The notes beneath the pieces are model-generated. The model saw nothing but the letters and a program-made list of their open reading frames with translations, was not told the DNA's origin and ran no database searches. This document shows, in pieces, positions 1 through 64,000 of a stretch of DNA of 64,000 nucleotides. The stretch's first letter is position 1, and each line of letters starts with the position of its first letter. Source of the DNA: Paracoccaceae bacterium (GTDB taxonomy: Bacteria > Pseudomonadota > Alphaproteobacteria > Rhodobacterales > Rhodobacteraceae); assembly GCA_018223085.1 (NCBI GenBank), contig JAAEZB010000002.1, positions 1 to 64,000 of the forward strand, read 5' to 3'. The translations under genes and the position numbers were made by a program.

Positions 1-245
1 GCGTGCCCCGGTTTTTCTTTGGCTTGGGGTTTGGGGAAGGCCTTAGAATAGCGCGGATGGCCCAGAGCGGACCTTCGTGAGAGAGCTAGACCCTGCATCG
101 CAGTGTCCCGCATAGCTGGCCTTTGTGCCTCACGCAGCGGACGACCGTTCGATCCACCTAACCCACATTGCGCAATCCTCACCACGTCCAGAGGGTCTAA
201 CATGGAGGAGCCTACACATATCCGCTAGACTAATATTTCGTCGCC
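1..245. other. Non-coding edge of window, no gene seen
   Basis: Only short open frames without a convincing ribosome binding site or family resemblance occur here. It is the 3' flank of the Y-family polymerase gene. I see no T-tailed hairpin, tRNA or repeat in it. Confidence 0.4.
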
Positions 246-1448
246 TCATCCCCTCTCAAAAAAACCATAGTGCGGTTGGGAGTGCCCGAAGGACACGGTA
301 TCCGGCCCATACCGCCGGTTGATGTTATCGACCACCTTGCCAAGTTTCTCACGACTTGTCGGGGACGCCTGCGGTAGCGGTAGGAAGAGATCCGGCATTC
401 GGTCCTCAAGCCTCTGAATGCGTCCCAACTGCACACCGACCGACAAGTAGTTTCTGCATTCAGTGCGGTCATAGAACCGCCGCCACAGGGCCTTGTGCAG
501 TGCCAGAAAGTGAAGGGTGTCTTGGCTGGGAAAGGTTGTGATGCCATCCGACCACCATCCCTTGGGGCTGCAAGATACCTGAATAGAAAAGTAGCGCGCC
601 AGATAGCCATCTCGGCGTAGGCGTGCCGTCGCCTTTTCCACCAACCAACGAGATACAAAATACGCATTTGGTAAGGAACGGTTTTCCGGGGCCAAAACCT
701 TTGAGTTACCATACCCGTTCCGCCTTGTGGGCATGAGCGGAATATCTTCACCTTGCAGAGCGCGCACGAACCGCTCTCCCTCGACCGAATGCCAGATCAT
801 GCGCGCATGTCGCGGGTCTAGGCGGTAAAGGTCTGGTATCGTTTGCACCCCCGCAGCCACCAGCTTGCGGTGAATTCCCTTGGCAATCCCCGGCAGCTTG
901 TCCAGTGGCATATCAGCCAGCCTATCCGGCATATTGTCGGGTGACAGCCATGATAGCCCATCCGGTTTTTCCAACTTCCCGGCAATTTTTGCGAGAAGAT
1001 GATTGGGGCCAAGCCCGACTGAAGCACCGATGAATGGTCCGGCTTCTTGCTTAATAAGGGCTTTGATTGCCGCCGCTTTCGCAACAGCCCTGTCAAGCTC
1101 GTGATCCACAGCGGATAGTCGGATTTGGAATTCATCGACCGACCGAATGCGCTCAACTTCCGCGATCCGATCAATCGCCTTAGCGATCTTTTGGTTCATG
1201 CGCACATAGACCCGGTGACGTGCGCCCACGAGGGCAATATTCGGACAGAGCTTCTTTGCCTCATATATCCGCGTCCCAACACCAATACCCAAAGCTTTCG
1301 CATCATAGGAGGCCGCCACAATGGCTCCGGCGTCATTGTCGACAGCCGTGATCCCAACAGGCCGCCCACGCAGTTCTGGAGTCAACTGCTGCTCCACAGA
1401 GGCATAGAAACTATCCATGTCGATATAGAGAGTTCGAAATTTCACCAT
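246..1448 (-). CDS. Y-family translesion DNA polymerase (DinB/UmuC-like)
   Basis: A 400-residue Y-family polymerase, which would copy past DNA lesions with low fidelity. The first metal-binding motif DMDSFYASVEQ starts at D10. The second appears as SVDEF (S103, D105, E106), so the catalytic acidic residues look intact although the residues after it differ from the usual SIDEAYLD. A helix-hairpin-helix-like stretch (DKLPGIAKGIHRKLVAAGV) follows near residue 185, then the little-finger region. Length fits Pol IV/UmuC-like proteins. I see no clear C-terminal beta-clamp motif. The start codon lies 17 bases from a perfect LexA box, so SOS control is very likely. A small gene diverges from the same box. 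Base composition looks less GC-rich than the rest of the window, which could reflect transfer. Confidence 0.88.
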   Translation of the reverse strand: MVKFRTLYIDMDSFYASVEQQLTPELRGRPVGITAVDNDAGAIVAASYDAKALGIGVGTRIYEAKKLCPNIALVGARHRVYVRMNQKIAKAIDRIAEVERIRSVDEFQIRLSAVDHELDRAVAKAAAIKALIKQEAGPFIGASVGLGPNHLLAKIAGKLEKPDGLSWLSPDNMPDRLADMPLDKLPGIAKGIHRKLVAAGVQTIPDLYRLDPRHARMIWHSVEGERFVRALQGEDIPLMPTRRNGYGNSKVLAPENRSLPNAYFVSRWLVEKATARLRRDGYLARYFSIQVSCSPKGWWSDGITTFPSQDTLHFLALHKALWRRFYDRTECRNYLSVGVQLGRIQRLEDRMPDLFLPLPQASPTSREKLGKVVDNINRRYGPDTVSFGHSQPHYGFFERG

Positions 1449-1464
1449 TTCAGAATCGCCAGAT

Positions 1465-1479
1465 GTTCACTATTTGTTC
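1465..1479. promoter_or_regulatory. LexA (SOS) box, GTTC-N7-GTTC
   Basis: The sequence GTTCACTATTTGTTC is an exact match to the alphaproteobacterial SOS box GTTC-N7-GTTC known from Rhodobacter LexA. It sits in the 35-base space between the polymerase start and the first likely start of the divergent small gene, so one LexA site can repress both. Confidence 0.85.
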
Positions 1480-1483
1480 CTAT

Positions 1484-1786
1484 ATGGACATGAAAGGCAA
1501 ACTCGGCAACGTCTCGTTTGGTGGGAACTGGAGCGAAGATATCCTCATCCGTGATCAGGTGGGCGCTGTGCTTGATTTTCTGGACTGCGCAGCCCGTGAA
1601 TGTGTGGACCGCGATGTGCGAGGCAAAGAAATGGATGCCGTCCTCACGTATGTCGCCGAGAACATTGAAAAAGGGACAATGCTGGCGGCAGCACTACGCC
1701 ATGCGCTTGCACAGACAGAGCCATGGCAGCGACAGGGGGCAGCGCTTCGGGTGGTAGAGCAGATTAGGCGGATTGTTGGGGAGTGA
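1484..1786 (+). CDS. Small unknown protein divergent from SOS polymerase
   Basis: About 100 residues, mostly helical by composition and without cysteines paired as a metal site, signal peptide or membrane segment. I do not recognise the family. ATG codons exist at 1463, 1484 and 1490. The first lies in front of the LexA box and would put the operator inside the coding sequence, so 1484 or 1490 is preferred. Sharing a single LexA box head-to-head with a Y-family polymerase suggests a DNA-damage-induced partner or accessory of that polymerase. This is inference from position only. Confidence 0.6.
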   Translation: MDMKGKLGNVSFGGNWSEDILIRDQVGAVLDFLDCAARECVDRDVRGKEMDAVLTYVAENIEKGTMLAAALRHALAQTEPWQRQGAALRVVEQIRRIVGE

Positions 1787-1930
1787 ACGGCCCTTATCCT
1801 TCCCATTGCAGTCGATGGTTGTCTGTGCAGCGAACGTCTCCTTCCCGCCCACCCTGTCGAGTTCTGCTCCCGCTCAGACCAAGATATCGCACGACAACAA
1901 AAGCCACCTAACCCAACCACTCACCTTTCC

Positions 1931-2064
1931 TTAACCCGCACGCTGCCTTAACCATCGCGCGCGCGGTTAAACCGGTCCTTTTGCCAAACCCGCACCGACG
2001 CAATACCGACGTAATACATACGCGATGCAGATGTGCGTTTTCCCAGTCGTTTCAGGCGTTAACC
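1931..2064. repeat. Composite intergenic repeat, copy A (11-base tandem units)
   Basis: This AT-richer block lies between the 3' ends of two convergent genes. It holds TTAA-flanked GCACGCTGC (about 1931-1951) and three 11-base units starting at 1992, 2003 and 2014 (GCACCGACG, ATACCGACG, ATACATACG plus two bases each). It ends with GCGTTAACC at 2056-2064. The same parts in the same order occur at 39742-39856, also between convergent genes. No coding potential is apparent. Confidence 0.7.
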
Positions 2065-2093
2065 ATGGTTTTCATGTGCCGATTCGGCTTGCG

Positions 2094-3872
2094 TCAAAGC
2101 GGCCAGAACACCGGGATCAGGATCGACGCCAAAAGCCCGATCGAGAGGTTAAGCGGGATCCCCACACGTAGGAAATCCGTGAACTTATACCCCCCCGGAC
2201 CATAGACGAGCATGTTGGTCTGATAGCCGATCGGGGTGGCAAAACTCGCCGATGCGGCGACCATCACCGCGATCACCAACGGGCGCGGATCAATCCCCAT
2301 CGCAGAGGCCAAACCGATGGCAATCGGCGTCACAACCACGGCCACCGCGTTGTTGGAGACAAGCTCTGTCAGAACCGAGGTCAGAAGGTAGACCGCCCAC
2401 ACCAAAAGGAACGGCGGCAAGCCCGACAAAACAGGCGCAACTGCCTCAACAATAAGGGAAACTGCCCCGGAATGCTCAAGTGCCGCGCCGATGGCGAGCA
2501 TCGAGAAAATCAGTGCCAGAAGCCGCCCATCGACAAAGGAAAACGCCTCATCCGCGTCGATACAGCGGGTCAAAAGCACCGCCGCCACCGCAAGGATCGA
2601 CAAGAGGAAAATCGGCGCCACACCGAACCCCGCAAGCGCCACAATGGCAATCAGCGCGGCAATGGCAATCGGCGCATGGCCCCGGCGGAATTCGCGTTCT
2701 GATGGATGGGTCACGTCCACCATGTCCATCTCTTTGGACAGGCGCTGAATATCGCCCGGCGCCCCTTCCAGAAGCAGCGTATCCCCCACCCGCACAAACA
2801 GATCGTCAAGCTGTCGACCGATATTCTGGTTCCGCCGATGCACCGCCAGCGGATACACCCCAAACCGCCGCCGCAACCGCAAGTCCCCCAACCGACGCCC
2901 CACCATCTTACACCCCGGCGTAATCAGCGCCTCCACGGTGGTTGTCTCCACCGCCGAAACCTGATCCACACGCTTCAAGGACTTGTCTCTCTGAAGCGAC
3001 AAAAGCTCCGTCATTCGTGTGCGCAAAACCACCCGATCACCGACCTGAAGCGTCACCCCTTCAAGGTTACGACGCAGCGAAAGATCGCCGCGGATCACAT
3101 CGATGAGACGCACCCCTTCACGCTTGAAAAGCTGCACCCCGTTGACCTCGCGCCCAATGAGGTTCGACTCCGGTGGGATTACGGCTTCGGTAAAGAATTT
3201 CATCTGTTTCCGGTTCGATAGCATGTCCGCCATGCTGTCGCGCGCAGGGAGCAACCGCGACCCGAAAACCCGCAAATAGATCATCCCCCAAATGACCAAA
3301 ATCACGCCCAGCTTGGTCACCTCAAAGATCGAAAACGCCTCAAGCCCATGGGCCCGCGCAACACCATCGACAAGCAGGTTGGTCGATGTCCCGATAAGCG
3401 TCAGCGTGCCGCCAAGGATCGCGCCATAAGACAGCGGAATCAAGAGCTTGGAAGCCGTTGTCCCAAGGGTGCGGGCGAGCTGGGTAAAGACCGGGATCAT
3501 CACCACAACAACCGGTGTATTGGACACCACCGCCGAGGCCACAATGACAAACCCCATCAGCATGGCAATCGCCAGGCGCGGATTGGTCTTGGCCTGTGTG
3601 TCGGCCATGTGGGTGAACGCACTAAGCGCGCCAGTGCGCACCAGGGCCCCCATGATGATAAACATCGCGGCGATGGTCCACGGCGCCGGGTTGGACAACA
3701 CCGCCAACGCCGAGTCATAGGGCAAAACTCCCGTCACCAGAAGCATCGCCACCCCGGCAATCGCAACCACTTCGGTGGGAAAACTCTCGCGTAGGAAAAG
3801 CGTGAACATGACGCCCACAGTGGCAAGCGCAATCACCGCCTGAGTGGTTTGTGAAAAATCGAACAGATCCAT
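2094..3872 (-). CDS. SLC13/CitT-type permease with two TrkA-C (RCK_C) domains
   Basis: A 592-residue inner-membrane transporter of the ion transporter superfamily, typically a sodium-coupled anion (dicarboxylate or sulfate) permease. About five to six hydrophobic segments precede residue 210. A soluble insert (about 215-395) holds two RCK_C-like repeats (one near 'GREVNGVQLFKREGVRLIDV', one near 'VGRRLGDLRLRRRFGVYPLAV'). A second membrane half follows, with the conserved 'LVSNNAVAVVVTPIAIGLA' hairpin. Paired hairpins (SNTPVVVVMIP in the first half, SNNAVAVVVTP in the second) mark the substrate region. The ligand of the RCK_C domains and the transported substrate cannot be read from sequence. 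It stands alone; the DMT gene upstream is 44 bases away. Confidence 0.85.
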   Translation of the reverse strand: MDLFDFSQTTQAVIALATVGVMFTLFLRESFPTEVVAIAGVAMLLVTGVLPYDSALAVLSNPAPWTIAAMFIIMGALVRTGALSAFTHMADTQAKTNPRLAIAMLMGFVIVASAVVSNTPVVVVMIPVFTQLARTLGTTASKLLIPLSYGAILGGTLTLIGTSTNLLVDGVARAHGLEAFSIFEVTKLGVILVIWGMIYLRVFGSRLLPARDSMADMLSNRKQMKFFTEAVIPPESNLIGREVNGVQLFKREGVRLIDVIRGDLSLRRNLEGVTLQVGDRVVLRTRMTELLSLQRDKSLKRVDQVSAVETTTVEALITPGCKMVGRRLGDLRLRRRFGVYPLAVHRRNQNIGRQLDDLFVRVGDTLLLEGAPGDIQRLSKEMDMVDVTHPSEREFRRGHAPIAIAALIAIVALAGFGVAPIFLLSILAVAAVLLTRCIDADEAFSFVDGRLLALIFSMLAIGAALEHSGAVSLIVEAVAPVLSGLPPFLLVWAVYLLTSVLTELVSNNAVAVVVTPIAIGLASAMGIDPRPLVIAVMVAASASFATPIGYQTNMLVYGPGGYKFTDFLRVGIPLNLSIGLLASILIPVFWPL

Positions 3873-3916
3873 AAAAATCCCGGTATTTGCCTCGCGTCAC
3901 AATCGCCGATGCATCG

Positions 3917-4807
3917 TCAGGGAGCAAGCGTCTCCTTGCGCCGTGGCTGCACCAGCGCCATGCCCGCCAAAATAAGCCCCATCGCAAGCCAGACCCACCC
4001 TGAGTAGCGTTCCGACAGGATCAACATCGACCACAAAACCCCCGTCCCGGTCACCACATAAGCGACCTGCGCGGCAAAGACCGATCCCGTGCGCCCCACG
4101 AGCCAGACATAGCTGGTATAAACCGCCACATGGATCAGCGAGGACAGGACCAATGAAAATTCCGGCGCGCCCCACTCGGTGCGCGGATCAATGAACTGCC
4201 CGGTCCCAATCGCCAGCGGCAGCGCCACAATCGCCCCAAGCGCCGAGGCCCCAAAGAGGAGCTGACCAGGGCCAAGCCCATGGGTGCCCCATTTGGAAAC
4301 GATATTCCCTTCAAAGGCATAGCAAAGCGGCGCAATCATCGCCACCGGCACCCAGAACACCATGGCCGGGTCCGGCAGGCTCTCGGGACGGATCAGCAAA
4401 ACAACGCCTGCGCCCCCGATCAAAAGCCCAAGAAGCCGCGGGCCTGAAAACTGATCGACCCGCAAGCCAAGAGCGATCGGAAAGGCAAAGATCGGCACCA
4501 ACGAGATCAGCACCGAAACGATCCCGGCAGGAAGATGGATCGTCGCCTTGTAGGAAAAACTATTTGGCACAAGCGTGCCCAGAAGCGCGATCAGCAAGAT
4601 GAACCACCAGAGCCGCCATGGCAGCGCCAGAGATTTCCCCTGCACAAGGCGGATCGCGCCAAGCGCCACCGCCCCAATGGCCTGCTGCCAGAAGATCAGA
4701 CCAAAAGGCTGATAGCCTTCGCTGACGGCGATCTTGGTGAGCGGCTGGGTGATGCCCCACCCCGCGCCAAGCACGAGCAAGATACCAAGCGCCGCCCCCC
4801 GATTCAC
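3917..4807 (-). CDS. EamA/DMT-family transporter
   Basis: A 296-residue, ten-segment membrane protein with two EamA repeats, the usual size for drug/metabolite exporters. The start is GTG at 4807 and overlaps the stop of the upstream phosphodiesterase gene in the tetranucleotide GTGA, so translation is coupled. Motifs such as 'GAGWGITQPLTKIAVSEGYQPFG' at the N terminus and 'VLSSLIHVAVYTSYVWLVGR' in the second repeat fit the family. Substrate unknown. A second, more distant DMT protein is encoded near 57 kb. Confidence 0.85.
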   Translation of the reverse strand: MNRGAALGILLVLGAGWGITQPLTKIAVSEGYQPFGLIFWQQAIGAVALGAIRLVQGKSLALPWRLWWFILLIALLGTLVPNSFSYKATIHLPAGIVSVLISLVPIFAFPIALGLRVDQFSGPRLLGLLIGGAGVVLLIRPESLPDPAMVFWVPVAMIAPLCYAFEGNIVSKWGTHGLGPGQLLFGASALGAIVALPLAIGTGQFIDPRTEWGAPEFSLVLSSLIHVAVYTSYVWLVGRTGSVFAAQVAYVVTGTGVLWSMLILSERYSGWVWLAMGLILAGMALVQPRRKETLAP

Positions 4808-5622
4808 TGTGGGCCCGCAGGCGCAAGCCGCCCACCCTGACGCACCATCTCGATGCGCGTCGCCGCCCCTGTGCGGTCATCGGTCTCGACATAGACCCCC
4901 GAAAGCGTCGCCTCGCCCATTGCCGGGGTAAACCGCGCTTTGGGCATACCGGTCACGAAACGGCGCATCGGTTCGGCCTTTTCCATACCAATCACGGAAT
5001 TATAGTCGCCGCACATCCCGGCATCGGACTGGAACGCCGTCCCGCCAGGCAGGATCTGCGCATCCGCCGTCGGCACATGGGTATGGGTGCCGACAACAAG
5101 GCTTGCCCGGCCATCGCAGAAATGCCCCATGCCCATCTTTTCCGATGTCGCCTCACAATGCATATCGACCAACGCCGCCTGCACCATGCCGCCGCGCGGA
5201 TGTTTGCGCAGGATAGCGTCCATGGCCGAAAACGGATCGTCAAAGGGGCGCTTCATGAACACTTGCCCCAAAACCTGTGCCACGAGAACCTTACGCCCGC
5301 CACGCGCCTCAAAGACCCGATAGCCCCGCCCCGGCACATCACCATGGGCATAGTTGGCGGGTCGGAGAATGCGCGGTTCGTTCTGGATGAACTGCATCAT
5401 GTCCTTCTGATCAAAGGCATGATCGCCAAGCGTGACGCAATCGGCCCCCGCCTGAAGCAAAAGCTGCGCATGCGAGGCCGAAAGCCCCATGCCGTTGCTG
5501 GCGTTCTCGCCATTCACAACCACGAAATCGAGCCGCCAGTCCTCACGCAGACGCGGCAGATGTTCCGCCACAGCTGCGCGCCCCGCACGCCCCATGACAT
5601 CGCCCAGAAAAAGAAGTCTCAT
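4804..5622 (-). CDS. YmdB/TIGR00282-family metallophosphoesterase
   Basis: About 272 residues from the ATG at 5622; a longer frame begins at 5670, but residues from MRLLFLGDVMGRAGR match the family N terminus. The family includes Bacillus YmdB, a dimetal 2',3'-cyclic nucleotide phosphodiesterase. Metal motifs visible are GDVMG, NGEN, a GDH where most relatives have GNH, and HTHVPTAD near the C terminus. The GDH replaces the asparagine usually seen in the calcineurin-like GNH(E/D) signature, which deserves a check. The gene overlaps the downstream DMT transporter by GTGA. The physiological substrate in this organism is unknown. Confidence 0.85.
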   Translation of the reverse strand: MRLLFLGDVMGRAGRAAVAEHLPRLREDWRLDFVVVNGENASNGMGLSASHAQLLLQAGADCVTLGDHAFDQKDMMQFIQNEPRILRPANYAHGDVPGRGYRVFEARGGRKVLVAQVLGQVFMKRPFDDPFSAMDAILRKHPRGGMVQAALVDMHCEATSEKMGMGHFCDGRASLVVGTHTHVPTADAQILPGGTAFQSDAGMCGDYNSVIGMEKAEPMRRFVTGMPKARFTPAMGEATLSGVYVETDDRTGAATRIEMVRQGGRLAPAGPQ

Positions 5623-5696
5623 GCGCTTCTGGCTATCGCCATCGCGGCGCACGAGCAAGAGGGAACGCAACGGCGCAGCCCTGCCTTGCGCCCCTC

Positions 5697-6164
5697 TCAG
5701 AGCTTGGAAGAGATGACGCCCGTAGCAAAGCCGCCCATGCGCAACTCACCAAAGAGGCGCTGATACTCGATCTTGGGACAGCGGTTCTGGATCACGGTCA
5801 GCCCCGCCGCCTCGGCCTTGGCCGCCGCCTCGGCATGTTCAACGCCGATCTGCATCCAGATCGTCTTGAGCCCCGGCAGATGCTCCATTGCCTCATCGAC
5901 AATCGGCGGCACGGCCTCGGAGCGGCGAAAGATATCGACCATATCCACCGGCACGTCGATCTCCGACAAGCTCGCACGCACGGTCTGACCAAAGAGCATC
6001 TTGCCCGCATGGCCGGGGTTGACCGGAATGACGGTATAGCCCTTGAGCGACAGATACCGCGCCACGTAATAGCTCGGTCGAACCGGGTTCATCGACACGC
6101 CTACCACCGCAACACTCTTGGTGCGCTTGAGAATGTCTTTCAGGAGTTGATCTGAATACTGCAT
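5697..6164 (-). CDS. CoA-binding (YccU-like) protein
   Basis: A 155-residue single-domain Rossmann-type CoA-binding protein resembling the N-terminal domain of succinyl-CoA ligase alpha chains. The glycine-rich loop region 'SVAVVGVSMNPVRPSYYVARYL' and the later 'MQIGVEHAEAAAKAEAAGL' and 'NRCPKIEY' blocks fit YccU/DUF CoA_binding_2 proteins. These are soluble and of unknown role. It lies 74 bases upstream of the phosphodiesterase gene and may be co-transcribed with it. A strong terminator sits just upstream on the same strand, so it probably has its own promoter between 6165 and 6190. Confidence 0.85.
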   Translation of the reverse strand: MQYSDQLLKDILKRTKSVAVVGVSMNPVRPSYYVARYLSLKGYTVIPVNPGHAGKMLFGQTVRASLSEIDVPVDMVDIFRRSEAVPPIVDEAMEHLPGLKTIWMQIGVEHAEAAAKAEAAGLTVIQNRCPKIEYQRLFGELRMGGFATGVISSKL

Positions 6165-6190
6165 GGCCCGACCCTAGCGCGGCTTTCGAC

Positions 6191-6223
6191 AAGAAAAAAG
6201 CGCCCAAGTTGGGACTTGGGCGC
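6191..6223 (-). terminator. Rho-independent terminator
   Basis: Read on the minus strand, a perfect 10-base stem (GCGCCCAAGT / ACTTGGGCGC, loop of four) is followed by TTTTTTC. It closes transcription coming from the zinc-ribbon gene region. Confidence 0.85.
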
Positions 6224-6348
6224 GAGGTACGGAACGAGGGACAGTGAATAAAGAGGCTGCTGTTCCGGTGCTGCCTCTTGTGTGATTAGAGATAACCGTA
6301 CTTTGCGACATTTAAAGGGCGCTCAAGAATTTGTGATCACAAGGTGAA
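6224..6348 (-). other. Structured 3' region or small-RNA candidate
   Basis: This stretch lies between the zinc-ribbon stop and the terminator. It contains a 7-base inverted repeat (AAGAGGC 6251-6257 / GCCTCTT 6273-6279) and a perfect 12-base palindrome TTGTGATCACAA at 6331-6342. No open frame with a ribosome binding site is evident. It could be a structured 3' UTR or a small RNA released from it. Confidence 0.3.
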
Positions 6349-6633
6349 TCAGTCGAAGATATCCTCGACCACGTCAAAAATCTCTTCAGCAAGGCGGCGC
6401 GACCAACTCTTGCGGCGCTTCTTTTTCTTCTTGGTCTTGGCCTCTTTATAGACCGGCACATGCACTACCTTCACACGTTCCTTGATGCGCGTCGCGCTTG
6501 GCATCTGTTTCAATTCATGTAGCGGCGCACCACAGGCCGAACAGGCCAACTCGTGCCGCCCACTCTCCTTGAACACAAGCGCGGCCCGAGTGCTGCAATA
6601 GGTGCAGGTGGCGATCTTCGGCGTCTGGGGCAT
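6349..6633 (-). CDS. Small zinc-ribbon protein with lysine-rich segment
   Basis: A 94-residue protein with two CxxC pairs (CTYC near residue 10 and CSAC near residue 31), expected to bind one zinc. A very basic run of lysines and arginines (about residues 66-80) and an acidic, aromatic tail ending EEIFDVVEDIFD follow. A good ribosome binding site (AAGGAGAG) precedes the ATG. Such small proteins are common in Rhodobacterales, but I know no assigned function. The basic segment suggests nucleic-acid contact, which is inference. Confidence 0.75.
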   Translation of the reverse strand: MPQTPKIATCTYCSTRAALVFKESGRHELACSACGAPLHELKQMPSATRIKERVKVVHVPVYKEAKTKKKKKRRKSWSRRLAEEIFDVVEDIFD

Positions 6634-6680
6634 CTTCTCTCCTTGGTCTTGCCCCTATCTAGGGCGCAATCCCCGGATTA

Positions 6681-7466
6681 TTAGCCCCCACGTGGCAAAG
6701 ACGCATAAAGCGCCACAGCGGCGGCGTTGGAGACGTTGAGCGATCCGAATCCACCCGCGAAATCAATCCGCACCAAGGCATCGACCGTTTCCTTGGTTTT
6801 CTGGCGCAGTCCCGGCCCCTCGGCCCCAAGAACAAGCGCCACAGGTGCATCGCGCCGCCCTTCAAGCGCCTCTTCAATCGTCTGCTCCGCCTCGCCATCA
6901 AGGCCAAGCACGAGATAGCCCATCTTCTGTAATTCGGTAATCGCATCCGAAAGGTTGCGCAGGCGCAAATAAGGCTGACGTTCAAGCGCGCCGGAGGCCG
7001 TCTTGGCCAATGCCCCGGTCTCAGGTGCCGAATTGTGCCGGGTGCCAATCACCGCCTGCGCCCCGAAAACTTCCGCCGAGCGTAAAATCGCGCCCACATT
7101 ATGCGGATCGGTCACCCGATCGAGTAGAATCAACCGCAAAGGCCGGTCGCCGCCTTCAATAGCGCGCTCCGCCAAAGAGCCCCAGTTGAGCGGCTTGACC
7201 TCAAGCGCAGCCCCCTGATGCACCGACTGAGGATCAATAGGCACTGAAAATTTGCGCGGCTCCACAACCTCGGGCGTCATGCCCGACTCGGCGATGGCAT
7301 CCGCCAGCTTGTCATGGGCATTCTTGGTGACCACAAGGCGGATCTTCTCGCGGTCCGGGTTCATCAATGCATCGCGCACCGCATGCAAACCGAAAAGCCA
7401 TAGGGTTTCCGCCGCAGCCTTGCGCTTTTGCTGTTCCTTTTCCACGACCCATTTCGGTTTTTTCAT
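6681..7466 (-). CDS. rlmB: TrmH/SpoU-family RNA 2'-O-methyltransferase (RlmB-like)
   Basis: About 261 residues from ATG 7466; the frame is open to a TTG at 7502, but the ATG start MKKPKWVVEKEQ looks right. An N-terminal SpoU substrate-binding domain (about 30-105) precedes the trefoil-knot SAM-binding domain. The three SpoU motifs are visible: 'DRVTDPHNVGAILRSAEVFGA', 'LVLGAEGPGLRQ' and 'GFGSLNVSNAAAVALYASL'. Known relatives methylate G2251 of 23S rRNA. The exact target is inferred from similarity. It is transcribed away from the tRNA-Tyr gene. Confidence 0.85.
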   Translation of the reverse strand: MKKPKWVVEKEQQKRKAAAETLWLFGLHAVRDALMNPDREKIRLVVTKNAHDKLADAIAESGMTPEVVEPRKFSVPIDPQSVHQGAALEVKPLNWGSLAERAIEGGDRPLRLILLDRVTDPHNVGAILRSAEVFGAQAVIGTRHNSAPETGALAKTASGALERQPYLRLRNLSDAITELQKMGYLVLGLDGEAEQTIEEALEGRRDAPVALVLGAEGPGLRQKTKETVDALVRIDFAGGFGSLNVSNAAAVALYASLPRGG

Positions 7467-7603
7467 CGCCCGGTTTCCCCGTTTTTCATGAGCCCCCAGC
7501 AATGCGACGGGCGCGACCCATGTGCAAGAGATTTTCTTGTTGACGCTCCCTTTCAGTCCCGGTAATCAGCCCCACACATTGAGGCCGCAAGCCTCAGGAA
7601 AGT

Positions 7604-7687
7604 GGGCGACAGGCCGCAAGGTGTGGCAGGGGACTGTAACTCCCTCGCGGAGACGCACGCCTGGTTCGATTCCAGGGTCGCCCACCA
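7604..7687 (+). tRNA. tRNA-Tyr (anticodon GTA)
   Basis: Acceptor GGGCGAC (7604-7610) pairs with GTCGCCC (7677-7683), followed by A73 and an encoded CCA (7685-7687). The anticodon loop CTGTAAC (7634-7640) gives GTA. The T arm is CCTGG-TTCGATT-CCAGG. A long variable arm between 7646 and 7659 fits the class II form of bacterial tRNA-Tyr. A small hairpin GAGGC-CGCAA-GCCTC lies just before it at 7581-7595. Confidence 0.95.
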
Positions 7688-7781
7688 CTTTCCCCCTCGA
7701 AAACACGCAAAATAAACCCGCTATCGGCGAATCCTCCGACCGTTTGACACATGTCATGGACGCCGCGCACGCGCGCCCCGA

Positions 7782-7804
7782 CTGTGGCCTGTGCGGGGCC
7801 ACAG
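7782..7804 (+). other. Hairpin in the leader of the EF-G-like gene
   Basis: CTGTGGCC and GGCCACAG form a perfect 8-base stem with a 7-base loop, 57 bases before the start codon. There is no T-run, so it is not a standard terminator. A TGACA-CA-TGTCA dyad lies upstream at about 7745-7756. Either could be regulatory; neither is recognised. Confidence 0.35.
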
Positions 7805-7860
7805 GTGTCCCCCCTCCTGTGCCCCGAGAAGCATACGCACTCGGCAGATGGAGGATATTC

Positions 7861-9831
7861 ATGACAGATCAAATCAAAGGCGCGCGTGTCGCCGCCCTTG
7901 TCGGCCCCTATTCAAGCGGCAAGACGACCCTGTTTGAGGATATCCTCTTTACCGCAGGTGCCATCCCAAGGCGTGGCACGGTCAAGGACGGCACAAGCCT
8001 TGGCGATAGCGCCCCCGAGGCCCGCGCCCGCACCATGTCGACCGACCTCAACATCGCGGCATTTGACTATCTGGGCGATGATTGGACGGTGATCGACTGC
8101 CCCGGCTCGGTCGAACTCATCCATGATGCGCAATGCGCCATGATGGTGGCCGATGTCGTCGTTGTGGTCTGCGACCCCAAACCCGAACGCGCCGTGACCC
8201 TGTCGCCAATCCTGCGGTTCCTTGATGACCGCAACATCCCGCACATCCTCTATATCAACAAAATGGATCAAGAAGACGCCTCCGTGCGCGCCACGTTTGA
8301 GGCGCTTCAGGCCATCTCCTCCCGCCCTCTCCTGCTACGCGAAATCCCAATCCGCGACGCGGAGGGCCAACTCACCGGCATGATCGACCTCGTGAGCGAA
8401 CGCGCCTTCCGCTGGGAACCGCACAAAAAATCCGAAATCATTTCCATGCCCAAGGAAATCGCCGACCTCGAAGAAGACGCCCGCACCACGATGTTGGAAT
8501 CACTGGCGGATTTCGATGATACCCTGATGGAAGAACTTCTCGAAGATGTCGCGCCCTCAACCGGCGAAGTCTATGAAAACCTCGTGCGTGACCTGCGCAA
8601 AGACCTGATCGTGCCGGTGTTCTTCGGTTCTGCCGAGAACGAAAACGGCGTCACCCGCCTGATGAAGGCCCTGCGCCACGATACCCCCTCACCCGCCGAG
8701 ACCGTCGCACGCCTTGGTCTGCCGAAGACGGGCAAGGCAGCACAGGTGTTCAGCACCGGCTATGCTGGCAAGGCGGGCAAACAAAGCTACGTCCGCATCT
8801 GGTCGGGCGAGATTGCCGATGGTGATGTGCTCAACGGCGACCGCGTCGCTAATGTGGCCCAACCCCTTGGCGCGAAAACGACGCTGATCGGCAAAGCGGG
8901 CACGGGGGCCGTGGTGTCCCTCGGACGCATGGCCGGGGCAAAAACCGGCGATCTTCTGACCGAAGCCGGAGACGCCAAAGCCGACTGGCCCGCGCCCCCT
9001 GCACCGATGTATGCGCTGGCCCTCTCAACAGAGCACCACGCCGACGAGGTCCGCCTCTCCGCCGCACTGGCGCGCCTGTCCGAAGCTGATCCCTCAATCA
9101 AGACCACCCACAACCCCGAAACCGGTGAATTGCTCCTCGAAGGGCAAGGCGCGATCCAACTGCAAATCGCGCTCAAAGAACTCGAAGCCGATACCGGCCT
9201 CAAACTCTCACAAGAGGCCCCAACCGTCCCCTTCCGCGGCACGATCACCAAAGCCACCACCCAAAAGGCCCGCCACAAGAAGCAATCGGGCGGGCACGGC
9301 GAATTCGCTGATGTGGAGATCGAGATCAAACCGATGCAACGCGGCGCGGGCTTTGTCTTTGACGACCGGATCGTCGGCGGCGCAGTGCCCAAGCAATATA
9401 TCCCAGCGGTAGAAAAAGGCGTCCGCGCCTTCCTCGACAAGGGCCCCGAGGGTTTTCCGATTGTCGATGTCGCGGTGACACTGGTTGATGGTGGCCATCA
9501 CAACGTCGACAGCTCCGACATGGCCTTCCAGAAGGCCGCCGCCAAAGCCATGACCGACGCTCTGCCCAAATGCGCCCCGATCAAGCTCGAACCGGTGCAA
9601 AAGGTCACACTCTCAGTGCCTGCGGAATATACCCCCAAGGTCCAACGCATCGCCACCGGACGGCGCGGCCAACTCTTGGGCTTTGATACCAAACCCGGAT
9701 GGCCCGGTTGGGACGAGGTTGTAGCACTGATCCCGGCGGCTGAGATGGGCGATATCGTCACCGAACTACGCTCCGTAAGCCTTGGCGTCGGCACCATGGT
9801 ATCGGAATTCGATCACCTGCAAAAAGCCTGA
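7861..9831 (+). CDS. Elongation factor G-like translational GTPase
   Basis: A 656-residue GTPase with EF-G architecture. G-domain motifs are GPYSSGKTT (P-loop, residues 14-22), DCPGS (switch II, G3) and NKMD (G4). Domain II follows, then EF-G domains III-V, with 'SGGHGEFADVEIEIKPM' near residue 480 and an EF-G C-terminal domain. The start at 7861 has GGAGG nine bases upstream. The frame is open back to 7522, but that part covers tRNA-Tyr. The usual EF-G switch II sequence DTPGHVDF is replaced by DCPGSVEL. That, and the isolation from rpsL/rpsG/tuf, point to the EF-G2-like paralogue rather than the housekeeping factor. The role of such paralogues is not settled. Confidence 0.88.
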   Translation: MTDQIKGARVAALVGPYSSGKTTLFEDILFTAGAIPRRGTVKDGTSLGDSAPEARARTMSTDLNIAAFDYLGDDWTVIDCPGSVELIHDAQCAMMVADVVVVVCDPKPERAVTLSPILRFLDDRNIPHILYINKMDQEDASVRATFEALQAISSRPLLLREIPIRDAEGQLTGMIDLVSERAFRWEPHKKSEIISMPKEIADLEEDARTTMLESLADFDDTLMEELLEDVAPSTGEVYENLVRDLRKDLIVPVFFGSAENENGVTRLMKALRHDTPSPAETVARLGLPKTGKAAQVFSTGYAGKAGKQSYVRIWSGEIADGDVLNGDRVANVAQPLGAKTTLIGKAGTGAVVSLGRMAGAKTGDLLTEAGDAKADWPAPPAPMYALALSTEHHADEVRLSAALARLSEADPSIKTTHNPETGELLLEGQGAIQLQIALKELEADTGLKLSQEAPTVPFRGTITKATTQKARHKKQSGGHGEFADVEIEIKPMQRGAGFVFDDRIVGGAVPKQYIPAVEKGVRAFLDKGPEGFPIVDVAVTLVDGGHHNVDSSDMAFQKAAAKAMTDALPKCAPIKLEPVQKVTLSVPAEYTPKVQRIATGRRGQLLGFDTKPGWPGWDEVVALIPAAEMGDIVTELRSVSLGVGTMVSEFDHLQKA

Positions 9832-9844
9832 TCCAAAAAGAAAA

Positions 9845-9870
9845 GCCCGCCGAAAACCGGCGGGCTTTTT
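9845..9870 (+). terminator. Bidirectional terminator between convergent genes
   Basis: GCCCGCCG (9845-9852) pairs with CGGCGGGC (9858-9865), followed by TTTTT on the plus strand. An A-run upstream gives a T-run on the minus strand. It serves the EF-G-like gene and the convergent gcdH. Confidence 0.88.
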
Positions 9871-9888
9871 GTTGCATATGAGGCCGCT

Positions 9889-11103
9889 TTAAAAAAACGC
9901 CTGAAGCCCGGTTTGCGCCCGCCCAAGGATCAGGGCATGCACGTCATGCGTCCCCTCATAGGTGTTCACCGTCTCAAGGTTCACCATGTGGCGGATGACG
10001 TGGAAATCGAGGCTGATCCCGTTGCCACCATGCATATCCCGCGCCATGCGCGCCACTTCGAGCGCCTTACCACAATTGTTGCGCTTGATGATCGACACCA
10101 TCTCGGGCGCCGCGCGTGCCTCGTCCATGAGACGCCCCACCCGCAGACAGGATTGCAGGCCAAGCGCGATCTCGGTCTGCATATTGGCGAGCTTGAGCTG
10201 GAAAAGCTGCGTCTGTGCGAGCGGCTTGCCAAACTGCTTGCGATCAAGCCCGTATTGGCGTCCCGCGTGCCAACAGAACTCCGCCGCGCCCATCGCGCCC
10301 CACGCAATGCCATAGCGTGCCCGGTTGAGACAGCCAAACGGCCCTTTGAGCCCTTCGACATTCGGCAAAAGCGCGTCTTCTGACACTTCGACATTGTTCA
10401 TCACAATCTCGCCGGTGATCGAGGCGCGCAAAGATGCCTTGTTCTGGATCTTCGGTGCCGAAAGGCCCTTCATGCCTTTCTCAAGCACGAAGCCCTTGAT
10501 CTTGCCGCCATGCGCATCCGATTTCGCCCAAACGACGAACACATCCGCAATCGGCGCGTTGGAAATCCACATCTTCGATCCATTGAGCACATAGCCGCCA
10601 TCGACCTTCTTGGCCGTGGTCTTCATGCTGCCCGGATCGGACCCCGCATCCGGTTCCGTCAGGCCGAAACAACCGATAAATTCGCCCGAAGCCAGCTTGG
10701 GAAGATACTTCTCACGCTGTTCCTTGGTGCCATAGGCATAGATCGGATACATCACGAGGCTCGACTGCACCGACATCATCGACCGATAGCCCGAATCCAC
10801 GCGCTCCACTTCACGCGCCACAAGACCATAGGTCACATAACCCGCGCCAATCCCGCCATATTCCTCGGGGATCGTGGTGCCCAGAAGGCCCATCTCGCCC
10901 ATCTCGCGGAAAATCTCCGGATCGGTCTGTTCGTTCTCGAACGCATCGGTCACGCGCGGGAAAAGCTTGTCCTGCGCATAAGCACGAGCCGCATCGCGCA
11001 CCATGCGCTCGTCTTCCTCAAGCTGATCCTCAAGAAGGAACGGGTCTTCCCATGTAAAAGAAGAAAGATCGGGCCGGCTCTGCGGCTTGAGATGATCGGT
11101 CAT
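9889..11103 (-). CDS. gcdH: Glutaryl-CoA dehydrogenase
   Basis: About 404 residues from ATG 11103, which has GAGG five bases upstream; the frame is open to 11154 without a better site. An FAD-dependent acyl-CoA dehydrogenase that oxidises and decarboxylates glutaryl-CoA to crotonyl-CoA. Family hallmarks are '[22 protein letters not shown]', '[17 protein letters not shown]' and the C-terminal '[20 protein letters not shown]', whose glutamate is the catalytic base in glutaryl-CoA dehydrogenases. The divergent regulator and CoA-transferase genes next door complete a glutarate catabolic module. A 20-base dyad lies in its upstream region. Confidence 0.92.
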
Positions 11104-11146
11104 ATACGCCTCGGTCTGGTTGCGTTTCTTCAGGTTGGCTCCTCTA

Positions 11147-11166
11147 TTGCTCATTTATTTGAGCAA
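11147..11166. promoter_or_regulatory. Putative operator of the glutarate regulator (20-base dyad)
   Basis: TTGCTCA-TTTATT-TGAGCAA is a perfect 7-base inverted repeat with a 6-base centre. It lies 44 bases from the gcdH start and about 70 bases from the XRE-cupin start, in the only shared intergenic space. It is a natural binding site for the adjacent regulator. Binding is inferred. Confidence 0.6.
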
Positions 11167-11236
11167 GTCGAACAAAAAGTTGCGCACACCACGCAATCCC
11201 CCTAGAACCATGCGGGAACCTAGAATGGAACCGGCC

Positions 11237-11809
11237 ATGAGTGAAGAGTTTGACGTAGGGTCACGGCTCAGAACGCTGCGGAACACGGCAGGGCTTTCGC
11301 AGCGCCAGCTTGCGGAGGCCGCAGGCGTGCCGCATGGGCAGGTCTCCATGATCGAAACCAACCGTTCAAGCCCCTCTGTCGCCTCGCTGCGCAAAATCCT
11401 CGGCGGGCTTGGTATTTCCATGGCCGAGTTTTTCGAACCCGAAGAAGCCCCAGAGGATCAGGTCTTCTTTACTCCGCACGAATTTTCCGACCTAACTTCG
11501 GCCCTATACGCCGATGCCGCCGGACGGCTCGAACTGCGCCAGGTGGGCGATGCCCGCAAACGGGGCCTGCAAATCCTGCATGAACGCTATGCCCCCGGCG
11601 CCGACACCGGCGAAACCCTCCTCGAACATGAAGCCAGCGAAGGAGGCATCGTGATCTCCGGCGAGATCGAAGTCACCGTTGGCGCCCAATCCCGCATTCT
11701 CGGCCCCGGCGAGGCCTATCTTTTTGATAGCCGCCAACCGCACCGTTTTCGCAATCTCTCGAACGCCGAGGCCATCGTCGTCTCTGCCTGCACGCCCCCC
11801 TATCTCTGA
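11237..11809 (+). CDS. XRE-family regulator with C-terminal cupin domain
   Basis: About 190 residues from ATG 11237 (ATG 11225 is an alternative). A helix-turn-helix of the lambda-repressor type occupies roughly residues 8-65 ('LRNTAGLSQRQLAEAAGVPHGQVSMIE'). A cupin_2 domain occupies about 110-188 ('SGEIEVTVGAQSRILGPGEAYLFDSRQPHRFRN'). This is the PuuR-like layout in which the cupin senses a small ligand. It lies between gcdH (divergent) and the CoA-transferase gene (nine bases downstream, same strand), so it most likely controls both in response to glutarate or a CoA derivative. The ligand is inferred from context only. Confidence 0.85.
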   Translation: MSEEFDVGSRLRTLRNTAGLSQRQLAEAAGVPHGQVSMIETNRSSPSVASLRKILGGLGISMAEFFEPEEAPEDQVFFTPHEFSDLTSALYADAAGRLELRQVGDARKRGLQILHERYAPGADTGETLLEHEASEGGIVISGEIEVTVGAQSRILGPGEAYLFDSRQPHRFRNLSNAEAIVVSACTPPYL

Positions 11810-11818
11810 AGGACGCCT

Positions 11819-12931
11819 ATGAAACCGCTCGAAGGTCTGAAAGTCGTGGAACTCGCCCGCATTCTCGCGGGTCCGTGGATTGGCCAATCCCTCGCCGATC
11901 TCGGCGCCGAGGTCATCAAGGTTGAAAGCCCCGATGGCGACGATACCCGCAAGTGGGGCCCGCCCTTCATTGAACGCGACGGCGATGTGACGGCGGCCTA
12001 TTACTATGCCGCCAACCGGGGCAAAGACTGCGTGGTAGTGGATTTCCGCACCCCCGAAGGCCAGGCCCGCGTGCGCGACCTCGTGGCCGACGCCGATATC
12101 CTCATCGAGAACTTCAAGCTCGGTGGCCTCGCGAAATATGGCCTCGACTACGATAGCCTCTCCGCCCTCAATCCCCGCCTTATCTATTGCTCCATCACCG
12201 GCTTTGGCCAGGATGGCCCCTATGCCGCGCGCGCGGGCTATGACTTCCTCATCCAAGGCATGTCCGGCCTCATGTCGATCACTGGCGAGCCGGACGGAGC
12301 GCCGCAAAAGGTTGGCGTTGCCGTAACAGATATCGTCACCGGCCTTTACGGCACGATCGGCATCCTCGCCGCTGTCGAACAACGCCACCGCACCGGCAAG
12401 GGACAACATATCGATATGTCCCTCCTTGATTGCGCCACGGCCATGCTTGCCAACCAGTCGATGAACTACCTGTCCACCGGCCAAAGCCCCATGCGCAAAG
12501 GCAACGCTCACCCCAATATCGCCCCCTATCAGGTACTTCCCGTAAGCGATGGCCATATCATCATTGCCGTTGGCAATGATGGCCAGTTTCAGCGCCTCTG
12601 CGGCGTCCTCGGGCGCGGCGATCTGGCCGAAGATGGGCGCTTTACCTCGAACCAATCCCGCGTCGCCAACCGCGATGCGCTGACTGCGGAACTCGAAAAT
12701 GCAATGGCGGCATGGACCAAATCCGACCTCCTCGCCGCGCTTGAGGCCGCCACCGTCCCCGCCGGACCCATCAACGCCATTGGCGAAGCCTTTGATGACC
12801 CGCAGGTCAAGGCACGCGGCATGCAGATCGCCCCCGAAGGCATCCCCGGCGTGCGCGGCCCTTGGCGGTTTTCCGACGCAGAGCTTGCCCTCGACAAGAC
12901 CGCGCCGATCCTGCCGAAACCCAAAGGTTAA
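11819..12931 (+). CDS. CaiB/BaiF class III CoA-transferase (probable glutarate CoA-transferase)
   Basis: A 370-residue formyl-CoA-transferase-family enzyme. Family blocks are 'KVVELARILAGPWIGQSLADLGAEVIKVE' at the N terminus, 'VVDFRTPEGQARVRDLVADADILIENF', and 'GYDFLIQGMSGLMSITGEPDGAPQKVG'. The D in 'IDMSLLDC' (near residue 200) lies in the family's conserved region. Position beside gcdH and its regulator suggests it activates glutarate by CoA transfer, supplying glutaryl-CoA. Its stop codon overlaps the stop of the opposite-strand SDR gene in TTAA. Confidence 0.85.
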   Translation: MKPLEGLKVVELARILAGPWIGQSLADLGAEVIKVESPDGDDTRKWGPPFIERDGDVTAAYYYAANRGKDCVVVDFRTPEGQARVRDLVADADILIENFKLGGLAKYGLDYDSLSALNPRLIYCSITGFGQDGPYAARAGYDFLIQGMSGLMSITGEPDGAPQKVGVAVTDIVTGLYGTIGILAAVEQRHRTGKGQHIDMSLLDCATAMLANQSMNYLSTGQSPMRKGNAHPNIAPYQVLPVSDGHIIIAVGNDGQFQRLCGVLGRGDLAEDGRFTSNQSRVANRDALTAELENAMAAWTKSDLLAALEAATVPAGPINAIGEAFDDPQVKARGMQIAPEGIPGVRGPWRFSDAELALDKTAPILPKPKG

Positions 12932-13686
12932 GCGCCGCGAATATTGCGCTGCATGAGATGTTCGAAAAGACGCGGGCTAAGACGGTTGAGCACATGGCTG
13001 AGCCGCGCCACACGCCCCACCGGAATGAACGGACGTCGCCGCGCCACACCGCGCAAGATCACCTCTGCCGCCTCCTCTGGCGACATGGCGTCAATCCCAT
13101 CCGCCGCCGATCCCGGCCGCGCTGTGCCATCGGCTGCCGTTTCGGCGCGCCCCGGATTGGTGGCAATAAAGGACGGTGCCGCAATCAGAGTCTGCACCCC
13201 ATAAGCGGCCTCCTCCGAACGCAGGGACGAGAAAAACCCCTCAAGCGCGTGTTTTGACGCCGCATAGCCGGTGCGATGATAAAGCGGTGAAAAACCCGCC
13301 ACCGAGGACATCGCCAGATGCGTGCCTCGACTTTGGCGCACAGGACGCAAGAAAGCCGCCGCCATCGCCGTAGCGGCAAAAAAATTGATCTCAACCACCT
13401 TTCGCAGCGCCGCCTCTTCCATCTCGGCGAAAGCGCCAATCTGGGTAATCCCGGCATTATAGATCACAAGGTCAATCGAGGGGCTGTCCGAAATGATCCG
13501 CTCAAAGACCGCACCCCGCGCCGCCGCATCGGTCAGATCACAGGCCATCGGCACCTGCGTCCCGCTCTCCTCAAGCCCGGCAATATCACGGTCCAAAAGA
13601 ACCACGCGCCAGCCCTCGGCCTGAAGCCTAGAAGACAGCGCACGGCCCAGCCCACCTGCCCCGCCGGAAATCACCGCCGTTTTCAT
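12928..13686 (-). CDS. Short-chain dehydrogenase/reductase (classical SDR)
   Basis: About 252 residues from ATG 13686, which overlaps the stop of the upstream gene as ATGA; a longer frame to 13707 is less likely. It is an NAD(P)-dependent oxidoreductase. It shows the cofactor loop 'SGGAGGLGRALSS', 'YNAGITQIG' (NAG motif), serine in 'MSSVAGFSP' and the YxxxK site 'YAASKHALE'. The C-terminal part is basic. It is the last gene of a four-gene operon with an FMO, a BASS transporter and an extended SDR. The substrate is probably a hydroxy or keto intermediate shared with those genes, but it cannot be named. Confidence 0.87.
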   Translation of the reverse strand: MKTAVISGGAGGLGRALSSRLQAEGWRVVLLDRDIAGLEESGTQVPMACDLTDAAARGAVFERIISDSPSIDLVIYNAGITQIGAFAEMEEAALRKVVEINFFAATAMAAAFLRPVRQSRGTHLAMSSVAGFSPLYHRTGYAASKHALEGFFSSLRSEEAAYGVQTLIAAPSFIATNPGRAETAADGTARPGSAADGIDAMSPEEAAEVILRGVARRRPFIPVGRVARLSHVLNRLSPRLFEHLMQRNIRGA

Positions 13687-14621
13687 GCCCCCGCGCTCCG
13701 CCGCCAATAGTCAAAAACCTCGGCGCTCGTCTTTTCGGGGACATAGCCGAAATCCCGCTTCAACGCATCATTGGCCAGAACCGGGCGATATTGCAGAAAC
13801 CGGACCTGCTCCGGCCCATAACGGCTCAGGCCAAGCGGTTTCGCCACCGCCAGCGCCGCCTTCAATAAGCCCGCAGGCAGGCGCACCACCGGCTTATCCA
13901 GCGCCCGCGCCAGATCGGACATCCCCATGGCTCCATCGCCCGCAACATTGAAGATACCCACCGGCCCATCCGTCGCTGCGCGGCGCAGGATACGCGCCAA
14001 ATCGCGTGTCCAGATAAAGACAAAGGGGCTTTCACTTCCCTTGAGCGCCAGAAGCCGCGGCTTCTTGAACAGCGCCGTGATCTGGTTCTCCGTCCCCTCG
14101 CCTAGCACGGTCCCAACGCGCAGGATCACTTGCTCCAACTCCGGCGCGTCACGGCGCACCTGCTCCAAAAGCTCCTCCACAAGGCGCTTGTGATGGCTAT
14201 AGGCAAAGGCATCATTGCCCCGAAGCGCATCGCCCTCGCGCAGCGGCACCGGGTTATCCGCGTGATAGCCATAAGCCGCCCCGGACGAGGTCACGACAAA
14301 CCGCCGCGTCCCCGCCGCAATCGCCGCCCGAACCACCTTCTTGGTCCCCTCGACATCCACCGCATAGGCAAAGTCCCGGTCCGCCCCCTTGGGCGGTGTC
14401 ACGATCGACGCCAGATGCACAACCACATCCGGGCACTCTTCCCCGATGACACGGGCCGGATCATCGCTTGTCACATCAAGCTTTACGAAACGCGCATTCG
14501 CCGGAAGCACCTCAGGACAATGCAGCCCCGTTGCAACAACCTCATGCGCCGTCCCATCAAGCTCGTGAAGGAACGCCTGCCCCACAAGACCGGCGGCCCC
14601 AGTGACCAAAATCTTGCTCAT
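13683..14621 (-). CDS. NAD-dependent epimerase/dehydratase (extended SDR)
   Basis: 312 residues from ATG 14621; the frame continues upstream only through the neighbouring gene. The N-terminal Rossmann loop is VTGAAGLVGQAFL. Catalytic serine is in 'VTSSGAAYGYHADNPVPL' and the YxxxK equivalent is 'YSHHKRLVEELL'. The C-terminal substrate domain runs to about residue 305. Both ends overlap neighbours by ATGA, so it is translated as part of the four-gene unit. The exact reaction (epimerase, dehydratase or 3-beta-hydroxysteroid-type dehydrogenase) is not clear. Confidence 0.85.
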   Translation of the reverse strand: MSKILVTGAAGLVGQAFLHELDGTAHEVVATGLHCPEVLPANARFVKLDVTSDDPARVIGEECPDVVVHLASIVTPPKGADRDFAYAVDVEGTKKVVRAAIAAGTRRFVVTSSGAAYGYHADNPVPLREGDALRGNDAFAYSHHKRLVEELLEQVRRDAPELEQVILRVGTVLGEGTENQITALFKKPRLLALKGSESPFVFIWTRDLARILRRAATDGPVGIFNVAGDGAMGMSDLARALDKPVVRLPAGLLKAALAVAKPLGLSRYGPEQVRFLQYRPVLANDALKRDFGYVPEKTSAEVFDYWRRSAGA

Positions 14622-15520
14622 CGCGCCGCCTCCTTGCGAGACCACAGATAGGCAAGCCCCATCCCCGACAGGATATGCCAGATCCCCCAGAATGCCGCGA
14701 CCACGGCCATACCGCCAAGCCCATGGAAAAACCCAAAGATCAGGACAAGCCCAAGGCCCGAATTCTGAATCCCCGTCTCGATGGTGACCGCCCGGCGGTT
14801 GAACGGCGATAGCCCTGCAAGGGTCGCCGTCGCATAGCCTCCCGCAAGCGCGATGGCATTGTGCAAAAGCACCAGCCCCGCCACGAGCCCCGCATATAGC
14901 AGGAAGTAATTCCAGTTCGCCGCCAGCGCCAACACGACAAAGGCCACGAAAATCCCCATAGACACCCATTGCAGCGGCGTGCGCAGCCGCTCGGTAATGT
15001 CCGGGCGCCTGACGTTGAGCCAGATACCAAGGATCAGCGGCAGAACCAGCATGAACCCAACCGTGATCGCGACCGACATCGGATCCACCGAGGTCGCCTT
15101 CAGGATATTGCGCGTCGGCTCATAGAGGCTGCCCCAAAAGGCGATATTGAATGGCGTAAGGAAAATCGCCCCCACCGTGGCAAAAGCCGTCATCGATACC
15201 GAAAGCGCCGCATTGCCCCCTGCCCGGTGGGTGATAAAATTCGAGATATTGCCCCCCGGACAGGCCGCCACAAGGATCAGCCCAAGCGCGATCGAGGGCT
15301 GCGGCTGGATCAAAAGTACCAACCCGAAGGTCAGCACCGGCAACACCACGAATTGCGAGAACAGCCCGGCAATAAGCGGTTTCGGCGCATGGGCAAGGCG
15401 CTTGAAATCCTCGGGCTTGAGGTCAATGGCGATCGAGAACATCACCACGGCCAGAATACCGTTCAAAAGCTGCAAAGAACCGGGGCTGAAATTCAGCATT
15501 ACGTCATCAACAGGGGTCAT
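14618..15520 (-). CDS. BASS-family (bile acid:Na+ symporter-like) transporter
   Basis: 300 residues from ATG 15520, overlapping the upstream FMO stop as ATGA. Nine to ten hydrophobic segments are present, with the family-typical 'VAACPGGNISNFITHRAGGNAALSVSMTA' crossover region (P, GG and N residues near 95-110) and a second motif 'ETGIQNSGLGLVLIFGF' near residue 235. These are the two broken-helix regions that bind sodium and substrate in the family. It probably imports the substrate processed by the FMO and two SDR enzymes of the operon. Known relatives carry bile acids, pantothenate, pyruvate or sulfonates, so the substrate is open. Confidence 0.87.
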   Translation of the reverse strand: MTPVDDVMLNFSPGSLQLLNGILAVVMFSIAIDLKPEDFKRLAHAPKPLIAGLFSQFVVLPVLTFGLVLLIQPQPSIALGLILVAACPGGNISNFITHRAGGNAALSVSMTAFATVGAIFLTPFNIAFWGSLYEPTRNILKATSVDPMSVAITVGFMLVLPLILGIWLNVRRPDITERLRTPLQWVSMGIFVAFVVLALAANWNYFLLYAGLVAGLVLLHNAIALAGGYATATLAGLSPFNRRAVTIETGIQNSGLGLVLIFGFFHGLGGMAVVAAFWGIWHILSGMGLAYLWSRKEAAR

Positions 15521-16833
15521 GCCTGGGCTCCTTTCGCCAGCCGGGAGATCCATTTCGTGACAGCGCCGCGATAGGTCGCCTTGTCTACGTAATAGGCCAT
15601 CCGGGCCAGATCGAGGTAGTCCATTCCGCCGGTCGCCCGGTTGAACCCCTTGTTTTTCTCCGCCTGAAGCGCCTTGGCCGCGCCATCCCCGGCGCGCAGA
15701 CCCGCGATATACCGCGCGACCATCTCCGCCTGTTCATGCCGCCCCTGCCAGCCGAGACCCGTCGCCTCAACCATGCCAAGCACGAAGAGATCGTCACGCT
15801 TGGGATGCATCGCGTTGAGGTAAAGATGCGGCGCGCTGCCCTGCCAATTGAGAAGCGTGTCGTCGATGAACGGGTAGTGCAGCTTATACCCCGTCGCCGC
15901 GAGGATCATGTCATACTCGCGCGACGTGCCATCGACAAAATGCACCGTCTTGCCATCCAACCGATCAATATCCGGCTGCACCCTCAGATCGCCATGCCCC
16001 GCATGATAAAGCACGAGGGAATTCACCACCGGGTGACTTTCATAAAGCTTGTAATCGGGCTTCGGAAATCCGTATTTCTCGGGTCGCCCGACGAACCAGC
16101 TGAGCAAAAGCCCGTCCACCTTCCGCTTGAGCCACATAGGCAGATTAACCGCCCCACCAAGCGTATCCGCAGGCCGCCCAAAGACGTATTTCGGCACGAA
16201 ATAATATCCCCGGCGCATGGAAATATCGGTGCGTGTCGCATGGTGGATCGCGTCCACCGCGATATCACACCCGGAATTCCCTGCCCCCACAACCAACACA
16301 CGCTTGCCGTCAAACTGGCTCGGATAACGATACTGGCTCGCATGGATCAGCTCGCCATCAAACGCCCCCTTGAACACTGGCATGTTCGGCTCCGATAGGG
16401 TGCCATTGGCAATAAGAACCCCGGCATAGATCGCCTCATGGTCGCCCTCCTCATCGCGCCACGCCACGCGCCAGCCCTCGCCATCGCCGCCAAGCGGCTC
16501 AAGACGGGTCACCTCGGCATTGAACCGGTAATGCTCCCGCAGGCCAAAATGATCGGCAAAGCGGCGGAAATAACCGACAAGATCACGATGGCTCGGATAC
16601 TCGGCCACTTCCTCATCCATCGGAAAATCCGCGAACTCGGTCATGTGCTTGGACGAGATCAGATGCGCGCTCTCATACATGGTCGAACGGGGCGCATCGA
16701 TATCCCACAAGCCCCCCACATCCGAATGCAGTTCGAACCCGTCGAACCCGATCCCCTGCGCCTTGAGAACCTTTGCCGCAGCAAGCCCCATAGGCCCCGC
16801 CCCAATCAGGGCGAATTTATCACGCATTTCCAA
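15517..16833 (-). CDS. Flavin-containing monooxygenase (class B FMO)
   Basis: About 438 residues. A TTG start at 16833 has GGGAGGG seven bases upstream, better placed than for the ATG at 16827, so TTG is preferred. It shows an FAD loop GAGPMG (N terminus), the FMO fingerprint FDGELIHASQY (FxGxxxHxxxY, near residue 155), an NADPH loop GAGNSG (about 175) and 'ILAATGYKL' near residue 300. FMOs oxygenate soft nucleophiles (N, S) or do Baeyer-Villiger oxidation. The sequence is not an obvious trimethylamine monooxygenase. First gene of the four-gene coupled operon, divergent from a TetR gene with a dyad operator between. Confidence 0.88.
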   Translation of the reverse strand: MEMRDKFALIGAGPMGLAAAKVLKAQGIGFDGFELHSDVGGLWDIDAPRSTMYESAHLISSKHMTEFADFPMDEEVAEYPSHRDLVGYFRRFADHFGLREHYRFNAEVTRLEPLGGDGEGWRVAWRDEEGDHEAIYAGVLIANGTLSEPNMPVFKGAFDGELIHASQYRYPSQFDGKRVLVVGAGNSGCDIAVDAIHHATRTDISMRRGYYFVPKYVFGRPADTLGGAVNLPMWLKRKVDGLLLSWFVGRPEKYGFPKPDYKLYESHPVVNSLVLYHAGHGDLRVQPDIDRLDGKTVHFVDGTSREYDMILAATGYKLHYPFIDDTLLNWQGSAPHLYLNAMHPKRDDLFVLGMVEATGLGWQGRHEQAEMVARYIAGLRAGDGAAKALQAEKNKGFNRATGGMDYLDLARMAYYVDKATYRGAVTKWISRLAKGAQA

Positions 16834-16878
16834 TAGACACCCTCCCCTGTGCTATTGTTGTGTTAACTGCACGTTAGG

Positions 16879-16894
16879 TTGAACAGTCGTTCAA
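16879..16894. promoter_or_regulatory. Putative TetR operator
   Basis: TTGAAC-AGTC-GTTCAA is a perfect 6-base inverted repeat, 20 bases before the TetR start and 46 from the FMO start. Its size and place fit autoregulation plus control of the divergent operon. It is not experimentally known. Confidence 0.55.
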
Positions 16895-16913
16895 AATAAG
16901 GCAAGATGTTTTT

Positions 16914-17600
16914 ATGAAGATGAAGATTCCACAGGAAAAACAAAGACAAAGGGCCCCATCCAAGCGCGCTCTTGAGACCCGCGCCGCGATTCTCGACGCC
17001 GCTGAACGGCTCTTTGCGGCGCGAGGATTCGACGGCACCTCGATCCGCGACATCGGCAAAGAGGCCGAAGTTCAGTCCAGCCTCGTCAACCATCACTGGG
17101 GTAGCAAAGAAGAGCTTTTCGCCCGGATCGTGACCCGGCGCGCCGATGAACTGTCCATCGCCCGCCTGAGTGCGCTTGCCGCCCATAATCATCGCGGCAC
17201 CCCAACGCTCGACGGTATCCTGACCGCGTTTTTCGGCCCCTATATCGAAAAAGCCGAGGCCGCAGGCCCACAATGGCAGGCCTATGCCCGCCTCGTGGCC
17301 ATGGTCTCTGCTGATCCACAATGGAAAGAACTGACCGAGCGCTGTTTTGACCCCACCGCACGGCTCTTTATCGACGCCATCGCCGCGCTTTTCCCGCAGG
17401 CCCGGCGCGACGACATAGCCGCCGGGTTCGTCTATTCGGTCTCGGCCATGCTCGCCTTGGCCACCTCCCGCTGGCGGATCGGCGCGCTGAGCAACGATCC
17501 CGACGCGATGACAAGCCACCTCAAGGAATTGGTGCAGTTCTGCGCCGCCGGGATCACCGCCGCCGCCCTGCCCGCGCCAGAGCCGGATCAGGGCATCTGA
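16914..17600 (+). CDS. TetR/AcrR-family transcriptional regulator
   Basis: 228 residues. A helix-turn-helix of TetR type lies at about residues 20-66 ('ILDAAERLFAARGFDGTSIRDIGKEAEVQSSLVNHHWGSKEELF'). An all-helical ligand domain follows. It is divergent from the FMO-BASS-SDR operon and is the likely repressor, responding to the imported compound. The ATG at 16914 has no strong Shine-Dalgarno sequence, and M3 at 16920 is possible. Its 3' end overlaps the opposite-strand secreted-protein gene by 13 bases. Confidence 0.87.
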   Translation: MKMKIPQEKQRQRAPSKRALETRAAILDAAERLFAARGFDGTSIRDIGKEAEVQSSLVNHHWGSKEELFARIVTRRADELSIARLSALAAHNHRGTPTLDGILTAFFGPYIEKAEAAGPQWQAYARLVAMVSADPQWKELTERCFDPTARLFIDAIAALFPQARRDDIAAGFVYSVSAMLALATSRWRIGALSNDPDAMTSHLKELVQFCAAGITAAALPAPEPDQGI

Positions 17601-18040
17601 ACCGCCTTGCGCTCGAAATGCGCCATAGCCTTGCCAAGATCGTCATAAAGCAATTCCACGTCGATCGTCTCGACCGATCCAAGCGGATAGCTCAGGTAGA
17701 TCAGCGCATCCGACGGGATCGCCGCCGGGGACGGCCCCTTCACATCGCAAGGCGGCAGGTCAAAAACCTCCAGCGCCCCGCCATTCACCGCGAACCGCAC
17801 TTGGTGCAACCCACAGCGCCATGACAGCAGATGGGTGAAATACAAAAGGTCCTGCCCGTTATATTCCCGCACCGCGACCCAATTGCCCTGCGTCGCCTCA
17901 AGAATGGGCCGCATTTCGGTCGCGGTGAGGAATTTCCCGGTCGGGCTTTGGTCTTCTTTGGCAAAGCCTCCCTCTGCCATTGCCGCCCCGATCCAACCAA
18001 GGCCAGCCACCAACGCGCCAAGTGTCACTTGTCTGAGCAT
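17588..18040 (-). CDS. Predicted periplasmic protein of unknown function
   Basis: 150 residues with a Sec signal peptide (hydrophobic run to about residue 20, cleavage near 'AMA-EGGF'). The mature part has two cysteines (in 'WRCGLHQV' and 'PPCDVKG') that could form a disulfide. It is otherwise a compact mixed alpha/beta sequence I do not recognise. A strong ribosome binding site (GAGGAGGGGAG) precedes the ATG. It overlaps the end of the convergent TetR gene by 13 bases. Confidence 0.75.
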   Translation of the reverse strand: MLRQVTLGALVAGLGWIGAAMAEGGFAKEDQSPTGKFLTATEMRPILEATQGNWVAVREYNGQDLLYFTHLLSWRCGLHQVRFAVNGGALEVFDLPPCDVKGPSPAAIPSDALIYLSYPLGSVETIDVELLYDDLGKAMAHFERKAVQMP

Positions 18041-18161
18041 TCTCCCCTCCTCTTGGGATTTTGCCCCGCCCGCACCGGTTTTCCCCCTATTCGCGGGTGG
18101 AACGCAAGGATTTCGCCGCTATAGTCACGGCATAAGAGTATCGTGCAGGGCAGCATCAAAA

Positions 18162-19166
18162 ATGGCAAGAAAAGCGTCGAAAAAGCCGGATTTCAACATC
18201 GTCATCGTCGGACAATCCGGGCGCCTCCAATATGAGGCCCTGCTCTTTGCCGCCTCCCTGCGCGCCAAATCCCCCGATTTCAAAGGCCGCCTCTTCGTCG
18301 CCGAACCCCAGCCCGGCCCGCAATGGAGCAAAGACCCCCGCATCGCCTCCGAACCGGTGCGCACGGCACTCGAAGACCTTGGTGCCGAAATCCTGCCCTT
18401 CAACAACGAACATTTCGGCGAATACTACCCCTATGGCAACAAGATCGAAGCGCTTCTGGCTCTCCCCGAGGGTGAACCCTTCGTCTTCTTCGACACCGAC
18501 ACGCTTGTGACCGGCGATCTGATGTCCGTGCCCTTCGATTTCGACCGGCCCAGCGCCTCGCGCAAGGTCGAGGGCACATGGCCCACCATCGAACTCTACG
18601 GCCCCGGCTACACACAAATCTGGAAATCGCTCTACGACAAGTTCGGCCTCGATTTCGAAAGCTCTCTGGATTTGTCATGGCCGGATGAATACTGGCGCCG
18701 CTATCTCTATTTCAACGCCGGGTTCTTCTATTACAAATGCCCCAAGCTCTTTGGCGAACGCTTCCTGCATTACGCCCGCGAAATCCGCTGGAACGCGCCC
18801 GAGGAACTGGTCTGCCAATCCTTCGATCCCTGGCTTGACCAGATCGCCCTGCCCTTGGTGATCCACTCTTTCGGCGGAGGACGCGATGCCCTGCCCGAGG
18901 GCTATCTCGACGGGGACGTGACCTGCCACTACCGCGTGCTACCTCTCGCCTATGCCCGCGAAAACGACCATGTCATCGACGTACTCGAAGACATCACCGC
19001 CCCCAACAAGATCAAAAAAGTCCTCAAGCAATACGACCCGATCAAGCGCATGATCTATCAGGGCCGAGGCCAAAAGGTGCGCGCCCTCTTTGATCGCGAC
19101 AACCTGCCCCGCAAGGAACAGGCCATCCGCAACACAATCAAACGCAATGGCTTCTGGATGCGCTGA
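18162..19166 (+). CDS. Glycosyltransferase-like protein (DxD motif)
   Basis: 334 residues from ATG 18162; the frame is open further upstream but into the neighbour's leader. After a basic N terminus, 'FNIVIVGQSGRLQYEALLFAASL' begins a nucleotide-sugar-type fold. 'FVFFDTDTLVTGDL' near residue 110 carries a DxD motif, as in GT8-like enzymes. Aromatic-rich 'YWRRYLYFNAGFFYYKC' follows, the position where GT8 proteins have their FNAG motif. No signal peptide or membrane segment. I infer a cytoplasmic glycosyltransferase; donor and acceptor are unknown. No other glycan genes are adjacent. Confidence 0.7.
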   Translation: MARKASKKPDFNIVIVGQSGRLQYEALLFAASLRAKSPDFKGRLFVAEPQPGPQWSKDPRIASEPVRTALEDLGAEILPFNNEHFGEYYPYGNKIEALLALPEGEPFVFFDTDTLVTGDLMSVPFDFDRPSASRKVEGTWPTIELYGPGYTQIWKSLYDKFGLDFESSLDLSWPDEYWRRYLYFNAGFFYYKCPKLFGERFLHYAREIRWNAPEELVCQSFDPWLDQIALPLVIHSFGGGRDALPEGYLDGDVTCHYRVLPLAYARENDHVIDVLEDITAPNKIKKVLKQYDPIKRMIYQGRGQKVRALFDRDNLPRKEQAIRNTIKRNGFWMR

Positions 19167-19224
19167 ACGTCCGTTCCGCATATCCCTGCCAAACCAACAC
19201 AATTTCCCTGATGCGCGAAGCGCC

Positions 19225-19277
19225 GTTGCGTGAACCTGCAACTCTGCCTAATGATGGCTGCGACATTTTGCAGGAGG
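19225..19277 (+). promoter_or_regulatory. Candidate translational switch in the metY leader
   Basis: Two mutually exclusive hairpins are possible. GTTGC (19225-19229) can pair with GCAAC (19238-19242). Alternatively CCTGCAA (19235-19241) can pair with TTGCAGG (19268-19274), which covers most of the Shine-Dalgarno AGGAGG (19272-19277), eight bases before the start codon. The second form would block translation. It does not match the SAM-II or SAM/SAH consensus that I recall. Confidence 0.5.
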
Positions 19278-19284
19278 AAAACCC

Positions 19285-20577
19285 ATGTCCGACGCCCCCG
19301 CTTTTGGCTTCGACACGCTTCAGATTCACGCCGGTGCCCGCCCCGATCCCGCGACCGGCGCCCGTAACACCCCCATTTACCAGACCACGGCCTATGTCTT
19401 CCGCGACGCTGAACACGCCGCCGCGCTCTTCAACCTTCAGGAAGTAGGCTACATCTACTCGCGCCTGACCAACCCGACCGTTGCCGTGCTTCAGGAACGC
19501 GTCGCGACCCTCGAAGGCGGCGTGGGCGCCGTCTGCTGCTCCTCGGGTCACGCGGCCCAGATCATGGCGCTTTTCCCGCTCATGGGGCCGGGGCTCAACG
19601 TGGTCGTCTCGACCCGCCTCTATGGCGGCTCCATCACCCAGTTTAGCCAGACCATCAAACGCTTCGGTTGGTCGGCCAAATTTGTCGATTTCGACGACAG
19701 CGCCGCCATCGAGGCCGCCATCGACGACAACACCCGCGCGGTCTTCTGTGAATCCGTTGCCAACCCCGGCGGCGTGGTGACCGATCTCGACGCCGTTGCC
19801 GCCGTCGCCGACAAAGCCGGTCTGCCGCTCATCGTCGACAACACCTCGGCCACCCCCTATCTCTGCCGCCCGATCGAACACGGCGCGACGCTGGTGGTTC
19901 ACTCGATGACCAAATACCTGACGGGCAACGGCTCCGTGACCGGCGGCGTGGTGGTCGACAGCGGCAAGTTCGACTGGTCCGCCTCGGACAAGTTCCCCTC
20001 GCTCTCGCAGCCCGAGCCCGCCTATCATGGTCTCAAGTTTCACGAGACCTTCGGCCCCCTCGCCTTTACCTTCCACGGTATCGCCATCGGGTTGCGCGAC
20101 CTCGGCATGACGCTGAACCCGCAAGCGGCGCATTACACGCTCATGGGCATCGAAACCCTGTCCCTGCGCATGGAGCGTCACAACCAGAACGCCGAGAAGG
20201 TCGCCGCATGGCTTGAAACCAATCCCCATGTGGACGGCGTGACCTATGCGGGCCTGCCCTCCTCGCCCTATTTTGAGCGCGCCAAGCGCATCTGCCCCAA
20301 GGGCACCGGCGGCCTCTTCACCGTGGCGCTCAAAGGCGGCTATGACGCCTGCGTCAAATTCGTCGATAGCCTCGAACTCTTCAGCCACGTCGCCAACCTT
20401 GGTGATACGCGTAGCCTGGTGATCCACTCCGCCTCCACCACCCACCGCCAGCTCACCCCCGAGCAGCAGGATGCGGCAGGCGCAGGTGCCAATGTGGTGC
20501 GCATCTCCATCGGTATTGAAGACGCCGACGACCTGATCGCCGATCTCAATCAAGCGCTGGCCAAAGCCCACGCCTGA
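19285..20577 (+). CDS. metY: O-acetylhomoserine sulfhydrylase (aminocarboxypropyltransferase)
   Basis: 430 residues, the usual MetY length, longer than cystathionine gamma-synthase. A PLP enzyme of the Cys/Met metabolism family making homocysteine from O-acetylhomoserine and sulfide. The PLP lysine is in 'HSMTKYLTGNGSVTGG' near residue 208. 'YSRLTNPTVAVLQERVATLEGG' and 'VDNTSATPYLCRPIEHGA' are family blocks, the latter with the PLP-binding aspartate. AGGAGG is well placed before ATG 19285. A structured leader may regulate it and a strong terminator follows, so it is a single-gene unit. Confidence 0.92.
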   Translation: MSDAPAFGFDTLQIHAGARPDPATGARNTPIYQTTAYVFRDAEHAAALFNLQEVGYIYSRLTNPTVAVLQERVATLEGGVGAVCCSSGHAAQIMALFPLMGPGLNVVVSTRLYGGSITQFSQTIKRFGWSAKFVDFDDSAAIEAAIDDNTRAVFCESVANPGGVVTDLDAVAAVADKAGLPLIVDNTSATPYLCRPIEHGATLVVHSMTKYLTGNGSVTGGVVVDSGKFDWSASDKFPSLSQPEPAYHGLKFHETFGPLAFTFHGIAIGLRDLGMTLNPQAAHYTLMGIETLSLRMERHNQNAEKVAAWLETNPHVDGVTYAGLPSSPYFERAKRICPKGTGGLFTVALKGGYDACVKFVDSLELFSHVANLGDTRSLVIHSASTTHRQLTPEQQDAAGAGANVVRISIGIEDADDLIADLNQALAKAHA

Positions 20578-20595
20578 TCGCTCTTGCAAAACATC

Positions 20596-20627
20596 AAAGG
20601 CCGCGCTTGAGATAGCGCGGCCTTTTC
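20596..20627 (+). terminator. Rho-independent terminator of metY
   Basis: GGCCGCGC (20599-20606) pairs with GCGCGGCC (20615-20622), followed by TTTT. The stem is extended by AAA/TTT. Confidence 0.88.
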
Positions 20628-20665
20628 TATTTCACCTTGGCGAGAATACTCCGCGGGACAACGCC

Positions 20666-21352
20666 CTAATCTTCAATCGCAAACACCATCGTGACCGAGG
20701 CCGAGAACTCCATTTCCCCCGCAGCAACAGGCATCCCCATATCCGACGCCATTTCGGCCCGCGCCATCAACATCGGCTGCGGCGCACCCGTCCCCGCCTC
20801 CGACAGGCTCAGCACCGGCCCAAGCTCCACACCTGCCGCCTCGGCATAAAGCGCCGCCTTTGCCTTGGCATCGACCACCGCTGCCTTGCGCGCCTCATTG
20901 CGAAGCGGTGCCGGATCCTGAACCGTGAACTGCAATCCGCCAAACCCATTCGCCCCATCGGCCACCACGGCCCCGAAGATCTCCCGCAATAGCGCCAGAT
21001 CGCGCAACCGGATCGTCACCCGCGTCGCCGCGCGATAGCCGCGAATTTTCGGCGGCGTGTCCGCATTGTATTGCCGTGTCCATAGCGGGTTGAGAGAGAC
21101 CGTGCTGGTCTGCATGTCGCGCGCGGCAATCTTCATCTCTTCAAGGCGTGCAAACACCGCCCGCGCCCGCGCCGCCACCGTATCAAGCGCCACAGCGGCC
21201 TCTTCGGCCTCCTCGCTGACTTCCAGCGTCAGAACCGCCATATCCGGCACCGCCGCGACGATCCCTTCACCCGTCACCGTAATCATGCGCGGCTCGGCAT
21301 TGACCGCCCCCGCAAGACCCAAAACCCAAAAAACCAATACCATCAAACGCAT
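20666..21352 (-). CDS. SIMPL-domain (DUF541) periplasmic protein
   Basis: 228 residues with a cleavable signal peptide ('MVLVFWVLGLAGAVNA'). The domain begins 'RMITVTGEGIVAAVPDMAVLTLEVSEEAEEAAVAL', the standard start of SIMPL/DUF541 proteins such as BP26 of Brucella, which form periplasmic oligomers. 'GYRAATRVTIRLRDL' and 'ANGFGGLQFTVQDP' in the middle also fit. AAGGAG precedes the ATG. Function in the family is loosely linked to oxidative stress and envelope integrity. Confidence 0.85.
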   Translation of the reverse strand: MRLMVLVFWVLGLAGAVNAEPRMITVTGEGIVAAVPDMAVLTLEVSEEAEEAAVALDTVAARARAVFARLEEMKIAARDMQTSTVSLNPLWTRQYNADTPPKIRGYRAATRVTIRLRDLALLREIFGAVVADGANGFGGLQFTVQDPAPLRNEARKAAVVDAKAKAALYAEAAGVELGPVLSLSEAGTGAPQPMLMARAEMASDMGMPVAAGEMEFSASVTMVFAIED

Positions 21353-21518
21353 GGTGACATCTCCTTTTGTCCATCTTCCTGAGACTGCGCCTTTGCTGGT
21401 CTCGTGTCAAAACCTCCGGCCCCGTCTGTTTTCCTTCCCTTCGGCGAATCCCTGCGATAAAATCCAGCGAACGGAGCCGAGACTCCACAAGCCATGTCAT
21501 GGGTGCTAGAGCCGCCAT

Positions 21519-23843
21519 ATGAAACCGGATTTTGCCCTTTCCCTTTCTTTTGAAGGGATCAGTCTTCTTTACCGCGTCGAAGGCGGCTGGCACCTATTGG
21601 GCGAAGCAGCTCTGACATCGGAAACGCTTGGAGCCGATCTTGAGGCCCTGCGCGCCATGGCCGAGGCCATTGGTGGCAATACTTTCCGCACCAAACTCGT
21701 CCTGCCCAACGAACAGATCAAGTATCTGGCCCTCAGCACCGGCAAGATCCCGCGCAAAGCACGCGAAGAAGCGATTGCCCGCGAACTTGAGGCCACAACC
21801 CCCTACCAGATCACTGACCTCGCCTTTGATCTAAGCCCGACCGGAACCGAGACCCTCGCCGCCGCCGCCGCGCGCGAAACGCTGGCCGAGGCCGAAGCCT
21901 TCGCCGCCGAACACGCCTTCAACCCGGTCTGCTTCGTCGCCATCCCGCCTGCGGGTGCCTTTTCTGGTGAGCCCTTCTTCGGGGCGACAGACGCCGCAGC
22001 CAAGCTGCTCAAGAAAGACAAGCCCGAGGCCGATGAACTGCCGATCCATGTGATCTCCTCCGGCCCGCTTCCCGAACCAGAGCCGGAACCGGCCCCTGAA
22101 CCCACGCCGGAACCAACACCTGCACCCGAAATTCCCTCTGCACCTGTCGAACAGATCGCAGAGCCGGAACTCCCGCTTGCCCCGGTGCCCGCCACCGAGC
22201 CCGAGCAAGCGCCCGATCCCAAACCCGAAGCGCCCGCCGACGAGCCGCTTCCGACCTTCGGAAGCCGCCGCACCGCAAGCGCCCCGATCCGCGCCGAGCG
22301 CGGAGCCGAAACGCCCCCCCCGGCCGCCTCGACCCTGACCGCAAGCCGCGAAGACGCGGCCGCGCTGCGCTTTGATCCGGCCCGCATCGCCGCCGGCCTG
22401 CGCCCCCACGACGCCGACAAAACCGCCGCCCCAAAACCGGCACGCCCCACTCCCGCAAAGAAAAAAGCCAGGCAATTCGCCAAGGTCGCGACCGGCGTGA
22501 TCGGCACCGCTGCGACAGGTGTAAACCGGGCCCTCGCCATCCTGCGTGATCGTAGCAGCGCCCGGCCCGAGCCGAAACCAGACGCCAAAACCGCCCCCGC
22601 GACCGAACGCCAACGGATGATGATCTTCGGTGCCCGCACTGGCGAGATCGGCGGCAAGCCGCGTTTCCTCGGTCTGGCGCTTACGGTGGTGCTATTGCTG
22701 TTCCTCGCCGCCGTCGCCGCATGGGCCGCGCTGTTCCTTGAGGATGGCGTCGCGGGCCTCTTCCGCCGCGACCCGCCGCAACAAATCGCCAACACGGCCC
22801 CCGAAAGCCACCCTGTTGAGGCGCTTGAAACCGACGCCCTGCCGCCGGTGTCGCCGGGATCAATCACCGACAGCGCCGAAATCGAAGCGATGACCGACGA
22901 GGGCCACCCCTCAGCTCTCGACAGCCGCGAGGCCGAGGCCCGCTACGCGGCCACCGGCATCTGGCAACGTGCCCCCGAGCAGACGCAAGTGCCGCTTTCA
23001 GGCAGCACCGATGATCTCTACCTGACGTCGATTGACCGCGTGGTGATGGCCAAGGATGCCGTCGCCCTGCCAAATCCTGTGTCCTACCAAACCGACCGCG
23101 ATATGGCGCGCCAGATGTCGCCCCTGCCGCGCGGCCTGAGCTTCGATCTCGACGAACGCGGGCTGGTTAAGGCCACGCCAAACGGCGCACTCTCGCCCGA
23201 AGGCATCATGGTCTATCTCGGGCGCCCGCCAGTCCTGCCGCGAACCTACCCCGAGCGCCAAGCCGCGCCGGGCGAAGCCCTGCCGCCTGAAACCCGCGCC
23301 CGGATTGCCGGACTACGCCCGCGCCTGCGCCCCACTGATCTGATCGAACAAAACGAACGCGCCTCCAATGGCGGGCGTTCTCTGGCCGAACTGGGCAACA
23401 TGCGCCCGCGCCTGCGTCCCGAAACCGAGAAAGCCGCCGAAGAGGCCGAGGACACCACCGCCACACAATACGCCGTGGCCACCTCACTGCGCCCCAAAGC
23501 ACGCCCGGCCAATTTCGAAACCATCGTCGCGCGGGTTGATCCTGCCGAACGGGCACAGCCCGCCGTCGTAAACGCCGCCGTGGCCCCCGCCATCCCAAGC
23601 AAAGCTTCCGTGGCCCGGCAGGCCACAATCCAGAACGCCATGAACCTGCGCAAGATCAACCTTGTTGGCGTCTATGGCACCTCAAGCTCGCGCCGCGCGC
23701 TGGTGCGCCTGTCCAATGGGCGGTTCAAAAAGGTCAAGGTCGGCGACCGGATCGACGGCGGCAAAGTCGCCGCCATTGGCGATACCGAGCTGCGCTATGT
23801 GAAATCCGGCAAAAACGTGGTACTAAAACTGCCCCGAGGCTAA
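21519..23843 (+). CDS. Single-chain protein with PilM/GspL-like N terminus and PilP/GspC-like C terminus
   Basis: 774 residues in a clear order. Residues 1-150 resemble the actin-like half of GspL/PilM ('KLVLPNEQIKYLALSTG', 'ARELEATTPYQITDLAFDL'). A Pro/Glu-rich spacer runs about 185-255. A basic stretch precedes one membrane segment at about 383-408 ('LGLALTVVLLLFLAAVAAW'). A low-complexity periplasmic region holds three LRPRxRP-type motifs near residues 597, 628 and 657. The last 67 residues ('NLVGVYGTSSSRRALVRL', 'KVKVGDRIDGGKVAAIG') look like a GspC/PilP homology region. The topology matches a cytoplasmic, a membrane and a periplasmic part of a pilus or type II secretion platform joined in one chain. 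No other secretion genes are nearby. Confidence 0.75.
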   Translation: MKPDFALSLSFEGISLLYRVEGGWHLLGEAALTSETLGADLEALRAMAEAIGGNTFRTKLVLPNEQIKYLALSTGKIPRKAREEAIARELEATTPYQITDLAFDLSPTGTETLAAAAARETLAEAEAFAAEHAFNPVCFVAIPPAGAFSGEPFFGATDAAAKLLKKDKPEADELPIHVISSGPLPEPEPEPAPEPTPEPTPAPEIPSAPVEQIAEPELPLAPVPATEPEQAPDPKPEAPADEPLPTFGSRRTASAPIRAERGAETPPPAASTLTASREDAAALRFDPARIAAGLRPHDADKTAAPKPARPTPAKKKARQFAKVATGVIGTAATGVNRALAILRDRSSARPEPKPDAKTAPATERQRMMIFGARTGEIGGKPRFLGLALTVVLLLFLAAVAAWAALFLEDGVAGLFRRDPPQQIANTAPESHPVEALETDALPPVSPGSITDSAEIEAMTDEGHPSALDSREAEARYAATGIWQRAPEQTQVPLSGSTDDLYLTSIDRVVMAKDAVALPNPVSYQTDRDMARQMSPLPRGLSFDLDERGLVKATPNGALSPEGIMVYLGRPPVLPRTYPERQAAPGEALPPETRARIAGLRPRLRPTDLIEQNERASNGGRSLAELGNMRPRLRPETEKAAEEAEDTTATQYAVATSLRPKARPANFETIVARVDPAERAQPAVVNAAVAPAIPSKASVARQATIQNAMNLRKINLVGVYGTSSSRRALVRLSNGRFKKVKVGDRIDGGKVAAIGDTELRYVKSGKNVVLKLPRG

Positions 23844-23882
23844 GCCCGCCGACACGCCCTGCCCCAAGCCAAAAGGTTCTCC

Positions 23883-24752
23883 GTGCCAGCCGCCAAAAAT
23901 CCCCTCGACCAGACCCTGACAGAGCGGCTCTTCCTGCCCGAGGATGCGACGGTGCGCCTGCGCCTCATGCGCGGGCTGATCCATATGGTCGACGGCACGA
24001 GCCGGACCCTGTTTCGCAAACCCTTTTTCGGCCTGCGCGAATGCGAGGCGCTCTGGAAAGAGCTTGATATGGCGACCGACATGGATCTGGTCGCCGCTCT
24101 TCTGGCCCTCAAGGGCGGAACCGCGCTTGAGGCGCATGGGATCGATCATATTCCCGAAACCGGCCCCGCGCTGATCGCCTCGACCCATCCGACCGGCCCC
24201 TTCGATTTCGTCGCCCATGCCGGTGCCCTCATCAAACGCCGCCCCGACCTCAAGGTGGTCGCCAATAATGACGCCCGAACATTCCTCGGGGCCGACCGCA
24301 TCGTTTCGGTCCGGGTCAACCGCCACAACCGCGCGCTCTCGGCACGGCGCACCGTGACCGCCATGGAAACCCACCTGCGCGATGGCGGGGCGTTGCTGAT
24401 CTTCGGCTCTGGCCGCGTGCCGCGCCGCGCCGGTAGCGGGCTGATCGAGCCGCACTGGCGCTCTGGTGCGACCCGTGTCTCCAAGACCTGCAACATCCCG
24501 ATTATTCCCGCCAGCATCGACGTGCGCAATTCGCGTTACTACTACCGCCTGCGTCACCTCGCATGGCGCCTGAGCGGCAGCGACAACTTCGCCGTCACCG
24601 TCGGCTCGCTGCGCTACCTGATCGAAATGCTCGATCAACTCGGCGGGCGCTATGATCTGCACTACGGCGCCCCCCTCGCCGCTGGAACAGCCCCAGAGCT
24701 GATCCAGAAACAGGCCGAAAGCCTCGTGCCCGGCCTCTATTACGGCACCTGA
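23883..24752 (+). CDS. Lysophospholipid acyltransferase-like (PlsC/hemolysin-type)
   Basis: 289 residues from a GTG start; no ATG nearby is better. The acyltransferase block I is STHPTGPFDF, with five rather than four residues between H and D, as in the hemolysin/OlsA-type subgroup (HPTGxxD). Block III is FGSGRVPRR where PlsC has FPEGTRS. 'NIPIIPASIDVRN' matches block IV. No obvious membrane segment. It probably transfers an acyl chain to a glycerolipid or amino-lipid. It begins 39 bases after the PilM/PilP-like gene and may be co-transcribed. Confidence 0.75.
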   Translation: MPAAKNPLDQTLTERLFLPEDATVRLRLMRGLIHMVDGTSRTLFRKPFFGLRECEALWKELDMATDMDLVAALLALKGGTALEAHGIDHIPETGPALIASTHPTGPFDFVAHAGALIKRRPDLKVVANNDARTFLGADRIVSVRVNRHNRALSARRTVTAMETHLRDGGALLIFGSGRVPRRAGSGLIEPHWRSGATRVSKTCNIPIIPASIDVRNSRYYYRLRHLAWRLSGSDNFAVTVGSLRYLIEMLDQLGGRYDLHYGAPLAAGTAPELIQKQAESLVPGLYYGT

Positions 24753-24888
24753 CCGCCCCCGGCACAGCGAATATTCGACCCACTAATCACATCACCATTC
24801 TTGCAATCCTCGCGGCATATGACGTGCATCTGTTACAATAATCGCGTATCCTGCGCGTGAAAATCAAAAACAACGCGGTTTTTTCGCA

Positions 24889-25344
24889 ATGCTGGACGAG
24901 ATGGACAAGCGGCTCCTCGCCGCGCTTCAGAAAAACGCCCACCTGACGGCGCAAGAGCTGGGCGAGATGCTCAACCTCTCCCCCTCTCAGGCCGGGCGCC
25001 GCCGCCAGCGCCTCGAAGGCGAAGGCTATATCGCGTCCTATACCGCGCGCCTCGATCCGGTCCGCATCGGCCTTGACGTGCAGGCCTTTATCCAAGTGAC
25101 CCTCGCCCTCCACAGCACCGAACACGGGCGCGGATTTGTCTCCATGATCTCGACCCGCCCCGAGGTCATTAGCGCCTGGACGCTCACCGGAGACGCCGAT
25201 TACCTCCTGCGCGTCTATTGCGAGGATCTTTCTGCACTCAACGCCTTGATTCACGACGTCCTGTTGCCACATCCAGCCGTAGCCCGAGTCCAAAGCCAGA
25301 TCGTCATGGACCAGTGCAAACACGACGCGCCCCTGCCCACCTGA
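24889..25344 (+). CDS. Lrp/AsnC-family transcriptional regulator
   Basis: 151 residues. The N-terminal winged helix 'MDKRLLAALQKNAHLTAQELGEMLNLSPSQAGRRRQRLE' is followed by the RAM ligand-binding domain ('PEVISAWTLTGDADYLLRVYCEDLSALNALI'), typical of Lrp/AsnC proteins that sense amino acids. A perfect palindrome CGAATATTCG at 24768-24777 lies in its upstream region. The antiporter gene follows 15 bases later on the same strand, so they may share a transcript. Confidence 0.88.
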   Translation: MLDEMDKRLLAALQKNAHLTAQELGEMLNLSPSQAGRRRQRLEGEGYIASYTARLDPVRIGLDVQAFIQVTLALHSTEHGRGFVSMISTRPEVISAWTLTGDADYLLRVYCEDLSALNALIHDVLLPHPAVARVQSQIVMDQCKHDAPLPT

Positions 25345-25359
25345 AGGACCTAACCACAC

Positions 25360-27234
25360 ATGGACGGATTCCTGCTCCAGATCACGATCTTCCTCGGCAC
25401 CGCGGTCATCGCCGTGCCCATCTCGGCGCGGCTCGGCATGGGCTCTGTGCTCGGTTACCTTCTTGCCGGGGTGCTGATCGGACCAATCCTCGGCCTCGTC
25501 GAAAGCTCGCAGGATCTCATGCATTTCGCCGAATTCGGCGTGGTGATGATGCTCTTCCTGATCGGCCTCGAACTGGACCCGCGCGCCCTCTGGGCCATGC
25601 GGCACAAACTTCTCGGCCTCGGCGGGCTGCAAATCCTCCTGACCGGCACCACGATCACCGTCGGCGCTCTCTGGCTCGACCATCCGCTGCAAACCTCGAT
25701 CGCCCTCGGCATGATCTTTGCCCTCTCTTCAACGGCCATCGTCCTGCAAACGCTCTCTGAAAAGAACCTGATGCAGACCGGCGGCGGGCGCTCTGCCTTT
25801 GCCGTGCTCCTGACACAAGACATCGCCGTAATCCCGATGCTAGCGATCCTGCCGCTTCTGGCCATGGATCCGGTCATGCAAATCGCCGCTGATGGTTCGA
25901 TCCAATCGGTCGGTGCTGCCAAGGATGGCCACGCTGCGGAACTCTCCCTCGTCGAAGGATTGCCCGGCTGGGGCGTCACCCTCGTCACCCTTGCCGCCGT
26001 AGGGGCCGTGGTTTTGGCCGGGCGCTACCTCGTGCGCCCCATCTTCCGCTTCATTCATGCCGCCAACCTGCGCGAGATGTATACCGCCCTTGCCCTGCTG
26101 ATCGTCATTGGCATCGCCCTGCTGATGACCATGGTGGGCCTCTCACCCGCGCTTGGCACCTTCCTCGCCGGCGTCATCCTCGCCACGAGCGAATTCCGCC
26201 ACGAACTCGAAAGCGACATCCAACCCTTCAAAGGTCTCCTCCTCGGCCTCTTCTTTATCACCGTCGGCTCCCAGATCGACTTTGCCGGGTTCTTCGCCGA
26301 TCCCGTGCCGATCCTGTCACTGACCTTCGCGCTCATCTTTGCCAAGGCCGTGATCCTGTTCATCCTTGGCCGCATCTTCGGCCTGCGCGGACGCAACCAG
26401 ATCCTCTTTACCCTAAGCCTCGCACAGGCCGGGGAATTCGGTTTCGTGCTGATCTCCTTCGCCCTGCAACAACATGTGCTGCCGCCAGCGCTGGCCGAGG
26501 AACTGATGCTTGTGGTGGCGCTCTCCATGCTCATCACGCCGCTTCTCTTCATCGCCTATGATCTCCTGACCCGCCGCATGGCCGAGAGCAAGGAAACCCG
26601 CCCCGATGATGAGATCGACGAACAAGGCCCCGTCATCATCGCCGGGATTGGCCGCTTTGGTCAAATCGTCAATCGCCTCGTGCGTTCGGCCGGGTTCAAG
26701 ACCGTGGTGCTTGACCATGACATGCGCACCATCGAACTCATGCGCCGTTTCGGGGTCAAAGGCTTCTTTGGCGACCCGACCCGCCCCGAACTTCTCCACG
26801 CCGCTGGCTTGGGCGAGGCACGGGTGCTTGTCGTGGCGCTGGACGACCCCAAGAACGCGACCAAGCTTGTCGCCTTCGCCCGTCGTGATCGGCCCGACCT
26901 GCATATCATCGCCCGCGCCCATGACCGCCACCATACATTCGAACTCTTCAACGCAGGCGCCAATGACATCGTCCGCGAGATGTTCGACTCATCCCTCCGC
27001 GCCGGACGCTATGTTCTGGAGAATATCGGGCTGAGCGAATACGAAGCCGCTCAAGCCGAACAGGCCTTCTACAAGCACGACCGTTATACGATCCGCGAAT
27101 TGGCCCAGCATTGGAATCCAAAGATCCCCACCGCCGAAAACAAGGCCTACATTGCCCGCGCCAAAGAGCTTGAGAAGGAACTCGAAATGTCCCTCCTCGC
27201 GCTCCTCGAAACAGAGCGCAAAGACGCGTCCTAG
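25360..27234 (+). CDS. CPA2 monovalent cation:proton antiporter with TrkA-N domain (KefB-like)
   Basis: 624 residues. An N-terminal membrane part of about 400 residues has the CPA2 blocks '[15 protein letters not shown]', '[19 protein letters not shown]' and '[12 protein letters not shown]'. It is followed by a cytoplasmic RCK/TrkA-N domain ('[30 protein letters not shown]', from about residue 425). This is the KefB/KefC plan: potassium or sodium efflux coupled to proton entry, gated by nucleotide or glutathione. The stop overlaps cobT's stop in CTAG. Confidence 0.9.
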
Positions 27235-28241
27235 CCGTCCGAAACGCCCGCTTCGGCAAAGGTCGCCATGCCTGAATGACAGGCGATGGCCGATTTCAGG
27301 ATATTGATCGCCAACGCCCCGCCCGACGCCTCACCAAGGCGCAGGCCAAGCGACAGCATCGGCTCCTTGCCAAGCTTGCCCAGAAGTGCTGCATGGGCGG
27401 CCTCCGCGCTCACATGCCCCGCAAGCGCATGGTCAAGCGCCCCTGCCTCTGCCGCCTCAAGCGTCGCCGCCGCCGCGCAACAGATGAACCCATCAAGAAT
27501 GACCGGGATCGACAGGCTGCGCGCCCGGGCAATCGCCCCCGCCATCGCCGCCAATTCCCGTCCGCCAAGACAGCGCAGAACCTCAAGCCCGCCACGCCCC
27601 GGATTGGCCGCAAGCCCCTCGCGCACAACCCGCGCTTTGGTGGCAAGCCCGGCATCATCAACCCCCGTGCCGCGTCCGACCCAATCTTCGGCCTCACCTC
27701 CATATAGCGCCGCCGCAAGCGCCGCTGCCGCCGTGGTGTTACCAATGCCCATCTCGCCCACCACGAGGAGATCGGTGTTCTCCGCCACCGCTTCCCAGCC
27801 CGTCGCCAGCGCCGTCACAAGTTCCGCCTCGCTCATTGCCGGGCCTTGGGTGAAATCCGCTGTCGGGCGATCAAGCTCAAGCGCATGCACCGAGAGCTTC
27901 GCCCCCGCCGTCCGCGCGAGTTGGTTGATCGCGGCCCCGCCATGCTGAAAGTTAATCACCATCTGCTCGGTGACTTCCGCCGGAAAGGCCGAAACTCCCT
28001 GCGCCGTGACGCCATGGTTGCCCGCAAAGACAATCACCTGCGGCGCTGCGATCTCGGGCCGCGCCGTCCCGCGCCAGCCCGCATACCAGATCGCCATATC
28101 CTCAAGCCGCCCAAGCGCCCCCGGCGGCTTGGTCAACTGCCCATTGCGCGCCGCCGCCCCGTCCAACGCGACCTGATCCGGCGCGACGCAATTGGCAAGC
28201 AGAGAACGAAACGCATCAAGGGTCGAAAAAGGCGCGGACAT
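27231..28241 (-). CDS. cobT: Nicotinate-nucleotide-dimethylbenzimidazole phosphoribosyltransferase
   Basis: 336 residues, the usual CobT length. It makes alpha-ribazole phosphate, the lower-ligand precursor of cobalamin, from dimethylbenzimidazole and nicotinate mononucleotide. Recognisable blocks are '[19 protein letters not shown]', '[21 protein letters not shown]', '[19 protein letters not shown]' (with the conserved GIGNTT) and the C-terminal '[21 protein letters not shown]', including the catalytic-region glutamate. cobS is divergent 81 bases away, so both steps of lower-ligand attachment are encoded together. No cobalamin riboswitch fits in the short gap. Confidence 0.93.
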
Positions 28242-28322
28242 GGGCAGGCTCCTGTTGAATTACATGCTTATGCGCTGTTTACCTGAGCCGCACAGGCCTG
28301 CAAGGCCGGAAAGAGACCACAT

Positions 28323-29078
28323 ATGGCCCAGGACGACACACGCTTTGCAATCCCCGGTGACATCGCCACCGCGCTGGCGCTTCTGACCCGCCTGCCGCTG
28401 CGGGCCGAGTTCGCGCGCGGAGCCCGCGCCGCTTGGGCCTATCCCCTCGCCGGGTTGGCCGTCGCCGCGCTCGCTGCCCTGCCCACCGGCCTCTTCTTAT
28501 CGCTCGGCCTGCCCCCTCTCCTTGCCGCGCTGGTCTTTGTGGCCACCCAAGTGACCCTGACCGGTGCCATGCACGAAGACGGCCTTGCCGATAGCGCCGA
28601 CGGGCTCTGGGGCGGCTGGGACCGCGCCCGCCGCCTTGAGATCATGAAAGATAGCCATATCGGCAGTTACGGCGTCATCGCCCTGATCCTGTCGCTCGCT
28701 GCGCGCGTCCTCGCCATCGGCCTTTTGCTCGCAAACCCCGGCTGGCTCTGGCCGCTCCTTGCCGTGTCCATGCTCTCACGCGCGACAATGCCCGCCCTGA
28801 TGGCGGCCCTGCCCCATGCCCGCGACACCGGCCTGAGCCACGCCCAAGGCCGCGCCCCACGCGACACTGCCCTCGCTGCCGCCGCACTGACCCTCCTCGC
28901 TGCCCTGCTCTTCACCGGCCTCTCCGGCCTCGGTCTTGCGCTTCTCGCGGCCCTCACCGCCCTCGCCTGCGCCGCCATCGCCAAATCCAAAATCGGCGGC
29001 CAGACCGGCGACATCCTCGGTGCCACGCAACAGATCACCGAAATCGCCCTGCTCCTCGCCCTCACCACCCAGCCATAA
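28323..29078 (+). CDS. cobS: Adenosylcobinamide-GDP ribazoletransferase (cobalamin synthase)
   Basis: 251 residues, a polytopic membrane enzyme that joins adenosylcobinamide-GDP with alpha-ribazole. The signature 'GAMHEDGLADSADGLWGG' (metal-binding D and E residues, about 80-97) and 'IMKDSHIGSYG', then 'SKIGGQTGDILGA' near the C terminus, identify the family. Alanine/leucine-rich membrane helices fill the rest. It is divergent from cobT and followed by a terminator shared with carD. Confidence 0.93.
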   Translation: MAQDDTRFAIPGDIATALALLTRLPLRAEFARGARAAWAYPLAGLAVAALAALPTGLFLSLGLPPLLAALVFVATQVTLTGAMHEDGLADSADGLWGGWDRARRLEIMKDSHIGSYGVIALILSLAARVLAIGLLLANPGWLWPLLAVSMLSRATMPALMAALPHARDTGLSHAQGRAPRDTALAAAALTLLAALLFTGLSGLGLALLAALTALACAAIAKSKIGGQTGDILGATQQITEIALLLALTTQP

Positions 29079-29083
29079 AAAAA

Positions 29084-29109
29084 CCGCGCCCCAATGGGAC
29101 GCGGCTTTT
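29084..29109 (+). terminator. Bidirectional terminator between cobS and carD
   Basis: CCGCG-C-CCC / GGG-A-CGCGG with an AAT loop has AAAAAA before it and CTTTTCT after it. It can stop transcription from both convergent genes. Confidence 0.82.
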
Positions 29110-29129
29110 CTAACGGTCTGGCGCTTAAT

Positions 29130-29645
29130 TCAGGCAGCCACCGCGCGCGACGTCAGCACGTCGCCGATCTTCTTGGCCGCGGCATCCTCGTCACCGCCGC
29201 CCACGGCCGACACTTCACGGGTCAGACGCTCAAGCGCGGCTTCATAAAGCTGACGCTCGGAATAGCTCTGCTCGCGCTGATCGTCCGAACGGTGCAGATC
29301 GCGCACCACTTCGGCAATCGCGATAAGATCGCCCGAGTTGATCTTCTGTTCGTATTCCTGGGCCCGACGCGACCACATGGCGCGCTTAACTTTGGCCTTA
29401 CCCTTAAGCGTGGTCATGGCCTGATCGACCACATCGGGCGAGCTGAGGCTACGCATCCCGATCTCGGTCGCCTTGTTCGTCGGCACACGCAACGTCATCT
29501 TGTCCTTTTCGAACGAGATCACAAACAGCTCAAGCTGCATGCCTGCGACTTCCTGCTCCTCGATCGAGATGATCTGCCCAACGCCATGCGCGGGGTAGAC
29601 AACATATTCATTCGGGCGGAATTCGGTCTTATTGGTCTTGCTCAT
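29130..29645 (-). CDS. carD: CarD-family transcription regulator
   Basis: 171 residues from ATG 29645, with AGGAAGGA upstream; the frame stays open to 29735 without a better start. The N-terminal RNA-polymerase-interacting (Tudor-like) domain starts 'EFRPNEYVVYPAHGVGQIISIEEQEVAGM', as in CarD/CdnL. A helical DNA-contacting domain follows ('KRAMWSRRAQEYEQKINSGDLIAIAEVVRDLHR'). Family members bind the beta subunit and stabilise open complexes, often at rRNA promoters. A short Gly/Asp-rich linker and Ala-rich tail end the protein. Confidence 0.9.
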   Translation of the reverse strand: MSKTNKTEFRPNEYVVYPAHGVGQIISIEEQEVAGMQLELFVISFEKDKMTLRVPTNKATEIGMRSLSSPDVVDQAMTTLKGKAKVKRAMWSRRAQEYEQKINSGDLIAIAEVVRDLHRSDDQREQSYSERQLYEAALERLTREVSAVGGGDEDAAAKKIGDVLTSRAVAA

Positions 29646-29954
29646 CTGAGTCCTTCCTGACGCAGGCCCATCCCACCGCGAAAAAAGATCAGGTCCGGGA
29701 AAAGGTTCCCGGCCATCGGCTTCTCTTGGGGACAAAAAGCCATCCTCGTCAGCGGCGGGATGGCTCTTGGGCAGTATGTCTATGTAACAGAGTTATAACA
29801 TAAAAACCGCATATCTCCAAGCAGGGCCGCTGGAAACGACCTGTTTCAGAGCGATTTTCAGCGCATTCTAAGCAATTTTTCCGGTCTCGCACAGATCAAA
29901 ACGCGGCAGATCAATCCGCCACATACCGACTTTCAAGCGCAAACGAATCGGGTC
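29646..29954. other. Intergenic region between fdxA and carD
   Basis: About 300 bases, markedly AT-richer than the genes. It presumably carries the carD promoter and leader on the minus strand. An imperfect hairpin-like stretch CCGGGAA/TTCCCGG occurs near 29696-29711. I see no tRNA, open frame with ribosome binding site, or T-tailed terminator in it. Confidence 0.4.
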
Positions 29955-30293
29955 TTAGCCGCCTTCGCCCGGCGCTTCAGAGAAGTATTTATCAAGTTTG
30001 CCCTCTTCGCCATCATGCTTTTCGGCATCGGGCATGGGATCTTTCTTAGAGATGATGACCGGCCAGACTTCGGAATATTTCCGGTTAAACTCGACCCATT
30101 TTTCCATGTCCGGCTCGGTGTCCGGGCGGATCGCATCAGCGGGGCATTCCGGCTCGCACACGCCGCAATCAATGCACTCGTCGGGATGGATCACAAGGGT
30201 GTTCTCGCCTTCATAAAAACAGTCCACGGGGCACACTTCCACGCAGTCGGTATATTTGCAGGCGATGCAGTTGTCGGTGACGACGTATGTCAT
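29955..30293 (-). CDS. fdxA: 7Fe-8S/ferredoxin FdxA
   Basis: 112 residues, the standard length of FdxA-type seven-iron ferredoxins. The cysteine pattern at the N terminus is C9-x2-C([18 protein letters not shown]), followed by '[16 protein letters not shown]'. One cluster thus has four ligands and the other is 3Fe-4S type. The C-terminal extension is acidic. It is a small electron carrier of central metabolism. It lies between the S4-domain gene and carD on the same strand. Confidence 0.92.
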
Positions 30294-30347
30294 ATGTCGA
30301 GTCTCATCTACACTTTTCCGATCCCCTAGCTAATCCAAGGGGCCGGA

Positions 30348-30722
30348 TCATTCAAGTTCACCACGACGTTTGAGGTCGAGTTTGCGCCGATCCCGCTTTG
30401 TGGGGCGGCCTTGTCCCTCATATCTAGGTGTCGGCGGAACGTTGTCTTTGACCTCGCTCAAATCGTCATAAAGGCTTTGCGCTTCCGTCGCGGGTCCCCG
30501 GCGCTCCCCGATGGCAACGATTCGCACCACGCGGATCGCCCGCGCCTGCGAAAAGGTCAAAACATCGCCGGGTGCAATGGCATGACTTGCCTTGCTGGCC
30601 TTGCTCGCGTTGACCCGCACATGCCCGCCGGTCACCATCTTTGCCGCCAGCGTGCGGGTCTTGAAGAACCGCGCATGCCAGAGCCACTTATCGAGCCGTT
30701 GCTTGGGGGAAACTTCGCTCAC
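30348..30722 (-). CDS. S4-domain RNA-binding protein (Hsp15-like)
   Basis: 124 residues from GTG 30722. The S4 fold 'QRLDKWLWHARFFKTRTLAAKMVTGGHVRVNASKASKASHAIAPGDVLTF' is close to Hsp15/HslR, which rescues stalled 50S subunits. The C terminus is lysine/arginine-rich ('GQGRPTKRDRRKLDLKRRGELE'). It follows the Suv3-like helicase gene by 43 bases, so an RNA-processing unit is plausible. Confidence 0.87.
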   Translation of the reverse strand: MSEVSPKQRLDKWLWHARFFKTRTLAAKMVTGGHVRVNASKASKASHAIAPGDVLTFSQARAIRVVRIVAIGERRGPATEAQSLYDDLSEVKDNVPPTPRYEGQGRPTKRDRRKLDLKRRGELE

Positions 30723-30765
30723 GCCATAAACCGTTCGGGGCCGGAAAACCCGGCCCCGCTATCTC

Positions 30766-33552
30766 TTATCCCTTGTCCTTGAGCCCCATCAGAGCGGCTG
30801 CAAAGGGGTTGTCGGGATCAATGGCTTTTTCTTTCTTCGGCGGACGGGCCTGATATTGCTTGGCCCCTTGGTCGCGGCGCGGTGCGCCCTTGCCTTTGGG
30901 CTTGCCACGCGGCTTGTCGCCCTTCGGCGCGCCCCGCTCACGGCGCGGACCGCGATTGGCCTGCCGATTGCCGCCCCATGTGAAGGTATAGAATACCTCC
31001 ATCTCCGGGCCTTCCGCCGCTTCCGGTGCAGCATCTGCCTCCGGTGCGGCCTCTGGTGCAACCTCAGCCTCAGGAGCTGCCTCCTCGGCCTCTTGCGGTG
31101 CCGCCTCAGCCGGGGTCTCCGCCTCTGCGGTCTCGGCAGGTGCTTGCGCCGGGGCCTCTGTGGCAACCGCTTTGACCTTCTCGCGTTCGCCCTTCTCGGC
31201 CTTATAGCCAAGCCCCTGCATCAGGTCGGCAAACTGCTCAAGCGTCATACCGCTGATCGAGAGCATGTCGGCCTTGGCCTCAAATCCCCCACGGCTATCT
31301 TCCGCCCGTAGCATATCGGCAAGACGCTCCAGCATATCAATGCGGATCGCCCGTTCACCGGCGGCGCGATACCCCGCCATGCTGTGATAGCCCTGCGGCA
31401 GACCCTGCCCCGCAGGCACGGTCACAAGACCCGGCGGCGGCGCCTCAGGGAACTCGTCGAGCCCTTGGGCCAGCGACCACAGAACCAGGCGCAGGCGCGT
31501 CGGCGCGGGCTTGAGAAGAAGCGGCATGAAAATCGTGAACTGACCAAAGCGCACGCCATGTTTGCGCAGCGCGCCACGTGCCTCCTGGTCAAGTTCCTTG
31601 ACCTCGGACGCCACTTCGCCGCGCGGGATAATGCCGAGATTCTCGGCCAGACGGAAGGCAAAGCCCCGCGCCAGCCCCGTCAGCTCTTCATCCTTGGACA
31701 AGGTCATAAGCGGCTCGAACAGCGCAGCAACCTTACGGTCGATGAAATGCTGCAAGCGACGCTCGACCTTTTGGGCCACTTCGGCACCCGCCTCGTCATC
31801 GACGAACACCTTGATACCGGGTTTGAGCACCTCCGCGCCGGGCACAAGTTTGCCCACCGCCTGATCGCCCCACATAAGACCACCCTGTTCGGTGAAATCG
31901 ATTTCCGTATCGGGCGCGTTGTAGAACCGGTCCGCCCGCAGGTGGAACTGCGGCGCCAGCGCCTGCAGGCTCGCCTGCATGAGCGTTTTGGCCTCCTGAC
32001 CGGACGCCTCCTTGTCCGCAACGAAACGGAACCCTTCAAGCCGACCGACGAATTCGCCTTCGACGGTCACCTCACCCTTATCATTCACTTCGGCCAACAG
32101 GGCCTCCTTCTGTTTGAGCCGGCGCAAAAGCACGGATGTGCGCCGGTCCACAAATCTCTGGGTCAGACGCTCGTGCAGCGCATCCGACAGGCGGTCTTCT
32201 ACCGCGCGCGTCTCGCCGCGCCAATGGTTTTCGTCGTCAACCCAGCCATTTCGCTGCGCGACATATGTCCACGTGCGAATATAAGCCAATCGTTTCGACA
32301 GCGTGTCAATGTCGCCTTCGCTCCGGTCAAGCCGTTTGACCTGCCGCGCCATCCAATCGTCGGGTACCCGCCCTTTATCGTGCAGATAACCAAACAGCCC
32401 CTCAATAAGCGACGCATGTTCCGCATGGCTGATGCCGCGAAAATCCGGCACCCGGCAAATATCCCAAAGGAGGCGCACCGACGCCCCGTCGCTTGCCCGC
32501 GCCATAACGTCCGCCGATTGCCGCAACGTCCGAAGCGCCATCTGGTCATCCGCCTCGCGCGCCCGCACAAGCCGCTCATCCTGCGGCGCGACTTCAAGCG
32601 AGGCAAGAAGCGCATCGACCGTCCCAAACTCCAACCGCGCATTACGCCAGTTGAGCTTCTTCAAGGGCGTGAACCGATGCTCCATGATCGCCTCGGCCAC
32701 AGGCTCGTCCAAAGGCGGTGCCTCGCCAGTAACACCGAATGTGCCATGGCTCATCCCCCGCCCCGCGCGCCCGGCAATCTGCGCCAGTTCATTTGGCGCA
32801 AGCGGCCGCATCCGCCGCCCGTCAAACTTCACCGTCGAGGAAAACGCCACATGGTCAATATCAAGGTTGAGCCCCATCCCGATGGCATCCGTCGCCACGA
32901 GGAAATCCACATCCCCGTTTTGATAAAGCTCGACCTGCGCGTTGCGCGTGCGCGGGCTCAACGCCCCCATGACCACCGCTGCACCGCCCTTCTGACGGCG
33001 TAGGAGTTCGGCAATCGCATAGACATTATCAACCGAGAACCCAACAATCGCCGATCGCGGCTGCATCCGGCTGATCTTGCGGCTGCCGGAATAGGATAGC
33101 GTCGACATCCGCTCGCGCCGCATGAATTCGGCCCCCGGCACCAACTCCGCAATCGCCCCCCGCATCGTGTCCGAGCCAAGGAAAAGCGTCTCATGCGTGC
33201 CCCGCGCCCGTAGCAAACGGTCGGTAAACACATGCCCGCGCTCGGGATCGGCACAAAGCTGAATCTCATCAATCGCAAGGAAATCCGTGCCCATCGCCTC
33301 GGGCATCGCCTCAACGGTGCAGACCCAATATTGCGTGCGCGGCGGCACAATCCGCTCCTCGCCGGTGACAAGCGCAACAACCGACGGACCGCGAATGGCA
33401 ACGATCCGGTCATAGACCTCGCGCGCAAGCAAACGCAGCGGCAACCCAATCACACCGCTGCGATAGCCGAGCATCCGCTCAATGGCATAATGCGTCTTGC
33501 CGGTATTGGTCGGCCCAAGCACCGCCATGATCCGCCGCTCAAGGGCCATCAT
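30766..33552 (-). CDS. Suv3-like DEAH-box RNA helicase with low-complexity C terminus
   Basis: 928 residues. Helicase motifs are GPTNTGKT (I, near residue 13), DEIQ (II, about 93) and an HELICc domain with 'VATDAIGMGLNLDIDHVAF' and 'QIAGRAGRG' (motif VI). This is the plan of mitochondrial Suv3, the RNA helicase of the degradosome, and of its alphaproteobacterial relatives. A linker rich in A, E and P (about residues 800-850) and an R/G/K-rich tail (about 865-905) extend it, ending in DPDNPFAAALMGLKDKG. The basic tail probably binds RNA. Confidence 0.88.
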   Translation of the reverse strand: MMALERRIMAVLGPTNTGKTHYAIERMLGYRSGVIGLPLRLLAREVYDRIVAIRGPSVVALVTGEERIVPPRTQYWVCTVEAMPEAMGTDFLAIDEIQLCADPERGHVFTDRLLRARGTHETLFLGSDTMRGAIAELVPGAEFMRRERMSTLSYSGSRKISRMQPRSAIVGFSVDNVYAIAELLRRQKGGAAVVMGALSPRTRNAQVELYQNGDVDFLVATDAIGMGLNLDIDHVAFSSTVKFDGRRMRPLAPNELAQIAGRAGRGMSHGTFGVTGEAPPLDEPVAEAIMEHRFTPLKKLNWRNARLEFGTVDALLASLEVAPQDERLVRAREADDQMALRTLRQSADVMARASDGASVRLLWDICRVPDFRGISHAEHASLIEGLFGYLHDKGRVPDDWMARQVKRLDRSEGDIDTLSKRLAYIRTWTYVAQRNGWVDDENHWRGETRAVEDRLSDALHERLTQRFVDRRTSVLLRRLKQKEALLAEVNDKGEVTVEGEFVGRLEGFRFVADKEASGQEAKTLMQASLQALAPQFHLRADRFYNAPDTEIDFTEQGGLMWGDQAVGKLVPGAEVLKPGIKVFVDDEAGAEVAQKVERRLQHFIDRKVAALFEPLMTLSKDEELTGLARGFAFRLAENLGIIPRGEVASEVKELDQEARGALRKHGVRFGQFTIFMPLLLKPAPTRLRLVLWSLAQGLDEFPEAPPPGLVTVPAGQGLPQGYHSMAGYRAAGERAIRIDMLERLADMLRAEDSRGGFEAKADMLSISGMTLEQFADLMQGLGYKAEKGEREKVKAVATEAPAQAPAETAEAETPAEAAPQEAEEAAPEAEVAPEAAPEADAAPEAAEGPEMEVFYTFTWGGNRQANRGPRRERGAPKGDKPRGKPKGKGAPRRDQGAKQYQARPPKKEKAIDPDNPFAAALMGLKDKG

Positions 33553-33567
33553 ACTGTTCCGTTTATT

Positions 33568-34128
33568 CTAGAGCGCCTGCCCCTTGACCAGAGGCTCGAG
33601 TCTGTCGAGCGCCTCTGTAACCTTGGGGTGTGTCGGATGTATAGCCCTGACTAGGGTATAGGCTTCCCAGGCGTCCTCATGCTGTTCCAGCATCTCGAAA
33701 ATCGCCGCCAGCCCGAGCAATGCCCCGTAATGATCCGGGTTAAGCGCCAAGGCCTGCTCAAGATCGCTCACCGCCGGACCATATAGCCCAGCCTCGAAAT
33801 AGGCCGCTGCCCGATTGACCCAGCCTTCGGCAAAGCCCGGCGCATGATCGACAAGCGCGCTCAGATGCTCAATCGCCGCCTCAACCTCGCCCCGTTCAAG
33901 CGCCTGCCGCCCGCGCTTCAAAAGGAAATCCGCGCTCGCCGAACCGGACTTGCTCCACTCAAGCTCGATCTCGCGCTCGATCTTTGCGGCCTCTGTCGCA
34001 TCCGCGTCACGTAGCTGTTGCAAAAGCGTTTCAACATCCGCAGCCCGCACAAGCGATGGTTGCAAAAATGTCATTGCGCCAAAAGTTGCCGCCACGGTAG
34101 GTTTGAGAAAGGTTTTCAGGATACCCAT
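33568..34128 (-). CDS. Exported tetratricopeptide-repeat protein
   Basis: About 186 residues from ATG 34128; an open frame to 34194 is less likely because residues from MGILKTF form a signal peptide ('VAATFGAMTFLQPSLVRA-AD'). Three TPR-like units follow ('LLKRGRQALERGEVEAAIEHLSALVDHAPG', 'WVNRAAAYFEAGLYGPAVSDLEQALALNPD', 'LLGLAAIFEMLEQHEDAWEAYTLVRAIHP'). Probably a periplasmic adaptor. Partner unknown. It is 15 bases upstream of the helicase gene. Confidence 0.83.
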   Translation of the reverse strand: MGILKTFLKPTVAATFGAMTFLQPSLVRAADVETLLQQLRDADATEAAKIEREIELEWSKSGSASADFLLKRGRQALERGEVEAAIEHLSALVDHAPGFAEGWVNRAAAYFEAGLYGPAVSDLEQALALNPDHYGALLGLAAIFEMLEQHEDAWEAYTLVRAIHPTHPKVTEALDRLEPLVKGQAL

Positions 34129-34199
34129 AACATTAATGATATTAGCGCGCGGACGCCGAATTTCCAGAGGCGCCGTTCTGACAAAAAGGATCAATACCC

Positions 34200-34490
34200 A
34201 TGAGCGACATCATAACCTCCGCAGTGGCAGCCCTCACCGAGAAACTTGGCGATGGCGGTTTTGACGGCTCGGCCAAATTCGTGATCGAAGGCGAAGGCGC
34301 CGTAATGATCGATTCGGACGGCGTGCGCGCCGCCGATGACGAGGCCGAAGTGACCCTCACCGCCGACGCCGAAACCTTCCAGTCGATCCTCGAAGGCGAA
34401 ACCAACCCGACCGCCGCCTTCATGTCGGGCAAACTCTCTGTCGATGGCGACATGGGTCAGGCAATGCAGCTTGGCACGGTCCTGAGCTGA
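34200..34490 (+). CDS. SCP2 sterol-binding-domain protein
   Basis: 96 residues, one SCP2 fold ('KFVIEGEGAVMIDSDGVRAADDEAEVTLTADAETFQSILEGETNPTAAFMSGKLSVDGDMGQAMQLGTVL'). Members bind lipids or fatty-acyl-CoA in a hydrophobic tunnel. It ends in TGATG with the lipase-like gene downstream, so the two are translationally coupled and may act on the same lipid substrate. Confidence 0.9.
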   Translation: MSDIITSAVAALTEKLGDGGFDGSAKFVIEGEGAVMIDSDGVRAADDEAEVTLTADAETFQSILEGETNPTAAFMSGKLSVDGDMGQAMQLGTVLS

Positions 34491-35434
34491 TGTTTGAAAC
34501 GCACCCCGCCCCCTTTCATACCGAAGTTGCCGACGGTCCCGCGACCGGCGCCGCGCTCTGGGTGAAAACAACGGACGGGGTGCGTATTCGCGTGGCCCAT
34601 TGGAACAAACCCGATGCCAAGGGCACGGTGCTGATGTTCCCGGGCCGCACGGAATATATCGAAAAATATGGCCGCACCGCGACGGCCTTTGCCGAGCGTG
34701 GCTATGCCATGGCCGCCATTGACTGGCGCGGTCAGGGGCTTGCCGACCGGCTCATCGACGACCGCGATGCGGGCTATGTCGAAGACTTCCCCGATTATCA
34801 GCTCGACGTTGCCGCCATGCTGGCCACGCTTGAGGCGCTCGATATGCCCAAACCTTGGTTCCTGCTGGGCCATTCCATGGGCGGCTGTATCGGCCTGCGT
34901 GCTGTGATGTCCGGCCTGCCGGTCAACGCCGCCGCCTTTAGCGCGCCGATGTGGGGCATTCAGATGTCCTCGGCCATGCGCCCCGCCGCCTGGGCCCTAA
35001 GCTGGACCAGCCGACGCATCGGCGCAGGCGAGCGCCTTGCGCCGGGCACCAAATCCGAAACCTATGTCCTCGCCGAACCGTTCGAGGGCAATACCCTGAC
35101 CCACGATCCCGACATGTATGCCTACATGCAGGAACAGATGCGTCAGGTGCCCGATATGGCCCTTGGCGGCCCAAGCCTGCATTGGCTGAACGAGGCCCTG
35201 TGCGAATTGCGCAGCCTCGCCGCACGCCCCGCCCCCGACATGCCCTGCCTGACTTTCCTCGGCACCGATGAACAAATCGTCGACACCGACGCGATCAAAA
35301 CCCGCATGGCCGATTGGCCGGATGGCGAACTGGTGATGATCGACGGCGGCGAACACGAGGTCCTGATGGAACTCCCCGCAATGCGCGATCAGGTCCATGA
35401 CGCCTGCGCCGCCTTCTTCGACGCCCACCTCTAA
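34490..35434 (+). CDS. Alpha/beta hydrolase (lysophospholipase-like)
   Basis: 314 residues. The serine elbow is GHSMG ('LLGHSMGGCIGLRAV', near residue 125), with acid in 'FLGTDEQIVDTDAI' and histidine in 'DGGEHEVLME'. 'MFPGRTEYIEKYGRTATAFAERGYAMAAIDWRGQGLADR' is typical of PldB/monoacylglycerol-lipase relatives. No signal peptide, so probably cytoplasmic or membrane-associated. The start overlaps the SCP2 gene stop by one base. Confidence 0.87.
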   Translation: MFETHPAPFHTEVADGPATGAALWVKTTDGVRIRVAHWNKPDAKGTVLMFPGRTEYIEKYGRTATAFAERGYAMAAIDWRGQGLADRLIDDRDAGYVEDFPDYQLDVAAMLATLEALDMPKPWFLLGHSMGGCIGLRAVMSGLPVNAAAFSAPMWGIQMSSAMRPAAWALSWTSRRIGAGERLAPGTKSETYVLAEPFEGNTLTHDPDMYAYMQEQMRQVPDMALGGPSLHWLNEALCELRSLAARPAPDMPCLTFLGTDEQIVDTDAIKTRMADWPDGELVMIDGGEHEVLMELPAMRDQVHDACAAFFDAHL

Positions 35435-35455
35435 GAGACGGAAAACCGCCCGCCG

Positions 35456-36298
35456 TCACGATCTGTCGCCGGGCCGCCCCTGATCCATTGCCGCACTGAG
35501 GGCCGAACCAGCAAGCGCCTCTTCGGCATAGCTGAACGTGCCAAACGTCTGCACTTCCTCTGCCGCCCGCACCAATGCCCCAAGTGCCGCCCGTGCGAAC
35601 GATCCGCCCACACTGATCCGCCGCACTCCCGCCTCGGATAGCTCCGCCACCGAATAACAAGGCCCCTGCAATCCCATCACCACATTGACCGGTTTATCGA
35701 CCGCCGCACAAACCGTGCGGATCGCCTCGATATCCGGCAACCCCGGCGCATAGAGCACATCCGCCCCAGCACGTGAAAAGGCCTGCAAACGGGCAATCGT
35801 GTCATCAAGGTCCGGCCGCTCCCAAAGATAATTCTCCGCCCGCGCCGTAAGAAGAAACGGCAGACCGCGCGCCGCCTCTGCCGCGGCCTCGATCCGCTCA
35901 ACCGCCAGCGACATCTCGTAAATCGGATGCGCCGGGTCTCCCGTCGCGTCCTCAATCGACCCGCCCACAAGCCCAACCTCAGCCGCCAGCCGGATCGTCT
36001 CGGCACATGTCTCCGGTGCCGCACCAAACCCGTCTTCAAGGTCTGCACTGACCGGAAGCGCCGTCGCCGCAACAATCTCGGCGGCATTCTGAAGGATTTC
36101 CCCACGGCCCAGCGCCGCAAAAGAATCCCGCTTCCCCTTGGAAAACGCATAGCCCGCGCTCGTGGTCGCCAGCGCCTCAAACCCCAACCCGGCCAACAAC
36201 CGCGCCGACCCCGCATCCCACGGGTTCGGCATAACAAAAGCCCCCGCGCCGTGATGCAGGGCTTTTAGACGGTCATATTTTGCAATCTGATCGGGCAT
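35456..36298 (-). CDS. Isocitrate lyase/PEP mutase-superfamily protein
   Basis: 280 residues from ATG 36298 with GAGG upstream. The (beta/alpha)8 fold begins 'RLKALHHGAGAFVMPNPWDAGSARLLAGLGFEALATTSAGYAFS'. 'SADLEDGFGAAPETC' and 'GGSIEDATGDP' supply the Mg-binding acids. The lyase signature KKCGH, with its catalytic cysteine, is absent. This places it in the PEP_mutase-like group (oxaloacetate decarboxylase, phosphonopyruvate-type and unassigned enzymes) rather than isocitrate or methylisocitrate lyase. Reaction not assigned. Confidence 0.82.
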   Translation of the reverse strand: MPDQIAKYDRLKALHHGAGAFVMPNPWDAGSARLLAGLGFEALATTSAGYAFSKGKRDSFAALGRGEILQNAAEIVAATALPVSADLEDGFGAAPETCAETIRLAAEVGLVGGSIEDATGDPAHPIYEMSLAVERIEAAAEAARGLPFLLTARAENYLWERPDLDDTIARLQAFSRAGADVLYAPGLPDIEAIRTVCAAVDKPVNVVMGLQGPCYSVAELSEAGVRRISVGGSFARAALGALVRAAEEVQTFGTFSYAEEALAGSALSAAMDQGRPGDRS

Positions 36299-36370
36299 GG
36301 CGGCCTCATAAAGCTGGAACAAGCCCACCATACACAATCAGAACAAATGCGGAACAATTCTTTTCGCCCG

Positions 36371-37201
36371 CTAGGCGTCGCGCACAACCGGCGTCTTCTG
36401 CGTGCCAAGCCCCTCAATGCCAAGCGTCATCACGTCGCCCTCCTTGAGGTAAACCGGCGGCTTCATGCCCATGCCAACCCCCGGAGGCGTCCCCGTTGCG
36501 ATCACGTCGCCCGGTTCAAGCGTCATCATCTGGCTGAGATAGGAAATCACCTCGGCCACGGAAAACACCATCGCCCGCGAGTTCCCGGTCTGGCGCCGCT
36601 CCCCGTTCACATCAAGCCAAAGGTCAAGGTTCTGCGGATCGCCCGCCTCATCCGGCGTGACAAGCCACGGCCCCAAAGGCCCGAACGTGTCACAGCTCTT
36701 ACCCTTGGTCCACTGTCCCCCACGCTCAACCTGAAACGCACGCTCGGACACATCATTGGTCACACAATAGCCCGCCACATGGTCAAGCGCCTCGGCCTCA
36801 CTGACGTATTTCGCCCGCTTGCCGATCACCACGGCCAACTCAACTTCCCAGTCCGATTTCTCCGACCCACGCGGCAACGACACCGTGTCATTCGGCCCGC
36901 AAATCGCGCTCGTCGCCTTCATGAAAAGGATCGGCTCTTTCGGCAGGTCCATCCCCGCCTCCGCCGCATGGTCCGAGTAATTCAACCCAATGCACATATA
37001 CTTGCCCACGCGCCCCACCGGCGCACCAATACGCGGATCACCATCCACAAGCGGCAGGCTCTCGGGATCCACATCCGGCAGATCGGCCAACACATCGCCC
37101 GCCAGATCATCCATCACACCCGATAGATCGCGAATACGGCCCTCGCCGTCCAACACACCGGGCTTTTCCGCCCCCACTTCACCATAACGCAGGAATTTCA
37201 T
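36371..37201 (-). CDS. Fumarylacetoacetate hydrolase-family protein
   Basis: 276 residues from ATG 37201 (GGGGAGAG upstream). An FAH-fold C-terminal domain contains 'CIGLNYSDHAAEAGM', 'FMKATSAICGPNDTVSLP', 'DWEVELAVVIGKRAKYV' (metal-binding D and E) and 'PGDVIATGTPPGVGMG'. Family reactions include ureidoglycolate-type lyases, acylpyruvases and oxaloacetate decarboxylases. The context with a PEP-mutase-like gene downstream hints at 2-oxo-acid metabolism, weakly. Confidence 0.85.
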   Translation of the reverse strand: MKFLRYGEVGAEKPGVLDGEGRIRDLSGVMDDLAGDVLADLPDVDPESLPLVDGDPRIGAPVGRVGKYMCIGLNYSDHAAEAGMDLPKEPILFMKATSAICGPNDTVSLPRGSEKSDWEVELAVVIGKRAKYVSEAEALDHVAGYCVTNDVSERAFQVERGGQWTKGKSCDTFGPLGPWLVTPDEAGDPQNLDLWLDVNGERRQTGNSRAMVFSVAEVISYLSQMMTLEPGDVIATGTPPGVGMGMKPPVYLKEGDVMTLGIEGLGTQKTPVVRDA

Positions 37202-37330
37202 TGTCTCTCTCCCCATTCATTCGCCCAAGGATTAGCCCAACCTCTCAAGGATTTGAAGCGGCCCCCTTGCACCTGCCCGCCCCCTCTGCCTATCTCTTTC
37301 CCAACAGCTCAGACAAACCAGAGGCCCCCC

Positions 37331-39151
37331 ATGCTCAACCTTCCCTTCCCCGTTCGCGACGCAAACGCCAGCTCCGGCACTGACGGCCTCGGCAACCTGC
37401 CCGAATGGGACCTGAGCGATCTCTATACATCCCCCGATGCCCCCGAGCTTGAGACCGACCTCGCCTTCCTTGAAAAGGAATGCGCCGCCTTTGCCTCCGA
37501 TTACGAAGGCAAGCTTGATACGCTCGACGCCGCTGGCCTCCTCGAATGTGTCCAGCGCAACGAAAAAATCTCGCAGGTCTCGGGCCGCATCATGTCCTAC
37601 GCAGGCCTGCGCTATTACCAACTGACAACAGACGCCGAACGCGCACAATTCATGTCGAATTGTCAGGAAAAGCTGACGAACTTCACCACCCCGCTGGTCT
37701 TCTTCACCCTCGAACTGAACCGGCTCCCGGACGAAACGCTCGACGCCGCTTTCGCGGAAAACGCCGAACTCGCTCGCTACAAACCGGTCTTTGACCGCAT
37801 CCGCGCCATGAAGCCCTACCAACTTTCCGATGAGCTGGAGAAATTCCTCCACGATCTCGGCGTGGTCGGCGACGCATGGGAGCGCCTCTTTGATGAAACC
37901 ATCGCCGGCCTGACCTTCGAGATGGAAGGCGACGACCTCAATATCGAGGCGACCCTCAACTACATGACCGACCCCGACCGCGCCAAACGCGAGATGGCGG
38001 CGCGCGAACTGGCCCGTGTGTTCCACGAGAACATCAAAATTTTCTCCCGCGTCCACAACACCGCCGCCAAGGAAAAAGAGGTCATCGACCGCTGGCGCAA
38101 CATGCCCAGCGCCCAAACCGCCCGCCACCTCTCCAACGACGTGGAACCCGAGGTGGTCGAGGCTCTGCGCAACGCCGTCGTGGCCGCCTACCCGAAACTT
38201 TCGCACCGCTATTACGAGCTCAAACGCAAATGGCTCGGCCTTGACCGGATGCAGGTCTGGGACCGCAACGCACCGCTTCCCATGGAAGAAACGCGCATTG
38301 TCGGCTGGGACGAGGCGCGCGCGTTGGTGATGGATGCCTACAACGCCTTTGATCCCCGCATGGGCGACATTGCCGACCCCTTCTTTACCAAGGGCTGGAT
38401 CGACGCGGGCGTAAAACCCGGCAAAGCCCCCGGCGCCTTTGCCCATCCGACCGTCACCAACGTCCACCCCTACGTGATGCTCAACTACCTCGGCAAACCG
38501 CGCGACGTGATGACCCTCGCCCACGAACTCGGCCACGGCGTGCATCAGGTCCTCGCCGCCGATCAGGGCGAAATGCTTTCCTCAACGCCGCTGACCCTCG
38601 CCGAAACCGCGTCCGTATTTGGCGAAATGCTCACCTTCCGCAAAATGCTCGACCGCGCCGAAACCCAGGAACAGCGCAAAATCCTCCTCGCCGGCAAGGT
38701 CGAGGACATGATCAACACCGTGGTGCGCCAGATCGCCTTCTACGATTTCGAATGCAAACTCCACGACGCGCGCCGCGCCTCCGAACTGACCCCCGAGGAC
38801 ATCAACGCCCTCTGGATGTCCGTGCAAGCCGAAAGCCTCGGCCCGGCGTTCGATTTCATGGAAGGCTACGAGACCTACTGGGCCTATATCCCCCACTTCG
38901 TCCACTCGCCCTTCTACGTCTACGCCTACGCATTCGGCGACGGCCTCGTGAACGCCCTTTACGCGGTCTATGCCGAGGGCGGAGACGGCTTCGAGGACAA
39001 GTATTTCGACATGCTCAAGGCTGGCGGCTCCAAACACCACAAGGAACTCCTCGCCCCCTTCGGCCTCGACGCCTCGGACCCCAAGTTCTGGGACAAGGGC
39101 CTGAGCATGATCTCAGACATGATCGACGAGCTGGAGGCGATGGAGGACTGA
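37331..39151 (+). CDS. pepF: M3-family oligoendopeptidase F
   Basis: 606 residues from ATG 37331; the frame is open upstream but starts after GAGG at 37321. The zinc motif HExxH appears as 'TLAHELGHGVHQVLA' (near residue 398). The third ligand glutamate lies about 25 residues later in 'LAETASVFGEM'. A cytoplasmic metallopeptidase cutting oligopeptides of roughly 7-17 residues, involved in peptide recycling. Length fits PepF/M3B. It stands alone; a palindromic repeat follows its stop. Confidence 0.92.
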   Translation: MLNLPFPVRDANASSGTDGLGNLPEWDLSDLYTSPDAPELETDLAFLEKECAAFASDYEGKLDTLDAAGLLECVQRNEKISQVSGRIMSYAGLRYYQLTTDAERAQFMSNCQEKLTNFTTPLVFFTLELNRLPDETLDAAFAENAELARYKPVFDRIRAMKPYQLSDELEKFLHDLGVVGDAWERLFDETIAGLTFEMEGDDLNIEATLNYMTDPDRAKREMAARELARVFHENIKIFSRVHNTAAKEKEVIDRWRNMPSAQTARHLSNDVEPEVVEALRNAVVAAYPKLSHRYYELKRKWLGLDRMQVWDRNAPLPMEETRIVGWDEARALVMDAYNAFDPRMGDIADPFFTKGWIDAGVKPGKAPGAFAHPTVTNVHPYVMLNYLGKPRDVMTLAHELGHGVHQVLAADQGEMLSSTPLTLAETASVFGEMLTFRKMLDRAETQEQRKILLAGKVEDMINTVVRQIAFYDFECKLHDARRASELTPEDINALWMSVQAESLGPAFDFMEGYETYWAYIPHFVHSPFYVYAYAFGDGLVNALYAVYAEGGDGFEDKYFDMLKAGGSKHHKELLAPFGLDASDPKFWDKGLSMISDMIDELEAMED

Positions 39152-39160
39152 TAGCCCTGC

Positions 39161-39184
39161 CGTAGGGTGGGTTTTCAACCCACC
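39161..39184. repeat. GTAGGGTGGG-type palindromic repeat
   Basis: CGTAG is followed by a perfect 8-base hairpin GGTGGGTT-TTC-AACCCACC (39166-39184). This resembles the dispersed GTAGGGTGGG...CCCACC palindromes found in many bacterial genomes. It lies ten bases after the pepF stop. No T-run follows, so it is not a classic terminator. Confidence 0.55.
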
Positions 39185-39231
39185 ACCCCAACGGATGCAT
39201 TCACCGAGACTCCCCTGACAAGGAACGACCG

Positions 39232-39702
39232 ATGATTACCCTTGCCCCTCTTCCCCCCGGTCGCACGGACCTCGTAGCGGATATAAGATTGCCCGCCGAG
39301 CAACAGGTCTTTGCCGATTATCCGCCCGATGTCATGGCTTCGGCCGGGCCGGGGCGAGACGGGCATATGATCCTTGAAAATGGCACGGTCGTCGGCTTCT
39401 TCGCCATCGACCGCACCTATGCCGACGCCCATGATTTTGCCGAACCCGATACCATTGGGCTGCGCATGTTTTCGATCGATGCCCGCGCGCAAGGGCGTGG
39501 CATCGCCACCGCCGCCTGCCGCGCCCTCGCCGACTACCTGCCGCGCCACTACCCGGATGCGTCCGCCTGCTATCTCACCGTGAACCACCGCAACCCGCGC
39601 GCCAAAGCCGCCTATCTCAAGGGCGGCTTCACGGACACCGGCGAAGACTACCTCGGCGGCGGTGCAGGCCCGCAATATATCATGCGCCTCCCGCTCGCCT
39701 GA
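39232..39702 (+). CDS. GNAT-family N-acetyltransferase
   Basis: 156 residues. The acetyl-CoA site is 'FSIDARAQGRGIATAACRALADYL' (the Q/RxxGxG/A motif), followed by 'YLTVNHRNPRAKAAYLKGGFTDTG', which is typical of GNAT motif B. Acceptor substrate unknown. AAGGA lies ahead of ATG 39232. Its 3' end faces the DksA-type gene across the second composite repeat. Confidence 0.85.
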   Translation: MITLAPLPPGRTDLVADIRLPAEQQVFADYPPDVMASAGPGRDGHMILENGTVVGFFAIDRTYADAHDFAEPDTIGLRMFSIDARAQGRGIATAACRALADYLPRHYPDASACYLTVNHRNPRAKAAYLKGGFTDTGEDYLGGGAGPQYIMRLPLA

Positions 39703-39741
39703 TACATCCCAAATGTCTCATAAATTCCGGCACGATTTCCC

Positions 39742-39856
39742 TTAACGAAATCGTAACCCCGCACGCTGCGTTAATGGTGCGATTTGCAAAGTCGATACCG
39801 ACGCAATACCGACGTGATACCGACGCGTTACAACCGCCCCTTTTGCGCCGTTAACC
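39742..39856. repeat. Composite intergenic repeat, copy B (three exact 11-base units)
   Basis: TTAA-flanked GCACGCTGC lies at about 39753-39774. ATACCGACG is repeated exactly at 39795, 39806 and 39817 (11-base period). The element ends with CGTTAACC at 39849-39856. Order and sequence parts match the element at 1931-2064. Both lie between the 3' ends of convergent genes. The 11-base spacing would put each unit on the same face of the helix. Confidence 0.75.
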
Positions 39857-39875
39857 TTTCGAGTCGCCCCGCCTC

Positions 39876-40145
39876 TTACTTCAGCTGGCTATCCTTTGAT
39901 CCGCGCCGATTGATCCCGCCACGCATCTTCTGCGCCCCATCACGTTCCTGCATACAGTCGATACAGAGCTTCACACCGGGGATCGCCTTGCGCCGCGCCT
40001 CGGGGATTTCCTCCTCGCATTCGGCGCAATGCGTAAGGCTTTCTCCCACAAGAGTTTTTCGCGCCTTCATGCGCTCCAACTCGTCGCTGATCGTCGCCTC
40101 GATCTGCTCACTCACCGCGCCATCACGCGCCCATCCACCGGCCAT
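39876..40145 (-). CDS. DksA/TraR-family zinc-finger protein (short form)
   Basis: 89 residues. A helical N terminus is followed by the C4 zinc finger 'HCAECEEEIPEARRKAIPGVKLCIDCMQE', typical of TraR/short DksA proteins that reach into the RNA polymerase secondary channel. It lacks the long coiled coil of full DksA. The C-terminal tail is basic. AAGGAG precedes the ATG. Confidence 0.87.
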   Translation of the reverse strand: MAGGWARDGAVSEQIEATISDELERMKARKTLVGESLTHCAECEEEIPEARRKAIPGVKLCIDCMQERDGAQKMRGGINRRGSKDSQLK

Positions 40146-40243
40146 GGCAATCTCCTTTGCCCTAACCTAACTCTCCAATCCCGCCACGTCACGCTTTGCG
40201 CGAATCCCTTCCCCACCTACCCTTATAAAAAAGGGAGGACACC

Positions 40244-41416
40244 ATGCGCACGTTCGGAAAATGGCTTGGCAGGCTTTTGCTGCTACTCATCCTGGCATTC
40301 ATCGCCTTCGTCAGTTTCGCCCCCGCCTACGTGGAGACCCAACGCAACGCCGTCGCCGACCATGCCCCCTATCCCGTCTCGCCCGAGGCGCAGGCCCTGC
40401 ATAACACGCTGACCATCGGCGACTGGCACGCCGATAGCCTTCTGTGGAAACGCGATCTCCTCGAACGTGGTAGCCGCGGGCAGGTCGATATTCCCCGCCT
40501 CCTTGAGGGCAATGTCGCCGTGCAAGTCTTTACCGCCGTGACAAAATCCCCGGCGGGCCAAAACTATGAACACAACCACACCGACGCCATGGACAACATC
40601 ACCCTCCTCGCCGTCGGTCAGCTCTGGCCGCTGCGCACATGGGGCTCCCTCTACGAACGCGCCCACTATCAGGCCGAGAAACTCCACGGCTTCGAGGCCG
40701 AGTCCGAAGGCCGTTTGCGCATCCTCAAATCACGCGCCGATCTCGACGCCCTCCTCGCCGCCCGCGCCGAAGGACAAGAGGTCGTCGGAGGCATCCTCGG
40801 CATCGAAGGCGCCCACCCCCTAGAGGGAAAAATCGAGAACCTTCAAGGACTTCAGGACGCAGGCTATCGCCTGATCGCGCTTCAGCATTTCTTTGACAAC
40901 GCCATCGGCGGCTCGCTCCATGGGGATGGCAATCACGGGCTAACGCCCTTTGGTCGTGAACTCGTGCAGGCCGTGGTCGACCGTGGCCTGATCCTCGACA
41001 TCGCCCATTCGAGCCCCCAGGTCGCCGAGGACGTGCTCGCCATGACCGATATCCCCGTCGTCGTGAGCCATACCGGCATTCACGGCAACTGCCCCGTTAA
41101 ACGCAACTACCCCGATGACCTCATGGCCCGCATTGCCGAAACCGGCGGGGTGATCGGAATCGGCTACTGGGCCGACGTAACCTGCGATGATAGCCCCGCA
41201 GGCGTCGCCAAAACCATCAAGGCCGCCATCGCCGTCGTCGGCGAAGATCACGTCTCGCTCGGCTCGGATTTCGACGGCTCTGTTGCTACTGCCTTTGATA
41301 CATCCGAACTCGCCGCCCTGACCCAGGCGCTCCTGGATGCAGGGCTGACCGAGACGCAGATTCGCAAGGTCATGGGCGAAAACATGATCCGCGTACTCCG
41401 CGCCCGCCTGAACTAA
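40244..41416 (+). CDS. Membrane dipeptidase (M19)
   Basis: 390 residues with an N-terminal hydrophobic anchor or signal ('LGRLLLLLILAFIAFVSFA'). The binuclear zinc site can be read as HAD in 'GDWHADSLLW', E in 'GIEGAHPLEG', H in 'LDIAHSSP' and 'VVVSHTGIHG', and D in 'GSDFDGSVA'. M19 enzymes hydrolyse dipeptides and some beta-lactams in the periplasm. It has a strong ribosome binding site (GGGAGGAC) and is followed by a small gene ten bases later. Confidence 0.9.
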   Translation: MRTFGKWLGRLLLLLILAFIAFVSFAPAYVETQRNAVADHAPYPVSPEAQALHNTLTIGDWHADSLLWKRDLLERGSRGQVDIPRLLEGNVAVQVFTAVTKSPAGQNYEHNHTDAMDNITLLAVGQLWPLRTWGSLYERAHYQAEKLHGFEAESEGRLRILKSRADLDALLAARAEGQEVVGGILGIEGAHPLEGKIENLQGLQDAGYRLIALQHFFDNAIGGSLHGDGNHGLTPFGRELVQAVVDRGLILDIAHSSPQVAEDVLAMTDIPVVVSHTGIHGNCPVKRNYPDDLMARIAETGGVIGIGYWADVTCDDSPAGVAKTIKAAIAVVGEDHVSLGSDFDGSVATAFDTSELAALTQALLDAGLTETQIRKVMGENMIRVLRARLN

Positions 41417-41426
41417 GGAGGCCCAG

Positions 41427-41762
41427 ATGATTATCGCCCTCGTGCAAATCCCCCTCCCCGGCGGCAAGCGTCCCCACACCTTGGTCACTGAACAATCTCT
41501 CGAAGCCACGAAGATTTTTCACAATGTCAAAGGCTTGCGCCGCAAATATTTCCTCAACAACGAAGACGGCGGCGGCGGGGTCTACGAATTCGACAGCCGC
41601 GAAAATGCCGAAGCTTGGTTTCATGACGGCTGGGCCGACTGGATGGAGGGCCGCTTCGGCGTGCGCCCAACCCTGACCCTCTTTGATTGCCCGGTCCTGC
41701 TCGACAACGAGACCAGCGAGGCCCGCGTCGACGGCACAGCAGTCCCGCCGCCTTGGCTCTGA
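41427..41762 (+). CDS. Small YdhR/ABM-like protein
   Basis: 111 residues, a ferredoxin-like alpha+beta fold by pattern ('IIALVQIPLPGG...' then 'KGLRRKYFLNNEDGGGGVYEFDSRENAEAWFHDGW'). This resembles YdhR/monooxygenase-like dimeric proteins in which an aromatic-lined cavity binds small hydrophobic molecules. Activity is unknown. AAGGAGG precedes the ATG. Likely co-transcribed with the dipeptidase gene. Confidence 0.7.
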   Translation: MIIALVQIPLPGGKRPHTLVTEQSLEATKIFHNVKGLRRKYFLNNEDGGGGVYEFDSRENAEAWFHDGWADWMEGRFGVRPTLTLFDCPVLLDNETSEARVDGTAVPPPWL

Positions 41763-41772
41763 CCCCGAAGGG

Positions 41773-42150
41773 TTATTCCCTTGCAAAGGTGAAGCCACCC
41801 TTCGCCGCACCTCCCCCTAGGAACATCGTATTGCCCTTAATCCGACAGGTAGACTTGGACATGCTTCCCCGCTCAAAGCGCAATGTCGTCTTGCCGCGCT
41901 CAAGCGTATAGCTGAGCGGCATACCGGCCGCACGGGCGCAATTCCCCTTACAGCCAAGGGTCATATCTGCACGAAAGGTCCAGACCGCTCCAATCGCCTT
42001 GCCCGCATCATCAAAACGGTGCCACGTTCCGACAATCGTATCCGGCTGACATTTACGCGCCCCTGCCGCTGCGGCAGGCCCCGCCACGGAAAAACAAATC
42101 CCGGTCAGGGCAGCGCATAGCACCATTGATTTCAAAAAATGCTGGGACAT
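41773..42150 (-). CDS. Small secreted protein of unknown function
   Basis: 125 residues with a signal peptide ('VLCAALTGICFSVAGPAAAAGA'). The mature part has four cysteines ('RKCQPDTIVGTW', 'LGCKGNCARA', 'STCRIKGN') that could form two disulfides. The pattern of beta strands ('TIVGTWHRFDDAGKAIGAVWTFRADM', 'LSYTLERGKTTLRFERG') suggests a lipocalin-like small barrel. This is inference. Convergent with the YdhR-like gene, ten bases apart. Confidence 0.7.
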   Translation of the reverse strand: MSQHFLKSMVLCAALTGICFSVAGPAAAAGARKCQPDTIVGTWHRFDDAGKAIGAVWTFRADMTLGCKGNCARAAGMPLSYTLERGKTTLRFERGSMSKSTCRIKGNTMFLGGGAAKGGFTFARE

Positions 42151-42278
42151 TCATTATCTCCTGTTCTCAAATTCAGAGCCACCCTAGGCCCATGACCTGC
42201 GAATGCAACATTCCTTACCTCACCGCCTTACGAACGCCCGACAAAAATACCCAAGTATATGAATTATAACGATTTTCC

Positions 42279-42307
42279 TTGAACGCCTTCCGCTACCGGG
42301 CTAGAGT
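42279..42307 (+). promoter_or_regulatory. Sigma-70-like promoter of the candidate ncRNA
   Basis: TTGAAC (42279-42284), a spacer of exactly 17 bases and TAGAGT (42302-42307) form a plausible housekeeping promoter on the plus strand. Each box matches four of six consensus bases. No protein gene follows before a terminator. Confidence 0.4.
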
Positions 42308-42312
42308 TATCC

Positions 42313-42627
42313 TAAGAATTGCAGCCAGCCCGACTCACAAGGCCGCTATAGCAAGTCATCTCGCCCCTCTGGGTCGCCAGATAGCCAGCCAAGCCACTCA
42401 AGTGATTTTAGCCAGCCCAACCATCCTTTCGGATGGGCAATTCTATATGCCAGCCTTACGCCAGCTCCGCCCGCAAGACCGGATTCCTCAGCCACGGTCA
42501 AGCCAGCATCGGTTTTCCAAACCAAGAAGACTCCCCGGTCGCCAGCAGTCACCTCGCCAGCACCGACCGGCCCGGTCAGTCACCGCAAAAAACAAGGCGG
42601 CGCAAACGCGCCGCCTTTTGTCTTTTA
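42313..42627 (+). ncRNA. Candidate small RNA with repeated GCCAGC motifs, convergent with rpoH
   Basis: About 310 bases with a promoter-like sequence in front and a strong T-tailed hairpin at the end contain no convincing gene. GCCAG recurs nine times (starts about 42324, 42376, 42384, 42411, 42449, 42460, 42502, 42541, 42556), several as AGCCAGCC. Composition is AT-richer than the flanking genes. It would be read towards the 3' end of rpoH. Not a match to any RNA family I know. Confidence 0.35.
42596..42627. terminator. Bidirectional terminator downstream of rpoH
   Basis: GGCGGCGC-AAAC-GCGCCGCC (42596-42615) is a perfect 8-base stem. It is followed by TTTTGTCTTTT on the plus strand and by TTGTTTTTT on the minus strand. 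It ends rpoH and, if real, the convergent small RNA. Confidence 0.88.
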
Positions 42628-42644
42628 TCCAATGGTGGCCGGAT

Positions 42645-43541
42645 TTAGGCCGAGGTCAGAAGCCCCTTTTCAGCGGCCAAGTTCTGCATCCGCTTCTGCA
42701 GCTTTTCAAAGGCGCGCACTTCGATCTGGCGAATGCGCTCACGGCTGACATCATACTGACCGCTCAATTCCTCAAGGGTCACCGGCTTCTCGGCAAGACG
42801 CCGCTGCGCAAGGATGTCCTTCTCACGATCGTTGAGCACCTCCATGGCTTCGGCCAAAAGCGCACGCCGCGCCTCAAGCTCATCCTTGGCCTCGTAATCG
42901 GCCGCCTGGTCGGCGTCCTCATCCTCAAGCCAATCCTGCCACTCCATCGTGCCTTCGCCCTCGCTGCCGATCTGGGCGTTGAGCGACGCATCCCCGCCGC
43001 TCATACGGCGGTTCATCGAGATCACTTCGGTTTCGGTCACGCCAAGGTCATGCGCAATGCGCTTGACGTTCTCAGGGCGCATATCGCCCTCTTCAAGCGC
43101 ACCGATCCGGGCCTTGGCCTTGCGCAGGTTGAAGAAAAGCTTCTTTTGCGCCGAAGTCGTGCCGAGCTTCACAAGGCTCCAGGAGCGCAGGATATATTCC
43201 TGAATGCTCGCCCGGATCCACCACATGGCATAGGTCGCAAGGCGAAAGCCTCTTTCGGGGTCAAAACGTTTGACCGCCTGCATGAGGCCCACATTGGCCT
43301 CCGAAATCACTTCGGCCTGCGGCAAGCCATAGCCGCGATACCCCATGGCGATTTTCGCCGCGAGACGCAGGTGACTGGTGACCATCTTATGGGCCGCTTC
43401 AGTGTCTTCCTTTTCGACCCATGCTTTGGCCAGCATGTATTCCTCTTCCGGCTCCAAGAGCGGAAATTTGCGGATTTCCTGCATATAGCGGTTCAGGCCG
43501 CCTTCCGGCGTCGGTGCCGGTAGATTTGCATAGTTACTCAT
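42645..43541 (-). CDS. rpoH: Heat-shock sigma factor RpoH (sigma-32)
   Basis: 298 residues, typical RpoH length. The RpoH box QKKLFFNLRK is present near residue 130. Region 2 includes 'EVISEANVGLMQAVKRFDPERGFRLATYAMWWIRASIQEYIL'. Region 4 ends in the helix-turn-helix 'VTLEELSGQYDVSRERIRQIEVRAFEKLQKRM'. It directs RNA polymerase to heat-shock and, in Rhodobacterales, also oxidative-stress promoters. GGAGGGGG precedes the ATG. Many roseobacters have two RpoH proteins; I cannot tell which paralogue this is. Confidence 0.93.
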   Translation of the reverse strand: MSNYANLPAPTPEGGLNRYMQEIRKFPLLEPEEEYMLAKAWVEKEDTEAAHKMVTSHLRLAAKIAMGYRGYGLPQAEVISEANVGLMQAVKRFDPERGFRLATYAMWWIRASIQEYILRSWSLVKLGTTSAQKKLFFNLRKAKARIGALEEGDMRPENVKRIAHDLGVTETEVISMNRRMSGGDASLNAQIGSEGEGTMEWQDWLEDEDADQAADYEAKDELEARRALLAEAMEVLNDREKDILAQRRLAEKPVTLEELSGQYDVSRERIRQIEVRAFEKLQKRMQNLAAEKGLLTSA

Positions 43542-43826
43542 ATCTGTCCCCCTCCAATGTTACAGGGCTTAACATCGAGATAGGTTGGCGCTAACGGGCT
43601 TTCAAGCGCCTGCCTCCTGATTTCTTAACGCGATATGAAAGCGATCCCGTCGCTTTGCCAGTAAATTACCACAGGCTCACGCGGTTGTGTGCTTTATATC
43701 GGAAAAATTCGCGCATTTCCGCCCCTTGGTGCGAAATCACACAGAACTCTCTGTGAAAACTGCGGTATCGCACAATAGGCCCGCCACGCTACACTCGCCT
43801 CATCCGCGCAACAGATACTGAACGCC
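43542..43826. other. rpoH upstream region with a 16-base dyad
   Basis: AT-rich intergenic space between rpoH and a divergent membrane-protein gene. It must hold the rpoH promoter(s). CACAGA-ACTC-TCTGTG at 43740-43755 is a perfect 6-base inverted repeat closer to the divergent gene. No RNA gene seen. Confidence 0.4.
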
Positions 43827-44459
43827 ATGCCCGACAAAGCCTTTGCTCGCCACGCCCGCCTCGCCGGGCTGCTCTATCTTGGCATTATCCTCTTCGGTCT
43901 GACCGGTGAGGTCGCCCTGCGCGGCCCCCTGATCGACTGGAGCGATGGCGCGGCCACCGCCGCCGCGCTTGGCGCAGACAGTTTCCGGTTTCGTCTCTCT
44001 GTCGGCTTTGATCTCGTCATGGCCACGCTCGACATCGCGCTGGCCCTGACCTTCCTGCGCATGCTGCAACACGTGCACCGCCCCGCCGCCCTCTCCGCGA
44101 CCGCCCTGCGCCTCGTGCAAGCCGTGATCCTTGTCGCCAACGCGGCCCTCGTCTGGTCCGCGCCGGACGCGGCCAATCCCCTCCCGCTCCTCGCGCGCCA
44201 CGCGGCGGGCTATGATCTGGGCCTGGTGTTCTTTGCCGGGAACTGCCTGCTTATGGCGTGGCTCCTACGCGCTACCGGCCGACCGCCGCGCTGGCTCCCT
44301 ATCGGGATCGCGGCCTCGGGCCTTATCTACCTTAGCGGAAGCCTGACACGCTTCTTCGCTCCCGAGATCAACACACTCATGCAACCGGCCTATCTGATCC
44401 CGGTGATCTCAGAGACCGGCCTTGCGCTTTGGCTGCTATTTGGCCGACGCGCGCGCTAG
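43827..44459 (+). CDS. DUF4386-like integral membrane protein
   Basis: 210 residues with about six hydrophobic segments. 'HARLAGLLYLGIILFGLTGEV' at the N terminus and the charged 'SFRFRLSVGFDLVMATLDIALALTFLRML' segment fit the DUF4386 family of small membrane proteins of unknown function. No conserved catalytic residues are visible. Its stop overlaps the opposite-strand pseudouridine synthase stop in CTAG. Confidence 0.75.
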   Translation: MPDKAFARHARLAGLLYLGIILFGLTGEVALRGPLIDWSDGAATAAALGADSFRFRLSVGFDLVMATLDIALALTFLRMLQHVHRPAALSATALRLVQAVILVANAALVWSAPDAANPLPLLARHAAGYDLGLVFFAGNCLLMAWLLRATGRPPRWLPIGIAASGLIYLSGSLTRFFAPEINTLMQPAYLIPVISETGLALWLLFGRRAR

Positions 44460-45478
44460 CCCCGCAGGGCGGCAATCAATCCCGCCATGTCCTCGGGCAA
44501 TTCCGCCTCAAACCGCACCTTTTCGCCCGTCACCGGATGCTCAAACCCAAGCACCGCCGCATGAAGCGCCTGACGTGCAAACCCCTTCGCCGCCGCGATT
44601 CCGGCAGGTGATAGCGCCTTTTCCGAGAGCTTGCGCCGCCCGCCATAGACCGGATCGCCAATCAACCCATGCCCCGAATGCGCCATATGCACCCGGATCT
44701 GATGCGTGCGCCCTGTTTCAAGCCAACACTCCACCAGCGCCGCCACACCGGGCGTTCCGAACGCCTCGACAATCCGCGCCCGCGTCACCGCATGCCGCCC
44801 GCCATTGAACAGAACCGCCTGTCTCTGACGGTCCGTCTTGTGCCGCGCGAGCTGCGTGGTGATCCGCATGATATTGCCGCTCTCAAAGCTGACGCCCTTC
44901 ACCCCGCGCAGGCGCGGATCATTGGCATCCGGCACGCCGTAGACCACCGCCTTGTAATACCGTTCCACCGTGTGCTTCTCAAATTGCGCCGCCAATCCCT
45001 GATGGGCGCGATCCGATTTCGCCACCACGAGAAGCCCCGAAGTTTCCTTGTCGATCCGGTGCACGATGCCCGGCCGCTGTACCCCGCCAACACCCGACAG
45101 CGTATCGCCGCAATGATGCAAAAGCGCATTCACAAGCGTGCCATTGGGAGTCCCCGGTGCCGGATGCACGACCATCCCCGCAGGTTTGCTGATGACGATA
45201 AGGTCGGCATCCTCATAAACAACCTCAAGCGCGATATCCTCTGGCCCGATATGGCTCTCATCGGCGACCGGCACCGCGATCTCGACAAGATCCTCCTCGG
45301 CGACCTTGGCCTTGGCATCCGCGACCACGCCATTAAGACGAACCGCACCGTCCGCCAACAGACGCGCCAGCCGCGTGCGCGACAGGGTCGCTTCTTCTGG
45401 CACATCGCGCGAAAGCGCCTTATCAAGACGCTTGGGCGGGTCCGCTTGGATCCGAAACGAGATGAAGGACGAGGCCAT
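44456..45478 (-). CDS. RluA/RluD-family pseudouridine synthase
   Basis: 340 residues from ATG 45478; upstream extension of the frame only mirrors the divergent gene. An N-terminal S4 domain ('KRLDKALSRDVPEEATLSRTRLARLLADGAVRLNG') precedes the catalytic domain. The RluA motif with the catalytic aspartate is GIVHRIDKETSGLLVVAK, near residue 145; 'LETGRTHQIRVHMAHSGHGLIGDPVYGG' is the other family block. It is probably the 23S rRNA enzyme (positions 1911/1915/1917 for RluD), though RluC is not excluded. Its ATG overlaps the divergent gene's ATG in CATG. Confidence 0.9.
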   Translation of the reverse strand: MASSFISFRIQADPPKRLDKALSRDVPEEATLSRTRLARLLADGAVRLNGVVADAKAKVAEEDLVEIAVPVADESHIGPEDIALEVVYEDADLIVISKPAGMVVHPAPGTPNGTLVNALLHHCGDTLSGVGGVQRPGIVHRIDKETSGLLVVAKSDRAHQGLAAQFEKHTVERYYKAVVYGVPDANDPRLRGVKGVSFESGNIMRITTQLARHKTDRQRQAVLFNGGRHAVTRARIVEAFGTPGVAALVECWLETGRTHQIRVHMAHSGHGLIGDPVYGGRRKLSEKALSPAGIAAAKGFARQALHAAVLGFEHPVTGEKVRFEAELPEDMAGLIAALRG

Positions 45479-45776
45479 GGACGAGACTCCCGAGCCGATC
45501 GAGCCGGCAAATTTGCGTTTCCTGCGCCTCCTGGTGACAGGGCTTACAGGGATCATGATTGTCGGCCTTCTAGTGGTTGTGGCGCTGATTGTCATCCGCC
45601 TCAATGAAACCGGCCCGACCATGCCCTCCGAAATCACCCTTCCCGAGGGCGTCAACGCCACCGCGCTGACCATCGGCGAGGGCTGGTGGGCTGTGGTCAC
45701 CGACGACAACCGCATCCTGATTTTCGACCAGATGACCGGCGCACTACGCCAGAGCATCGAAATCAACCAAGACTGA
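45477..45776 (+). CDS. Small single-pass membrane protein (DUF6476-like)
   Basis: 99 residues from ATG 45477, preceded by GAAGGACGAGG; ATG 45462 is an alternative. After an acidic N terminus a single hydrophobic segment occurs ('RLLVTGLTGIMIVGLLVVVALIVI', about 20-43). An outside domain with 'WWAVVTDDNRILIFDQMTGALRQSIEI' follows. Its start codon overlaps that of the divergent pseudouridine synthase by three of four bases. Role unknown. Confidence 0.78.
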   Translation: MDETPEPIEPANLRFLRLLVTGLTGIMIVGLLVVVALIVIRLNETGPTMPSEITLPEGVNATALTIGEGWWAVVTDDNRILIFDQMTGALRQSIEINQD

Positions 45777-45786
45777 AAGAGAAGAG

Positions 45787-45863
45787 TGGTACCACCTCCC
45801 CGGCTCGAACGGGGGACCTCCTGATCCACAATCAGGCGCTCTAACCTACTGAGCTAAGGCGGC
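45787..45863 (-). tRNA. tRNA-His (anticodon GTG) lacking G-1
   Basis: G1 at 45863. The acceptor GCCGCCT pairs with AGGTGGT (a G1-U72 pair), then A73 and encoded CCA (45789-45787). The anticodon arm CCTGA-TTGTGGA-TCAGG gives GTG. The base before G1 is T, so neither G-1 nor C73 is present. This is the atypical tRNA-His described for part of the alphaproteobacteria. Confidence 0.95.
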
Positions 45864-46013
45864 ACTGGGGGCGATTTATCGTCAGCGCCGAATGATTGCA
45901 AGTCTGGAATCGCGATTTTTTGCCCTCGGCGCCCCACGCTCCAACTTGCCCAGCCATCTTGCCAAGCGGCGCACTACGCGCTAGGCGAAATGCCAGCCAT
46001 CAGGAGAACCGCC

Positions 46014-46202
46014 ATGGGCATCAATACCGAACGCGACATCGAAGCCAACCTGCAAATCGGCCCGACCGACAAGGGGTTCGTGCGGATTTTCATCGAGGCA
46101 GACGGCCTTGAAATCCCGATGGACTTCTCCCCCGATGAGGCCGAAGAAATTGCCGAGGAAATCCGCGCAGCGGCCGCCACTGCGGCCAAGGTCGCGGGCT
46201 AA
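46014..46202 (+). CDS. Small conserved Rhodobacterales protein (DUF6324-like)
   Basis: 62 residues from ATG 46014 (CAGGAGAA upstream). The sequence 'MGINTERDIEANLQIGPTDK' then 'VRIFIEADGLEIPMDFSPDEAEEIAEEIRAAA' suggests a short beta hairpin plus an acidic helix. I associate it with DUF6324 from memory, with moderate certainty. No function known. Ends two bases from the convergent MATE gene. Confidence 0.7.
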   Translation: MGINTERDIEANLQIGPTDKGFVRIFIEADGLEIPMDFSPDEAEEIAEEIRAAAATAAKVAG

Positions 46203-46204
46203 GC

Positions 46205-47521
46205 CTAAGCCTCTGCCGCCCGTTCCAGCGCCGGATAGCGCATCCCAAGCGTCACGGCGCGGGCCACGAATGAGATCAAAAGCGCGATCCATAGCCCGTG
46301 ATTGTCCCATAGTGGGATCATCGCCAGCACCGCCACCACATAGACCAGCAGCGACAGCGCCATCATGTTGCGCATGTCTCGCGTGCGCGTCGCGCCGATG
46401 AATATCCCGTCGAGCATGAACGCCCCCACCCCGAGAAGCGGCGCCAAGGCCACCTGCGGCAGGTAACGTCGCGCCTCGATCCGCACATCCGGCGCCGTGG
46501 CCATAAGGTCAATGAGCCAGCCCCCCGCCACCAGATAAAACACAGATATACCAATCACGATCACCGTGCTCCACAGGCTGGTGAGAACCGCGCCCCGGCG
46601 CAGCGTCGCCCGATCCCGCGCGCCAAGTGCCTGCCCGACAATCGCCTCGGCGGCAAAGGCAAACCCGTCAAGCGCATAGGCCGAGATCGCAAGGAACTGC
46701 ATCAACACCTGATTGGCCGCAAGCGTCACATCGCCGAACCGCGCCCCAAGAAACAGGAAGGACATGAAGATCGCCTGAAGCATGAGCGACCGCAGCATGA
46801 TATCGCCATTGACCGCCATCACCTCGCGCAGACGCACCAGATCGAAAATCCGCCCCCAATCGCGCCAGGCCGGTTGCCTGAACGCATCACGGCAGAGCCA
46901 CAGCCCAAGCGCCAGCCCGCTCCACTCCGCAAGGAATGTCGCAATCGCGACCCCCTCCACGCCCCAGCCGAGGCCAAGCACGAACCACAGGTCGAGTAGG
47001 ATATTAAGCCCGTTCATCCATACCTGAAGCAAGAGAACCGCCCGCGTGCGTTCAAGCGCGATAAGCCAGCCCGTCACACCATAAAGCGCAATCGCCGCCG
47101 GGGCGCTCCAGACCCGGATCGCAAGGTAACTGCGGGCAAGGTCTTCAACCTCCCCGCTCGCAGGCGAAAGGCGAAAGCCAAGCCAAAACAGCGGCAGTTG
47201 CATCAGGACAATCGCCGCCCCCGCCGCCCATCCAATCATCAGCGCACGGGTGAGCATGGCCGAAACCTCGCCCTGCTGCCCCGCCCCATAGGCCTGCGAT
47301 GTGAGCCCCGTCGTGCCCATACGCAGAAATCCAAAGATCCAGTAAATCCCGGTCAGGATCACCGCCCCGATCCCCACCGCGCCAATCGGCGCCGCCTGGC
47401 CAAGCTGGCCAACAACGCCAGTATCCACCGCGCCCAAAATCGGCACGGTGGCGTTGGAAATCACGATGGGAATGGCCGTGGCCAGAACCCGGCGATGAGT
47501 GACCGCGCTGACCTTAGCCAT
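46205..47521 (-). CDS. MATE-family efflux transporter
   Basis: 438 residues and twelve predicted membrane segments in two similar halves. The start 'RRVLATAIPIVISNATVPILGAVDTGVVGQLG' and the second-half 'LQAIFMSFLFLGARFGDVTLAANQVLMQFLAISAYALDGFAFAAEAIVGQALGA' are the DinF-like MATE signature. It exports cationic compounds with proton or sodium antiport. Its start lies inside the end of the upstream thioesterase gene (8-base overlap). Confidence 0.9.
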   Translation of the reverse strand: MAKVSAVTHRRVLATAIPIVISNATVPILGAVDTGVVGQLGQAAPIGAVGIGAVILTGIYWIFGFLRMGTTGLTSQAYGAGQQGEVSAMLTRALMIGWAAGAAIVLMQLPLFWLGFRLSPASGEVEDLARSYLAIRVWSAPAAIALYGVTGWLIALERTRAVLLLQVWMNGLNILLDLWFVLGLGWGVEGVAIATFLAEWSGLALGLWLCRDAFRQPAWRDWGRIFDLVRLREVMAVNGDIMLRSLMLQAIFMSFLFLGARFGDVTLAANQVLMQFLAISAYALDGFAFAAEAIVGQALGARDRATLRRGAVLTSLWSTVIVIGISVFYLVAGGWLIDLMATAPDVRIEARRYLPQVALAPLLGVGAFMLDGIFIGATRTRDMRNMMALSLLVYVVAVLAMIPLWDNHGLWIALLISFVARAVTLGMRYPALERAAEA

Positions 47522-48026
47522 TGCCGCGCGGCGGCATCAGGAAATGCCCCGTGGCCTGCGCAAACAGGCGCGCGCGCTGATCCTGCCAGGCTTCCACATG
47601 CACGCTCGCATAGCGCCGCCCCGAGCGGTTCACACGGGCGCGCGCATAAGAATCGCGCGGCAGGCCCGAACGCAGGTAATCAACATTGAAATCAATCGTC
47701 TTGGGCAAACGCGGCATCTGGCCTGCGGTGATATCCTCAAGGTTCATTTCGCCATTCTCAAGCTCTTCCCAGAGCACCGACCACGCCAGCCCGATCACCG
47801 CCGTAACCTCAAGAAACCCCGCGATGGCGCCCCCGTGCAAGGCTTGCAGCATCGGGTTGCCGATAAGCCCCTCGTCAAACGGCATCACCGCCGTCAGCTC
47901 ATCACCACGCCGGTCAAATTCGATCCCAAGGAACTGCACATAAGGCACCCCATGCACCAATGCGCTGAGCGCCGCATCGCGCCGCTGTTTAACAACCTGA
48001 ACCGGTTCCGGACGTTTCATCGCCAT
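47514..48026 (-). CDS. PaaI-family hotdog thioesterase (1)
   Basis: 170 residues. The hotdog fold includes 'FDEGLIGNPMLQALHGGAIAGFLEVTAVIGLAW', with the HGG(A) motif of the PaaI/YbdB family, and 'DFNVDYLRSGLPRDSYARARVNRSGRRYASVHVEAW'. It hydrolyses acyl-CoA thioesters; substrate unknown. It overlaps a paralogue upstream by one base (TAATG) and the MATE gene downstream, giving a three-gene unit. Confidence 0.87.
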   Translation of the reverse strand: MAMKRPEPVQVVKQRRDAALSALVHGVPYVQFLGIEFDRRGDELTAVMPFDEGLIGNPMLQALHGGAIAGFLEVTAVIGLAWSVLWEELENGEMNLEDITAGQMPRLPKTIDFNVDYLRSGLPRDSYARARVNRSGRRYASVHVEAWQDQRARLFAQATGHFLMPPRGNG

Positions 48027-48448
48027 TATTTGCCCTCTACCGTAAAGGCACCCGTGGCCGTGGCCACCGGGCGGTCCTTGTCATCGTCAAACGCCGTCGC
48101 GCGCACAAAAGCAACGGAGCGCGTAATATGATAGCACTCGGCGCGCGTCGTGACGGTCTGTCCCGGCGTCGCCGCACGCATGTAATCGATTCGCAGATCA
48201 ATCGTCGCCGTGCCCGCTGGCGAGGACGGATGGCTCATCGCCGCCGTGCCACAGCAGGTATCCATCAAGGCCGAAATCGCCCCCCCATGCAGCACCCCGG
48301 TCTCCGGATCGCCCACAAGCTTTGCGTCATAAGGCAGTTCCATCTCTGCCACACCATCCTCGATCAAGGTGAGCTTCATGCCCAGCGCTTTGCAATGGGG
48401 CACGAGGCTGATGAACTGTTCCGCCATCTTGATCTTTGCCGAGTCCAT
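48026..48448 (-). CDS. PaaI-family hotdog thioesterase (2)
   Basis: 140 residues with the standard PaaI blocks 'YDAKLVGDPETGVLHGGAISALMDTCCGTAAM' and 'TIDLRIDYMRAATPGQTVTTRAECYHITRSVAFVRATAF'. First gene of a coupled unit with the other thioesterase and the MATE transporter. CAAGGAG lies before the ATG. A probable acyl-CoA thioesterase that frees CoA from slow intermediates. Confidence 0.88.
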   Translation of the reverse strand: MDSAKIKMAEQFISLVPHCKALGMKLTLIEDGVAEMELPYDAKLVGDPETGVLHGGAISALMDTCCGTAAMSHPSSPAGTATIDLRIDYMRAATPGQTVTTRAECYHITRSVAFVRATAFDDDKDRPVATATGAFTVEGK

Positions 48449-48563
48449 TTTTCGCTCCTTGTCGTCTGCCTTAGACTATGATCCCTATTTTGCACGCGCG
48501 GCAAGGGGGCGGTTGCACCTTCTCACGCAGCGTCCTAAATTCCCGGCGGAGGAGAAACGCGAA

Positions 48564-48938
48564 ATGTCCGAGACCCGGCTCAGTTTCAAGGAAATGTGTG
48601 CACGCTTCGACGTGACGCCGCGCACCTTGCGCTATTACGAATATATCGAACTCTTGCAGCCCGAACGCGCAGGTCGTTCGCGCTATTTTGGTCCACGCGA
48701 AATCGCTCGTATGACCCTGATTATGCGCGGTCGCAGATTCGGCATCAAGCTGGAGGACATCCGCCAGTGGCTCCTCATCTACGAACAGGACGGCACCGAA
48801 GCCCAGATGCGCGCCTTTATCGAGATGGCCGACCGCCAATATGGCGAATTGCAGGAACAAAAGGCCCAGCTCGACGAAGCCATGCACGAGTTGAAGTCCC
48901 TGCGCGACAAGACTGTCAACCTTTTGAAATCCGCCTGA
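48564..48938 (+). CDS. MerR-family regulator (1)
   Basis: 124 residues from ATG 48564. The winged helix '[64 protein letters not shown]' is followed by a coiled coil ('QYGELQEQKAQLDEAMHELKSLRDKTV'). There are no cysteines for metal sensing. It is a close paralogue of the regulator at 49173, with equal N-terminal length. LiuR-like MerR proteins control fatty-acid and branched-chain acyl-CoA catabolism, which fits the operon downstream. Confidence 0.88.
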   Translation: MSETRLSFKEMCARFDVTPRTLRYYEYIELLQPERAGRSRYFGPREIARMTLIMRGRRFGIKLEDIRQWLLIYEQDGTEAQMRAFIEMADRQYGELQEQKAQLDEAMHELKSLRDKTVNLLKSA

Positions 48939-48964
48939 CACCTGCCTAAAAATCGTTCAGATCA

Positions 48965-48995
48965 AGCCCCGCCGCCCTGCGACCGGGGCTTTTTT
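48965..48995 (+). terminator. Rho-independent terminator
   Basis: AGCCCCG and CGGGGCT (48965-48971 / 48984-48990) are followed by TTTTTTC. It separates the first MerR gene from the second MerR-fad operon. Confidence 0.82.
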
Positions 48996-49092
48996 CATGA
49001 CAATCCGGCAGAGTTTTTTCCCCGTTTTTCCATTTTTGTCACTTTACCTTCACAGACGCTACGTCAACTTTATAAGTGACGCGGCGTTACGG

Positions 49093-49106
49093 TTACGTTA
49101 ACGTCA
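49093..49106. promoter_or_regulatory. Palindromic operator candidate for the MerR/LiuR-like regulator
   Basis: TTACGTTAACGTCA has a perfect 10-base core ACGTTAACGT. A second, imperfect dyad (CGTCA...TGACG, 49062-49081) lies just upstream. The TTACG...CGTAA form resembles LiuR-type sites that I recall from MerR regulators of acyl-CoA catabolism. It is 67-80 bases before the regulator start. Confidence 0.5.
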
Positions 49107-49172
49107 AGCATCATTGTAACCCGGCGCTCGAACACCAAATCCATGACGAACGCCAAGCTTAGGGTATCCGCC

Positions 49173-49574
49173 ATGCAAGATACGACGATGACCATTCGCG
49201 AGATGTGTGACGCCTATGACGTGACGCCGCGCACCTTGCGTTTTTACGAAGCCAAGGAGCTTCTGTTCCCGATCCGTGAAGGACAGAAACGCCTGTTTAC
49301 CAAGCGCGACCGCGGTCGCCTCAAGCTGATCCTGCGCGGCAAGCGCTTTGGTTTCTCGCTTGAGGAAATCCGCCAACTGCTCGACCTCTACGATATGGAC
49401 GACCAGCAGGCGACCCAGCTCCAGCGCACCTATGAAGTCGCCCAAGCGCGACTTCAGGACATGGAAGAACAGCGCGACGAGCTGAACGAGGCCATCGACG
49501 ACCTCAAAGAACAGTTGAAATGGGGCGAAAAAGTCATCGCCTCCTTCAATGCCACCAAGAAAGCAGCAGAGTAA
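49173..49574 (+). CDS. MerR-family regulator (2), LiuR-like
   Basis: 133 residues from ATG 49173. That start makes its N terminus align base for base in length with the paralogue at 48564; ATG 49143 is open but leaves an unmatched extension. Winged helix '[64 protein letters not shown]', then a long coiled coil. It is 16 bases upstream of the acyl-CoA dehydrogenase gene, so it is probably the operon's own regulator. Confidence 0.87.
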
Positions 49575-49590
49575 CAAGGGAAGAGACCTG

Positions 49591-51366
49591 ATGCCGACCT
49601 ATACCGCCCCCGTAAAAGACATGCAGTTCGTTCTGCACGATGTGCTGAACGTTTCCGGCTCCGACATCCCCGGCTATGCCGAGCTGGAACCGGACTTCAC
49701 CAATGCCGTGCTCGAAGAAGCCGGCAAACTGACCTCCGAAGTGCTCGCACCGCTGAACGTGGTTGGCGATACCGAGGGCTGCCGGCTTGAGAACGGCATC
49801 GTCTATACCCCGACCGGTTTCAAAGAAGCCTTTGAGCAGGTCAAGGAAGGCGGCTGGACCGGCCTCGACATGCCCGAGGAATATGGCGGCCAGAACATGC
49901 CCTACGTGCTCGGCACTGCCGTGGGCGAAATGTTCTCGGGCTCCAACCAGGCCTTTACCATGTATCAGGGCCTGACCCACGGTGCCGCCTCGGCGATCCT
50001 CGCCCATGGCACCGAAGAGCAGAAAAACAAATGGCTGCCCAAGATGGTCTCCTGCGAATGGACCGGCACCATGAACCTGACCGAACCCCATTGCGGCACC
50101 GACCTCGGCCTCATGCGCACCAAGGCCGAACCGCAGGGCGATGGCAGCTATAAAGTGTCCGGCCAGAAGATCTTTATCTCTGCCGGTGACCACGACATGG
50201 CCGACAACGTCGTCCACCTCGTCCTCGCCAAAATCCCCGGCGGCCCCGAAGGCATCAAAGGTGTCTCGCTCTTCATCGTACCCAAGTTCAAGGTCGATGA
50301 CGAAGGCAATATTGGTGCCCGCAACGGCGTCTCCGTTGGCAACATCGAGAAAAAGATGGGCATCCACGGCAACTCGACCTGCGTGCTGAACTATGACGAG
50401 GCCGAAGGCTATCTCCTCGGCGAAGAGCACAAAGGCATGCGCGCCATGTTCACCATGATGAACGAAGCCCGCATCGGCGTCGGCATGCAGGGCCTCGCCC
50501 AAGCCGAAGCCGCCTACCAGAACGCCGTGGAATACGCCAAGGACCGCCTTCAGGGCCGTGACGTAACCGGCACCAAGAACCCGGACGGCCCGGCCGATCC
50601 GCTGATCGTGCACCCCGATATCCGCCGCTCGCTGATGGATCAGAAGAGCTTTGTCGAAGGGGCCCGCGCCTTCATCCTCTGGGGCGCAAGCCTGATCGAC
50701 GCCGCCCACCGCAACGAAGACAAGGCTGCCGATGGTCTCGTGTCGCTGATGACCCCTGTCATCAAGGGCTTCCTGACCGACCAAGGCTATGACATGACCG
50801 TGCTGGCGCAGCAGGTCTATGGCGGCCACGGCTATATCGAAGAACATGGCATGTCGCAGTTCACCCGCGACGCCCGTATCGCCATGATCTATGAAGGCGC
50901 CAACGGCGTGCAGGCGCTCGACCTCGTTGGCCGCAAGCTCGGTCAGGACGGCGGCAAACACGTCATGGCCTTCTTCGATCTGGTCAAGAATTTCTGCAAG
51001 GACAACAGCGACGACGAAGCCCTCAAGGACTTCATCGAACCGCTCAAAGCCGCGTCCAAAGATCTTCAGGCTGCCGGCATGTATTTCATGCAGAACGGCA
51101 TGAAGAACCCCAACAACGCGCTTTCCGGGTCTTATGACTTCATGCACCTCTTCGGCCACGTCTGCCTCGGCCTGATGTGGGCCCGCATGGCCAAAGCGGC
51201 CAATGCAGCCCTCGCAGCAGGCGCAGGCGACGCAGCGTTCTACGAGACGAAGCTCACCACCGGGCGCTATTACATGGTCCGTCGCCTGCCCGCGACCGCG
51301 ATGCATCTCGCACGCATCCAGTCCGGCGCCGACACCGTCATGGCGCTCGACGCCGAAGCGTTCTGA
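49591..51366 (+). CDS. Long-form acyl-CoA dehydrogenase (FadE/DmdC-like)
   Basis: 591 residues from ATG 49591 (AAGGGAAGAG upstream). The three ACAD domains plus an extra C-terminal domain define the ~590-residue subgroup that also contains DmdC. FAD/substrate blocks: '[20 protein letters not shown]', '[22 protein letters not shown]', '[16 protein letters not shown]'. The catalytic base is E435 in '[16 protein letters not shown]'. With thiolase and FadJ genes downstream it supplies the first beta-oxidation step. A role for methylthiopropionyl-CoA (DmdC) is possible but not shown by the sequence. Confidence 0.88.
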
Positions 51367-51385
51367 ATACAATACGAACTGGCAC

Positions 51386-51405
51386 GGGCGGGGATATCCC
51401 CGCCC
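51386..51405. repeat. 20-base perfect palindrome after the acyl-CoA dehydrogenase gene
   Basis: GGGCGGGGATATCCCCGCCC reads the same on both strands and lies 20 bases after the stop. Without a T-run it is not a standard terminator, but it could slow polymerase or protect the 3' end of the fadE message. Confidence 0.6.
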
Positions 51406-51482
51406 TCGCCTTTGGACCGAAAGAAGGAGAGAGACCCGTCCAATCTGACAGCCACGGCGTTTGCGGCAAGGATGGGAGTTTT

Positions 51483-51504
51483 GAGTATTTTTCCAGAGAA
51501 GAAG
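51483..51504 (+). repeat. Dispersed GAGTATTTTT...AGAGAAGAAG repeat, left copy
   Basis: A 22-base element (GAGTATTTTT then CCAGAGAAGAAG) recurs inverted at 51659-51680 with one mismatch. The two bracket about 155 bases of non-coding sequence inside the fad operon. A related short piece occurs near 20645. Such GGAGTATTT...AGAAG elements are, from memory, frequent between genes in Rhodobacterales. Confidence 0.6.
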
Positions 51505-51658
51505 ACAGGGGAGGTCCACTCCGTCATCCGGCCGCAGTCTGTCTTGGACGCACCCGGGCGGGACGACGGAGCTTCTCCTCTGGCGGCCATCGGCTCTCCA
51601 GCCTGTTCCGCATCATAGAGAATGGCGCGTTAACCTTAATGCCCGGTAAACCGCCTCC

Positions 51659-51680
51659 CTTCTTCTCTGTAAAAATACTC
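51659..51680 (-). repeat. Dispersed GAGTATTTTT...AGAGAAGAAG repeat, right inverted copy
   Basis: On the minus strand this reads GAGTATTTTT-ACAGAGAAGAAG, 21 of 22 bases identical to the left copy. A GGGGGTG-rich hairpin follows at 51690-51710. The space between the copies (51505-51658) holds no gene that I can support. Confidence 0.6.
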
Positions 51681-51689
51681 CACGGGGGT

Positions 51690-51710
51690 GCGGGGGTGTG
51701 AAACCCCCGC
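51690..51710. repeat. Hairpin adjoining the right repeat
   Basis: GCGGGGGT-GTGAA-ACCCCCGC is a perfect 8-base stem with a 5-base loop, 44 bases before the GST start. It may belong to the dispersed repeat unit. Confidence 0.55.
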
Positions 51711-51753
51711 TCCGTTGCGGAATATATGCGGCAAGGACGACTGGGAGGACGCC

Positions 51754-52389
51754 ATGACCATCAAACTTCACTGCTTCGGCGAAAGCGGCAATGCCTATAA
51801 GGCGGCGCTGGCGCTGGAACTTTCCGGCCTCGATTGGGAGCCGGTCTTTGTCGATTTCTTTTCCGGCATCAATCGCAGCCCGGAATTCCTTGAGAAAAAC
51901 GTCATGGGCGAGGCCCCCTTCCTTGAAGATGGCGACCTGACCCTGACCCAATCCGGCGTGATCCAGGATTACGTGAGCGAAAAGTCCGGCAAATTCGGCG
52001 GCAAAACCCCCGAAGAGCGCCGCGAAGTGTTGCGCTGGGTGCTCTGGGACAACCACAAGCTCTCATCCCAGGCCGGGATGACCCGCTTCCTGATGAACTT
52101 CCTGCCCGAGGACAAACGCCCCGCCGAAGTCATCGGCTTCATGCAGGGCCGCCTCAAGGCCGCCTACAAAACACTGAACACCCATCTTGAGGGCCGCGAC
52201 TGGATCGTCGGCGACGGTATGACCAATGCCGACCTCTCCTGCTGCGGCTACCTGTTTTACCCCGAACCCTTCGGGTTCGACCGCACCCAGTGGCCCAATA
52301 TCGACCGCTGGCTGACAAATATTGAACAAACGCCGGGGTGGAAACACCCCTACGACCTGATGCCCGGCTCCCCCGCGGACCGTGCCTGA
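51754..52389 (+). CDS. Glutathione S-transferase-family protein
   Basis: 211 residues from ATG 51754 with GGGAGG upstream. The N-terminal thioredoxin-like domain ('IKLHCFGESGNAYKAALALELSGLDWEPVFVDFF', then 'GEAPFLEDGDLTLTQSGVIQDYV', with the cis-proline region and ES/QSG binding motif) is followed by a helical domain ('LEGRDWIVGDGMTNADLSCCGYL', the GST N-capping D). It lies inside the fad operon between dehydrogenase and thiolase genes, suggesting detoxification of reactive acyl or enoyl intermediates. Confidence 0.88.
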   Translation: MTIKLHCFGESGNAYKAALALELSGLDWEPVFVDFFSGINRSPEFLEKNVMGEAPFLEDGDLTLTQSGVIQDYVSEKSGKFGGKTPEERREVLRWVLWDNHKLSSQAGMTRFLMNFLPEDKRPAEVIGFMQGRLKAAYKTLNTHLEGRDWIVGDGMTNADLSCCGYLFYPEPFGFDRTQWPNIDRWLTNIEQTPGWKHPYDLMPGSPADRA

Positions 52390-52400
52390 TAAAGGAGATC

Positions 52401-53615
52401 ATGATGACCGAAGCCTATATCTATGACACCGTGCGTACCCCGCGCGGCAAGGGCCGTAAGGACGGCAGCCTGCACGAGGTGACCTCCGTGCGTCTCTCCG
52501 CCAGCGTGCTGAACGCCCTCAAAGAGCGCAACAACCTCGAAGGTCACGCCGTCGAAGATGTGATCTGGGGCAACGTCACCCAGGTCAAAGAACAGGGCGG
52601 CTGCCTCGCGCGTACCGCCGTGCTTGCTTCCGATCTTGACGAGCGTATCCCCGGCCTCGCCATCAACCGCTTCTGCGCTTCGGGCATGGAAGCCGTGAAC
52701 ATCGCCGCCAACCAAGTCAAAGGCGGCGCGGGCAATGCCTATATCGCCGGTGGTGTGGAAATGATGGGCCGCGTGCCCATGGGCTCGGATGGTGCTGCCA
52801 TCGCCGTGGACCCCTCGGTCGCCATGGAGATGTATTTCGTCCCGCAAGGCATCTCCGCCGACATCATCGCGACGGAATACGGCTTCAGCCGCGAACAGGC
52901 CGACGCGCTGGCCGTGGAATCCCAACGCCGCGCCGCAAAAGCCTGGGAAGAGAACCGCTTTGAGAAGTCGATCATCGCCGTCAAAGACATCAACGGCCTG
53001 ACCATTCTCGACCGCGACGAATATCTGCGCCCCGGCACCGACATGACCTCGCTTGGCGGTCTCAAGCCTGCCTTCAAGGAACAGGGCGAAGTGATGCCCG
53101 GTTTCGACAAGCTCGCGCTGATGAAATACCCGCACCTCGACGCGATCAACCACATCCACCATGCCGGGAACTCCTCGGGTATCGTGGACGGCGCCGCAGG
53201 CGTCCTGATCGGCAACAAGGAATTCGGCGAGGAATACGGCCTCAAGCCCCGCGCCCGCATCAAGGCCACCGCTAAGATCGGCCTCGATCCGACCATCATG
53301 CTCACCGGCCCGGTCCCCGCGACCCAGAAAATCCTCGCCGATAGCGGCATGGCGATCTCCGACATCGATCTCTTTGAGGTCAACGAGGCCTTCGCTTCGG
53401 TCGTTCTGCGCTTCCAGCAGGCCTTCGACGTCGATCCCTCAATCGTCAACGTCAATGGCGGCTCCATCGCCATGGGCCACCCGCTCGGCGCCACCGGCGC
53501 CATCATCATCGGCACGCTTCTCGACGAGCTTGAGCGCTCGGACAAGGAAACCGGCCTCGCAACCCTCTGCATCGCGTCCGGCATGGGCGCAGCTACCATC
53601 ATCGAACGCGTGTAA
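52401..53615 (+). CDS. fadA: Acetyl-CoA acyltransferase (thiolase)
   Basis: 404 residues; ATG 52401 is next to a second ATG at 52404, with AAAGGAG ahead. Thiolase active-site residues: nucleophilic cysteine in 'NRFCASGMEAVN' (near 92), histidine in 'GHPLGATGA' and the C-terminal cysteine in 'LATLCIASGMGAATIIERV'. 'DLFEVNEAFASVVLRF' is the conserved NEAF block. Catalyses the last beta-oxidation step. Eleven bases before the fadJ-like gene, it forms the usual FadAB/IJ pair. Confidence 0.92.
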   Translation: MMTEAYIYDTVRTPRGKGRKDGSLHEVTSVRLSASVLNALKERNNLEGHAVEDVIWGNVTQVKEQGGCLARTAVLASDLDERIPGLAINRFCASGMEAVNIAANQVKGGAGNAYIAGGVEMMGRVPMGSDGAAIAVDPSVAMEMYFVPQGISADIIATEYGFSREQADALAVESQRRAAKAWEENRFEKSIIAVKDINGLTILDRDEYLRPGTDMTSLGGLKPAFKEQGEVMPGFDKLALMKYPHLDAINHIHHAGNSSGIVDGAAGVLIGNKEFGEEYGLKPRARIKATAKIGLDPTIMLTGPVPATQKILADSGMAISDIDLFEVNEAFASVVLRFQQAFDVDPSIVNVNGGSIAMGHPLGATGAIIIGTLLDELERSDKETGLATLCIASGMGAATIIERV

Positions 53616-53626
53616 GGAGAGACAAG

Positions 53627-55819
53627 ATGACCGAATTCCACTACGCGACCGACGCCGAAGGCATCGCCACCATCACTTGGGACGTGCCCGGCAAATCCAT
53701 GAACGTCATGTCCTTTACCGGCCTCGAAGAGCTCGAAGCCTGCTTTGACAAGGCCATGGCCGACGACGCCGTCAAAGGCATCATCATCACCTCGGGCAAA
53801 GAAGGCTCCTTTGCGGGCGGCATGGACCTCAACCTCCTTGCCGTGATGAAGGAACAGGCGGGTGACAACCCGGCCAAGGGTCTCTTTGATGGCATCATGC
53901 AGATGCACGCCCTGCTGCGCAAAATCGAACGCGCTGGCATGGACCCCAAGACCAACAAGGGCGGCAAACCCGTCGCTTGCGTCCTGCCCGGCACCGCCGC
54001 AGGCATCGGCCTTGAACTGCCCCTCGCCTGCCACCGCACCTTTGCGGCCGACAACCCCAAGGCCCGTATCGGCCTTCCGGAAATCCTCGTCGGGATTTTC
54101 CCCGGCGCAGGCGGCACCACGCGTTTCGTGCGCAAAATGGGCGCCATGGCCGCCTCGCCCTTCCTGCTTCAGGGCAAGATGGTCGACCCCAAGAAAGCCA
54201 AAGGCGCAGGCATCATCGACGAGGTGAGCGAAGACCCGATGGCCGATGCACGCGCATGGGTTCTGTCCGAGCCGAAAATCGTCAAGCCTTGGGACGAGAA
54301 GGGCTACAAAATGCCCGGCGGCGATCCCTACCACCCGGCTGGCTTCATGACCTTCGTTGGCGCCTCTGCCATGGTCAACGGCAACACCTGGGGCGTCTAT
54401 CCGGCGGCCAAGGCGATGCTCTCGGCGATCTACGAAGGCGCGCAGGTGCCCTTTGACACCGCCCTCAAGATCGAAGCCCGCTGGTTTACCAATGTCCTGA
54501 TGAATCCGTCCTCCTCGGCCATGATCCGGTCGCTCTTCCTCAACAAGGAAGCGCTCGAAAAAGGCGCCAACCGCCCTGACGTTCCCGATCAGCGCGTCAA
54601 AAAAGTCGGCGTCCTTGGCGCGGGCATGATGGGCGCCGGTATCGCGCTCGTTTCGGCCAGGGCTGGCATGGACGTGGTCCTCATCGACCAGAACCAGGAA
54701 GCCGCCGACCGCGGCAAGGCCTATTCGGAAAGCTTCATGGACAAAGGCATCGCCCGCAAGAAAGCGACGCCCGAGAAGAAAGAAGCCCTTCTGGCCAAGA
54801 TCAACGCAACGACCGATCTTGAGGCCCTCAAAGACGTGGACCTCATCATCGAGGCCGTCTTCGAAGATCCGGGCGTCAAGGCCGAGATGACCAAGAAGGT
54901 CGAAGCGATCATCCCAGAGGATGCGATCTTTGCCTCCAATACCTCGACCCTGCCGATCACCGGTCTGGCCAAAGCCTCCGTGCGCCCGGAACAGTTCATC
55001 GGCATCCACTTCTTCTCGCCGGTCGAGAAAATGGCCCTTGTCGAGATCATCAAGGGCAAGGAAACCGGTCCGCGCGCCGTGGCCAAGGCCCTCGACTATG
55101 TGCGCCAGATCCGCAAGACGCCGATCGTCGTCAACGATGACCGCTTCTTCTATGCCAACCGCTGCATCATTCCTTACATCAACGAAGGCGTGATGATGGC
55201 TGGCGAAGGCGTGACCCGTCCGCTGATCGATCACGCGGCCCAGCTTCTGGGCTTCCCCGTTGGCCCGATCCAGCTTGTGGATGAAACCTCGCTCGACCTC
55301 GGCGCCAAGATCGCCAAGGCGACCATGGAAGCGATGGGCGATGCCTATCCCAAGTCGATTGCCGATGACGTGACCTTCTGGATGGTCGACGAAGGCCGTC
55401 TTGGCCGCAAAGCCAAAGCCGGGTTCTTCGATTACGACGAAAAGGGCAAACGCCTTGGCTACTGGGAAGGTTTCAACGACAAGTTCCCGCTTGCCGATGA
55501 TCAGCCCGAAGTGACCGAAGTTCAGCACCGCCTGATCTTTGCTCAGGTCCTCGAAGCCGTCCGCGCGCTTGAGGCCGGTGTGCTTGAAGACATCCGCGAA
55601 GGCGACGTCGGCGCGATCCTCGGCTGGGGCTTCATGCCGTGGTCCGGTGGTCCGTTCTCCTGGCTCGACATCGTTGGCACGCCCTGGGCCGCCGCGAAAT
55701 GCGACGAGCTGACCGAGAAGTTCGGCGACCGCTTTGCCTGCCCGCCGCTCCTGCGCGAAATGGCTGACAAGGGCCAGAGCTTCTATGGCCGCTTCGGCCC
55801 CGAAGCTTCCGCCGCCTGA
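53627..55819 (+). CDS. fadJ: 3-hydroxyacyl-CoA dehydrogenase/enoyl-CoA hydratase fusion
   Basis: 730 residues. The N-terminal crotonase domain (about 1-190) has 'SFAGGMDLNLL' as oxyanion loop and 'RIGLPEILVGIFPGAGGTTRFVR' with the catalytic glutamate. The NAD domain starts near 325 ('VGVLGAGMMGAGIALVSARAGMDVVLID'), with 'ASNTSTLPITGLA' and 'GIHFFSPVEKMALVEIIKG' (catalytic H/E region). The C-terminal helical domain completes it. Performs hydration and oxidation in beta-oxidation, partner of the thiolase encoded just upstream. A terminator follows. Confidence 0.93.
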   Translation: MTEFHYATDAEGIATITWDVPGKSMNVMSFTGLEELEACFDKAMADDAVKGIIITSGKEGSFAGGMDLNLLAVMKEQAGDNPAKGLFDGIMQMHALLRKIERAGMDPKTNKGGKPVACVLPGTAAGIGLELPLACHRTFAADNPKARIGLPEILVGIFPGAGGTTRFVRKMGAMAASPFLLQGKMVDPKKAKGAGIIDEVSEDPMADARAWVLSEPKIVKPWDEKGYKMPGGDPYHPAGFMTFVGASAMVNGNTWGVYPAAKAMLSAIYEGAQVPFDTALKIEARWFTNVLMNPSSSAMIRSLFLNKEALEKGANRPDVPDQRVKKVGVLGAGMMGAGIALVSARAGMDVVLIDQNQEAADRGKAYSESFMDKGIARKKATPEKKEALLAKINATTDLEALKDVDLIIEAVFEDPGVKAEMTKKVEAIIPEDAIFASNTSTLPITGLAKASVRPEQFIGIHFFSPVEKMALVEIIKGKETGPRAVAKALDYVRQIRKTPIVVNDDRFFYANRCIIPYINEGVMMAGEGVTRPLIDHAAQLLGFPVGPIQLVDETSLDLGAKIAKATMEAMGDAYPKSIADDVTFWMVDEGRLGRKAKAGFFDYDEKGKRLGYWEGFNDKFPLADDQPEVTEVQHRLIFAQVLEAVRALEAGVLEDIREGDVGAILGWGFMPWSGGPFSWLDIVGTPWAAAKCDELTEKFGDRFACPPLLREMADKGQSFYGRFGPEASAA

Positions 55820-55846
55820 GCCTGACTGCTTTCAGAAAACACGAAA

Positions 55847-55875
55847 CGCCCGGTCCTTACGACCGGGCGCTTTCA
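55847..55875 (+). terminator. Terminator of the fad operon
   Basis: CGCCCGGTC-CTTAC-GACCGGGCG is a perfect 9-base stem followed by CTTTCATTTTC. The T-run is broken, but its place after the last gene supports it. Confidence 0.72.
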
Positions 55876-55899
55876 TTTTCAGGCCTTTCAATTCAAAAA

Positions 55900-56553
55900 T
55901 CAGGCCATGCCGTAATCGATATTATCCGGCATATAGGTCTCTTCAAGAAGCCGCGCCGCAACCGGAAGCGGCAGCATATTGTAATTCTGTGCCGCACCAT
56001 GTTTGGGGACATAGCCGACGCTCACCCCCCAATGCGCCTGACAAAAAGCAAGAGCCCCCTGATCGACGAAAATCATCTGGTCCTCTTCAAAAATCGGCAG
56101 CACAACCTCGACCGTGCCATAGGGTTCTTCGCGCTCGACCCCGTCAAGCAACGCAAGCGCCGCCCCCGGCACGACTGCAAAAGGATCGCCCCATTGGTCG
56201 GCAATATCATCGGACTCGATGAGCACGCCCTGATGCGGCATGACAAGCATCTCTTCGCAATTTCCGATCACCCCTTCCGGCACGAAAAGCGGCCAAAGCT
56301 CTTCCGGGCAGGGCCCGATTCCGCCCCATATCTGATCCCGGATCACCCCGATCACCTTTTGCGCGCCCCCATCAAAGGTCAGCACGCTTTCGCCCTTGCG
56401 TAGCGTTTCAACCGCGCGCCAGCCATCCTGCGTCGCCACGGTCGTCCCTTCAATGAGTCCACACCCGGCCCCGTTCAGGACCGGATCCTCATATCGTGTC
56501 TTCTCACGCGCGGGCCGCACAAGATCCGGCCCCGAGGTCACCCATCCAAACAT
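55900..56553 (-). CDS. Stand-alone Hint (hedgehog/intein) domain protein
   Basis: 217 residues. The Hint fold starts at C31 ('GAGCGLIEGTTVATQDGWRAVETLRKGESVLTFDGG'), the residue that acts in N-S acyl shift in inteins. A histidine occurs in 'MPHQGVLIESDD', where Hint domains have their block F/H motif. An N-terminal 30-residue extein-like piece precedes the Cys, and no C-terminal Asn-Cys splice junction is evident. Rhodobacterales encode many such proteins of unknown role. Not part of an operon. Confidence 0.82.
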   Translation of the reverse strand: MFGWVTSGPDLVRPAREKTRYEDPVLNGAGCGLIEGTTVATQDGWRAVETLRKGESVLTFDGGAQKVIGVIRDQIWGGIGPCPEELWPLFVPEGVIGNCEEMLVMPHQGVLIESDDIADQWGDPFAVVPGAALALLDGVEREEPYGTVEVVLPIFEEDQMIFVDQGALAFCQAHWGVSVGYVPKHGAAQNYNMLPLPVAARLLEETYMPDNIDYGMA

Positions 56554-56723
56554 GTCATCCCCTCTGTTTGGTCATCAGAGTTTTCATCAGGAGGATTTGT
56601 CTTAATTTGTAAGGAATCCTGAGGGTCGAAAAGCGGTCCTTTTGGGGCATTGTTTCCCAAACGGGGCCAGTCCACGGGAAAACACCATGTATTGCACCTG
56701 AAACAGGGGGATTTCGCCCGGCC

Positions 56724-57629
56724 CTAATCGCGCCCCTCACGCGATCGCAGCGCAATGATAAGGCCCGCCGCGACGATCAGAGCGATTCCAAATCCTTGCC
56801 AAGCTCCAAGCCCCTGCCCCCACAAAAGCCAGGCAAAAACCGGCCCGAACCCCATCACGGCATATTCGAACACCGCAACATTGGTCGGAATATCCATCTG
56901 GTAGGCGCGAATGATAAGGAACACCGCCCCAAGCGAACACACCGCCTGCAACGCGATCCATGGCAAGGCCGGACCAAACGCCCCGGTCCATCCGCGTAAA
57001 AGAAACCCCGTCTCATCCCCGCCCCACGCCGCAAACGCAAGCGACACCACAAGACCGATCCCCCCCAGCATCGCCATATTCACCCCAAGAAGCGACACCG
57101 CGCTTTCGCCCTCGCACCAACTGCGCGTGGCAATCGCCGACACCGCATAAAAGAACCCCGCCGCCACCGGCATCAACATAACCGGGCCAAACCCCTCGCC
57201 CCCCGGCTGCAAGACAAGCAAAATCCCCACGAACCCAAGAACAACCGCGCCCCCGCGCCAGACCCCGATCCGCTGTCCCATCACCACAACATTGATAAGC
57301 AACACAAAAAGCGGCGAGGTGAACATCCCCGCCAACGCCTGCGCCACCGGCATCAGGCCCAGCGCCCCGAAATAGAGCATCATCGACAGAGAAAGCACCC
57401 CTGAGCGCGCCAAAACCCGGCCCCACCGGTTCGGCCAAAGGCTCCCAAGCCCAAGCATCGGCATCATCGCCAGAAGTGGTAGCATCAAGGCGCTGCGCAT
57501 GGCGTGAAACTGCCAAAGGCCCACCGTCTCGGCGATCAACCCGATGAACGTATCGACAAAGCCGATCACCGCCATCGCCACCACCATCGCCAGCGCCGCC
57601 GCCAATGGCCTGTTGCCTGCCTCGTTCAC
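56724..57629 (-). CDS. EamA/DMT-family transporter (second)
   Basis: About 301 residues from GTG 57629 (GGGGGAG nine bases upstream); a TTG at 57647 is an alternative. Ten membrane segments in two EamA repeats: 'LAMVVAMAVIGFVDTFIGLIAETVGLWQFHAMRSALMLPLL' opens the first, and 'PWIALQAVCSLGAVFLIIRAYQMDIPTNVAVFEYAVMGFGPVFAWLLWG' lies in the second. Substrate unknown. It is divergent from the acyl-CoA synthetase gene. Confidence 0.83.
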   Translation of the reverse strand: MNEAGNRPLAAALAMVVAMAVIGFVDTFIGLIAETVGLWQFHAMRSALMLPLLAMMPMLGLGSLWPNRWGRVLARSGVLSLSMMLYFGALGLMPVAQALAGMFTSPLFVLLINVVVMGQRIGVWRGGAVVLGFVGILLVLQPGGEGFGPVMLMPVAAGFFYAVSAIATRSWCEGESAVSLLGVNMAMLGGIGLVVSLAFAAWGGDETGFLLRGWTGAFGPALPWIALQAVCSLGAVFLIIRAYQMDIPTNVAVFEYAVMGFGPVFAWLLWGQGLGAWQGFGIALIVAAGLIIALRSREGRD

Positions 57630-57739
57630 CTGTGCATTCTCCCCCAAAGACGCGCCTACGTAGCACTACGCACTACCATCGTCGCGCGCTTCTGTCGTAA
57701 AACCGACAAACCACCGAGGAATCAAGGGAGGAGGCTCCG

Positions 57740-59365
57740 ATGGGATGGATGGCCGATGAAACCGGGCTCGAAAAATGCGCCGCAAACTATGCGCCGCTGA
57801 CACCACTGGCGCATCTCAAACGCGCGCGTGATGTCTGGCCGGATCACCTTGCCGTGGTCTATGGCAAACACCGCACCACCTATGCCCAACACTATGAGCG
57901 CTGCACCCGCCTTGCCTCGGCCCTCGTCAAACTTGGGATTACCCCCGGCGATGTGGTGGCCACGATCCTTCCCAACCTCCCCGCCCATGTCGAGGCCCAT
58001 TTCGGCGTGCCCGCCTGCGGCGGCGTTCTGAATGCCATCAACATCCGCCTCGATGTCGATACCATCGCCTATATCTTCGAACATGGCGGTGCCAAGGTCG
58101 TCCTTGTCGACCCGCAATTCCTTGATGTGACCGAAGCCGCGATTGCCAAGATGGACGGCCCCGGCCCCAAAATCATCGAAGTTGCCGATGATTTCGACGG
58201 CTGGCACGCCTCGGGCAAACACATGACCTACGAGGATCTCCTCGCCTCCGGTGATCCCGATTTCGACTGGATCATGCCCGAAGACGAATGGGAAAGCCTC
58301 GCCCTCAACTACACCTCCGGCACCACAGGCCGCCCCAAAGGCGTCGTCTATCACCACCGCGGCGCTTACCTGAACACCATGGCACAGGTCGTGAGCTGGC
58401 GCATGACGCTCCACCCGACCTACCTGACCATCGTGCCCCTGTTTCATTGCAACGGCTGGTGCCATAGCTGGATGATGCCCCTCCTCGGCGGCACGATTGT
58501 CTGCTGCCGCGACATCACCGCTCAGGCGATCTACAACGCGATCCACTACGAAGGTGTGACCCATTTCGGCGGCGCCCCCATCGTTCTCAACATGATCGTC
58601 AACGCTCTGGATGAGGAACGCCGCACTTTCGACCATACCGTCGAAGTCTTCACCGCCGGCGCGCCGCCCGCCCCCGCGACCCTCAAGGCGATTGAGAATT
58701 TTGGCTTCAACATCACCCATGTCTATGGCCTGACCGAAGTCTACGGCCCCGCCACCGAATGCACATGGCAGGCCAAATGGGATCATCTCGAAGGCGACGA
58801 CCGCGCCGCCGTCAAGGCGCGTCAGGGCGTGCCCATGCCCTGTATCGAAGAACTGCGCGTCACCGATTCCAAACTCAACGACATCCCCCGTGATGGCGTG
58901 GCTCAGGGCGAAATCATGTTCCGCGGCAATGGCGTGATGAAAGGCTATTACAAAAACCCCGAAGCCACCGCCGAAGCCTTTGAAGGGGGCGTCTTCCATT
59001 CCGGCGACATCGCCGTGCACCACCCCGACACCTATGTTCAGATCGCCGACCGCGCCAAGGACGTGATTATCTCGGGCGGTGAAAACATCTCCTCGGTCGA
59101 GGTCGAAGGCGTCCTGATGGCGCATGAGGCGATTTCCCTCGCCGCTGTGGTCGCCAAACCGGACGAAAAATGGGGCGAAGTCCCCTGCGCCTTCGTCGAA
59201 CTTCTCCCCGGCAAGGAGGCCACCGAAGAAGAGGTGATCAAATTCGCCCGCGCCACGCTGGCCGGGTTCAAAACCCCGAAAAAAGTCGTGTTTCAGGAAC
59301 TCCCCAAAACCTCGACCGGCAAGATTCAGAAATTCGAACTGCGCGAGCAGGCGAAAACCCTCTGA
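57740..59365 (+). CDS. Acyl-CoA synthetase, AMP-forming (fatty-acid or DmdB-like)
   Basis: 541 residues with GGGAGGAGG ahead of the ATG. ANL-superfamily motifs: the P-loop-like 'YTSGTTGRPKGVVYHH' (near 190), 'VYGLTEVYGPATE' (A5), 'DRAKDVIISGGENISSVEVE' (A8 hinge) and the catalytic lysine in 'LPKTSTGKIQKFELR'. The block 'LFHCNGWCHSW' is shared with medium-chain and DmdB-type ligases of roseobacters. It activates a fatty or short-chain thio acid to its CoA ester, feeding enzymes like those of the nearby fad operon. Confidence 0.9.
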   Translation: MGWMADETGLEKCAANYAPLTPLAHLKRARDVWPDHLAVVYGKHRTTYAQHYERCTRLASALVKLGITPGDVVATILPNLPAHVEAHFGVPACGGVLNAINIRLDVDTIAYIFEHGGAKVVLVDPQFLDVTEAAIAKMDGPGPKIIEVADDFDGWHASGKHMTYEDLLASGDPDFDWIMPEDEWESLALNYTSGTTGRPKGVVYHHRGAYLNTMAQVVSWRMTLHPTYLTIVPLFHCNGWCHSWMMPLLGGTIVCCRDITAQAIYNAIHYEGVTHFGGAPIVLNMIVNALDEERRTFDHTVEVFTAGAPPAPATLKAIENFGFNITHVYGLTEVYGPATECTWQAKWDHLEGDDRAAVKARQGVPMPCIEELRVTDSKLNDIPRDGVAQGEIMFRGNGVMKGYYKNPEATAEAFEGGVFHSGDIAVHHPDTYVQIADRAKDVIISGGENISSVEVEGVLMAHEAISLAAVVAKPDEKWGEVPCAFVELLPGKEATEEEVIKFARATLAGFKTPKKVVFQELPKTSTGKIQKFELREQAKTL

Positions 59366-59413
59366 TCCTCACCCGCCCAAGGGCCCTCAGGGGCGCTTGG
59401 GCAAGGAGCCCCG

Positions 59414-59953
59414 ATGCAGGTGACCCAAACGCACGAAACCCGCCATGGCGAAATCTCGGCTCTCTTCAAGGCCACCTTCACCGCCTCTGAAGGTGCCGAA
59501 GAAGGCGCTCTGATTGGCAACCTCGCAGGGGCGCTCCTTTCCGAAACGCCCGACGACGACCTCCGCGTTTTTCTTGCCGAAGAGAACGGCGCGCTGATCG
59601 GCACCGCGATCTTTACCCGCCTGCGTTTTGCAGGCGACGACCGCACCGCCTTTCTCCTCTCGCCCATGGCCGTTGCCACGGATCATCAGGGCACAGGCGT
59701 CGGACAGACCCTCCTGACCGCTGCCCTCACCACCCTGCGCACCGAAGGCATCGACCTCGCCGTGACCTATGGCGACCCCGCCTTCTATGGCAAGGTTGGC
59801 TTCTTGCCAGTCAATACCGACACCGTCCCCGCGCCCCAACCGCTGAGCCAACCCGAAGGCTGGATCGCACAAAGCCTGACCGACGCACCGCTCCGCCCCC
59901 TGCAAGGCCCCGCAACCTGCGCCAACGCGCTGGACAATCCCGATTACTGGTGA
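59414..59953 (+). CDS. GNAT-family N-acetyltransferase (YhbS-like)
   Basis: 179 residues. 'LSPMAVATDHQGTGVGQTLLTAALTTLRTEGIDLAVTYGDPAFYGKVGF' carries the Q-G-x-G-x-G/A acetyl-CoA loop and the YGxxxFY block of the YhbS-type subgroup. A 7-base inverted repeat GCCCAAG/CTTGGGC surrounds the space before its AAGGAG. The stop overlaps the opposite-strand kinase-like gene by ten bases. Confidence 0.85.
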   Translation: MQVTQTHETRHGEISALFKATFTASEGAEEGALIGNLAGALLSETPDDDLRVFLAEENGALIGTAIFTRLRFAGDDRTAFLLSPMAVATDHQGTGVGQTLLTAALTTLRTEGIDLAVTYGDPAFYGKVGFLPVNTDTVPAPQPLSQPEGWIAQSLTDAPLRPLQGPATCANALDNPDYW

Positions 59954-60447
59954 TCCCCTCCCCCATACCGCCAGATCGTGAAGTCTTCTTCCGGTTCGGG
60001 CGGCTCGAAATAGCTTGAGATCATACGAAACTGCGCGTCCGTGGCCGCGAAATCGTGCCCGCCCTCGGCGTTCCGCGCCCTGAGCCGCGCAAGGCAAACC
60101 TCGTCCGGCACATCAAGAACATGCAGCACATGCGCCGCGCCGCTTTCCTCAAGGATGCCCCGCATCCAATCCCGCACCATCCGCGTATTGCCCGGATAAT
60201 CGAGGACGACCGACACCCCAGTCCCCAAAAGCGCCGCCACATGCGGCCCCATCGCATCGCGCAACCGCGCGCTATAGCGCACATAGTCCTGCACGCTTGC
60301 CATATCCTCGCCAAACAGCGCGGCAAGCCATGCATCCTCAGAAATAAGAACATGCCCCGGCGCACGCGCCAACTCGGCGCAAAGCGTAGATTTCCCGGCG
60401 GCGATCTTCCCGCACATCATGTGCAGGGTGGGTTGATTTTTAGACAT
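59944..60447 (-). CDS. P-loop ATPase/kinase-like protein (AAA_33)
   Basis: 167 residues. The Walker A motif CGKIAAGKSTLC (near residue 12), then 'VLISEDAWLAALFG' and 'VVLDYPGNTRMVRDWM', fit the zeta-toxin/gluconokinase-like small ATPase group (AAA_33). It resembles proteins that phosphorylate small molecules or antibiotics. No antitoxin gene is next to it, so a toxin role is not supported. Substrate unknown. Confidence 0.8.
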   Translation of the reverse strand: MSKNQPTLHMMCGKIAAGKSTLCAELARAPGHVLISEDAWLAALFGEDMASVQDYVRYSARLRDAMGPHVAALLGTGVSVVLDYPGNTRMVRDWMRGILEESGAAHVLHVLDVPDEVCLARLRARNAEGGHDFAATDAQFRMISSYFEPPEPEEDFTIWRYGGGDHQ

Positions 60448-60693
60448 TGAAAAACCTCTGATCCGTGCAAAGCACGTGAAAATTGCAGACGAATACCCCG
60501 GCCCGGCGGTTCAGGCCGGGACCGTAATTCGCGCTCCAGGGCGCGCGCGCATCATCAAAACAAAGGCTCTCATGGCCTAAACATACCACCCTCGCCGCCC
60601 CTTGCCCATCCCGGCGATGCTGCGTTGCCGCCGCCCCCTGCGCCGTGCTATCCTAAGCCCCCAAGAGGCAGAGCAGCCCGCGCGACATCATCC
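60448..60693. other. Intergenic region with a GC-rich hairpin
   Basis: About 245 bases. CCCGGCC and GGCCGGG (about 60499-60522) can pair around a 10-base loop. An alternating GCGCGC tract follows near 60540. No T-run, open frame with ribosome binding site, or RNA gene is evident. Confidence 0.4.
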
Positions 60694-61710
60694 ATGACCA
60701 AGACAGCCCTGACAAAATTCGAACGGCTTGAGGCTTCCGGCCTCTGGCGCCCCGCGCCCGACGCCCAGCGCCGCGACGTGATTGTCTCGATTGGCGAAGC
60801 GACCCTGACCATTTCCGACATGCAGGATCGCCCCCTCGCCCATTGGTCCCTGCCCGCCGTGGCCCGCCTCAACAAGGGTAAACGCCCCGCGATCTACGCC
60901 CCGGATGGCGATCCCGGCGAAACCCTCGAACTCGCCGAGAGCGAAGCCCACATGATCGAAGCCATCGAGAGCCTGCGCGCCGCCATTGACCGTCGCCGCC
61001 CTCGCCCTGGCCGGTTGCGCCTCGTGACCCTGACCGCCTCCATTGCCTCTGTCGCCGCGCTCACCGTGTTCTGGCTGCCCGGTGCACTTCTGGACCATAC
61101 CCTGAGCGTCGTCCCCCAAGCCAAACGCATCGAGATCGGCCAACAGCTTGAGAACGAACTCACCCGCCTTACCGGCGAACCCTGCCATAGCATGCTCGCC
61201 ACGCCCGCCCTCACCCGTCTGGCCGAACGGCTCGAAGTGCCGCGCCTCGTGGTGCTGCGCGGCGGGGTGCAGGACACACTCGCCCTGCCCGGCGGTGCCG
61301 TGCTGCTCAACCGCGCCATTGTCGAAGATTTCGAAGACCCCGATGTCGCCGCGGGCTACGTGCTCGCCGCCAAGGCCGACGCCGTCGAGCGCGATCCCCT
61401 GCAAGTCCTTCTTGAAGCTCAAGGCACGCTGACAACGCTGCGCCTGCTGACCACGGGCGCCCTGCCCGAAGACACGTTGCGCACCCATGCCGAGGCCCTC
61501 GTCGTCGAACCCCGCCCCGAGGCCGACCCCGAGATCCTGCTCGGCCTCTTTACCTATTATGAAGTGAAATCAACGCCCTACGCCTATGCGCTTGATCCCT
61601 CGGGCGAAAATACCCTGTCCCTGATCGAGGCCGATCCCTTCGAGACCTCGCCCCGTCCGGTGCTGTCAGATGGCGATTGGGTCGCGCTTCAGGGGATTTG
61701 TGGAGGCTGA
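60694..61710 (+). CDS. Membrane-anchored protein of unknown function
   Basis: 338 residues from ATG 60694. Residues 1-105 form a soluble region with a beta-rich start ('RDVIVSIGEATLTISDMQDRPLAHWSLPAVARL'). One membrane segment follows at about 112-130 ('VTLTASIASVAALTVFWLPGALL'). The rest is an outside domain whose layout recalls M48 metallopeptidases ('QQLENELTRLTGEPC', 'LALPGGAVLLNRAIVEDFEDPDVAAGYVLA'). The HExxH zinc motif is missing: where it is expected the sequence runs 'DPDVAAGYVLAAKAD'. It may be a degenerate, non-catalytic peptidase relative. Confidence 0.7.
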   Translation: MTKTALTKFERLEASGLWRPAPDAQRRDVIVSIGEATLTISDMQDRPLAHWSLPAVARLNKGKRPAIYAPDGDPGETLELAESEAHMIEAIESLRAAIDRRRPRPGRLRLVTLTASIASVAALTVFWLPGALLDHTLSVVPQAKRIEIGQQLENELTRLTGEPCHSMLATPALTRLAERLEVPRLVVLRGGVQDTLALPGGAVLLNRAIVEDFEDPDVAAGYVLAAKADAVERDPLQVLLEAQGTLTTLRLLTTGALPEDTLRTHAEALVVEPRPEADPEILLGLFTYYEVKSTPYAYALDPSGENTLSLIEADPFETSPRPVLSDGDWVALQGICGG

Positions 61711-61738
61711 TCGGCCCGTCCCCGGACCGATCCCATCC

Positions 61739-63004
61739 TTATTTGCGCAACCGCGCGCCAGAGAACCCGGCTCCGCGCGCCTTGGCCAATGCCCCTTGCG
61801 CCGCATCCGCATTGCCAAACGGCCCCGCGAGAACCATGCGCCGGGTCACGCCCTGACGCTCATAAGTGCCGATCCGCACCGGCAGGCCCAGCGCCTGAAC
61901 CTGACGCGCCGCACTCTGCGCCGCGTCGTAATCACTATAGCTCGCGACCTGTACATAGCCCTGACCGCCCACGCGCAGCGCCTTTTTCGCAGGCGCGCTC
62001 TTGGTCGACACGACCGCCGTGCCTTGCGTTGACACCATAGCCATCGTCTCGGCATTGCCCCGGCGTAGCTTATGCGGCACGCCCAAATTCCAGACCCGCT
62101 CCATAGCGGCCTTGCCGCCAAAGGTTTGCTCACCACGATAGGGGTTGAGACGCCCATCCTCGAATACCCGCTGATAGCCCTCGGGCGGCTCGACATGCAC
62201 CATGGCAAACTGACGTTTTTCATAGATATGGCGCGGCACCACGCGCACATTCGGGCCAACCTGCCCCTCTCGCACGATCCGGCCTTGCGGCGCGCCCATA
62301 TAAGGCGCGCCCATATAAGACGATCCCTGACGCTCGATGTTGATGATAGGCGCGGGGGCCGTCGGTCGGCCGCTGCCCGGTGTATAGGGCAGTTCCGCCT
62401 GCGGACCACAGCGCACCGCGAGCCCCTTATGGGTCGCCCCGCCGCCTCGGCATGGCGCCGAAAGGCCCGAACGACGCGGCACCTGTTCAAGGCTCCGGCG
62501 CGGTTGTTTCGATGGCGCTGCGACGGTCACTTTCGGCTTGGCCACAGGCTTGGGCTTGGGTCTGCTCAAAGGGGCCGGCGCGGCGGTGATAACGCGCGGC
62601 TTTGGCTTGGCCGCCGGTTTCGCAACGGGCTTGGCCATGGCGGGTTTCGCCTGGGCTGTCGCCTTGGGCGCGCCCTGCTCGGGCTGGGCCGCCTTGAGCA
62701 CCGTCACGTTCTTGCCCAGCGTCGGCGCGACCTGTTGCTTGGTCGCCCCTGCAACCTGCGTCGGCTTGAAACCGCACAGAACCTTGCGGTCCCGGCTCAT
62801 CCGCGGCACCCAGGTGACGCTGCCATCAACCCCGGCGCGGATATAGACACAGCCCTTGCTGTCCACATACTGGCGCCCCTTGTAGGACGCGGGCGGAAAT
62901 TCGTTCGGCTGATCGACGTTCTTGAGGGATTGGGCCTCAACGGCTGCGCCGACACCCATAGATCCCGCAATGACGGCAATCGCGATTACTCGTATTAGTT
63001 TCAT
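61739..63004 (-). CDS. Exported SPOR-domain protein
   Basis: 421 residues from ATG 63004 with a signal peptide ('IRVIAIAVIAGSMGVGAAVEA'). A conserved N-terminal module ('YKGRQYVDSKGCVYIRAGVDGSVTWVPRMSRDRKVLCGF') with two cysteines is followed by an A/K/P-rich linker (about 100-190). A middle region has a tandem YMGAP pair, and the C-terminal SPOR domain ('YVQVASYSDYDAAQSAARQVQALGLPVRIGTYERQG', about 345-421) should bind denuded peptidoglycan at the division site. A CCCCCA/TGGGGG hairpin lies just ahead of its start. Confidence 0.86.
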   Translation of the reverse strand: MKLIRVIAIAVIAGSMGVGAAVEAQSLKNVDQPNEFPPASYKGRQYVDSKGCVYIRAGVDGSVTWVPRMSRDRKVLCGFKPTQVAGATKQQVAPTLGKNVTVLKAAQPEQGAPKATAQAKPAMAKPVAKPAAKPKPRVITAAPAPLSRPKPKPVAKPKVTVAAPSKQPRRSLEQVPRRSGLSAPCRGGGATHKGLAVRCGPQAELPYTPGSGRPTAPAPIINIERQGSSYMGAPYMGAPQGRIVREGQVGPNVRVVPRHIYEKRQFAMVHVEPPEGYQRVFEDGRLNPYRGEQTFGGKAAMERVWNLGVPHKLRRGNAETMAMVSTQGTAVVSTKSAPAKKALRVGGQGYVQVASYSDYDAAQSAARQVQALGLPVRIGTYERQGVTRRMVLAGPFGNADAAQGALAKARGAGFSGARLRK

Positions 63005-63055
63005 TGTGCCCCCACAATATCTGGGGGCAGCATAACCGCAAAACTCAATATGAGT

Positions 63056-63077
63056 AAACCACCCATAGAGGTGGTTT
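63056..63077 (-). terminator. Hairpin after upp
   Basis: AAACCACC and GGTGGTTT form a perfect 8-base stem with a 6-base loop, seven bases after the upp stop on the minus strand. The T-run is short, so termination may be weak. Confidence 0.55.
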
Positions 63078-63083
63078 GCGCGC

Positions 63084-63713
63084 TTATTTGGTGCCGAACA
63101 TCCGGTCTCCGGCATCGCCAAGACCCGGCAGGATATAGCCCTTCTCGTTCAGACGCTCATCGAGCGCGGCCGTCACGATCGGCACATCCGGGTGTGCTTC
63201 CTTCATCCGCGCGACGCCCTCGGGCGCTGCCAACAGGCACAGGAACCGGATATCCTTGGCCCCGGCTTCTTTCAGAAGATCAATCGCCGCAACCGAGGAA
63301 TTCCCCGTCGCCAGCATCGGGTCAACTGCAATCACAAGGCGCTCATCCAACTCGCTTGGCACCTTGAAATAATACTGCACCGGCTCAAGGGTCTCTTCGT
63401 CGCGATAAAGACCAACAAACCCAACCCGCGCCGACGGGATCAATTCAAGCATCCCATCCAAAAGACCATTGCCCGCCCGCAGGATCGACACCAGCGCGAG
63501 CTTGCGCCCCGCCAAAACCGGCGCGTCCATCTCCTGCATCGGCGTATCGATCCGCTTCGTCGTCATCGGCAACTCGCGTGTCACCTCATAGGCCAAAAGC
63601 TGGCTGATCTCGCGCAGCAAACGGCGGAACTCGCCGGTCGAAACGTCCTTCTGACGCATGATGGTGAGTTTATGCTGCACAAGCGGGTGATCGACGACGG
63701 TCAGGTGATCCAT
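63084..63713 (-). CDS. upp: Uracil phosphoribosyltransferase
   Basis: 209 residues, the standard length. It converts uracil and PRPP to UMP. The PRPP loop is '[24 protein letters not shown]', and the uracil site includes '[22 protein letters not shown]' and the C-terminal '[15 protein letters not shown]'. '[16 protein letters not shown]' is the family signature. The start directly follows the adenosine deaminase stop, so the two salvage genes are co-transcribed. Confidence 0.95.
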
Positions 63714-64000
63714 CTATTCTGTCTCCAGTTTCTTCATGATCCGCGCGCGCGTCTCGGTATCGCAAAAGGCGGCTTCGGCGGCAGTTTGGTTGAGAGCGCG
63801 GAAATCGGATTCGTCCCAGCCGAAGCTTTCCGCCAACATGTCATATTCCCGGGGGAGATTGGTATGGAAAAACGGCGGATCATCCGTCGAAACCGTGATT
63901 TTGACCCCGGCATCGCGCAGCCGCGCAATCGGATGGGCCGCAAAATCCTTATAAAGGCCCAGCGCCACATTCGATCCCGGACAAACCTCAAGCGTGATCT
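63714..64000 (-). CDS. add: Adenosine deaminase, C-terminal part (gene runs off the window)
   Basis: About 95 C-terminal residues are visible; the frame stays open past base 64000, so the 5' part lies outside. 'LEVCPGSNVALGLYKDFAAHPIARLRDAGVKITVSTDDPPFFHT' contains the metal-region aspartates of the STDDP motif typical of adenosine/adenine deaminases. The family removes the 6-amino group of adenosine. It abuts upp with no gap, a nucleoside-salvage pair. Adenine deaminase is not excluded. Confidence 0.85.
   Translation of the reverse strand, partial: ITLEVCPGSNVALGLYKDFAAHPIARLRDAGVKITVSTDDPPFFHTNLPREYDMLAESFGWDESDFRALNQTAAEAAFCDTETRARIMKKLETE

Follow-up and report, generated by a model that had tools for sequence, protein, structure and literature searches.

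Replication-oriented arrays of 11-bp tandem units in Rhodobacteraceae genomes

Two tandem-repeat elements in the window

Two intergenic elements, at 1931-2064 and 39742-39856 of the window (the whole stretch of 64,000 nucleotides analyzed here, positions 1 to 64,000 of contig JAAEZB010000002.1), contain 11-bp tandem units of the form ATACCGACG-NN. A small ORF and a minus-strand permease-like gene flank the first element, and an acetyltransferase-like gene and a small zinc-ribbon-like gene flank the second; the neighboring genes were named from their translations by inspection. An earlier note on this DNA had described both elements as lying between the 3' ends of convergent genes and as sharing an upstream block, 11-bp units and a tail. 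The convergent setting was seen at both places, and the shared parts were found as follows.

1931..1953, plus strand: upstream block of element 1, TTAA-GCACGCTGC-TTAACC (TTAA-GCACGCTGC-TTAA is 1931-1951)
1992..2035, plus strand: array of element 1, four 11-bp units, GCACCGACGCA, ATACCGACGTA, ATACATACGCG and ATGCAGATGTG, of which the second is exact and the first, third and fourth are degenerate
2036..2042, plus strand: CGTTTTC, 3' of the element 1 array and at the same place in other copies of the source genome
2057..2064, plus strand: tail box of element 1, CGTTAACC
2081..2086, plus strand: tail box of element 1, GATTCG, which includes a GANTC site and lies beyond the coordinates of the earlier note
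39742..39774, plus strand: upstream block of element 2, TTAA ... GCACGCTGC-GTTAA (GCACGCTGC is 39761-39769)
39795..39827, plus strand: array of element 2, three exact units, ATACCGACG-CA, ATACCGACG-TG and ATACCGACG-CG, followed by a degenerate unit at 39828-39838
39850..39865, plus strand: tail of element 2, GTTAACC (39850-39856) and then GAGTC (GANTC type)

The two-unit pattern ATACCGACG-NN-ATACCGACG matched the window four times with at most three mismatches, against 0.06 matches expected. A blind lag scan of the window returned these two places at a period of 11 and nothing at the other periods tried, which bears out the exact 11-bp period claimed before.

Copies, anatomy and placement of the arrays

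The earlier note had made its reading depend on further copies in the genome and on conservation in related species, and both were found. The source genome (3.0 Mb in 145 contigs, ~89% complete) contained 148 two-unit matches with at most three mismatches versus 0 for the reversed-pattern control, one array yielding one to three matches. On the window's contig a third array lies at 73.1 kb, and the distances between arrays are 37.8 and 33.3 kb. Among 24 genomes of the same genus, 21 held 61-215 matches with at most two mismatches. The other three (G005, G009 and G013) held 0-2 matches; since arrays are missing or nearly so there, their role would be dispensable or replaceable. In Shimia aestuarii DSM 15283 (G023), which belongs to the genus of the source genome (Shimia in the GTDB sense), the 1.57-Mb contig NZ_FOTQ01000001.1 carries 43 arrays after exclusion of three single-match chance hits, and a lag scan of this contig gave 38 sites at period 11 versus 0-2 at other periods (22 being a harmonic). 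In a scan of named genomes, the three-unit form was present in Roseovarius, Pseudooceanicola, Silicimonas, Boseongicola, Sedimentitalea, Amylibacter and others. All of its carriers are Rhodobacterales as far as named, and those in the Rhodobacteraceae are scattered among genera.

Among the papers searched, none contained the array sequence or anything similar. No array was matched among the PLSDB plasmids (two chance 23-bp matches at E=4) or the INPHARED phages, and a plasmid or phage origin was discarded on these grounds, with the reservation that the DNA queries were short, so that diverged arrays could be missed. An RNA element was discarded as well: Rfam gave no match to the array element, and folding of the arrays, which hold direct repeats only, revealed nothing unusual (z-scores -0.2 to -1.6).

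Each array consists of three to five head-to-tail 11-bp units. The copies can be aligned over the array alone, and their flanks are unrelated apart from short boxes at variable distance. Downstream, GATTCG occurs within 90 bp of 17 of the 43 S. aestuarii arrays, against 0.7 expected and 0 upstream, and GTTAACC accompanies 13/26 arrays of the source genome and 15/43 of S. aestuarii, against 0.1-0.2 expected. Upstream, CTTAA is found at 15 S. aestuarii arrays (1.7 expected), and GC[AG]C[GC]..TTAA at 9/43, compared with 0.9% of background windows. All 11 occurrences of the combined tail GTTAACC-N(0-16)-GATTCG on the S. aestuarii contig adjoin an array. GANTC is the CcrM methylation site, and the TTAAC of the tail box resembles a CtrA half-site; the GTTAACC...GANTC tail, which stands on the same strand as the arrays, could tie them to cell-cycle methylation. 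Two loci of the source genome, L002 and L005, are near-identical over more than 100 bp including their flanks, a likeness that suggests a recent copying or conversion event.

In S. aestuarii, whose genes were called with a simple home-made caller, 42/43 arrays are intergenic. Convergent gaps hold 15 of these 42 arrays, compared with 108 of all 813 gaps of at least 50 bp, a ~2.7-fold enrichment, and divergent gaps, which contain promoters, are depleted (5/42 arrays versus 224/813 gaps, or 28%). The proposed bias to convergent gaps therefore stands as an enrichment but amounts to a preference only: tandem genes flank roughly half of the arrays. In these tandem gaps, 10 arrays point with the genes and 12 against them.

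The arrays are also more evenly spaced than expected by chance. Their mean spacing in S. aestuarii is 36 kb with a coefficient of variation (CV) of 0.58, versus 0.98 +/- 0.14 for random intergenic gaps (P=0.00015). In a second species, represented by a 2.38-Mb contig (G004), the CV is 0.76 (P=0.043 against a uniform null, a rougher test than in S. aestuarii), and array density counted in 200-kb steps is flat from the contig ends to the dif-like site described below. To compare individual sites, we used 49 loci of other species or genera that could be placed by synteny on the S. aestuarii contig. Eight of them have their array within 500 bp of an S. aestuarii array, against ~1.4 expected, and at the remaining loci the sites have turned over between species. 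Between species, no clean insertion junctions could be resolved, the empty sites compared being too diverged.

One array of S. aestuarii, in valS (L145 and NZ_FOTQ01000001.1 near 628074), is read in frame as part of the coding sequence for a variable loop of valyl-tRNA synthetase. It swaps out the loop with little change in length and is not an insertion. In a relative (L074), valS lacks the array, and the gap 1.26 kb downstream carries one on the same strand. This single case prompted us to consider local relocation more generally, which was unsupported: 7/49 loci have an array 0.5-2.5 kb from that of S. aestuarii, against an estimated ~5.4 expected.

Orientation of the arrays relative to replication

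The arrays keep almost always to one strand with respect to replication. Judged by GC skew within 5 kb, 42/43 arrays of S. aestuarii lie on the C-rich (lagging) strand, as do all 30 loci (27 distinct arrays) of the source genome, 22/24 single loci from species of the same genus and 73/80 loci of the named-genome scan in other genera; GC skew serves here as a proxy for replication direction, as it does everywhere but in G004. By comparison, permuted 9-mers of equal composition were on the lagging strand in just 56% of cases (56:44), on which ground a composition artefact was rejected, and the array unit outside arrays showed a strand ratio of 4:3.

In G004, a dif-like site, TTAGCGCATAATATGTATTATGTAATTT, lies at C1:1496664 (L256), where both GC skew and the KOPS octamer GGGNAGGG switch strands. 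To the left of this site the arrays are distributed 21 minus to 3 plus, and to the right 15 plus to 3 minus. Since array strand, GC skew and GGGNAGGG switch together at the dif-like site, the arrays, read as CGTCGGTAT, point from origin to terminus, like KOPS. The wrong-strand arrays (3 + 3) are too few for fitting a gradient of strand bias toward the terminus. The single-contig genome G104 is less polar, with 16/23 arrays on the C-rich strand by 3-kb skew. By region, 16/19 arrays are on the minus strand at 0.15-2.1 Mb and 7/7 on the plus strand from 3.8 Mb round to 0.1 Mb, and the array strands are mixed in the stretch from 2.5 to 3.7 Mb.

The synteny set allowed replication to be separated from gene direction, because 15 of its 49 loci have their genes flipped relative to replication. 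At 14 of these 15 the array keeps to its own genome's C-rich strand and is inverted with respect to the genes; a few of the skews are near zero. At one locus (L016) the array lies in the gap that also holds one in S. aestuarii, at a projected distance of 20 bp, and both array and skew run the other way relative to the genes. The arrays thus flip with replication and not with genes, which is the strongest sign of selection on orientation itself. Together with the 12 versus 10 arrays in tandem gaps, these loci also dispose of a gene-orientation effect. Strand polarity, not placement in convergent gaps, is the defining property of the arrays; neither this near-absolute orientation nor the even spacing had been part of the earlier note.

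In the window itself, GC skew is negative throughout positions 1-64000 (-0.08 to -0.18) and GGGNAGGG is almost entirely on the minus strand. The window therefore lies in one replichore, and both of its arrays are oriented as expected. On the S. aestuarii contig, GC skew is patchy between 1.0 and 1.57 Mb, with several sign changes, and the array strand mostly tracks the patches; the patchiness suggests inversions.

Unit types, known systems and interpretation

By luck, the reversed pattern that we used as a control matched in three other genera, revealing 11-bp arrays with different units. The unit is NNNNCCATACG in G116 and GCAGCCNNANN in G260. In a survey of 249 genomes from 248 genera, the CCGACG type was found in about 12 genera, the CCATACG type in 10 genera with at least three matches and the GCAGCC type in one genus, and a second type in the same genome never went beyond a stray match. 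Arrays with other units were located in G116, G195, G098, G185, G124, G225, G145, G180, G155, G166 and G260 (L272-L295 and L316-L335). In 39 of 43 such loci, a few of them repeats of one array, they lie on the C-rich strand, and none is inside a gene. With a different unit in place in other genera, constancy of sequence, from which the earlier note had argued, is not the key feature. A binding protein that co-evolves with its sites would be expected to leave an equal period, placement and polarity combined with a new recognition sequence, and the occurrence of different units in one layout across genera suggests a direction-marking system on bacterial chromosomes that has not been described.

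Few sequence systems that tell the cell the direction of a chromosome arm are known, KOPS, read by FtsK, and the SRS of SpoIIIE being the clear ones. Like the arrays, these are polar in each replichore and switch at dif. KOPS, however, is a single 8-mer, whereas the arrays are multi-unit, intergenic, evenly spaced, built from a genus-specific unit and unrelated in sequence. GGGNAGGG itself is strongly polar in S. aestuarii (189 versus 18), and FtsK-gamma was detected in 44/44 genomes tested with similar scores, with or without arrays and for all unit types. As FtsK-gamma was present in every genome tested and normal KOPS exist, the arrays are not KOPS themselves and are very unlikely to be an FtsK motif. 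The octamers termed AIMS are strand-biased chromosomal sequences thought to impart architecture, and their abundance and strand bias rise toward the terminus (PMC5993296). The arrays share with AIMS a leading/lagging strand bias (42/43, 30/30, 22/24 and 73/80 in the four sets above) but are ~44 bp long and show no rise in abundance toward the terminus, as judged from the flat 200-kb counts of G004 only. REP and BIME elements are likewise intergenic, present in many copies and prone to avoid promoters, and differ from the arrays in having a palindrome or hairpin and in lacking their nearly absolute replication polarity. Two families of protein-binding sites resemble the arrays in layout. In the type II plasmid centromere R1 parC, of a kind that sits beside parM/parR on plasmids, 11-bp direct repeats are bound head to tail by ParR; the arrays are tandem 11-bp direct repeats too, but dozens of them are scattered along the chromosome, with none found on PLSDB plasmids. 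Pho boxes and other sites of the OmpR/PhoB family have a 7-bp core and a 4-bp spacer, which gives a head-to-tail 11-bp step; unlike these, the arrays are not at promoters, and their orientation tracks replication instead of genes. The analogy between a ~7-bp core with a ~4-bp spacer and the binding spacing of tandem winged-helix (OmpR/PhoB-like) proteins may serve as a lead only.

The array system is real, widespread and oriented with replication. The arrays look functional, and their distribution fits the level of the chromosome rather than that of the gene, in keeping with the chromosome-level function supposed in the earlier note. From this distribution, the most likely mechanism, whose chance we put at about even (a probability of roughly 0.5), is that the arrays are head-to-tail binding sites giving replichore direction to a chromosome-level process separate from FtsK-KOPS. 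A sequence-specific protein would bind the units head to tail. It is plausible that one protein, as a protomer or a domain, would occupy each helical turn on one face of the DNA, and the resulting asymmetric complex would convey the origin-to-terminus direction along the replichore. Candidate processes would be the loading or orienting of a translocase or loop extruder, and chromosome organization or segregation during replication. The specificity of the protein would have shifted between genera and the arrays would have shifted along with it. In a fuller and more tentative form, the arrays may belong to an undescribed chromosome-orientation system of the Rhodobacteraceae, in which a dedicated DNA-binding protein of fast-changing specificity reads 11-bp arrays placed every few tens of kb, always in one orientation to replication, the two having co-evolved to give at least three recognition types (CCGACG, CCATACG and GCAGCC cores) in ~23 of the 248 genera sampled.

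Other explanations account for parts of these observations. A REP-like or single-strand mobile element that an enzyme copies or inserts into the template of the lagging strand, the preference of IS200/IS605-type transposases, would leave polarity as a by-product of insertion, and would agree with the strand bias, the similarity of copies within a genome, the near-identity of L002 and L005 over more than 100 bp and the turnover of sites between species. We nevertheless consider it unlikely, as the arrays have no hairpin or fixed ends (their flanks are unrelated and the distance to the tail box varies), the valS array replaces a variable loop with little change in length, the spacing is more even than chance and the unit is exchanged as a whole from one genus to another. 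The asymmetry of head-to-tail arrays and their strict orientation with respect to replication would also be expected of polar fork barriers or pause sites, where a tightly bound array either is tolerated only if it faces the way that allows the replisome through or pauses forks deliberately. Tus-Ter sites, however, cluster at the terminus, whereas the arrays are spread over whole contigs and whole replichores with no build-up at the terminus (the flat 200-kb counts of G004), which makes such a role distinctly unlikely.

The shared polarity with GGGNAGGG and the shared switch at dif would suit the arrays serving FtsK as a second or alternative orienting sequence, an idea rendered improbable by the polarity of ordinary GGGNAGGG in the same chromosome and by the presence of FtsK-gamma at similar scores regardless of arrays or unit. 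That the arrays are sites for a transcription factor or 3'-end signals of transcripts is quite improbable: their intergenic position, their enrichment in convergent gaps and an 11-bp step like that of Pho-box type sites speak for it, but they show no orientation preference relative to genes, their orientation is set by replication, promoter gaps are depleted and RNA structure is absent. An account in which the polarity arises passively, through mutational strand bias on a neutral repeat, would draw on the slightly C- and A-rich unit, and is very improbable indeed given the near-even strand ratios of 9-mers of the same composition and of the unit outside arrays. If arrays do give direction to a chromosome-level process, a second direction-marking set, evenly spaced, array-shaped and with genus-switching units, would point to a new chromosome-organizing protein and would provide a natural experiment in the co-evolution of one protein with dozens of genomic sites. 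The idea is directly testable in culturable marine bacteria.

Flanking genes were clustered with the regulator's own gene in mind; the large clusters were ABC transporters and SDR-type enzymes and contained no candidate. KfrA_N was essentially absent from the genomes and does not track arrays. In one genome, a second, partial FtsK-gamma match stands beside the main one (G171:C1:315222-316089), as if the 3' end of ftsK had been duplicated.
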